This document shows, piece after piece, positions 1 through 32,627 of a DNA stretch of 32,627 nucleotides (positions within the stretch are counted from its first letter, which is position 1; each line of letters starts with the position of its first letter). Origin of the DNA: a virus; the IMG/VR virus record IMGVR_UViG_3300002835_000669, positions 1 through 32,627 of that record. One strand, written 5' to 3'. The translations under genes and the position numbers were made by a program. The notes under the pieces are model-generated. The model worked only from the letters and a program-made list of their open reading frames with translations. It had not been told where the DNA came from and searched no databases.

Positions 1-22
1 GGTCCCGCAGGACCCCGTGTGA
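1..22 (-). terminator. Possible terminator hairpin cut by the window edge
   Basis: Bases 1-5 (GGTCC) pair perfectly with 10-14 (GGACC) around a CGCA loop. The two C bases at 15-16 would extend the stem if GG lies just outside the window. It lies just downstream of the minus-strand ParB-like gene that ends at 39, where a terminator would be expected. The full stem and any T-run are not visible, so this is tentative. Confidence 0.35.
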
Positions 23-38
23 CAGTTATGAAAGTGGA

Positions 39-1088
39 TTACTGGATGGGAACCAGAGTATCGGAGGGATCAGTATCCACAATGTGTGGAGGGCGAGAAC
101 CATAGATCAGGAAAGATCGTAGCACCGCACCAGTGCCGTTGATGGCATCAAGATTGGTCAGAATATCCTCCAGTTGGTTGATACGGTTCTCAATCATCTT
201 GAGAACTGCAAGTCCATCCTTTGCGTGAGTAGTATTCACATAGAAGTTCAGGCGGGTTTTGACGCCACGAGCAGCATCTCGGAGGAAAGTGGGAAGGAAA
301 TCACGAATCCACACATCTTGACCTGCCTCAAACAGGCGATCAACAACATTAGTCACGATTTGATCGTTCTTATCAAGAATTACAATGTTGCAATCCTTGA
401 ATAGGCGAATCACCTGAGAACGAGTGTAGTTGGTGAGAAAAGAATTCTTCTCAGTGTTGTTGAAGATTGCCCTCTTCAGGTTGGTGCGAGTTAGGGAAGT
501 TTCGTTCTTGGCATACTTATCAACCCAAGAATCAACATCTTCCTGAGTCACAACCAGATCCTCCAGTTTCTGGCGTTGCACCCAAGCAATACCTCGTGCT
601 TTGTAGTCATCAAAAACAGAACTGGAACCATCGGGTTGTGGTTGGTGTAGAAGACCAACTTCATCCATCACATCACCTTCATCAAATCCAGGTTTGATGC
701 GATAGACATCAACGATCATCCAGGCATATCCGTTGTTGCAATACCACATCCAACGGTGGTTACCATTCAGCAACCAGTTCTCAAGTTCATTCGTTTCGGA
801 ATTCTCGAGAACGATGGGAGGAAGTTTACCTTGCTTGTATCCCTTCTCTAAGGATTTTGCAACGGTCTCATACACTTTTGCATCATTACCCTTGAATCGT
901 CCTACATTCTTTCGCAGTTTGAATGCACCAGTAGAAACGATTTCAGTGCGAACATATTCTGCAGTCTCGTATTCTGGGCGCACATAAGTTTCAATCTGTG
1001 CTTTCAGTTCATACAGAGAACTGTCTTTGGGGATAGCAACGTATTGCTGAGGAATTCGGATTCCTTGATTTAGTTTTTGAGTTTCCAT
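39..1088 (-). CDS. ParB/sulfiredoxin-like domain protein (349 aa)
   Basis: Around residues 95-125 there is a ParB-type core: a Pro-Pro-Ile-Val strand, then L-x-N-G-N-H-R-W followed by a hydrophobic strand ending V-D-V-Y-R. This matches the [D/N]GxHR nucleotide-binding turn of the ParB N-terminal/sulfiredoxin-like fold. The rest (about residues 150-349) is largely helical with no motif I recognise. I start it at the ATG at 1088 (METQKLNQ). The 31-codon extension to 1181 looks like untranslated leader and overlaps the sigma70-type promoter at 1153-1181. It lies downstream of the split methyltransferase on the same strand; ParB-like proteins often accompany phage methyltransferases, so a role in DNA modification or DNA binding is inferred. 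GC content is clearly higher (about 42-52% in lines counted by hand) than in the structural genes, which suggests a different origin. Whether it has nuclease or CTPase activity cannot be told. Confidence 0.6.
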   Translation of the reverse strand: METQKLNQGIRIPQQYVAIPKDSSLYELKAQIETYVRPEYETAEYVRTEIVSTGAFKLRKNVGRFKGNDAKVYETVAKSLEKGYKQGKLPPIVLENSETNELENWLLNGNHRWMWYCNNGYAWMIVDVYRIKPGFDEGDVMDEVGLLHQPQPDGSSSVFDDYKARGIAWVQRQKLEDLVVTQEDVDSWVDKYAKNETSLTRTNLKRAIFNNTEKNSFLTNYTRSQVIRLFKDCNIVILDKNDQIVTNVVDRLFEAGQDVWIRDFLPTFLRDAARGVKTRLNFYVNTTHAKDGLAVLKMIENRINQLEDILTNLDAINGTGAVLRSFLIYGSRPPHIVDTDPSDTLVPIQ

Positions 1089-1152
1089 AGTAAAAGAAAT
1101 TCGGCAGTGTGTCCATTTTGGGTTTCGGCGCCAGTGCCTCAACCACGAGATC

Positions 1153-1181
1153 AATATACGATGAAACCAGTGCCCCGTCAA
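1153..1181 (-). promoter_or_regulatory. Sigma70-type promoter for the ParB-like gene
   Basis: On the minus strand, TTGACG (1181-1176; 5/6 of the -35 consensus) and TATATT (1158-1153; 5/6 of the -10 consensus) are separated by exactly 17 bases. A start of transcription near 1146 would leave a leader of roughly 58 bases before the ATG at 1088. It reads as an early, host-polymerase promoter, unlike the NATAAATA boxes of the structural genes. Confidence 0.6.
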
Positions 1182-1193
1182 CCCCTGAACTCA

Positions 1194-1595
1194 TTAGAAA
1201 AACTTTTCAATACCGATAAGTTCTCCAAATGAATAATCATACTCTAATGCATCAGCACAAACATAGTGAGGATGATCTGTAGAAACCCCCACACGATCAC
1301 AAAGTTCCTTGTGATTATCCTCCATCAGTTCTACTGCATAGAGCATATGATTAATGACGTGCTCCTCTGAGTGATATTGTAGAAGTTTATTCTTCAGTGC
1401 AACAATAAAATTACCAGATCCTGCAGAGTTGTCTAGGAATGTGCTAGAAGGATCTTTCAACATTTCTTCTGGAATATCATTTACCATATTCTCAACAAGA
1501 TCCATCGGAGTAAAGACCTCTTGAGTCTCTTTAATCCGCTCATCAGATCTTTCAATTGTAGATCCAGTTTCAATATTATGTTTATTCTTTTTCAT
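1194..1595 (-). CDS. Adenine-specific DNA methyltransferase, SAM-binding half (motifs X-I-II-III)
   Basis: This 133-aa protein holds the AdoMet-binding half of an N6-adenine methyltransferase. Motif X-like E-V-F-T-P is at residues 26-30. Motif I, F-L-D-N-S-A-G-S-G-N-F, is at 53-63. A motif II-like acidic strand, Y-A-V-E-L-M-E-D-N, is at 86-94, and a motif III-like C-A-D-A-L with Asp115 follows. It stops where the catalytic (N/D)PPY motif would normally come. The missing motif is in the upstream ORF (1582-2166), which overlaps this one by 14 bases in a different frame. A purine-rich AGAAGAAAAGA precedes the ATG at 1595 and may serve as the ribosome site. Alone it should not be catalytic; it probably pairs with the upstream product. 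A decayed gene is less likely because all motifs on both sides are intact. Confidence 0.72.
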   Translation of the reverse strand: MKKNKHNIETGSTIERSDERIKETQEVFTPMDLVENMVNDIPEEMLKDPSSTFLDNSAGSGNFIVALKNKLLQYHSEEHVINHMLYAVELMEDNHKELCDRVGVSTDHPHYVCADALEYDYSFGELIGIEKFF

Positions 1596-2166
1596 TCTTT
1601 TCTTCTAGACATTGAATATAAGTTGAAATCAGATCATTCTTACCAAAGTGATATCTGCCATTACATTGATTTGCTGCCTCTCTGAATCTAGAAGCAAATT
1701 CTAGCAGATTATCTATAACTTCTGGATCCCTTACTTTGAGGAAATGATGTCCCTTTGCATAGTGAGTAAAGTTCTTTATTTTAACTCTACCACTTGGACC
1801 ACAACCATATTCACCTACAAAAACATCTGCTTCAAATCTCCTCTCATAAGGAAGAAACTCAAAGTCAGGATGTTCTTTGTGCATATGTATTCTACCCACA
1901 CCCACATCAAACCTAGATGTGTTTTTGACTTCCCAGTATTGCTTTACTGCACTAATACCATTCGGGAAAGTAGAGGGGTCTAGATCTTCATCTAGAACGC
2001 AATGTAGATGTGAATGAATCTTATTCAGTGATGATGGTTTTCTTACTGATGTTGGTAGAACTAACCAAACATTGTCCGATAACTCTGCGTTCTTGTTTAA
2101 GAATCTGATTGCTAGGTTTCCTCCAACACCATATGGAGGGTTACCGATACTTAAAGTAAACTTCAT
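1582..2166 (-). CDS. Adenine-specific DNA methyltransferase, catalytic half (NPPY plus likely target-recognition region)
   Basis: The protein (194 aa from ATG 2166) opens almost at once with the catalytic motif IV, G-N-P-P-Y-G, at residues 8-13. A motif V/VI-like region with L-P-T-S-V-R-K-P-S follows at 37-45, then a helical/strand segment that could be the target-recognition domain. There is no room for an AdoMet-binding motif I upstream, and none is seen within. Motif I lies in the next gene downstream, so the pair has the order IV-VIII, TRD, X-I-III, as in beta-class amino-methyltransferases, but split in two. A TTG at 2190 could lengthen the ORF, but the promoter at 2195-2224 would start transcription near 2188, so I chose the ATG at 2166 (M-K-F-T-L-S-I-G-N-P-P-Y, a common beginning for this strand). 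Target sequence unknown. Confidence 0.72.
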   Translation of the reverse strand: MKFTLSIGNPPYGVGGNLAIRFLNKNAELSDNVWLVLPTSVRKPSSLNKIHSHLHCVLDEDLDPSTFPNGISAVKQYWEVKNTSRFDVGVGRIHMHKEHPDFEFLPYERRFEADVFVGEYGCGPSGRVKIKNFTHYAKGHHFLKVRDPEVIDNLLEFASRFREAANQCNGRYHFGKNDLISTYIQCLEEKNEKE

Positions 2167-2194
2167 ATAACTTTTCTTGAACCCCAACAAAGGT

Positions 2195-2224
2195 ATTGTA
2201 GCAACATTTATTTACCTTTGTCAA
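2195..2224 (-). promoter_or_regulatory. Strong sigma70-type promoter for the methyltransferase genes
   Basis: The minus strand carries a perfect -35 box TTGACA (2224-2219) and a -10 box TACAAT (2200-2195; 5/6) with an 18-base spacer. Transcription would begin near 2188, giving a leader of about 22 bases to the ATG at 2166. This favours ATG 2166 over the upstream TTG. It suggests early expression by host RNA polymerase. Confidence 0.65.
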
Positions 2225-2227
2225 GTA

Positions 2228-2329
2228 TCAGAAGAAACCATTAATAACCACCTGAGTCACACGAACACCCCAGTTCATCAGGACCAGGAACGAACCAACA
2301 AACAGCAGACGATCCAAATTAGAATACAA
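2228..2329 (-). CDS. Possible 33-aa single-pass membrane peptide
   Basis: Between the terminator at 2361-2385 and the methyltransferase promoter, an open frame from a TTG at 2329 encodes about 33 residues. It has a basic/acidic start (N-L-D-R), a hydrophobic stretch (L-L-F-V-G-S-F-L-V-L-M), then W-G-V-R-V-T and a hydrophobic tail. The layout resembles the tiny membrane peptides of cyanophages. There is no ATG near the start, no clear ribosome site and no promoter between the terminator and the ORF. It may therefore be a remnant of a longer gene or chance. Recognised from composition only. Confidence 0.28.
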   Translation of the reverse strand: MYSNLDRLLFVGSFLVLMNWGVRVTQVVINGFF

Positions 2330-2360
2330 GGTAGGGTTTGATAACTGTAGATACTATAAA

Positions 2361-2385
2361 ACCCCTCAGAGCGCCTCTGAGGGGT
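2361..2385 (-). terminator. Rho-independent terminator closing the structural operon
   Basis: CCCCTCAGAG (2362-2371) and CTCTGAGGGG (2375-2384) form a perfect 10-bp stem with a CGC loop, extended by one A-T pair. On the minus strand the stem is followed by TTTTATAG. It lies 24 bases beyond the stop of the 2OG oxygenase gene (2410-3051). It separates the long late transcript from the early-type methyltransferase region. No T-run follows it on the plus strand. Confidence 0.75.
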
Positions 2386-2409
2386 GACTGTGGCAGTTTT
2401 TAAAGTGGT

Positions 2410-3051
2410 TTATCTCCAGCGAGGACCAACACACCATCCAACCAAACTTCTTCTAGTTCCTTTCTTTACTTTACGAACTCGGTGTCTAGTTCTTGAATCA
2501 AAAAGAATTATAGATCCTTGTTCTCTTGGAACAGTGTACATGAGATCATTATCATCTATTAATTGTACATCACCACCTTCATAAGAATTTGGATCAGATA
2601 GTTGAACTATGAATGAAAGTTTTCTGATAGATTCTGTATTTGCCTTCAAAAAATCATTAGAATCATTCTGAAGACTACTTTCATCAATAAAGCTACTTTT
2701 TGTGCTGCTCAATTCATATAATTGTGAAAATGAAGAGTCTACGTGCCAGTTATAAAATTCACCCTCTTCATATTGAGTGTATTGAATTGAGTCATTATCT
2801 ATTCCAGATAAGTCATATCTAAAATTTTCTTGATTTATTTTATCAATGTAATACCAAAGAAAACCACCTAACCAATGACTAGTTCCAATCCAAGTATTTT
2901 TGGATTTTCTCTTATTGTGGTCTATCAATCCACCAGTCAATGTAGATTCTTCAAATAAATCATCCGCTTTATTGTTTTTGAGATCTTTAATAATGATATC
3001 TATAATCTCTTGTGGAAGATTTGTGTTATACCAATATGATTGATATGCCAT
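2410..3051 (-). CDS. 2-oxoglutarate/Fe(II)-dependent oxygenase, prolyl-4-hydroxylase-like (213 aa)
   Basis: The double-stranded beta-helix iron site is complete. An H-x-D pair lies in N-W-H-V-D-S near residue 103, a distal His in R-T-R-H-R-V-R near residue 190, and an R-R-S-L-V-G-W segment near residue 203 supplies the Arg expected to bind 2-oxoglutarate. A Y-E-G-G-D-V-Q-L strand typical of P4H-like enzymes precedes the distal His. The family hydroxylates proteins or small molecules with O2 and 2-oxoglutarate; such genes are common in cyanophages but their substrates are unknown. It is the last gene before the terminator and follows the 665-aa fibre-like gene by 55 bases, so it is probably transcribed late with the tail genes. 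Modification of a phage structural protein is possible but is only inference. Confidence 0.8.
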   Translation of the reverse strand: MAYQSYWYNTNLPQEIIDIIIKDLKNNKADDLFEESTLTGGLIDHNKRKSKNTWIGTSHWLGGFLWYYIDKINQENFRYDLSGIDNDSIQYTQYEEGEFYNWHVDSSFSQLYELSSTKSSFIDESSLQNDSNDFLKANTESIRKLSFIVQLSDPNSYEGGDVQLIDDNDLMYTVPREQGSIILFDSRTRHRVRKVKKGTRRSLVGWCVGPRWR

Positions 3052-3106
3052 TAATAAAAAATTAAATATTCAAAGTTATTCTATAATGTTCAACTCAATC
3101 TGTCAA

Positions 3107-5104
3107 TCAAACAGCAACGGTCTTCAGAGTACCATCATTTTCAACAAATAGACGATATCTAGTTCCATTTGCTGATGTGAGAATAACACCCTGTGAAGTA
3201 TTAATACCAACAGAAGCATCACCACCAACAACCGATAGTTTTGATACTGGAATTGTAGTTCCTATACCAACACTAGTAGTATTATATCTGAATATTTCAA
3301 CTGAATTAGAATAAAATTCTACTTGCCCATCAGCAGAACTATACATTCCAGAATCGTTATCCCCAGACCCAAAGAATCCATATCCATTATTATTGACACC
3401 TAAAGCACCTGGAGCACCACCTCTTGCCCTAAAAGAGTTGGCAGTAGAAATGCCAGATATAAGAGCATCACCAATTACGTGAAGTTTTGATGTTGGATTT
3501 GTTCCAAGTCCAACATTACCCCCAGAAGTTGTGGTAATTACTGTTCCACCAGTCCCTACGTTTAATATTCCAGTTGTTGTAACTCCACTATAATTAAGAT
3601 TAGTTCCGCTTAGAGTAGTTACAATACCTGTTACTATATTTCCAGTGGTTAAATTACCTGTATTATAAGTTAAACTAGTTCCAGAAATTGTTGTTGCCGT
3701 ATTGACACCAGAAGAGTTTAGATTTCCTGTTACATTTCCAGTTAGATTTCCACTAAATCCACTAGATGATGTTGTAACACCAGTAATTAAAGTATTACCG
3801 GAAATATTCACATTATTGGTAAAAGTAGATACTCCAGAAACATTTAATCCATCTTGGATATTTACGTAATCTTGGAATGTGGAGAATCCAACGAACGTAG
3901 AAATTCCAGAAACATTTAAACCGTCTTCAATGTTTACATAATCTCTAAAGGTGGAATATCCGACGAATGTGGAAACACCACTTACATTCAATCCATCCTC
4001 AATATTAACGTAATCTCTAAAGGTGGAATAACCGACGAAAGTGGAGATTCCAGCAACATTTAAACCATCTTCAATGTTTACGTAATCTCTAAATGTTGAA
4101 TAACCAACGAAGGTGGAAATGCCCAGGACATTCAATCCATCCTCAACGTTTACATAATCTCTAAAGGTAGAATATCCAACGAATGTGGAGACACCAGATA
4201 CATTTAACCCATCTTCAATATTAACATAATCTCTGAAAGTGGAATAACCAACAAATGTAGAAACTCCAGCAACAAATACTCCATCTTCAATGTTGACGTA
4301 ATCTCTGAAGGTAGAATATCCAACGAATGTGGAGAATCCAACCACATAAAGTTGTGCTGTTGATGTTCCGCTACCAACAACTGTAAGAGTATTTGATGGG
4401 TTTGTAATGCCTATTCCAACAGGACTGGAGAAATAACCACCGCCAGTTACCTGTAGTCTCTGTAATGCTGTCCCTGTTGTAACTGCAGAACCAATAAAGA
4501 CAGGACCATCAATAAATGTTGAAATACCAGTTGCGTAAAGATATGTGGTAGATGTAACTCCAGTAACTGTTACACCAAGACCAGATGTTTCAAACTTCTT
4601 AGAGTTATCATAGTAAAGTGAGACGGAACTATTGATCCTAAAGTTTGCAAATTTTTCACCATCTGAAGCCCCAACAGTAAGATCTTCAGTGACGATGTTT
4701 AGGGGAACGTGATCAAAGGTTTCAATATAATTTGATACTGAAGGTGTTGATTGAAAAGAGATTGATAAAGTTTCAGCACCAAAATATAATCTATTATCAC
4801 TTGCGATAAATGCATTGTTATGGAAAGTGGAAAGACCAGTTACAAAAAGTTGAGATGTTGATGTTCCACTTCCAGCAACAGTAAGAGAAGATACTGGATT
4901 TGATGTTCCTATTGCTACTCTACTTGAAAATGTGGAAACACCAGAAACAGTTAGATCTTCTAGTGCTGTATTTCCTTTAACTGTAAGAGTGCTTGTTGGA
5001 TTTGTGGTTCCAACGCCAACTCTATCGGTGACACTATTTGCGAATAAAGTATCACCGCCAACTTCTAAACCTCTTTTAACTACAAAATTCTTACTTACTG
5101 TCAT
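3107..5104 (-). CDS. Tail-fibre-like virion protein with seven 24-aa repeats (665 aa)
   Basis: The protein is rich in Gly, Ser, Thr and Val. It carries five copies of a fibre motif of the form V-G-(I/V/L)-G-T-x-x-P-x-x-x-L-x-V-x-G, at the N-terminus, middle and near the C-terminus. The centre holds seven consecutive 24-aa repeats built on S-T-F-V-G-Y-S-T-F-R-D-Y-V-N-I-E-D-G. A beta-strand-rich end (residues ~540-665) finishes with an R-Y-R-L-F-V-x-N-D-G-x-L segment common at fibre C-termini. It is probably a trimeric fibre shaft or adhesin on the virion. A GGGGGAGAG ribosome site precedes the ATG at 5104, and a TATAAAAA late-promoter-like box lies 26 bases upstream. No catalytic domain seen. 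The exact fibre type (short, long or collar) cannot be assigned. Confidence 0.7.
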   Translation of the reverse strand: MTVSKNFVVKRGLEVGGDTLFANSVTDRVGVGTTNPTSTLTVKGNTALEDLTVSGVSTFSSRVAIGTSNPVSSLTVAGSGTSTSQLFVTGLSTFHNNAFIASDNRLYFGAETLSISFQSTPSVSNYIETFDHVPLNIVTEDLTVGASDGEKFANFRINSSVSLYYDNSKKFETSGLGVTVTGVTSTTYLYATGISTFIDGPVFIGSAVTTGTALQRLQVTGGGYFSSPVGIGITNPSNTLTVVGSGTSTAQLYVVGFSTFVGYSTFRDYVNIEDGVFVAGVSTFVGYSTFRDYVNIEDGLNVSGVSTFVGYSTFRDYVNVEDGLNVLGISTFVGYSTFRDYVNIEDGLNVAGISTFVGYSTFRDYVNIEDGLNVSGVSTFVGYSTFRDYVNIEDGLNVSGISTFVGFSTFQDYVNIQDGLNVSGVSTFTNNVNISGNTLITGVTTSSSGFSGNLTGNVTGNLNSSGVNTATTISGTSLTYNTGNLTTGNIVTGIVTTLSGTNLNYSGVTTTGILNVGTGGTVITTTSGGNVGLGTNPTSKLHVIGDALISGISTANSFRARGGAPGALGVNNNGYGFFGSGDNDSGMYSSADGQVEFYSNSVEIFRYNTTSVGIGTTIPVSKLSVVGGDASVGINTSQGVILTSANGTRYRLFVENDGTLKTVAV
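3833..4336 (-). repeat. Seven tandem 72-bp (24-aa) coding repeats
   Basis: Seven units of exactly 72 bases run head to tail inside the fibre gene, beginning at 4336, 4264, 4192, 4120, 4048, 3976 and 3904. At protein level the central 17 residues are nearly identical. The last unit diverges most (F-S-T-F-Q-D-Y-V-N-I-Q-D-G) and the first has a variant end (V-F-V-A-G). Differences are mostly synonymous at DNA level. This implies selection on the protein repeat and that the copies are not brand new. Confidence 0.93.
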
Positions 5105-5129
5105 TTGGGTTCACTCTCCCCCGTAGTGT

Positions 5130-5137
5130 TTTTTATA
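5130..5137 (-). promoter_or_regulatory. Late-promoter-like box TATAAAAA
   Basis: The minus strand reads TATAAAAA, 7/8 of the T4 late consensus TATAAATA, about 26 bases before the ATG at 5104 and just after the stop of the 1129-aa gene. Spacing matches the other late boxes in this window. The one mismatch and the AT-rich surroundings make it uncertain. Confidence 0.4.
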
Positions 5138-5138
5138 T

Positions 5139-8100
5139 TTAGAAAGTTCCTCCGCAACTATCGGTGAATGATGTTGCTACAGGAATTATGCTATCTCTTA
5201 TCTCACCATCTAGAGAAGAAAGAGTTACTGAAGTAGTTCCTGTGAACCTAGCAGTATAAGTATCCATTTCAGTGTCTGATGGCGGTCTTCTTTTATATGT
5301 GTTGAATGCTGTAACGATGGTATCAATTACGTTATCCCAAGTTATGGCGGAAGATGGGGATGATTGATAAAATACGGCTGCTCCTCCTCTACCAGAAGAG
5401 GAATTTGTGGCAAATGTGTTAGGTGGCAATCCTGGAAAATTGCTGAATCCAGATCCTCCGGAACCACCACCATTACTGCCTTGAAGTCCTAATCCAGTAT
5501 TGCCATTACTATTATTTTGACCATTATTGGCAGTCAAATTTATCCCACCATTGGGGTTCTCAGTAAAGATCACTCCTCCACCAGTTCCACCACCACCATT
5601 ACTACCACTTGCAGGTTGTCCTGCAGTTCCTCCTGTCGGACTTGTGGTTCCTCCAGTTTTACCAGAAGAACTGCCTCCAGGAGTTACGGTGCCGGAACCT
5701 AAAGTAATTGTACCTCCTCCGCCGGCGCCGCCGATATTGCCAGATTGTCCACCGAGAGCTCTCACGGCCTCAGAACCACCTACTAGTATTCTGGAAGAAG
5801 CTCCATTGCCAGGCCCACCAGATGCGGCCACTTCAACTGTAACGCTTTGTCCTCCTGAAACTGGCACTGTTGCCTGAACAGTTCCTCCAGCTCCTCCACC
5901 TTTAGCATTTCCACCAGCACCTCCACCACCAACTAAGGCAACTTGTATTGATGTGACGCCATTGGGTATACTAGGTATAGAGGTAGTTGTATACGCTTTT
6001 GCTCCTGTAACGCCAGCTCTGGCCTGGGTTCCACCACCAATCTTGGATGTATATAAGTTTAGAGATTGTGAATTTGGTTGTACGGTTGCCGCCTTAAAGT
6101 TTACGGTAACTGCATTATTAGCATAAAATTTTTGATTCGTTGGAACACTACAAGCAGTTGTTCTTGATGTAAATGAACTTGATTGAGTTCCAATATTAAG
6201 TGTTCCGCTGACCAGAGTGTCTTGATTTGAACTATTAGTTATAAAAACTCTGATAACATCGCCATTTTTTACATTTGCCGTAGTCACCCTACCACCATTA
6301 TTGACAGTAAATCCAGAAGCTTGTCCTGATATAGATGCGCTAACAGTGGTATTTGCTGTTAATCCAGAGACACTAACTGAAGAATTTGTGCTAGATTGGG
6401 CCGTAGCACTAACCTCCGCACCTTTGTTTTGGGATGTAAAACTAGATGGTGACAATGAAAAAGAATCTGGAGTAGTATCTTCAGTAACTGAAACGGTAAC
6501 TGATTTTGATACTGTAGGTGAAGTTGCGGCGTTTGATGCCGAAGGATTACTCCTAACTGTTATTGAATAAGTTTGATTACCTAAACTTGTTGGAGTTACT
6601 GGAACATTAGATCCACTTAATTGTGTTGATGTTAAAGAAAATCCTTGACCGCTACTTGTTACAACCTCCGTCGCATTAACAGAAGACCAAGTTAACCTTG
6701 TAGATTGTCCAATTGTTATTGAAGTTGGAGATGCTGATATTGTAACTGATGCTGGAGTAGTATCCTGAACTGTATTGATTGTCCAAGTAGCACTATATGT
6801 TTTATTTGGAAGAACTCCAGTCGATGAGTTAGAAACTGTAACGGTGGCAACTGTTGATGCCCCAAAAGATGCTGAAGATGTAACCCTAAGTGTTACCACT
6901 GTTCCTGGAGAAACTGATAAATTGTTTCCAAATGTTTGACCGCCATCAACAGAAAGAGATCCCAAATTGGTACTTACTACCATCCCACAATCAGACTGAA
7001 AACCACCCACAGTAAATGTGGTTGTTTGTGCTGTACTCCTAGGTGCATTACTTACGGTTGGAAGCGTAAACTCGGTAATATCACAACTTCTTACCGCTGA
7101 TGTTACACTCCACACATCATCCCTAAATCCAGTTGTTCCAGTAATAACTAAATTTGTATCAATACCATCAACTCTAAATGTTGCTGTTCTAGTAATATTT
7201 GGTTCTGAAGATGCTGTGATTCTTAACTTGATTTTATCCCCATTTCTAACAGGATAAGTCCCTATCCCAGTGTAATTTCTAAGAACTTGAGTTCCTCTGG
7301 TTACTTGGAACTGAGCATTTCCGCCATTAGTTCCAGTAGTTAATGATGCAACTCCCTCATCAGTAAAAGTTGACATTCCAACCAAAGTAATTTCATTACT
7401 ATCTACAGTAGATCCTCTCGTTTGGGAAGGTATATCTGTAAATGTGAAAGGATCTGGAATAGTATCAATAGGTCTTGGGCGAGTCGTAACTATGAATCTT
7501 CCCGCAAAACTAGAAACTGTGACAATTCCAACTTTAGTTTCAGAAAAATTACCTGATGTTGTTATTCTTGCGGTTAATCTATCTCCATTAAAAACTATCG
7601 CATTTGCGGTGCTGAAAGGTCTTCTAATACTAAATCCACCACCAGCTGCTGGTTGTTCGACTCTCAATTCACATCCAGTTACTGCGGTTACAAGAGGTAT
7701 TCCTTGGTCTGCTCCAGTTATCGTAGTAACTATACCCGAAGTATTAACAGAAAATGCTTCATAAACTGATGAAACTAAGGCATTATTAATGTCATTAAAA
7801 TCAAAAGGATCAATGAATAAATCAACATCTCTGGATGAAACTGACCAAGAAGTTGAATAAGATCCAACTCTAACTGTTGTACTATTAGTTTTTGTTCCAG
7901 ATCCAGTTGGAAAGTTTGAATATTCAAATGGGGAAATGAGTCTTAGATAAATTCTATCTCCATTTACAACACTTACAGATGGAACTCCAGTTCCACCGTT
8001 CTTAATTATTTGCCCAGATCCAGAAGTGATATCTGCTGGAAATGAAAATCCAGATTCAAGACCAGATACAGTTATTTCATTACTAGTATATCCAACACCA

Positions 8101-8528
8101 ATTTCTCTATTTGTTTGATTTGTAAAAGTAAATGGTGTAGGATCAACATCTACTACCTTAGTCCTAACTTCCCATAAAGCTGTTTTTTTTCCTACGCTAA
8201 CATTAGCAGAATATGACTTACTAAAATCAGTTAATTGACCCGAAGTTGAGGGTATTCTTACGGATAATGTCTGATTATTAAATATAAAAACTGGAGATGC
8301 CTCTGTTGGGATTACATAGGATCCACCATTAACTGAAACTGATGCCCCAGTAGAAACTCTTACAAGTGCTCTATTGTTTATACCAGTGATTGTTACTTGA
8401 TTAGAAGTGAGTAAATTTCCTGGTATAGCGTCTGTTTGATTTGTAAAGGAGAAATCATTTGGGAAATCATCAATAGTTCCCCTATACGCATATTCAGAAG
8501 AACCGCCGTAAGAACCTAATAATGGCAT
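5139..8528 (-). CDS. Large adhesin-like virion protein with Ig-like repeats and a glycine-rich region (1129 aa)
   Basis: About seven Ig-like/BACON-like modules of 95-120 aa occupy residues ~20-800. Each tends to open with a P-F-(T/S)-F strand, has V-x-N-G-D-x-(I/L)-x-(L/V)-R in the middle, and ends with a (S/A)-T-W-x-V strand. Residues ~850-1060 form a glycine-rich region with several GGGG runs, reminiscent of polyglycine-II adhesin tips of phage receptor-binding proteins. The last ~70 residues (from T-W-D-N-V-I-D-T) are non-repetitive. This suggests a stalk plus a variable tip that contacts the host surface, but that is inference from composition. An ideal ribosome site AGGAGGT (8542-8536) fixes the ATG at 8528. 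The gene starts 17 bases after the 1874-aa gene and is probably cotranscribed with it. Confidence 0.65.
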   Translation of the reverse strand: MPLLGSYGGSSEYAYRGTIDDFPNDFSFTNQTDAIPGNLLTSNQVTITGINNRALVRVSTGASVSVNGGSYVIPTEASPVFIFNNQTLSVRIPSTSGQLTDFSKSYSANVSVGKKTALWEVRTKVVDVDPTPFTFTNQTNREIGVGYTSNEITVSGLESGFSFPADITSGSGQIIKNGGTGVPSVSVVNGDRIYLRLISPFEYSNFPTGSGTKTNSTTVRVGSYSTSWSVSSRDVDLFIDPFDFNDINNALVSSVYEAFSVNTSGIVTTITGADQGIPLVTAVTGCELRVEQPAAGGGFSIRRPFSTANAIVFNGDRLTARITTSGNFSETKVGIVTVSSFAGRFIVTTRPRPIDTIPDPFTFTDIPSQTRGSTVDSNEITLVGMSTFTDEGVASLTTGTNGGNAQFQVTRGTQVLRNYTGIGTYPVRNGDKIKLRITASSEPNITRTATFRVDGIDTNLVITGTTGFRDDVWSVTSAVRSCDITEFTLPTVSNAPRSTAQTTTFTVGGFQSDCGMVVSTNLGSLSVDGGQTFGNNLSVSPGTVVTLRVTSSASFGASTVATVTVSNSSTGVLPNKTYSATWTINTVQDTTPASVTISASPTSITIGQSTRLTWSSVNATEVVTSSGQGFSLTSTQLSGSNVPVTPTSLGNQTYSITVRSNPSASNAATSPTVSKSVTVSVTEDTTPDSFSLSPSSFTSQNKGAEVSATAQSSTNSSVSVSGLTANTTVSASISGQASGFTVNNGGRVTTANVKNGDVIRVFITNSSNQDTLVSGTLNIGTQSSSFTSRTTACSVPTNQKFYANNAVTVNFKAATVQPNSQSLNLYTSKIGGGTQARAGVTGAKAYTTTSIPSIPNGVTSIQVALVGGGGAGGNAKGGGAGGTVQATVPVSGGQSVTVEVAASGGPGNGASSRILVGGSEAVRALGGQSGNIGGAGGGGTITLGSGTVTPGGSSSGKTGGTTSPTGGTAGQPASGSNGGGGTGGGVIFTENPNGGINLTANNGQNNSNGNTGLGLQGSNGGGSGGSGFSNFPGLPPNTFATNSSSGRGGAAVFYQSSPSSAITWDNVIDTIVTAFNTYKRRPPSDTEMDTYTARFTGTTSVTLSSLDGEIRDSIIPVATSFTDSCGGTF

Positions 8529-8545
8529 CAGTTTTACCTCCTAAA

Positions 8546-11500
8546 TTATGAATACTGAGACTGTGAATAAAGAATAGTAAAGTCAGCGGATGGATTTCCT
8601 GTCGAATCTTTTCTAATTACAACATAAGTATACGAATCCAAACTATTCGCATTTCCTGATGTAATTGCAGATCCTCCATAATATTTTGGAGTTATAGAAA
8701 CACTATCAATTTTAACTGAGTTATTATAATATGGTGTAGCACCTTGAGTTGTTAGAACAGCAACTGTCATAGATTCACCCTTGCTCAAGAAACTTGTCAG
8801 TGCTAGTCCAACTCCACCTCTGAAGTTTAGCGACCAATTTCCGGCGGCATTATTTGTGAAGTAATAAACATTATTATCGCCAAGATCAATATTAACATCA
8901 GATCCTGTAGTTAATATTGAAGTGCTAATGGTTGCTTTTTCAATGATCTCATAAACTCTCAGAGAACCATTGAAGGCAGCACTTCCTTCAACATATAAAC
9001 CAAATCCTGCCCTAGCACTAGTAGTACCAACACCGACTGGTGTAGTTGTGTGAACACCAACTGCATCGCCTTCCCAAACATCTGAAACATTAAAGAGTCC
9101 AGATCCATCACCGTATATGACACCATTAACATTGAGTGCATAAGATGGGTTTGGTGTGGTATTAATCGCAACATTTCCAGAATTGTTTATATAGAATGAA
9201 CTGGTGGCACTTCCAACTTGTAGTAAGTAATTATTTGGACTTGTTACACCAATTCCAATTTTGTCAAATACTTGAACATTAGCATCCTTCTCAACACTAA
9301 TATATCCAAAGGGATACCAGTGATTCTTTCCAGTGAAGACCCATCCAATATTATCACCCGCTGTTGGATCTGATCTAAATGTTACATCGCCAGGGTTTGA
9401 TGAATCTGATGGAGTTGATATGCCAACAGTGTATTTTCTCGAAATTCTTGCATCACCTTGTAAGAATAGAGAATGAGATTCTATTCCCTTTGGAGAATTT
9501 GATGTGATCTTGTTATTAAAGATAACTGGTCCACCAAATTCTGAAATGATAGTCTTATCGGGCCCACCTTCAACTCTAATTGATCTACTTACTGAAACTT
9601 CTAGTGGTGAAATAACATCAAATCCAATGGAAGAATCTGTCTCTACAATTTCTTCCCCAGTTGTGGTAGGAATTGGAGTATCAAAGACTTCTTCTTGACC
9701 AGTTGAAGAATTAATTTTCTTATTTCCAATATAATAATCACCATCACTATTGATTCCATTGAAAACAATAGTTCCACCAGAATCTTTCTTAGATATTGAT
9801 AAGAGTTCTTCTTGATCGCTTATTTGCCTATCCTGCTTATCTGGGAATGCTGTTGAATAGTTTCCTGGTCCATATCCAACATATTCAAATGTATGTCCAG
9901 ATGCTCTTACGATTGTATTTCTTCTAAATTCAACTGGATAAACATTAATTCTCTTTACTACAGATCCAGTAACGTGAGTACCTCTTTTTGTTCCCAGAAT
10001 GCCTCTAAAGACTTTTATTGGAGAACCTAATGTGGTTGGAACTTGTCTAGAAATTCTCATAATTTCATCATCAATAATGAGGAAATCCCCAATATTAAAA
10101 TCATAATTTGTTAGGTTAGAGATGAAAACTTCATCTGTAGTTAAGTTAGAAATTTCTGTAGAAAGCGTTGCTGTTATGTTTCCATAAACAGTTATCATTC
10201 TACCATCAGTATTTTCATTATCTTGGTTTATAGAACCACTTCTAGAATTAAATCCTTCATAGTTCGCAACGATTGTTCCAGATGTTCCAACTACTGTTGC
10301 TGAAGTTCCAACATTAACAACGAATGTTGAAAGACCAACGATTCTATCAATAATAAATGAATTATTGAACAATGAATTATCAGCACCAGAAAGAATAACT
10401 CTATTATCCTTTCTTAAACCGTGAGCATTTGAAGTTATGACAGTAGCAATACCACTTACATTATCATATGTAAAGGTAGATACTGATTGTGATTTTCCTG
10501 TCAGTGCTATTTGAGATCTACTTAGAATGGAAGAACTAATTCCACCAGTCGCGGGAGAAGATATTGGGTTTACAGATACTGCTTGTATTATTTTTGGAGT
10601 AGTGGATGGTACTGAAGTAATTCTATAAACTCCATTATATTGAGAATAATTTTTATCTCTAATCCCACTTAAAGCAAAATTATCTCCAACATTATCATTA
10701 ATTTGTGCAATAGAAACAACACCTCTGAAGTGATTTGTGGTTGTTGCTATTCCAACGATCGCAAATGTATTTCCTATTCCATAGGAGTTTCCTCCATCCA
10801 TTATCTTAACATCTGTTATTTGTCCAGATCCATTAACAGTAACTCTTGCGGTTGCGTTTTCACCAGTTCCTCCACCAGTTTCACTTACCAGTTTTGCATT
10901 ATACAATACTTGGGTTGCACCTATGCCAGTTCCATAATTTGAACCGGAACTTACAATTGAAACACTAACTGCACGATTCAGTCCGTGATCAATTTTTGAA
11001 TAAAATGTATGAACTGTTCCCTGAGCGTTTGATACAATATTTGTAACTGCAATTCCTACACCAAAATCTTTTAGGTTTGATTCAAGTGTTTCTCTTGTAA
11101 GAGATGTGTGTGGATCATTAATAACTACTTGTCCAATCAAACTAGATACAGCACTAGATGCAGCTGGTTCTGGATCACCTATTGGTTCATCTCTGTTTGA
11201 TTGTGGATACAGATATTGGATTGGTTGTGAGAATTTAAGTGAACTAAATTCTTCCGCTGATGGTGAATTGGATGCGTTTACCAAGGTTAAGTGGTAAATA
11301 CCATCTTTCTCACCTTTAATATATTTTTGAGTTTCTTCTGCTTTGTATATTGAATAAATTCCACTCAATTTTCTTCTGGAAACTCTTGGTAATGACGTTG
11401 TTCTTAATGAAGTATCACTTGTGAATGTTCCTGGATTAGTTGTTAATTCATAGGCAAATTCTTTTCTAGAAATAATAGAAGTTACTGTAAACTTCCCATT

Positions 11501-14170
11501 GAACCCTTGGTTTTCAGATCCATCAGTATTAAGAGTGCTTCTAATGTTGTATAGTTCTACACTGTCACCGACTGAGAAATTGTGGGGAAGTTCCGTTCTT
11601 ATTGTCGCAAAATTTGAAGACCAAGTTGCATCCGCAACAAGTTTGAAATTTCTAAGTTCCGATAGATCAGAAAGATCGACCGTTAAGGTACTAAAATATT
11701 TTTGAATTTCTGTTGTTGTACTTCCGATAGTGGAATTTGATTCTTGGACGATAAATCCTTCTACAGGAGGTCTGGAAGTAATTGATGAGCTGGATGGAAT
11801 AACATATCTAACTCTATAAATCGTATCAAGTAGATTCCTTGTGTCTGGTTTTCTAATAATGAAAGTTCTTGGAGTCGCAGTACCTAGGTAACCAGTTCCG
11901 AATTGAACAAGTGCATTATAAATCGTGTTTACAGTAGGAGAAACATTTAAATACCACTGGTTAACAGAACTATCCCAAACAATTGGATGTCCAGATTCTC
12001 CAGGAATTTTATCGGATACTCTACTTACAACCTTCAGAACTCCACCTCTGTTGTTAATTTGAACTGCTCTATCATTCAAAGCATCATTAAAAGTTTGTGC
12101 TAATTTAATCTGACTTGAATTAGTGAAATCATCAGAAGTTGTGATTGCATAATAAACTTGATTTGGGGTAATTCCATCAGGCAGTTCTCCATTATCACTA
12201 ATTACCCTAATTTTTTCACCATTAATAAATGTATTTGTAGATTCTAGCGTAATAGTATATGTGCTTGTATTGATATTGTTTGAAGATCCCGATCTAGCGA
12301 CATAATTTATTTTTTCTCTTGTTGCCTCGCTACCAGTTCCCTGAGTGTTTGGTATAATAATTCTGGAAGAATATGTTGATGATATACCTGCAACTGGGAT
12401 ATTTACATTCAGAGTATCATTTCTTTTCGCACCAATTCTATATCCATCTATTATATAAGGTGGAATGACATTTTGGTTTGTTTCATTATAAAGATATAAT
12501 CTTGTGCTATTTGCAACTCCAACAGTGGTTAGAACGTCGATAGATCCAAATTCTGTTGTTATTTCTGTAGTATCTGGAATTCTTGGTGGTATAACGTGAG
12601 TTATGTATCCAACATCATCTCTTAAGAATGCTTCATCTCTAAATCCAGATGAGAATATGGATGTATTACCGAAGTTGGAGTTTGAGTTAGTGATTGAGAA
12701 ATCGCCGCCACTGTCAGCGTAAAAATGTTTTGCGTATCCGATAGCAAAAACGGAAACGATTTGAATGAATGAATTATTACTTGCTCTAATGTGCCAGTTT
12801 TCATATGATGGTCTATAAATTGCTCTGGAATCTGTATTTAAGTTTGAATTTCCTGGAGAGTTCTTTCCCTCATAAGTTCCAGTATCAGAATTATACTTTA
12901 TAAAGGCATTGGGATCTTTCTGTAAGCTGATTCCAGTAAATTGGGCAACAACCATAGACTTAAATCCTGTTGCCTTGGCACCATCTGCCCACATTCCACA
13001 CATACCAAATACGGATCTCAGAGATACGCTGTAAACATATGGTGATGCTGATGTTACAGTATCAACAACAACACTTGCAGTTGCTCCTCCCAATGATGTT
13101 GGTTGTGGATTTGATGGTGGATTTTGTACTTTATATTGTAATTCTGTTTCACCATTAACAGCAGATATTATAAATTGTCCATTGTAACCAGAAGGACCAA
13201 TCCCTTGTATTTGAATGGGAGTATCTACAGATAAATCTGGTATTGCTTCTGATAGAGTTGCAGTGATTACATTTGATGTAATTGCTCCATCACCAGCCTT
13301 AATTGAAGTAATTCCAACCTCAACTCCCTGAGAACCAACAATTCTATATTCATCAACTTTTGCTTGAATATCTATTGGGTTTGTTGGATAATCTGGGAAG
13401 ATTTCTCTTCCACTGGATTGTCCATATGCCAAACCAACTTTTTCATAATACATATCCAGATCTGTTCTGGTAGTTGAATATGTCTGGAATTCATCATCAA
13501 TAACAACTGGATTTACTCCATCTGCATATTCAAAAACAGTTAATTTATGGTGAGAAAAGTTAGGTACAAATAAGTTTGAAGTATAATCTTTAAAAGCAGT
13601 TCCTGATGGACTGGCATCAAAAACGCTGAAATTGTTCAGGAAACAAGCACCGGTTAATCTGAAGATAGCGGATCTTTCAATGTTAACATTTTCTGGATCT
13701 GGAACATATTTTGGTTTTACTTTTGTTTTTCTTAGGTCTATTCCAACAATAGAAACACCACGAGGAACAATTACTCCACCACGAATACTATTCAGTTTAT
13801 ATAATGCATTTCCTGTGGAATTGATATTGAAATTTGTATCTAAGTTAAACTCCGTGAAAAGATTGGACGTTGTGCCATCTCTTAGACGGAAGTTACTTGA
13901 ACCATCGGGAATCCAACCAGGTCTGTTATCAATGATGTGCTCACCTGGATATAGGAGAATAGTAGTTTTTTCAAACCTATCATTTCTATCCCCACCTTGA
14001 TAGGAAAATCTAGCAGCCTCTATCAGTGCTCTTTGGAGAGTTTTGAATGGTCTTGTTAATGAATTGCCCTTATTCTCTATACTATCTGTGGAGTCAATAC
14101 TTGAAGGATCAACGTAGAGTATTTCTCCCCTTGTGCTCTTTAGAAAATTATCTAATCTAGAAAGACCCAT
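8546..14170 (-). CDS. Very large fibre/baseplate-type structural protein with beta-helix N-terminus (1874 aa)
   Basis: The N-terminus (residues ~15-80) has Y-V-D-P-S-S then L-T-R-P-F-K-T-L-Q-R-A-L-I-E-A-A-R, the usual opening of pectate-lyase-like parallel beta-helix fibre proteins. A long beta-rich middle includes a Gly/Tyr module (about 10750-10965) also seen in the gp5-like protein. Residues ~1560-1740 carry fibre motifs of the I-G-I-G-V-T-S-P-x-x-x-L-x-V-G type. The final ~130 aa form a separate beta domain containing S-M-T-V-A-V-L-T-T-Q-G-A. The family is a known giant virion protein of T4-like cyanophages; which part of the tail it occupies is not settled by sequence. A late-promoter box GATAAATA lies 31 bases upstream of the ATG at 14170, and a hairpin insulates the gene from its neighbour. 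No enzyme motif seen. Confidence 0.7.
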   Translation of the reverse strand: MGLSRLDNFLKSTRGEILYVDPSSIDSTDSIENKGNSLTRPFKTLQRALIEAARFSYQGGDRNDRFEKTTILLYPGEHIIDNRPGWIPDGSSNFRLRDGTTSNLFTEFNLDTNFNINSTGNALYKLNSIRGGVIVPRGVSIVGIDLRKTKVKPKYVPDPENVNIERSAIFRLTGACFLNNFSVFDASPSGTAFKDYTSNLFVPNFSHHKLTVFEYADGVNPVVIDDEFQTYSTTRTDLDMYYEKVGLAYGQSSGREIFPDYPTNPIDIQAKVDEYRIVGSQGVEVGITSIKAGDGAITSNVITATLSEAIPDLSVDTPIQIQGIGPSGYNGQFIISAVNGETELQYKVQNPPSNPQPTSLGGATASVVVDTVTSASPYVYSVSLRSVFGMCGMWADGAKATGFKSMVVAQFTGISLQKDPNAFIKYNSDTGTYEGKNSPGNSNLNTDSRAIYRPSYENWHIRASNNSFIQIVSVFAIGYAKHFYADSGGDFSITNSNSNFGNTSIFSSGFRDEAFLRDDVGYITHVIPPRIPDTTEITTEFGSIDVLTTVGVANSTRLYLYNETNQNVIPPYIIDGYRIGAKRNDTLNVNIPVAGISSTYSSRIIIPNTQGTGSEATREKINYVARSGSSNNINTSTYTITLESTNTFINGEKIRVISDNGELPDGITPNQVYYAITTSDDFTNSSQIKLAQTFNDALNDRAVQINNRGGVLKVVSRVSDKIPGESGHPIVWDSSVNQWYLNVSPTVNTIYNALVQFGTGYLGTATPRTFIIRKPDTRNLLDTIYRVRYVIPSSSSITSRPPVEGFIVQESNSTIGSTTTEIQKYFSTLTVDLSDLSELRNFKLVADATWSSNFATIRTELPHNFSVGDSVELYNIRSTLNTDGSENQGFNGKFTVTSIISRKEFAYELTTNPGTFTSDTSLRTTSLPRVSRRKLSGIYSIYKAEETQKYIKGEKDGIYHLTLVNASNSPSAEEFSSLKFSQPIQYLYPQSNRDEPIGDPEPAASSAVSSLIGQVVINDPHTSLTRETLESNLKDFGVGIAVTNIVSNAQGTVHTFYSKIDHGLNRAVSVSIVSSGSNYGTGIGATQVLYNAKLVSETGGGTGENATARVTVNGSGQITDVKIMDGGNSYGIGNTFAIVGIATTTNHFRGVVSIAQINDNVGDNFALSGIRDKNYSQYNGVYRITSVPSTTPKIIQAVSVNPISSPATGGISSSILSRSQIALTGKSQSVSTFTYDNVSGIATVITSNAHGLRKDNRVILSGADNSLFNNSFIIDRIVGLSTFVVNVGTSATVVGTSGTIVANYEGFNSRSGSINQDNENTDGRMITVYGNITATLSTEISNLTTDEVFISNLTNYDFNIGDFLIIDDEIMRISRQVPTTLGSPIKVFRGILGTKRGTHVTGSVVKRINVYPVEFRRNTIVRASGHTFEYVGYGPGNYSTAFPDKQDRQISDQEELLSISKKDSGGTIVFNGINSDGDYYIGNKKINSSTGQEEVFDTPIPTTTGEEIVETDSSIGFDVISPLEVSVSRSIRVEGGPDKTIISEFGGPVIFNNKITSNSPKGIESHSLFLQGDARISRKYTVGISTPSDSSNPGDVTFRSDPTAGDNIGWVFTGKNHWYPFGYISVEKDANVQVFDKIGIGVTSPNNYLLQVGSATSSFYINNSGNVAINTTPNPSYALNVNGVIYGDGSGLFNVSDVWEGDAVGVHTTTPVGVGTTSARAGFGLYVEGSAAFNGSLRVYEIIEKATISTSILTTGSDVNIDLGDNNVYYFTNNAAGNWSLNFRGGVGLALTSFLSKGESMTVAVLTTQGATPYYNNSVKIDSVSITPKYYGGSAITSGNANSLDSYTYVVIRKDSTGNPSADFTILYSQSQYS

Positions 14171-14200
14171 TTTATTAACACTTGTAGTTCCGTTATAAGT

Positions 14201-14208
14201 TATTTATC
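14201..14208 (-). promoter_or_regulatory. T4-type late promoter GATAAATA
   Basis: The minus strand reads GATAAATA, matching the cyanophage late consensus NATAAATA. It sits 31 bases before the start of the 1874-aa gene and directly downstream of the hairpin that ends the Mom-like gene. It therefore probably begins a new late transcript for the giant structural genes. Confidence 0.65.
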
Positions 14209-14215
14209 AACAACG

Positions 14216-14239
14216 AAACCCCCGATTTCTCGGAGGTTT
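14216..14239 (-). terminator. Hairpin overlapping the Mom-like stop codon
   Basis: AAACCCCCGA (14216-14225) and TCGGAGGTTT (14230-14239) form a 10-bp stem with one G-T wobble and, on the minus strand, a GAAA tetraloop. The stem includes part of the Mom-like stop codon. The sequence after it (CGTTGTTG) is only modestly T-rich, so termination may be partial. It could also protect the 3' end of the transcript. Confidence 0.55.
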
Positions 14240-14858
14240 ACCATTGTTCCTTTTCCCATTTCAACCTTTTTTCAAGTTCTTTATCAAAGATCATCAAGTA
14301 CCTATGTTTTCTTGTTCTTTCTCTCCATTCACCTTCTTGCCCCTTTATAGGACCTCTAGAATGTTTAATAAATGATCCATCGGGTTGTTTAATCCAGAAG
14401 TCTGATTTCTTATCGGTCAGACCGTAGTATTGAAAATTGCAAGCTCTGTATATAACTCCAGTGTGGTGACCAGAGTCAGCGTAACTAAGAATAGCACGAA
14501 CTGAGGCATCTTTCTTAAATCTCCTAATGCAACGACTTACGAACCAGGATGTGATGTTGTATTCTTCTTTTTGTAAATCTGGGTGTATGCAAAGTCTGGA
14601 TAATTCATATATTCCCTCTTGTTGGTTTCTTTCTAAACCAAAAGCACCGACTGCTATTTCTGGGACGGGCAGGCCAGTAAAGACACAAGCACCCAGGCAA
14701 CCACCAACCCTAAGAATGTCAGAAACCGAGGATCTGAAAAGCCCATAGTTGAAACCAGATTTAAAATCTTTAGATTCGTCTTTAAGATAATGATGGGTAT
14801 AAAGAAGATGTTTGATGTCTTCCTTACCTACCCTATCTATGTAAAAATCTGATTTCAT
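14238..14858 (-). CDS. Mom-like DNA adenine-modification protein (GNAT fold), 206 aa
   Basis: The core matches phage Mu Mom-type proteins of the GNAT superfamily. Residues ~80-115 contain Y-E-L-S-R-L-C-I-H-P followed by N-I-T-S-W-F-V-S-R-C-I-R. Residues ~120-146 contain S-Y-A-D-x-G-H-H-T-G-V-I-Y-R-A-x-N-F-x-Y-Y-G. A basic R-K-H-R-Y-L-M-I-F-D-K end is at ~180-192. Mu Mom converts adenines in phage DNA to a carbamoylmethyl-type modified base and protects them from restriction; the same role is inferred here. The gene sits in a late-transcribed stretch, which fits the late expression of Mu mom, and ends in a hairpin that separates it from the giant fibre gene. An N-acetyltransferase acting on another substrate is the alternative. 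Start at ATG 14858, 10 bases after the preceding small gene. Confidence 0.68.
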   Translation of the reverse strand: MKSDFYIDRVGKEDIKHLLYTHHYLKDESKDFKSGFNYGLFRSSVSDILRVGGCLGACVFTGLPVPEIAVGAFGLERNQQEGIYELSRLCIHPDLQKEEYNITSWFVSRCIRRFKKDASVRAILSYADSGHHTGVIYRACNFQYYGLTDKKSDFWIKQPDGSFIKHSRGPIKGQEGEWRERTRKHRYLMIFDKELEKRLKWEKEQW

Positions 14859-14868
14859 TTAAGTATTT

Positions 14869-15042
14869 TTACTCACTTTGTTTGCATTCTAACATATATT
14901 CTACGGTAGTTGCAACATCATTCATTGCATCACGAAGAAATGGTTGTTGTCCCGATTCTTGCCTGACAATTGGGCGAGAATTGTCAGTGAGAGTCCATCG
15001 CCACTGTTTCATTGATTCACAATACCAAAGATTGATTTTCAT
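14869..15042 (-). CDS. Small conserved-type phage protein (57 aa)
   Basis: A 57-residue reading frame from ATG 15042 begins M-K-I-N-L-W-Y-C-E-S and continues with Q-W-R-W-T-L-T. It has an E-S-G-Q-Q-P turn and a C-terminal helix, R-D-A-M-N-D-V-A-T-T-V-E-Y-M. The pattern (short aromatic-rich beta hairpin plus one helix) resembles a small protein often found in marine T4-like phages, as I recall it; its function is unknown. It lies between a 2OG oxygenase (12 bases upstream) and the Mom-like gene (10 bases downstream), all on the same strand and apparently in one transcript. Confidence 0.65.
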   Translation of the reverse strand: MKINLWYCESMKQWRWTLTDNSRPIVRQESGQQPFLRDAMNDVATTVEYMLECKQSE

Positions 15043-15054
15043 TTTTATAAATTT

Positions 15055-15681
15055 TTAATTTGAATGATTTACGTTAGAATGACCCATAAATTGAGACATG
15101 CAAACTCTACCCAATTTTTTTCCCATATCTTCTGGATTCATTTTTACTTCAGAAACTTCATGATCAACACATGAAGGGAAAAGTATAAGTGAATTGTCTT
15201 CTACTTCTATTTTTAAATTGAAGTTTGGAAAAATTAAATCACCACCAGAAAATTTTTTAGGTTTTTTGAAAAACCAAGTCAAGCAAGTAAATGATGAAAT
15301 GTCGTAATGTTTTTTATAGTGATCTGAATTTTCATAATATGAAATTAACGTAGTATCCCAATTGATACATCGTAAACTATTATTAAAAATCCCAAAATCA
15401 TATTCATTTATTATGTTTACGATTGTCAAAAAAAGATTTCTGTTTATAGTTAAAATATTTGAAGTATTTCTGTCCAAATATAGATTATCTAAAAAAATTC
15501 CTTTGTTCTGTTTTAGGATAATTCCATCCTGAATTGCTGTTCCAGTTTTTTCTGGACCATCTATTATACGATAATTTAGGATAAATTCTAGTTCTTCCCA
15601 TATTAATTTTAATTCTTCATCTGAATAAAAATCAAAAATTCTAATATATGGAAATGGATCAGTATGAATATCAATTTCCAT
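15055..15681 (-). CDS. 2-oxoglutarate/Fe(II)-dependent oxygenase, P4H-like (208 aa)
   Basis: Iron ligands are visible: H-Y-D within K-K-H-Y-D-I-S near residue 125, a distal His in C-V-D-H-E-V near residue 172, and G-R-V-C-M-S near residue 195 with the 2-oxoglutarate-binding Arg. The F-S-G-G-D-L-I-F-P strand and the L-I-L-F-P-S strand complete the double-stranded beta-helix. The N-terminal F-P-Y-I-R-I-F-D-F-Y opening is typical of the family. Its start overlaps the last 11 bases of the 53-aa gene upstream, indicating translational coupling. It is strikingly AT-rich (about 20-32% GC in lines counted by hand), lower than nearby genes, suggesting recent acquisition. Substrate unknown; peptidyl-proline or a small metabolite are the usual options. 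Confidence 0.78.
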   Translation of the reverse strand: MEIDIHTDPFPYIRIFDFYSDEELKLIWEELEFILNYRIIDGPEKTGTAIQDGIILKQNKGIFLDNLYLDRNTSNILTINRNLFLTIVNIINEYDFGIFNNSLRCINWDTTLISYYENSDHYKKHYDISSFTCLTWFFKKPKKFSGGDLIFPNFNLKIEVEDNSLILFPSCVDHEVSEVKMNPEDMGKKLGRVCMSQFMGHSNVNHSN

Positions 15682-15832
15682 GTTTGAAATATTCTAACTC
15701 AATCCAGTTAAGAAGTGTTTGGTAATCAGTGACTGAAAAATTTGAAGAACTGGTATCCTCCTTAAGTTTTTGAACATAATATTCAAGTGCTTCAATGACC
15801 ATTTGGCGGTCTGTTTGTGAAATAAGTGACAT
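15671..15832 (-). CDS. Small hypothetical protein (53 aa)
   Basis: An ATG at 15832 opens a 53-residue frame beginning M-S-L-I-S-Q-T-D-R-Q-M-V-I-E-A-L-E-Y-Y. It is mostly helical with alternating charged and hydrophobic residues. It is coupled to the downstream 2OG oxygenase: the ATG of that gene lies inside the last codons of this one, with an 11-base overlap. It follows the tRNA by 22 bases. No ribosome site is obvious. I do not recognise the family. Confidence 0.55.
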   Translation of the reverse strand: MSLISQTDRQMVIEALEYYVQKLKEDTSSSNFSVTDYQTLLNWIELEYFKHGN

Positions 15833-15854
15833 TTTGGAGTTTTATGGAACTCAG

Positions 15855-15926
15855 AGCCCCCGATCTGATTCGAACAGACGACCAATGGTTTACAAAACCA
15901 TTGCTCTACCACTGAGCTACAAGGGC
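15855..15926 (-). tRNA. tRNA-Thr (anticodon UGU)
   Basis: The minus strand folds into a complete 72-nt cloverleaf. The acceptor is GCCCTTG paired with CGGGGGC (two G-T wobbles), with a GCTC/GAGC D stem. The anticodon arm ATGGT-TTTGTAA-ACCAT has TGT at the centre, and the T arm GTCTG-TTCGAAT-CAGAT carries the invariant TTCGAAT. The discriminator base is T, and CCA is not encoded. UGU reads ACA (and ACG by wobble), codons favoured in AT-rich genes. It begins one base after the stop codon of the 89-aa gene, so it is probably processed from the same late transcript. Confidence 0.93.
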
Positions 15927-15927
15927 A

Positions 15928-16197
15928 TTAATCAACAGGCAACATTTCTGGATTTTCCAGTTCAACGTCAAACATAAGAGGATGGCACTCCTCATCAATC
16001 AAATAGAATGATGATTTGTATAAATCTTCTGGTTCAAAGCGTCTTTCATTGTCTGCTAGTTCAATAAGTTCTAGATCGTACATAAGACTATCATGAACAT
16101 CATCAAAAGTAAAGGGAATCTGATTTATGAAGTACATGAGGACTAATTGTGATCCTTTATTGTACCAAACGTATCTAGTATCAATTCTATACTTCAT
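15928..16197 (-). CDS. Small hypothetical protein (89 aa)
   Basis: An acidic 89-aa protein starting M-K-Y-R-I-D-T-R-Y-V-W-Y, with a hydrophobic strand L-V-L-M-Y-F-I-N and several Asp/Glu clusters. A late box AATAAATA (16219-16226) lies 22 bases before the ATG, giving it its own late start. Its stop codon abuts the tRNA-Thr gene. No domain recognised; the length and charge would suit a small regulatory or assembly protein, but this is not supported further. Confidence 0.65.
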   Translation of the reverse strand: MKYRIDTRYVWYNKGSQLVLMYFINQIPFTFDDVHDSLMYDLELIELADNERRFEPEDLYKSSFYLIDEECHPLMFDVELENPEMLPVD

Positions 16198-16218
16198 AGA
16201 ATCAGTCCCACCTTTATG

Positions 16219-16226
16219 TATTTATT
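16219..16226 (-). promoter_or_regulatory. T4-type late promoter AATAAATA
   Basis: The minus strand reads AATAAATA, fitting the NATAAATA late consensus, 22 bases before the ATG of the 89-aa gene. It overlaps the stop codon of the 68-aa gene upstream. It probably drives the 89-aa gene, the tRNA and the genes beyond. Confidence 0.55.
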
Positions 16227-16428
16227 TGATGTAAGTTGGTGGGTGATATTTCACATATTCAAAGAAAGTGAGTTTCATTTCCTTTTGACTCATCCCACAA
16301 TGCTTAGCTGCTTGTGGTAAATTCCACTTTGCGTGAAACAAGTTTTCATTTGCTTCCTTCACATTCTCTGGAGTTGTCTTGTTTGGTTCCTCTTTGAGGA
16401 CCTTATAACTGATCTTATAAGGATTCAT
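16222..16428 (-). CDS. Small protein with a helix-turn-helix-like segment (68 aa)
   Basis: The C-terminal half reads L-P-Q-A-A-K-H-C-G-M-S-Q-K-E-M-K-L-T-F: a helix, a G-M-S turn and a second helix. This is the spacing of a Fis/MerR-like helix-turn-helix, where A-x-x-x-G-(M/L)-(S/T) marks the turn. The N-terminus (M-N-P-Y-K-I-S-Y-K) is basic. It may be a small DNA-binding regulator, but it could equally be a helical structural peptide. It lies 5 bases after the 60-aa gene in a run of small genes, and its end contains the late promoter for the next gene. Confidence 0.6.
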   Translation of the reverse strand: MNPYKISYKVLKEEPNKTTPENVKEANENLFHAKWNLPQAAKHCGMSQKEMKLTFFEYVKYHPPTYIK

Positions 16429-16433
16429 AAAAC

Positions 16434-16616
16434 TCAGAGTGGGTTTGCGTAAGAAAGAACACTTTCATCAAGAGTAGCACGAACGAACTCTAGAACATTC
16501 ATAAACTCATCCACGGTGTCGCAGACGACTTCTTTTTCTCCACCCTCATTTGAATAAAGATAAACAGTTCGCTTGATGGGATCAACAACGCACCGTGAAA
16601 GGAATTCGTCTTGCAT
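16434..16616 (-). CDS. Small hypothetical protein (60 aa)
   Basis: A compact 60-aa frame starting M-Q-D-E-F-L-S-R-C-V-V-D-P. It has a predicted beta hairpin (R-T-V-Y-L-Y-S-N-E-G-G-E-K-E-V-V-C) followed by a helix (D-E-F-M-N-V-L-E-F-V-R). Beta-beta-alpha proteins of this size are frequent in T4-like marine phages and are uncharacterised. It begins 14 bases after the 67-aa gene and ends 5 bases before the 68-aa gene, so it belongs to the same transcript. Confidence 0.6.
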   Translation of the reverse strand: MQDEFLSRCVVDPIKRTVYLYSNEGGEKEVVCDTVDEFMNVLEFVRATLDESVLSYANPL

Positions 16617-16630
16617 TAGATGGTTTTGGA

Positions 16631-16834
16631 TTACTCCATAATCATAGCATCCCCTTCCCCATCCGTCAAGGGTGATGAGGATTCCTTATAACTTGAAATA
16701 ATACTCATAAGTTTTTGAAATTCTTCAAAATCTTCAATGGATTTATTTAAGGTTACATTTGGGTGATCTGGTGGAAAGTCATGAAGTAATTCTAAATTTG
16801 GTTCTTGATGTTCGTATTCTAATTTTTCTTCCAT
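16631..16834 (-). CDS. Small acidic hypothetical protein (67 aa)
   Basis: I start this at ATG 16834 (M-E-E-K-L-E-Y-E-H). An AGAGG ribosome site lies about 9 bases upstream, and the preceding gene ends 2 bases before. A nine-codon extension to 16861 would overlap the preceding gene's coding end. The product is highly acidic (many Glu/Asp) with a P-P-D-H-P segment and a predicted helix E-D-F-E-E-F-Q-K-L-M. Function unknown. Confidence 0.55.
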   Translation of the reverse strand: MEEKLEYEHQEPNLELLHDFPPDHPNVTLNKSIEDFEEFQKLMSIISSYKESSSPLTDGEGDAMIME

Positions 16835-16836
16835 TA

Positions 16837-17511
16837 TTAATACCTCTCTAGATCTAACCACTGTGATGTATGTGGAATTGATTGTGAAATTTGATAGTGT
16901 TTTGGTTTGAGTGTGATTTTAATATCACCTGCGATAACATAACGAGGGTCTATGTCATCTTGATTTAATTCAGTATCAACTTTTAATGGTGATGGAAATG
17001 CCAATAAACTACCTTCTACCGGTGATATCGCATACCCTAAACAATTATATTTGTTTAGATTTTTTATCATACCACCATCATTGGAAAAATTAAAGATCCC
17101 TTGTGAGAGTTCATTCTGGTAGTTTCCGGATTCAAAGCAAACTACATCTGATTTGTCTTCAGTAGTTTTTAGATAATATCTAAAAGATATATCACTAGAC
17201 TTGTGATTATGATGATCTGTCCATCCAGTGTTACAGTCATAAGACTCTACCCAAGAACGAACAACGTGTAAATTTAATACATTTGGATCAGCACCAAGAA
17301 CAATCAAATAATTTTCTATGGAATTTTTAAGGGATTTAAAAAATTCCATATACTTAATATTCAAATGTAAGAAATAAAGATCTGGAAGACTGTATTCTCT
17401 ATTTCTTTCTTGTATTAATTTAATTTCTTCAAAATGATTTAATTTAAACTCTTCATGAGATTCAAATAAATCTTGCCCAATTGCAATGGGAAAAATTTCA
17501 TGTACTTTCAT
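16837..17511 (-). CDS. 2OG/Fe(II) oxygenase-fold protein, possibly inactive (224 aa)
   Basis: The overall plan matches the phage 2OG-Fe(II) oxygenase family. The N-terminal I-F-P-I-A-I-G resembles the usual L-F-P-x-P-I opening. There is a W-T-D-H-H-N-H-K-S-S-D segment at ~96-106 where the first iron ligands should be, then a Y-Y-L strand. An L-L-A-F-P-S-P-L strand is at ~166-175, and a D-P-R-Y-V-I-A-G-D strand with the expected Arg is near 188. However, the position after F-P-S-x-L where the distal iron-binding His is expected has Lys-Val. The protein may therefore be catalytically dead or use another ligand. It is preceded by the paralogous fibre-like genes and followed, 2 bases away, by the 67-aa gene. 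Confidence is moderate for the fold and lower for activity. Confidence 0.55.
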   Translation of the reverse strand: MKVHEIFPIAIGQDLFESHEEFKLNHFEEIKLIQERNREYSLPDLYFLHLNIKYMEFFKSLKNSIENYLIVLGADPNVLNLHVVRSWVESYDCNTGWTDHHNHKSSDISFRYYLKTTEDKSDVVCFESGNYQNELSQGIFNFSNDGGMIKNLNKYNCLGYAISPVEGSLLAFPSPLKVDTELNQDDIDPRYVIAGDIKITLKPKHYQISQSIPHTSQWLDLERY

Positions 17512-17523
17512 TAGTTTTCTCTT

Positions 17524-18171
17524 TTAACCTCTAACATCATAATTATAACCTGAAATTGAATATTGTTGAGAACTTCCTGGATAAGATTCTGGAGTTTCTC
17601 CTTTATATTCTACTATCAATGGATCCCCATCTATGCGAGAAGCATTGATCAAATAATAACAGTCAATATTAGATCCATTACCAGACTTAATATAAACCTT
17701 TTTACCCCACTCAATTTTGTCAACAATTAAATCTTGAGTATATCCAATTTGAGTGAGAGATATTGTGATACTTTCGGGATCAATTAGTCCATTCCAGTAA
17801 TCAGGTAGACCAATTACATTTGAATTGGTTAATCTACCCCGAAAATATACACCACCCTCAGGACCTTCCAAACAAATATGTCTTAATCTGTGATTCGGTT
17901 TATTTGGATGTTTAATATCAAATCCTTTCCAAGATTGGACATTAATTGTTCCATTGAAAGTCCCTACGAAGTTTCCTGTTGCCGTTCCATTAACTTGAAT
18001 GTTATCTACTTGGAAATTTCCATAATAAAAAGGAGTACAAGCTTCTGCTGGGTATGGTAAATTTCCAGTCAATGCCTTTGCAATGTAGTCAAATCTAGGA
18101 GACTTAATACCTGGGGGTGGTTGATCGGGACAATTGTTTGGTGATACAAGTACTGTGGTGTTTAGTGCCAT
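17524..18171 (-). CDS. Fibre-like virion protein, second of a tandem paralogous pair (215 aa)
   Basis: The C-terminal ~125 residues carry F-D-I-x-H-P, then R-L-R-H-I-C-L-E-G-P-E-G-G-V-Y-F-R-G-R, then L-P-D-Y-W and I-T-I-S-L-T-x-I-G. This is the beta-rich tip domain found at the end of many phage fibre/spike proteins. The end S-I-S-G-Y-N-Y-D is shared with the 270-aa neighbour. The N-terminal ~85 residues differ from the neighbour and include an N-G-T-A-T-G-N-F-V-G-T-F-N-G-T segment typical of fibre shafts. Start at ATG 18171, 5 bases after the paralogue's stop. It is probably a small tail-tip or baseplate-associated fibre; role inferred from sequence style and position after the spike gene. 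Confidence 0.62.
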   Translation of the reverse strand: MALNTTVLVSPNNCPDQPPPGIKSPRFDYIAKALTGNLPYPAEACTPFYYGNFQVDNIQVNGTATGNFVGTFNGTINVQSWKGFDIKHPNKPNHRLRHICLEGPEGGVYFRGRLTNSNVIGLPDYWNGLIDPESITISLTQIGYTQDLIVDKIEWGKKVYIKSGNGSNIDCYYLINASRIDGDPLIVEYKGETPESYPGSSQQYSISGYNYDVRG

Positions 18172-18176
18172 GAGTT

Positions 18177-18989
18177 TTACTTGAATTTACGATCGTAGTG
18201 ATATCCTGAAATTGAATATTCATCGTTATTCCCTGGATAATCTGCTGGAGATGATCCAGGATACTCTGGAATTAATTGCTCACCATCTGCTCTTTCAGCA
18301 AAGATATGATAAAAACAATCAATCGGCATTCCACCTTTTGATTGCAAATGTATTTTATTTTCAGATATTCTCTTGACAATTACATCCTGGTGAGCACCAA
18401 TTGGAGTTAAAGATATTGTAATTGATGTTGGATCTACAAAATTTGTCCAGTATTCAGGTAACTCAATTTCAGTTTTATTTCTAATTCTTCCTCTCACATA
18501 GACATCATTGGAAGGACCCTCTGGACAAGTGTGCCTTAATCTCCAACCTTCTTTAGTTGGGTGAGGAATATCAAAGTTTTTCTTTGCAGAAAGCCTGTGA
18601 GCACCGCAAAATGAAAGTACATCACCTTGAGCAACTATGTTTCCCCCCGCATTAATATTTCCACCTGCTACAATACCAGAATTTACATCAAGATCATTGA
18701 AAACAAAAGCATTTCCCCTAACACAAAGTGAATATGGAGAATGATTAAATACACCACAAGCAACAAGAACACCTGGAATAAATGGTGGTGGTGAATCTGA
18801 ATTGGTCATTGGACCAACCATCAAAGATGCCTGAATTGTAGGAAAGGGAATCGGATTTCCAACAATCATAGGAGATTCTATGAATGCAGAACCTCTAATT
18901 TCTGTTGGACCAATTCCTAATGAAACTGGCAATCCAACACCACAAAAAATTCTTTTGCCAACTGCAATATCATCAAATTTAAAAGACAT
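18177..18989 (-). CDS. Fibre-like virion protein, first of a tandem paralogous pair (270 aa)
   Basis: The C-terminal ~130 residues repeat the same domain as the next gene: F-D-I-P-H-P, R-L-R-H-T-C-P-E-G-P-S-N-D-V-Y-V-R-G-R, L-P-E-Y-W, I-T-I-S-L-T-P-I-G and S-I-S-G-Y-H-Y-D. The N-terminal ~140 residues are unlike the paralogue. They contain Gly-rich turns (G-G-N-I-N-A-G-G-N-I-V-A-Q-G-D) suggestive of a beta-helix or shaft. The start codon overlaps the stop of the spike gene in a TAATG junction, so it is translationally coupled. Its place directly after the hub/spike genes suggests a component at the baseplate centre. Confidence 0.62.
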   Translation of the reverse strand: MSFKFDDIAVGKRIFCGVGLPVSLGIGPTEIRGSAFIESPMIVGNPIPFPTIQASLMVGPMTNSDSPPPFIPGVLVACGVFNHSPYSLCVRGNAFVFNDLDVNSGIVAGGNINAGGNIVAQGDVLSFCGAHRLSAKKNFDIPHPTKEGWRLRHTCPEGPSNDVYVRGRIRNKTEIELPEYWTNFVDPTSITISLTPIGAHQDVIVKRISENKIHLQSKGGMPIDCFYHIFAERADGEQLIPEYPGSSPADYPGNNDEYSISGYHYDRKFK

Positions 18990-19570
18990 TATCCCAACCT
19001 CGTATTTTCTCTTATTTCAACTGTCGAAGGATATTTGGACTTTTTGAGTTTGGTTGCTCCTGTTGCACAATCTGCAAGACCAGCAAACATTTCCAAAGTA
19101 CCATCACCCACAACCTGAAGAACACCCGAGCAGAAGAATCTAGCAACAGCAGATCCATTCATCTCAATGTTTTTTGCCTTCACTTCAAATTTTTCATCAG
19201 CTTCAAAACTGATTACTCCATTCTTATTATTTTTACCAAGAGCAATTGCTTGAATATTTTCTGCCTCCATCATAATTCTTCCCTTATGTGCTTTAAGGAA
19301 GATATCACCACGAAGTGCTTCTATTACAATGCAATTCGTATCATCTCCAACATCATCACCCGATTTAATCTGGGTTACACCAGGTGAACGAATTGTTGTC
19401 CACCCTGGTCTTTTTCCATCTGCGTCCAATTGAACATAATGAAGTTCATCATATCCACTTCTTACCACATAACATGATAAGACTTCATCATCAGATATGT
19501 GACCTCTACGAGTTTCACTATCTTTGGTTCCATCTCTTACTGTATGATAATTTTTCTTCTTTTCCGCCAT
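18989..19570 (-). CDS. Central spike beta-helix protein, equivalent to the T4 gp5 C-terminal needle (193 aa)
   Basis: The middle (residues ~80-140) is a run of short beta strands: C-I-V-I-E-A-L-R-G-D-I-F-L-K-A, G-R-I-M-M-E-A-E-N-I-Q-A-I-A and G-V-I-S-F-E-A-D-E-K-F-E-V-K-A-K-N-I. This is the rhythm of the gp5/VgrG triple-stranded beta-helix, with alternating hydrophobic and charged residues. In T4 this needle is part of gp5; here it is its own gene directly after the gp5-like gene, whose end abuts the late promoter of this one (19593-19600). The C-terminus has two Cys and a basic tail rather than a PAAR motif. Probably forms the membrane-piercing needle under the hub. Confidence 0.62.
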   Translation of the reverse strand: MAEKKKNYHTVRDGTKDSETRRGHISDDEVLSCYVVRSGYDELHYVQLDADGKRPGWTTIRSPGVTQIKSGDDVGDDTNCIVIEALRGDIFLKAHKGRIMMEAENIQAIALGKNNKNGVISFEADEKFEVKAKNIEMNGSAVARFFCSGVLQVVGDGTLEMFAGLADCATGATKLKKSKYPSTVEIRENTRLG

Positions 19571-19592
19571 TAATCAAAAAGTCAATTTATAA

Positions 19593-19600
19593 TATTTATT
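19593..19600 (-). promoter_or_regulatory. T4-type late promoter AATAAATA
   Basis: The minus strand reads AATAAATA, 23 bases before the ATG of the spike protein (19570). It overlaps the end of the gp5-like gene, so it would raise late expression of the spike and the fibre-like pair without a new intergenic region. Confidence 0.55.
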
Positions 19601-22079
19601 AGGATTTTTGAGATAAAGATATCTTTCCAACACAGTCTACCACAGAAATTATTTTCGTTCCAGCTGCTGGTGGGGCGTCTGGGTCAACTTGTATAACTTT
19701 AAATACGGGAATTAATTCGGCATTATATCCACTATCACTATCAACAAATATTCTTGGTCTTGAATCAAATCCATTCGCAGTTTTTTCAATATTAACACCA
19801 ACCACTGCACCATTTCTTATAATAGGTTTAAGAACAGCACCTCTAGATGGTTCTATTACAATAGTATCATTCTCACCATAATTAAATCCGGGATCTTTAA
19901 CGTAAACAGTTTCTAATTCCAGAACAACGGGATATGCTGTTTTTGACGGTAAATTTATTAATATTCCTCTTTCTGCTGGTGTAAGTTGAGGTATTCTATC
20001 CAATATTGCTTCTCTCTCTGGAAGAGAAAGTTGTGGAAAATTTTCCACCCCCGTAATTTCTAATAAAGTTTCTGCTGTAGGTGGACCAGGAGGTGCTGTA
20101 ATTATAACTGGTTGAGTTATTGGGAATTCTACTCCAGAAGGAATAGTTACAGTATCGGTTACTACTGGAGATGGAACCTTAACAACATCTCCTGGATTTA
20201 ATTCAATAATAGTTCCTGGATCTACTGGTGCGAAATAAGTTCCATCGGCACCTTTTTTATATGATTGATTTGGTTTTTTCCAAACTCTACCAGTACCACC
20301 TTCAGATCCATCAGGTCCAATTAAGTAATCAGTTCCAGAATCAACAATAACAATATTTTCAATACTCTTTATTGTCTCTCCAGCACTATTTGTTGAGGTG
20401 CTTTTACTCATAATGGGAACAGCTGCTGCTCCTGCCCCAGTTCCACATGAATCATTAATAGAAATAGTTGGATCACTTGTAAATCCACTTCCACCACTTA
20501 CTAGATCAACACCAAGAACTTCTCCAGTCACTCCAACCACAACATTTCCTACAGCACCACTGCCACCAGATCCAAAAATGCTTAAAACTGGAGCACTACA
20601 TTCAACAGGACCGATATTACATCCGCTTGAAATGGAAGAAAGGGCACTACCAGCACCACTAACTAAACCGCTAATATCAAGATTGTTTGGATTGAAAGCA
20701 CCGGCAGCACTAGTTGCTGCTTGAGCTGCTGATTGCCCAATTGATTGTGCTTGATCAAAAACGGATTCAATACTGATTGGTCCACCACGATTATCCCCAG
20801 CACCGTTCCACGTACTCCACTGATCTATTGTTGGACAAGACAATTCTTCCTCACAACTAAAAAGACCGAAAATCTTTTTGATGATTGAAAGAATCTGTCC
20901 AGCTAGATTGGCTGCTGCTCCGACAGTTTGTAGTAATGCGTTAACTGGTTGTAGAATGGAATTTATTAATCCAGAAATAAATCCACCAACAGTCCCAACA
21001 ATATTTGATGCTACACCCTCAGCTAAACAAATGGGCACATTGATTGCTTTATTGACCAAGTTTTTTAATTGATTTCCAACTAATGCTAGTAATCCTTGAA
21101 TGATTTTGTTGATAGCACAAGAAAGAAGATCTAAAGTTTTATTCTGTGCTTCTTTTACTGCTGGTCTAAGATTTGGAAAAAATAAGAAATATGAATTTTT
21201 AACAACATCATTAACTTTTTCTATGATTGATTTTCTAACTGCTTCTACTATATTTTTAATCTTTGAAGTTACAAATGTGATTGCATCAGTAACGGCATTT
21301 TCAATTCTTTTTTGTATCTTATCAATACGACCCGTTAACTGAGTGCTAAAATCTCCGCTCAGTTTTGTTAGGTTTTCAACTATCATAATCAATTTTTCAA
21401 TATCAGCAGAAATACCCTTTACATCATTTCTGCCACACCTCGTGGTTTTTGCCACAGGTGTTTGCATCTTACCATCTATCTTTTGTTGTTCTGATGCCAG
21501 ATCCTTTTGTCCGGAAGTAGCACCTTGAGTGCTATCAATAGTTCCGGTTGTTGGTTTTTCAGTTTTTCCGGGTGGTTTAACTTGGACAGCTTTCTTTTTT
21601 TCGTTTGATGTTTGAATATTTGTGACTGGAACCTTATCATCAACAGTATATCCACTGAATGGTAAAAATCCAATCTTAGGAACCTTTTTCTCTAATGATG
21701 TTTGTTGATTATATCCAAGCACACCCATAATAACGGGTTGCTGAGCATCTTCACCATCAATAAAAAATCCAAATACAAATGATCCCTGACGAAGTTGTGC
21801 TGATGTAGATGCTCCTGCTGATCCAGCGCCAGCAGTGACAGGATACATCACAGTTGCCCATGGCAGTTCATCATCAGATAAAGCATTTGGATTAAAGGTA
21901 TGATACCCCACAATCCTTACTTTATATCTTTCACCGAATCCGGGAATGGCATCAGTAGATGCTACTCTTCTACCGTTAATATTATCCTGCCACTTAGTTT
22001 GGTCAACAACTTGACCAATCCACCAAACGAAACCGTCTCTTCCTACAAAGTGTTTTTGAAATAACTGTTCTTCAATCAT
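19599..22079 (-). CDS. gp5-like baseplate hub protein without a visible lysozyme domain (826 aa)
   Basis: Residues ~1-150 form the gp5 N-terminal OB-fold: F-V-W-W-I-G-Q-V-V-D near the start, Y-K-V-R-I-V-G-Y-H-T, L-P-W-A-T-V-M-Y-P-V, and F-V-F-G-F-F-I-D-G-E-D-A-Q-Q-P-V-I-M-G-V. Instead of the T4 lysozyme and needle, a Lys/Thr linker leads to a long helical region with hydrophobic stretches (~225-410), then beta modules (~490-560 and ~715-800). I see no lysozyme catalytic pattern. Wall cutting may have passed to the 1238-aa protein. The start overlaps the 70-aa gene by 8 bases. It is expected to form the hub with the gp27-like protein. It is larger than T4 gp5 (575 aa). The hub assignment is good; the function of the middle region is unknown. 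Confidence 0.72.
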   Translation of the reverse strand: MIEEQLFQKHFVGRDGFVWWIGQVVDQTKWQDNINGRRVASTDAIPGFGERYKVRIVGYHTFNPNALSDDELPWATVMYPVTAGAGSAGASTSAQLRQGSFVFGFFIDGEDAQQPVIMGVLGYNQQTSLEKKVPKIGFLPFSGYTVDDKVPVTNIQTSNEKKKAVQVKPPGKTEKPTTGTIDSTQGATSGQKDLASEQQKIDGKMQTPVAKTTRCGRNDVKGISADIEKLIMIVENLTKLSGDFSTQLTGRIDKIQKRIENAVTDAITFVTSKIKNIVEAVRKSIIEKVNDVVKNSYFLFFPNLRPAVKEAQNKTLDLLSCAINKIIQGLLALVGNQLKNLVNKAINVPICLAEGVASNIVGTVGGFISGLINSILQPVNALLQTVGAAANLAGQILSIIKKIFGLFSCEEELSCPTIDQWSTWNGAGDNRGGPISIESVFDQAQSIGQSAAQAATSAAGAFNPNNLDISGLVSGAGSALSSISSGCNIGPVECSAPVLSIFGSGGSGAVGNVVVGVTGEVLGVDLVSGGSGFTSDPTISINDSCGTGAGAAAVPIMSKSTSTNSAGETIKSIENIVIVDSGTDYLIGPDGSEGGTGRVWKKPNQSYKKGADGTYFAPVDPGTIIELNPGDVVKVPSPVVTDTVTIPSGVEFPITQPVIITAPPGPPTAETLLEITGVENFPQLSLPEREAILDRIPQLTPAERGILINLPSKTAYPVVLELETVYVKDPGFNYGENDTIVIEPSRGAVLKPIIRNGAVVGVNIEKTANGFDSRPRIFVDSDSGYNAELIPVFKVIQVDPDAPPAAGTKIISVVDCVGKISLSQKS

Positions 22080-22284
22080 CGTAGATTCTACACTCTAATG
22101 CGTCTGGGTGTTCATCACAAAAAAGTTCAAAAGGTGTTGGATCGTGATTATCGTCAGGATGCTTTGCATGATATTTTTCAAGTTGTTCTAATTCTTCTTC
22201 CGCGTGTCTTCTAGACTGAGAAGATGCCATTGGGTTTTCCACAATTCCTCTATCATAATCAATATGTTTTTGAATGTTTTCCAT
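22072..22284 (-). CDS. Small charged protein between hub genes (70 aa)
   Basis: A hydrophilic 70-aa protein with an N-terminal M-E-N-I-Q-K-H-I-D-Y-D, a basic S-Q-S-R-R-H helix, E-E-E-L-E-Q-L-E, and an acidic C-terminal D-E-H-P-D-A-L-E-C. Its ATG directly follows the TAA of the gp27-like gene, and its end overlaps the gp5-like start by 8 bases. It is thus locked in the hub operon and likely made in matched amounts. It may be a hub assembly factor; no family recognised. Confidence 0.65.
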   Translation of the reverse strand: MENIQKHIDYDRGIVENPMASSQSRRHAEEELEQLEKYHAKHPDDNHDPTPFELFCDEHPDALECRIYDD

Positions 22285-23580
22285 TTAACTAACCTTACCT
22301 GAGAATGAGTCTCTTACGAGAGTAAGACTTGTAAAGCAATCGTTAGGAGTAATTCTATGGCATAAACTTGCTATCATATATTTTCCTTTAGTTTGTTTGT
22401 TTGGTTGTACATTTTCAATTTTTGCGAGGTCGGGAAAATCACATTCAATCATATCTCCAGCGTGAAGACTAAAATCTCCTGGAATAATAATGTGAGTCTT
22501 AATGTTATATAGCTGATTATACCTCATAACTGATTGAACCATTGTTTTGGGAGCATCATAATTGGGATCAACTGGTTTTGCTTTCCAATTTTTCAATTGC
22601 TCCTTCGCATCTTTTCCTGAAGGTAGTGTTCCCAAATCTAAAACGTGAGACATAAATCTTGTCGGAAGTTTGGTAAATTCCTTGTCAACAAATAAAATAT
22701 TATCCGCAGCAATTTCAATTTTAGGTTTTTGATCTTGTTCCAAAGAATATGTTCTTACTTGATAGTCCATCGCATAAAAATCAAAGAAAATGCTACGATT
22801 GTGATACATTCCCAATGACATATTTTGTTGAAGATCTATATTTCGGTCAATTTTAACATTGATAATTTTTCCATCATATCCTTCTGGTGCTTTTACTGCG
22901 TTTGTGTAGATATATTTCTTTTTTGGTTCCTGTTTTATGAGAACATCAATAGATTTAAATTTGAAAGCCTCACTAGTTTCATACATGAAATAACCAGCAG
23001 CACCATTAATTGCTCCGGCAGACATTGGAACTGCTTTTGATGCCAACCAAGTACAGACATAAAGAGGTTTCCTGTCGTTTCCTATAAAATTGTAATTAAC
23101 ACCTGTCTTATCAATATCCAAAGTTTTTTTTACTTGTAGTCCTGTTGAATCTGTTAATATTTCTCTAACTGCTTCTGAAATATTCTGCTCAAATCTCTTA
23201 ACAACTCTAGTCTGTTCATTTGCAATAAATTCTTTAGTGCAAAAATCCAACATGTAAACATCTTTTGAAGTGTTTGGTGATGAATTAGTTACACGATTCA
23301 CATATAAATCCAAATCAAGTTTATTTGGAGTTGATTGATTATCTTCAATAATCAATTTTACAAACTCACCACCTCTAATAGGAAGTCCATCCAAAACTCC
23401 AATCATTTCCTTCTTATCGGGTTCCAGACCACCCGATTCTGCCACTACAGCAGTTGCGGATAATGTATTAGATAAGACATTTTCATAATATTTAATTTCG
23501 GGAGAAATCTGACTGATGTCCTTTGATTTAACTTCAAACTTTCGTATATTACCCGACGATGCGGCTTCGTTATGTGCCAT
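22285..23580 (-). CDS. gp27-like baseplate hub protein (431 aa)
   Basis: This is close to the T4 gp27 length (391 aa), and the composition is that of a mixed beta hub/VgrG-head protein. The N-terminal half has L-D-L-D-L-Y-V-N-R-V and a V-Y-M-L-D-F-C-T-K-E-F segment. A middle Y-V-C-T-W-L-A-S-K-A region and a C-terminal beta domain (H-A-G-D-M-I-E-C-D-F-P, then K-G-K-Y-M-I-A-S-L-C-H) resemble the tube-docking domains of gp27/gpD. Position agrees: it precedes the gp5-like gene (through one small gene), and gp27 and gp5 form the hub in T4. Its ATG overlaps the stop of the 1238-aa gene (TAATG). Assigned mainly from position, size and fold style rather than from a diagnostic motif. Confidence 0.62.
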   Translation of the reverse strand: MAHNEAASSGNIRKFEVKSKDISQISPEIKYYENVLSNTLSATAVVAESGGLEPDKKEMIGVLDGLPIRGGEFVKLIIEDNQSTPNKLDLDLYVNRVTNSSPNTSKDVYMLDFCTKEFIANEQTRVVKRFEQNISEAVREILTDSTGLQVKKTLDIDKTGVNYNFIGNDRKPLYVCTWLASKAVPMSAGAINGAAGYFMYETSEAFKFKSIDVLIKQEPKKKYIYTNAVKAPEGYDGKIINVKIDRNIDLQQNMSLGMYHNRSIFFDFYAMDYQVRTYSLEQDQKPKIEIAADNILFVDKEFTKLPTRFMSHVLDLGTLPSGKDAKEQLKNWKAKPVDPNYDAPKTMVQSVMRYNQLYNIKTHIIIPGDFSLHAGDMIECDFPDLAKIENVQPNKQTKGKYMIASLCHRITPNDCFTSLTLVRDSFSGKVS

Positions 23581-26500
23581 TATAGTTTATACATTGAAGA
23601 TGAGATAATTTGTCTTGAGACCATACCATAACTATTTACCAAGGAACCATCACCCGACATTCCAGCAGAAGCACCACTTCTAGATTTAACTCTAACTGGT
23701 GGCATTGAATTTCCTCCAGACCCCTGCATAATAATAAGTGATTGTCCAGATTTATTATATGATGGAGTCTGACTTATATCTTCAGTAATAGATTTATTTA
23801 CTGAAGGATCTCCAATTACCTCAATAAATTCTAGCTTCCGCTTTGGTTTTTCTAGAGGTGTTGATGATCCTGGAGAACTTGAAGAAGATCCAGAATCTGA
23901 TGCTGGTGAATCTGTTCCTGAAGGTGCTAGACCTGCACCTTTAAATTCAAAGTGTCCACCATGACTTCCTGGATAATCATTAGCAATCCAACCATAGTTT
24001 CTACCATTTGCTCTAATCCAAGAATTAGAACCACCATGAATATCCATTGCAATTCCAGACATATGTAGTGATCTGCCAGCACCACCAACTGCTCTATTTT
24101 TTTCTGGACTTCTTTTACTACTTGAAACATCAGATGCTCTAACTTTTCCACCAGAATCTTTCATCATTTTGGCGAAAGCTTCTGCTGCTCCTTTACTGAA
24201 TACCACTGGTCTTCCTTGCTCATCTTTAGCACCTTGAATTGTAAATCCAGGTCCAGTATCCCAAATACCTTTCGTTGGAATAATTCCATTTCCACCACCT
24301 CTACCACCTTTTCCAGCGGCTGGATCACCAATAACCTCAATAAAGCTTTTAGCAAATTTTGGTTGTGAAGAACCTGGAGTTGAAGAACTAGATGCTATAT
24401 CGGATGATGCTGATGAAGGATCTGGTTGAATAGATCCACCAAATGGAGATTCTTTATTATATCTTGATAATGGATTGAATCTAGAAAGAACATTGTTCTT
24501 TGGCATTCCATTATCTCTTGGATTAGTCGCCGCTTCCCAGTGTAGATGAGGACCACTGGATTTACCAGTGTTTCCTAAAGGACCTAAAATTGTTCCTTTC
24601 TTAACTTTCTGTCCAGCCTTGACAGATGCTTTTTTATCCATATGTCCATAAAAATGCCCAATCCCTTTATTATCAATCCAATTGACCCAGTTTCCATAAC
24701 CACCATCATATCCTGTCGCTTCAACCACACCATCAGTAAATGCTTGCAGTGATTCTCCTCTAGTGCCAGCAATGTCAACACCCATATGCATACCAGGAGA
24801 CAATGCAAAGTTTCGTAGTCCCATACTAGAAGTCACTGTATGATTTCCACCCATCGCTAAAAATGGAATTATGTGGCGATTTATTCCATTGCCACCACCT
24901 TTTTTGCCGTCATTGCCTGTAAGTTTTGACGCAATATCTCTTGGAATATTTCCACCCCCCTTAACCTTAGCAAGTGCAGATCTAATTTTTTCTGGGGTCA
25001 TAGAACTTCTTTGACCTGGATAATAAAATTTACCCTGAGCGTTTGGTAATGATGCAAATTCTTGCGACAACCCCTGCATAAACCGCTCATCACTCATTTC
25101 ACCCTTCAACCATCTTCTACCACCTCTATTGCCTTCTATATTAACCTTAGTAATAATTAGATCTTGGTTTTTTGGACTATAAAGATCTTTATCTGGATTC
25201 AACCCAGCCGCTTTTGCTCTACTAAGCAGATATTGTGGTAATTGTTGATACTTTCCAACAGCACCAGTTGCTATTCTGGCAACTTCGGCAATGGTCATTT
25301 TAGTAGCACCTTTTAAAGTAGTGCTAGGATACATTGCTTCATAATTTCCACCAGATTCTTTACCAGCAATCAAATCAAGGAGTGGACCCCATTGCCCTTC
25401 AGATACTCCACCACTAGGGGCAGAAGTACCATCACCACCAGCACCACCTTCAGGTCCACCCTTCTTCTCTTCTTCTTGCTTTTTCTTTTCTTGTAGTGAT
25501 TTAAATTGATTTTCTTGGGACTTAACACTGATGAATATTTTTCTTTTTGCCCAAGTTGTTAAATTCTTACTGAATTCACCAATAATTCTCTTGTTAAATC
25601 CAGGAACCGAAAATTCTTCGTTCTTCAACGCCATACCAATTGAAGAACCAATAGATTCCGCAATCGCATCAGTTCTTGACTTAGAAACTCTTTCACCCAA
25701 ACTAATATCCAAACCAAGTCTCATTGCCTCACCGACAAATGGTATTGCTCCATATGCTGATGATAGATTTGCAAATCTCTTTGCACTTTCTTCATCTTTA
25801 AGAATAGTACCTTTTGCTCTGTTTAGTGTCTGTTGTGATAGTGCTGCTGTTGTAGTTGTTTTTCTTTGGACTGCCGAATTTGATCTTGGAAGACTTCTGC
25901 TACTACCTCCTCTTACATTAATAGATCCACCAAATGCTCTTCTTTCAATTGGATTTTCTTTATCTGCTTCAGCAACTCTTCCTGTTAAATTCTCATATAT
26001 TTTCTTTCCAGCCCATTCACCAATTCCAGCCCCAACAAATCCACCTACAGCAGCGCCGACAACAGGAATTGGAATTAAACCTTGACCTATTGCTCCACCA
26101 ATTCCAGCACCTAATGATGCACCTATTGCGCCAACAATAGCGCGATCAAGTTTTTCTCCTAATGCTAAATCAATACCAATACCAATCAAAGCACCAATTA
26201 CGGGAACTCTTTTAAAAATTTTGGAGAATGATTTAAGTCTTTTTATAATTTTAGCGGCCGCGGGAGATTTTAAAGCACTACTAGCGGCACCTACTGCTTT
26301 GCCTGCAAATTTAGCAGCACCTTTAGTGGCAGTTTTAACTCCTTGTTCTAATGCTTCACCACCAACTCTTTTAACTAAGGATGATAAAGGACCTTTAATT
26401 AAATTAAAGATTACTCCACCCGCTTTCTTAAATAGATTACCTGCGATTCTTCCTGCCTTTAAAAGTAATTTTCCAATTAATTTTGCAGGAGGGCCAATAA

Positions 26501-27296
26501 TTTTAGAAGTTAATTTTGCAATAAATTTAACTTGTTTAGGGAATACCGTCGTTAATGTGATAATTCCAAGTTTTAGCACATTCCAGGTATTGGTAAGTCC
26601 CTTTCCAATATCCTTGAACATTCCAATAATAATTGGTGCATTCTTTAAAAGAATATTAATTAAACTTCCTACTAAAACATTTAATAAGAAGTTTTTAATC
26701 ATATCAAAGAGACCAACTTGGGGCGCAGTGATACCTAATTTTTTCTTCTTTTTAGTATCCTTTTTCTCAAGATCTTTTTCTTGCTCCTCAGATTTTTTCT
26801 TTCTTGCCTCTAGATATCTTTGACGATCTTCTTGTTTTTGATTTAGTAGTTTTTCAGTTGATATTTCTTTTACTTTTATAAAATCAACTTTGATTTCCTC
26901 TAACTCTTTTAGAATTTCTTCACGAATATTTGACTTAATAATTGCACCACCCTTTCCACCATCACCAGACTTTCTTTCTTCAGCAGTTTTAACTAAAGCG
27001 CCTTTAGATTGTTTTACTATTGCTGAAGATTTTTTTAAAATTAATCCACCACCTTTCTTGATTTTACTACCAGCATTTTTAGTCTTAGCAAGAAGTTTAT
27101 TGGTGGATATTCTCTTTTTCTTGTCTTTTACTCTATCTTTAGTAATTTGAACAAGTGCTCCAGGAGCACCTCTGAGAGCAAGTGAACCAGCAGACCTAGC
27201 TCCACCACCCAAAAGCATTCTACCTGCTCCACCAGCAGCTCCCCTAGCAGCACCCGCCAAAAGCATTCTACCCGCACCAAGAAGTAAAGGAAGCAT
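23580..27296 (-). CDS. Tail tape-measure-like protein with three peptidoglycan-hydrolase domains (1238 aa)
   Basis: The N-terminus is Ala/Gly-rich and basic, followed by a Lys/Glu coiled-coil stretch (~120-180). Hydrophobic helices follow at ~187-225, and Gly-rich hydrophobic segments at ~365-430 are echoed by a degenerate copy at ~510-555. A lysozyme/transglycosylase-like domain (~630-765) has a G-K-E-S-G-G-N-Y motif with Glu near 644. An M23 endopeptidase (~815-920) has H-M-G-V-D and H-L-H zinc ligands. An M15-type carboxypeptidase-like domain (~1060-1120) has S-L-H-M-S-G-I-A-M-D and H-G-G-H-F-E. Between and after them lie two F-I-E-V-I-G-D-P motifs (~985, ~1155), also found in the 811-aa neighbour. 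It likely travels in or near the tail tube and opens the cell wall at injection. It starts 3 bases after the 811-aa gene. Confidence 0.75.
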   Translation of the reverse strand: MLPLLLGAGRMLLAGAARGAAGGAGRMLLGGGARSAGSLALRGAPGALVQITKDRVKDKKKRISTNKLLAKTKNAGSKIKKGGGLILKKSSAIVKQSKGALVKTAEERKSGDGGKGGAIIKSNIREEILKELEEIKVDFIKVKEISTEKLLNQKQEDRQRYLEARKKKSEEQEKDLEKKDTKKKKKLGITAPQVGLFDMIKNFLLNVLVGSLINILLKNAPIIIGMFKDIGKGLTNTWNVLKLGIITLTTVFPKQVKFIAKLTSKIIGPPAKLIGKLLLKAGRIAGNLFKKAGGVIFNLIKGPLSSLVKRVGGEALEQGVKTATKGAAKFAGKAVGAASSALKSPAAAKIIKRLKSFSKIFKRVPVIGALIGIGIDLALGEKLDRAIVGAIGASLGAGIGGAIGQGLIPIPVVGAAVGGFVGAGIGEWAGKKIYENLTGRVAEADKENPIERRAFGGSINVRGGSSRSLPRSNSAVQRKTTTTAALSQQTLNRAKGTILKDEESAKRFANLSSAYGAIPFVGEAMRLGLDISLGERVSKSRTDAIAESIGSSIGMALKNEEFSVPGFNKRIIGEFSKNLTTWAKRKIFISVKSQENQFKSLQEKKKQEEEKKGGPEGGAGGDGTSAPSGGVSEGQWGPLLDLIAGKESGGNYEAMYPSTTLKGATKMTIAEVARIATGAVGKYQQLPQYLLSRAKAAGLNPDKDLYSPKNQDLIITKVNIEGNRGGRRWLKGEMSDERFMQGLSQEFASLPNAQGKFYYPGQRSSMTPEKIRSALAKVKGGGNIPRDIASKLTGNDGKKGGGNGINRHIIPFLAMGGNHTVTSSMGLRNFALSPGMHMGVDIAGTRGESLQAFTDGVVEATGYDGGYGNWVNWIDNKGIGHFYGHMDKKASVKAGQKVKKGTILGPLGNTGKSSGPHLHWEAATNPRDNGMPKNNVLSRFNPLSRYNKESPFGGSIQPDPSSASSDIASSSSTPGSSQPKFAKSFIEVIGDPAAGKGGRGGGNGIIPTKGIWDTGPGFTIQGAKDEQGRPVVFSKGAAEAFAKMMKDSGGKVRASDVSSSKRSPEKNRAVGGAGRSLHMSGIAMDIHGGSNSWIRANGRNYGWIANDYPGSHGGHFEFKGAGLAPSGTDSPASDSGSSSSSPGSSTPLEKPKRKLEFIEVIGDPSVNKSITEDISQTPSYNKSGQSLIIMQGSGGNSMPPVRVKSRSGASAGMSGDGSLVNSYGMVSRQIISSSMYKL

Positions 27297-27299
27297 TTC

Positions 27300-29735
27300 T
27301 TATAACCCTCCCCACATATTGTATATTGATGCTACAACTGCCAGTGTTGGTTCTTCTTGCCTATAAGAACTAAATCCTGGCACACTATTACCCGATTGAT
27401 TTGAAACCCCTGTATTTGTTGGAACTTGTGGTTTGGATGGTAAAGGTAATGCTGTAATGGTTGGTTTATTTGACGGGGGTTTCGGTATGTCTTGTTTTGG
27501 TTTGGTTGAAGCAGCAATAGATGCTGGAGAAGTTAAACTAGATGAAGATATTGCCGGCGCAGTTTTTTCTGATTCATTCTTCTTTCCAAGAACTGACTTC
27601 GCCAAATCACCTTCTATCTTTACATCAGTTTTTTGTTCATTGGCGTTTGCTTTTGATTGTGGAGATAAAAATGCAGATGCAGAATTTTTTTCTGCATTTT
27701 CGGATTTCAATCTTGGACTGTCTTTTGCCGGATCACCAAGAACCTCTATAAAGCTTTTAGCAAATTTTCCTTTTGTGGTATCATCTGGTGCTGTTCCCGA
27801 ATCTGATGAAGGTGATCCAGTAACTTCAACTTGTTTTAATGTTGGATCTAATCCTTCTTTTGATCCAGGTAACCAAGATCCACTCTTTCTGGAAACTGCA
27901 AATTCCTTACCAGCAGCAATAGCGTTTCTAGTTGCTACTTCTTTACTTAATCCAGACTTTATGGAATCATTATAATGTGTATTATATGCTTGCTTATATG
28001 CAAAGTAAATATCTGCTTGAGGATCCACTTGTATCTTAAGTTTTCCACCTGCCTCTGATGTTTTTGACATCAACCACTGATTAAGAGCAGCAGAATTAAT
28101 AACTGTTTTTCCTTCTTGACTACTTGGTTTAATACCAGTTAATTGATCTTTTTGACCAAAGATCATACTCAATCCAGCACCTTTAACTACTTTGTTAATT
28201 TGCTTAACTGTAAATGTTCCAGATGATCCTTCTCTTTTGTATGCAACAGCATATCTTTTCGCCGCTGCTCCAGAACCAACATTTATAGTTCTCTGGTCTG
28301 ATCCTTGCATGTAAACTGCAGGATCAAATCCTATTGATCCACCTTCGTTTGCTGCTTGAACTTTAATATCACCAATAGATGCAACTTGTCTTTTAGTTGA
28401 TCCACCAAACATTTTATTGATACCATCAAGATATGCTGGCCCACCCAGATAATCGGCAGCACCTTTCTTTAAAACATATTCATTAGTTTCTAGAGCAGTT
28501 AAGTGCTTATCGGGACCTAATCCGGAAACATCATAAGAGGTAGTATCAGATCTTACAGTACCACCTTCATTCGATACTTTATCATCGAAGGTCATTTGCT
28601 TCTTATCACTTTGTTTGATAGGAGCGATTGACCCTGCGTTAAATTTAAGTTGAATTGGCGCCCCTTGTGGTGATTGTTGTTGTTGCTTTTTCTCACCAGT
28701 AATATCTGGACTTTGAATTTGTGGAGGTTCTGGAATATTTGGTACTTGAGGTGTTCCTATCTGAGGAGAACCTGGAAGTATTTTCAAAGCATTATTTAAA
28801 ATGTCAATAAATCCTTTTAAGGCAGAATTGATCGTATCAATAAAACTTCTTACTGGTTGAACAACCATAAAATCAATAAATTTTATAATTGTATTGAAGA
28901 ATCCTACAATACCATCAACCAATCCTTGAATTGGTTTCAAAAGAATCATTGGATTTTTAATTACTTTCAGCAACCAAACAACAATAGATCCCATTAAGAC
29001 ATTTAATAGGAAATTTGTAATAGTATCAAAAATACTTGTAAAAGGTTTTGTTATTTTTTTGAGAAGTCCAGATCCCGTATCTTTTTTTTCTTTTTCTAGA
29101 TCTTTCTCTTCTTGTTTTGCTTGTCCTAATTCACTCTGTTTCCTTTGAGATTCTTCTCGTTTTTTATCTAATCCAAGCTGCTTCTCCAAAACTTTCAACA
29201 GATCTTCTACAACGGAACTAATTCCTTTAAGAGAATCTAGTAGATTCTTAAAAAAGTTTGAAAGATCTTCTTGCTTTTGTTTTGGTTCTTCTTCCTCTTC
29301 TTTTTTTACTGGTTTTATCTCATCTTGAGGTTGTCTCTTTGCCAACACACCGCCAGGTGGTAAAAGTTTTGACGAATCAATGGGTTTAACTTTCCCAGTT
29401 CCAGATTCTGCTTTTTTATTGACAAACTTATCTGCCTTTACTTTTTGAGATTTAACCTTGAATTTTCCAGTGCTTCTTCTAACTCTTTTAAACTCACCTG
29501 TAAGTAAAGTCTGAGATTTAGAAATCTTTTTATCTACTGCTTTTCCTTTTGACTGAGATGCTTTTATATCAAGCTCAGTTAGTTTTTCTCTTAGTAGGGT
29601 CTTATAATCTCCATAATCAAAATCAAATATGTCCTCTAGTCCCAAAATTTTGAGAATTTCGGGACTAATATCCTCCTCGACTAGATTTTCATCGTTAGTA
29701 GTTTGCTCATATTGAGTCTTGGAGGTTTCTGCCAT
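27300..29735 (-). CDS. Large tail protein related to the 1238-aa neighbour (811 aa)
   Basis: The acidic N-terminus (D-E-N-L-V-E-E-D) leads into a Lys-rich region (~60-130). A Glu/Lys/Gln coiled coil follows at ~160-225, then a hydrophobic segment F-D-T-I-T-N-F-L-L-N-V-L-M-G-S at ~235-262 that aligns with the equivalent segment of the 1238-aa protein. Residues ~400-640 form a separate domain with Y-V-L-K-K-G-A-A-D-Y-L-G-G; no hydrolase signature was seen. The motif K-F-A-K-S-F-I-E-V-L-G-D-P at ~655-668 is nearly identical to one in the neighbour. The low-complexity Ser/Pro C-terminus ends in Y-N-M-W-G-G-L. Position between the gp26 and gp27 equivalents and the coiled-coil/hydrophobic layout suggest a tape-measure or hub protein. 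T4 gp29 (590 aa) is the nearest positional counterpart. Confidence 0.6.
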   Translation of the reverse strand: MAETSKTQYEQTTNDENLVEEDISPEILKILGLEDIFDFDYGDYKTLLREKLTELDIKASQSKGKAVDKKISKSQTLLTGEFKRVRRSTGKFKVKSQKVKADKFVNKKAESGTGKVKPIDSSKLLPPGGVLAKRQPQDEIKPVKKEEEEEPKQKQEDLSNFFKNLLDSLKGISSVVEDLLKVLEKQLGLDKKREESQRKQSELGQAKQEEKDLEKEKKDTGSGLLKKITKPFTSIFDTITNFLLNVLMGSIVVWLLKVIKNPMILLKPIQGLVDGIVGFFNTIIKFIDFMVVQPVRSFIDTINSALKGFIDILNNALKILPGSPQIGTPQVPNIPEPPQIQSPDITGEKKQQQQSPQGAPIQLKFNAGSIAPIKQSDKKQMTFDDKVSNEGGTVRSDTTSYDVSGLGPDKHLTALETNEYVLKKGAADYLGGPAYLDGINKMFGGSTKRQVASIGDIKVQAANEGGSIGFDPAVYMQGSDQRTINVGSGAAAKRYAVAYKREGSSGTFTVKQINKVVKGAGLSMIFGQKDQLTGIKPSSQEGKTVINSAALNQWLMSKTSEAGGKLKIQVDPQADIYFAYKQAYNTHYNDSIKSGLSKEVATRNAIAAGKEFAVSRKSGSWLPGSKEGLDPTLKQVEVTGSPSSDSGTAPDDTTKGKFAKSFIEVLGDPAKDSPRLKSENAEKNSASAFLSPQSKANANEQKTDVKIEGDLAKSVLGKKNESEKTAPAISSSSLTSPASIAASTKPKQDIPKPPSNKPTITALPLPSKPQVPTNTGVSNQSGNSVPGFSSYRQEEPTLAVVASIYNMWGGL

Positions 29736-29736
29736 T

Positions 29737-29898
29737 CTACTGTTGTGCTTGTTTTGCCTTTTCTTCTTCTAAATGCTGTTGAAGTAATGCAACATAAATG
29801 TCCCTTTCCCAAGGGATCATATTCTCAATCTCCATTAATGAATATTTATGATACTGCATCAAGGCAAAATTAAGTTTGTAGTAGTTTTCAAGGTCCAT
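29737..29898 (-). CDS. 53-aa protein in the T4 gp51 position
   Basis: An ATG at 29898 begins a 53-residue helical protein: M-D-L-E-N-Y-Y-K-L-N-F-A-L-M, then M-I-P-W-E-R-D-I-Y-V-A-L-L-Q-Q-H and a Glu/Lys/Gln tail. The P-W-E-x-x-I-Y-x-x-L-L pattern is familiar from small tail-assembly proteins encoded next to tail tape genes. It lies 11 bases after gp26 and 1 base before the 811-aa gene, so it is tightly embedded. T4 has gene 51 (hub assembly, 249 aa) after 26, but this protein is far shorter and not clearly homologous. A chaperone role for hub or tape assembly is inferred. Confidence 0.65.
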   Translation of the reverse strand: MDLENYYKLNFALMQYHKYSLMEIENMIPWERDIYVALLQQHLEEEKAKQAQQ

Positions 29899-29909
29899 AT
29901 GGACCAGAC

Positions 29910-30629
29910 CTATCCGAAAAAACTGGAAAGACCCTCTAGAACCACTGTACTTTCAACTTCAGTTTTTGGATTTGTGATTTTAACTTCATGGGAAAGTTTT
30001 GGCATTGTTTCAAAGAACTTCTCAATCTGTTTGAATTGTTGAGAATTCATTTGATCCAAAAATTCATTGAGTTCCTTTTTAGTGACATCTGTTGTGTCCC
30101 AAACTTCCTCATCATTATAAATCTTATCAATACAAGATGCGATTAGATCAAATGATTGATCCACGGTATTACTTGAATTGAAATCAAAGTTAGACTTAAT
30201 AAATTGATCTAGTGATGGATACTTCATTTCCATCATCAAATTAGCATCTACTTTAATTTTGTTAGTATGCTCCTCACTCTTCTTGACTTTAATATCATCA
30301 ATCAGAATCTTAACGGGAACAGGTGTAACTTCATCGTCGGGGGCGATTAGATTAACCTCAATTTCTTCCCCAACAGATTTTCCTCTGATGTTAAGGAATA
30401 GGTATTCAATATCAAAAGTTGGTAGTGATTCTACTTTAATATTTTTCGACTGAATACAATTTTTAATTACAGTTTTAATTGCTGTTGTGATTTGCTTCAT
30501 ATCCTCACTCTCCAAGGCGAGAACAAGAAGTTTTTCTTCTTTTACTAGAAATGGTCTATATTTAATCGTCTCACCAGTTGATGGCAATTCCAACTCATAA
30601 GTTGGCGTAGAAATCTTTGGTAAAGGCAT
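29910..30629 (-). CDS. 26: gp26-like baseplate hub protein (239 aa)
   Basis: The protein opens with M-P-L-P-K-I-S-T-P-T-Y-E-L-E-L-P-S-T-G and R-P-F-L-V-K-E-E-K-L-L-V-L-A, the characteristic start of the T4 baseplate/gp26 family. A mixed alpha/beta body with I-E-Y-L-F-L-N-I-R follows, then a helical C-terminal half containing F-L-D-Q-M-N-S-Q-Q-F-K-Q-I. Length is near T4 gp26 (208 aa). It is expected to be part of the baseplate hub assembly pathway. A TAGGAG ribosome site lies just upstream of ATG 30629, and a late promoter AATAAATA lies 26 bases before the ATG. It heads the hub operon running to the gp5-like gene and beyond. Confidence 0.78.
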   Translation of the reverse strand: MPLPKISTPTYELELPSTGETIKYRPFLVKEEKLLVLALESEDMKQITTAIKTVIKNCIQSKNIKVESLPTFDIEYLFLNIRGKSVGEEIEVNLIAPDDEVTPVPVKILIDDIKVKKSEEHTNKIKVDANLMMEMKYPSLDQFIKSNFDFNSSNTVDQSFDLIASCIDKIYNDEEVWDTTDVTKKELNEFLDQMNSQQFKQIEKFFETMPKLSHEVKITNPKTEVESTVVLEGLSSFFG

Positions 30630-30654
30630 AATCTCCTATACAATTCAGATACTT

Positions 30655-30662
30655 TATTTATT
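30655..30662 (-). promoter_or_regulatory. T4-type late promoter AATAAATA for gp26 and the hub operon
   Basis: The minus strand reads AATAAATA, 26 bases before the gp26 ATG and followed by a clear TAGGAG ribosome site. It lies in the 39-base gap after the 297-aa tail protein and probably starts the long hub/tape transcript. Confidence 0.65.
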
Positions 30663-30668
30663 GTGGTA

Positions 30669-31562
30669 TTAGAAGATGTTAAATCCCCCAGAAGGAGCTT
30701 GGCCAGATGCCTGAACTGCCAACTCTTGACTTATTGCCGTATTGATCTGCGAATCAGTAAATCCTCCTCTCGAAACAGGAGATGCATTATTAAATAACTG
30801 GGCAGGATCTACAACTGAACCTCCACCATAATCGGGATTGGCGTTGAAACTATCAGTTCCATTATTATAAACCTGATTAAACACTGCCTGATCAGAAGGT
30901 GTTTGTGGAACTGATCCCATATTTGTAGCACTAAACACTCTAGTTCTCACATATCTCAAATAATGAAATGAAACAGTAACCTTAAGAAGATCACTTGACT
31001 CATATGAAACTGGGATGGAAACTAAGTTTGTTGGAAATGCTGAAATGAATTGATATTTTAAAGTTGCATTCATAGAACCTTTTGTTCCAAAATCTTTTTC
31101 AAATTTTGTCAAGTAAATGTCATTTCTATAATCAAGCGGCCAATTCATTCTATAAAATGTAGTTGGGTCTTTATATTGTTCTGTGTTAAAAGTGCTTCCC
31201 TCTCCAACAACATAATTCATCCAAGAATTTAAATATTCTATTACTTTATATTGATGATCGACATAAAATGTTAGATCAATACTATCATCATAAATTCTAC
31301 GATATGCCATCTTTTCTGTCACACCGTGATAATCATTCGTCACTTCGTGTGTTGCAAGACTTGATCCTGGTAAAGATGCTTCGCAGCAAGAAATATTAAT
31401 AAGTTCGCCGTCAGTTCCCAGATTTAATCCACGCTGTCCCACAAATTTTGCAAATCCTCCGCCAGTAGTAATATCTACCATATATACGGAAGTTTGTGCT
31501 GGTCGGAGTAATTTTTGTTTCAACTCCGACATTCTAAACTGCTTAGGCCCTGGTGCTGCCAT
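30669..31562 (-). CDS. Tail-tube-like baseplate protein, gp48/gp54 type (297 aa)
   Basis: Residues ~50-130 have the tube-fold pattern: C-C-E-A-S-L-P-G-S-S-L-A, Y-H-G-V-T-E-K-M-A-Y-R-R, D-S-I-D-L-T-F-Y-V-D, then Y-L-N-S-W-M-N-Y-V-V-G. T4-like tail tube (gp19) and tube-initiating baseplate proteins (gp48, gp54) share this layout. At 297 aa it is much longer than gp19 (163) and nearer gp54 (320) or gp48 (364), so I favour a tube-cap/initiator. The C-terminus is Gly/Ser/Asn-rich and flexible. ATG 31562 faces the divergent gp4 gene across only 41 bases; no strong ribosome site is seen. It precedes gp26, in keeping with a baseplate function. Confidence 0.65.
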   Translation of the reverse strand: MAAPGPKQFRMSELKQKLLRPAQTSVYMVDITTGGGFAKFVGQRGLNLGTDGELINISCCEASLPGSSLATHEVTNDYHGVTEKMAYRRIYDDSIDLTFYVDHQYKVIEYLNSWMNYVVGEGSTFNTEQYKDPTTFYRMNWPLDYRNDIYLTKFEKDFGTKGSMNATLKYQFISAFPTNLVSIPVSYESSDLLKVTVSFHYLRYVRTRVFSATNMGSVPQTPSDQAVFNQVYNNGTDSFNANPDYGGGSVVDPAQLFNNASPVSRGGFTDSQINTAISQELAVQASGQAPSGGFNIF

Positions 31563-31563
31563 T

Positions 31564-31571
31564 TATAAATA
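31564..31571 (+). promoter_or_regulatory. Perfect T4 late promoter TATAAATA for gp4
   Basis: TATAAATA occurs on the plus strand 33 bases before the gp4 ATG, an exact match to the T4 late consensus. It lies in the 41-base divergent gap. On the opposite strand a weaker TATAAAGT (31585-31578) precedes the tail-tube-like gene, so the gap may serve both directions. Confidence 0.72.
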
Positions 31572-31603
31572 TTTTTAACTTTATATATTATGTAGCAAGG
31601 ATA

Positions 31604-32047
31604 ATGGCAGAAAGTATCAAGAGTAAATACAAACCATCTTATCCAAACAAATACAAGGGTGATCCAAATAATATCATCTGTAGAAGTAGTTGGGAAAGAA
31701 AATTCTGTAGTTATTGTGATCTAAATGAAAACATCTTAGAATGGGGATCGGAAGAATTTTGGATTCCCTATGTCTCCCCAGTTGATAATAGAGTTCACAG
31801 ATATTTTCCAGACTTTATCATAAAGGTTAGAGAAAAATCTGGAGAAACTAAAACATATGTTGTAGAAGTTAAACCAAAAAGACAAACTAATCCTCCAGTG
31901 AAAAAATCCAGAACAACAAAGTCATACATTCACGAATGCAAAACATATGCAGTGAATCAAGCAAAGTGGAAGTATGCAAGAGAATACTGTGAGGATAGAC
32001 TCATAGAATTTAAGATCATTACCGAAGAAGAACTAGGAATCAAGTAA
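31604..32047 (+). CDS. 4: gp4-like head completion protein, PD-(D/E)xK nuclease fold (147 aa)
   Basis: Length matches T4 gp4 (150 aa). The nuclease core is visible: R-S-S-W-E-R-K-F-C near the start, H-R-Y-F-P-D-F-I-I giving the PD motif, and Y-V-V-E-V-K-P giving the E-x-K motif. A basic K-K-S-R-T-T-K segment and Y-A-V-N-Q-A-K-W-K-Y-A follow. The family finishes heads after DNA packaging and before tail joining, and is thought to use a TnsA-like nuclease fold. I start it at ATG 31604 behind AAGGA. An in-frame extension upstream to 31553 would cross the TATAAATA promoter and is unlikely. Its stop overlaps the next ATG (TAATG). Confidence 0.85.
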   Translation: MAESIKSKYKPSYPNKYKGDPNNIICRSSWERKFCSYCDLNENILEWGSEEFWIPYVSPVDNRVHRYFPDFIIKVREKSGETKTYVVEVKPKRQTNPPVKKSRTTKSYIHECKTYAVNQAKWKYAREYCEDRLIEFKIITEEELGIK

Positions 32048-32627
32048 TGAAAACTCTATTTGAAGAAGTCCAAGAAGAACTAAAATTTGAATCTGGTCAA
32101 AGTGGATTTTTCTATAGAAGAGCACTTAGAAGTATAGCAGCAAAATATGCATCAAATCCCAGTAGAATAATTTTTGATGAATCTAGAGATTCGGTAGATA
32201 AAAATCATCAAGATAAAAATGCAATAAGAACTTTTCCAAAACCTGGGCATTTATTATTTTTTGATTATCAACCAAAATCAAAGTACGCAAAATTTGCTGA
32301 TAAGTTTCCTTGTGCCTATGTAATGTCTTTGGAAGAAGGTGTATTCACTGCTGCCAATTTACATTTCATAGAACCAAATAAAAGGAAAGTAGTCATAGAG
32401 CAATTGCAAAAAAATAGGATATTATTTCCTCAACAATCTATTGCTAAATATAGTATAAAACAAGTTCAAGGTCTATATTTAGACATTGCTACTGAAGAGT
32501 GGAATACTGCAGCATTTCTCCCCGTTGAAAATTTTGTATCTATAAAAGGGGGAAAAGAAAGGCCTGTTAATGTTGTTGATGTTTGGAAAGAAACCGACAG
32601 GAAATCTAAAGAGATGTTTGGAGCAAC
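32047..32627 (+). CDS. Hypothetical structural-type protein, cut by the window end (193 codons visible)
   Basis: The ATG overlaps the gp4 stop codon (TAATG), so it is translationally coupled. The frame is open to the window end. The visible part starts M-K-T-L-F-E-E-V-Q-E-E-L, then F-P-K-P-G-H-L-L-F-F-D-Y-Q-P-K-S, K-F-P-C-A-Y-V-M-S-L-E-E-G, N-L-H-F-I-E-P and L-P-V-E-N-F. This looks like a compact beta domain seen in structural proteins of large myoviruses. In T4, gene 53 (baseplate wedge) follows gene 4, but this sequence does not obviously resemble gp53. I leave it unnamed. The C-terminus is not visible. Confidence 0.65.
   Translation, partial: MKTLFEEVQEELKFESGQSGFFYRRALRSIAAKYASNPSRIIFDESRDSVDKNHQDKNAIRTFPKPGHLLFFDYQPKSKYAKFADKFPCAYVMSLEEGVFTAANLHFIEPNKRKVVIEQLQKNRILFPQQSIAKYSIKQVQGLYLDIATEEWNTAAFLPVENFVSIKGGKERPVNVVDVWKETDRKSKEMFGA

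Follow-up and report, generated by a model that had tools for sequence, protein, structure and literature searches.

Two overlapping genes on the minus strand of a cyanophage-like genome fragment most likely (with a probability of about 0.77) encode the two chains of a single DNA amino-methyltransferase, which would act as a heterodimer and whose product would most likely be N6-methyladenine (m6A). The fragment, here called the window, is the whole 32.6 kb stretch of a virus record that was analysed, and is similar to the Kyanoviridae cyanophage P-SSM2 (Salacisavirus). One gene carries the catalytic NPPY motif (the NPPY chain), and the other carries the AdoMet-binding motifs (the X-I chain). 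This reading is built on the motifs themselves, their split between two genes, the conservation of both genes, their co-occurrence across phage genomes, and a natural fusion that joins the two halves.

The NPPY chain (1582..2166, minus strand; 194 aa) begins M-K-F-T-L-S-I-G-N-P-P-Y-G, with motif IV at residues 9-12, the presumed target-recognition region (TRD) thereafter, and no motif I in cis. The sole alternative start upstream of this open reading frame is a TTG that adds only 8 aa, so the chain has no room for motif I. It matches residues 92-285 of phrog_5172 (377 residues; E 1e-60), and N9, P10, P11, and Y12 are invariant in a 13-row alignment of its relatives. The X-I chain (1194..1595, minus strand; 133 aa) contains motif X (E26-V-F-T-P), motif I (F53-L-D-N-S-A-G-S-G-N-F63), motif II (E89 within L-Y-A-V-E-L-M-E-D-N), and an Asp in the D120 region as motif III, but lacks motif IV. 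Its full length is covered by a match to phrog_4376 (E 3e-74). The genes overlap by 14 nt in different frames (1582..1595, minus strand), an overlap that likely couples their translation. The coordinates and motif positions agree with those of the first-pass annotation, which had described a split and circularly permuted adenine methyltransferase here.

The next gene downstream (39..1181, minus strand; phrog_27790, E 4e-7) appears to be ParB-like, judging from an NGNHRW motif, and probably lies outside the enzyme proper. A ParB-like gene stands in matching order in P-SSM2 (PSSM2_038), followed by a ResIII helicase, PSSM2_039, which lies two genes downstream of the pair. No restriction nuclease was recognised in the window. 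Elsewhere in the window, a Mom-family DNA hypermodification protein (14241-14858, minus strand; PF25680 E 5e-22, phrog_1384 E 5e-30) constitutes a second candidate DNA-modifying enzyme, and three proteins belong to the 2OG-Fe(II) oxygenase family (2413-3051, 15058-15681, and 16840-17511, minus strand).

By sequence, both halves of the pair are gamma/Eco57I-like. Among known structures, the X-I profile finds the gamma-class enzymes M.BseCI (11-116, E 6e-4), CamA (22-89), BsaXI, and HsdM, in each case through their N-terminal part; the NPPY-half profile found no relative by sequence in the PDB. The window X-I chain matches Pfam N6_Mtase at E 0.002 with a score of 17.8, under the cut-off of 20.4. 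Sequence matches in Pfam, PADLOC, NCBIfam, and the PDB are to the gamma, Eco57I, and Alw26I families, not to the beta class. The PADLOC type II profiles are matched by the X-I chain near their N-termini and by NPPY chains further along, as in PDLC03273, which the window X-I chain matches at 42-90 and the Bellamy NPPY chain at 105-413. The X-I chain thus corresponds to the first part of a canonical gamma enzyme and the NPPY chain to the second. Motif X (EVFTP) and motif I (DxxxGxG) are gamma-related by sequence and motif IV has the NPP(Y/F/W) form of that class, but the gamma-class order X-I-IV-TRD in one catalytic domain is absent, the window having two chains with the NPPY gene first.

A single-chain version of the pair exists in nature. 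The Aeromonas phages Aeh1, Ah1, PX29, and phiAS5 encode a fusion of about 415 aa (family phrog_11371) with its halves in the same order as the window genes, NPPY being at residue 9 and motifs X-I at about 286-370. The window X-I chain matches the C-terminal end of phrog_11371 (275-361, E 1e-13), and the NPPY ends of the window chain and the fusion match over 47 columns (hhalign 95.5%, E 1e-8). The fusion was modelled with AlphaFold2 as a stand-in for the window pair, to which it is a fused relative at about 27% identity; the model is of moderate confidence (pLDDT 67, pTM 0.62) and rises to about 90 or higher near NPPY and motif I. M.MboIIA aligns through both halves of the model (Z 10.4, 148 residues, 3.3 A, model 1-371), and the beta-class enzymes M.BceJIV, RsrI, and CcrM likewise align through both in sequence order, whereas gamma enzymes align with one half each (CamA with model 1-249, BsaXI with model 286-403). 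Foldseek E-values for the model are weak, the best being 3e-3. Read plainly, the model suggests that the two halves of the fusion pack into one methyltransferase sheet with the beta-class connection order. The fusion, joining the halves in the same order, and the alignment of its model through both uphold the proposal of a split N6-adenine-type methyltransferase with partner halves.

Circular permutation, the other element of the first-pass annotation, stands as a description of NPPY-first gene order and falls as a description of the fold, since the halves are gamma/Eco57I-like and separate chains have no order. The ends of the two chains lie between motifs III and IV and between the TRD and motif X, and the pair is neither permuted nor canonical. 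Similarly, the beta-class order IV-TRD-X-I is present in the window as gene order and occurs as a single chain only in the Aeromonas fusion, but the closest sequence relatives are gamma and not beta. True permutation belongs to that fusion only. Single-chain relatives of the NPPY half, rV5 ORF100 and GAP32_519, have the canonical order, and permutation as a property of the fold was rejected. None of the relatives examined shows a half fused to a different intact methyltransferase.

The split arrangement is not an accident. In IMG/VR, scanning for the NPPY chain yielded 17 loci and scanning for the X-I chain 80 (of 183), both genes recurring at many sites, and in nearly all of the 80 an NPPY gene lies directly upstream of the X-I gene and overlaps it. 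This upstream protein is of another type in L084, L086, and L087. Overlaps in relatives measure 8-44 nt, mostly 14 or 20, and window-type loci always keep one frame offset. The pair is also present in the isolates P-SSM2 (PSSM2_036 and PSSM2_037), P-SSM5, S-CAM7, and S-SKS1, where its members are annotated as hypothetical proteins; UniProt gives the P-SSM2 X-I chain the name of an adenine-specific methylase domain protein, so that existing annotation covers one half and not the enzyme. Besides the pair, P-SSM2 encodes dam and a beta-class enzyme. Both genes are under purifying selection, the median dN/dS over 32 loci being 0.104 (NPPY half) and 0.107 (X-I half) at dS above 1. The evolutionary distances of the two halves correlate at 0.70, which is weak evidence because neighbouring genes have a common tree in any case. 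The arrangement is widespread in Kyanoviridae and is also found in Straboviridae (split in Klebsiella phages, fused in Aeromonas phages), Lak phages, and bacteria, and the earlier view that it is unusual for a T4-like phage does not hold. An assembly rearrangement, also envisaged there, is excluded by the many independent records and was rejected on conservation and dN/dS as well.

The X-I chain is better conserved than its partner chains. In L041, L118, L120, and L122, one X-I gene follows two different NPPY genes, which are of the Aeromonas-fusion type and the window type in L118, L120, and L041, and of another type and the window type in L122. Further partner types occur in Bellamy, MA01, L084, and L086. 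S-CAM7 0910CC49 has two NPPY/X-I pairs in one genome (L126, L099; genes 055-057 and 076-077), one of which follows a 704-aa protein annotated as a restriction subunit. In isolate C25 of the Synechococcus phage ACG-2014f, the X-I gene at 35.9 kb has no NPPY neighbour, and the sole protein found with an NPPY-type start is that of gene 187 (301 aa, NPPY at residue 9) at 137.2 kb, placing the halves 101 kb apart. Isolate C24 combines a single X-I gene (51) with three NPPY chains (53, 183, 184). The probable target-recognition part of the gene 53 chain (L100:4321-5334) is duplicated in tandem.

A tblastn search with the ACG-2014f 187 and S-CAM7 056 chains found 35 records, all of Synechococcus phages and all among the 38 Synechococcus records that have the X-I chain. 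The remaining three (S-SKS1 twice, KU686213) have a window-type NPPY chain. Of the signs that the X-I chain acts together with NPPY chains, whether adjacent or distant, this co-occurrence is the strongest, though the 38 records are not independent events because 26 ACG-2014f records share ancestry. It is conceivable, at somewhat less than even odds, that one AdoMet-loading chain is a shared subunit borrowed in trans by several interchangeable catalytic and recognition chains, in which case acquisition of an NPPY-TRD chain alone could give a phage or bacterium a new methylation specificity.

Many partner NPPY chains carry some 60 N-terminal residues (IxGDPxGxHSL...ENIWVWEDDPTH...INIVED) that are absent from the window NPPY chain and that resemble a degenerate beta1-beta3 half without motif X or GxG. 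The AF2 model of this stretch is of low confidence (about 45), yet aligns with M.TaqI in canonical order. A degenerate Rossmann-like N-terminus of this kind (GDPxGxHSL ... VWEDDPTH) is common to otherwise different partners in L041, L118, L120, L121, L122, L123, L086, L100, and L126. As modelled, this pseudo-half would be a point against the two-chain reading in the chains that have it. Another variant is found in L084, where a 1138-aa helicase-methyltransferase with an NYPY motif (L084:576-3989) is directly followed by a separate intact X-I gene. The stretch FLVINALSGSIPYAI in the 1138-aa protein may be a decayed motif I; hhalign of the X-I chain against it gave a probability of 0.4%, and against the rV5 motif X-I region 5%, neither of which is significant.

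A ResIII helicase is often linked to the pair in relatives. The loci L118:875-5129, L120:875-5138, L121, L122, and L123 consist of a ResIII helicase of about 708 aa, one or two NPPY chains, the X-I chain, and then an SF2 helicase, and are apparent phage-borne restriction-modification-like islands; the N-terminus of the 708-aa helicase looks GIY-YIG-like. In Klebsiella phage PKO111 (L105:1991-3926), gp114 joins a GIY-YIG nuclease domain (PF22945 E 3e-15) to an NPPF-TRD chain and overlaps by 14 nt gp115, a 153-aa X-I chain; the arrangement resembles a Type IIG enzyme that has been split, here in a T4-like phage. The GIY-YIG part of gp114 also matches PADLOC PD-T4-3 (E 6e-11). Phage Lak-B3 encodes NPPY and X-I on separate proteins. 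Among bacteria, Streptococcus, Lactobacillus, and Lactococcus have an X-I-only gene of 220-250 aa beside a ResIII + Eco57I protein of about 1460 aa with NPPY near residue 1120, and the X-I gene of Janibacter, Rhodococcus, Gordonia, and Corynebacterium is accompanied by two others, one of about 1100 aa that matches PADLOC REase_MTase_IIG (E 1e-21) and one for an NPPY-first protein of about 345 aa. Profile comparison shows clear homology between the bacterial X-I chain and that of the window (hhalign 99%, E 2e-18); among 198 genomes sampled from the order that includes Streptococcus, 13 encode this chain.

Several other explanations would account for parts of this picture. The two proteins might act apart, the 133-aa chain as an AdoMet-binding decoy or regulator (e.g. 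against host restriction-modification) and the NPPY chain as a DNA-binding protein or inactive remnant. This would suit the ACG-2014f isolates, most of which have no window-type NPPY neighbour to the X-I chain, and the NPPY chains with their own degenerate cis half. However, an NPPY chain is present somewhere in every cyanophage record with the X-I chain, NPPY is invariant, a natural fusion joins the halves, and bacterial relatives pair the X-I chain with Eco57I-type NPPY domains, all of which makes separate functions unlikely. A split methyltransferase acting on something other than DNA adenine, whether by making m4C or by modifying RNA, is about as unlikely. A few gamma enzymes do make m4C, adenine being the main target of the class (PMC3874165), and in the models the NPPY half with its N-terminal pseudo-half resembles the KsgA/Erm rRNA adenine methyltransferases in fold, but the sequence affinities are to the DNA N6_Mtase/Eco57I families and to loci that carry ResIII helicases.

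Ribosomal frameshifting in the overlap could yield one protein, making the enzyme really a single permuted chain; the constant frame offset across window-type overlaps of 8-44 nt would fit this, and the Aeromonas fusion shows that a single chain can exist. Since L084, L086, and S-CAM7 have 1-nt or 4-nt overlaps with another offset, the halves are parted by a gap of several hundred bases in MA01, an intervening gene in L119, and 101 kb in ACG-2014f C25, the X-I chain retains its own start codon, and no conserved slippery site was noticed, frameshift fusion is very improbable and was rejected. Decay of a broken methyltransferase into pieces that no longer function is the remaining explanation, frameshifts often being the origin of split genes and the Pfam score of the window X-I chain falling just below the cut-off (17.8 vs 20.4). 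It is contradicted by a dN/dS of about 0.10 for both halves at dS above 1, by invariant catalytic residues, and by the same architecture across phage families and bacterial phyla; a pseudogene was rejected on conservation and dN/dS, and its likelihood is close to negligible.

Under the preferred reading of one enzyme in two chains, the 133-aa chain would fold as the AdoMet-binding half (motifs X, I-III; strands beta1-beta3), and the 194-aa chain would supply the catalytic half (NPPY, strands beta4-beta7) together with target recognition. Coupled translation would allow the two to associate, with the NPPY slot facing the AdoMet held by the other chain. The 194-aa chain would then bind DNA and flip the target base into the NPPY slot, and the methyl group would be transferred across the interface. 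The X-I chain may serve as the conserved subunit for different NPPY chains, in some phages for two or more in a single genome and over a distance. Where the locus includes a helicase, the pair probably provides the modification function of a restriction-modification-like island borne by the phage. The window pair would be a modification enzyme that probably marks phage DNA at some target, perhaps with a helicase-based partner beyond the window.

The few known natural split DNA methyltransferases are of the m5C kind. M.AquI and M.EcoHK31I are natural two-chain m5C methyltransferases, and the M.AquI chains are active together (as cited in PMC3404938). Like the window pair, they form one methyltransferase from two chains, but they make m5C and are cut within the variable region or have only motif IX on the small chain, and they are not known to have a shared subunit. 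Natural circularly permuted m5C enzymes are also known (PMC5944983). Gamma-class enzymes (M.TaqI, M.BseCI, CamA, HsdM, the Eco57I family) share motifs X, I-III, and NPPY with the window chains by sequence, the chains being their N- and C-terminal parts. These enzymes are one chain or an intact M with S, whereas the M domain in the window is divided, the break falling between motifs III and IV and target recognition staying on the NPPY side. A review of the class describes M as intact, with S either fused to it or on its own, and nowhere uses the word 'split' (PMC3874165).

Beta-class enzymes (M.MboIIA, M.RsrI, CcrM) have the same order, an NPPY half and then an X-I half, and the Aeromonas fusion aligns with them end to end, but they are single chains and not the closest to the window by sequence. 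Closer in organisation are the bacterial split pairs (Streptococcus, Lactobacillus, Actinobacteria; 214-250 aa X-I + helicase-Eco57I), in which a homologous X-I-only subunit lies beside an NPPY partner; this partner, however, is fused to or adjoins a ResIII helicase, and the only PADLOC labels for such chains are MTase_II and REase_MTase_IIG. Type ISP and Type IIG enzymes join a helicase and/or nuclease to a gamma methyltransferase, as do the cyanophage 708-aa helicase loci, MA01, and PKO111, but they are single chains holding motif I, whereas the split loci have motif I on a separate small chain. Literature searches confined to papers free of subscription turned up no description of a gamma-type adenine methyltransferase that is divided between motifs III and IV and has recognition on the same chain as its NPPY half.

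A widespread adenine type with its cofactor site on one chain and its catalytic motif and recognition on another would mean that the methyltransferase fold is divisible mid-fold in nature. Annotation pipelines score each half singly and so miss the enzyme, and a split enzyme would account for many 'hypothetical proteins' of phages and bacteria, both motif-I-only proteins of 130-250 aa and NPPY-first proteins without an AdoMet site. The halves would be ready-made parts for split-enzyme tools, and the ACG-2014f layout offers a direct test bed for the sharing of one subunit among several catalytic chains.
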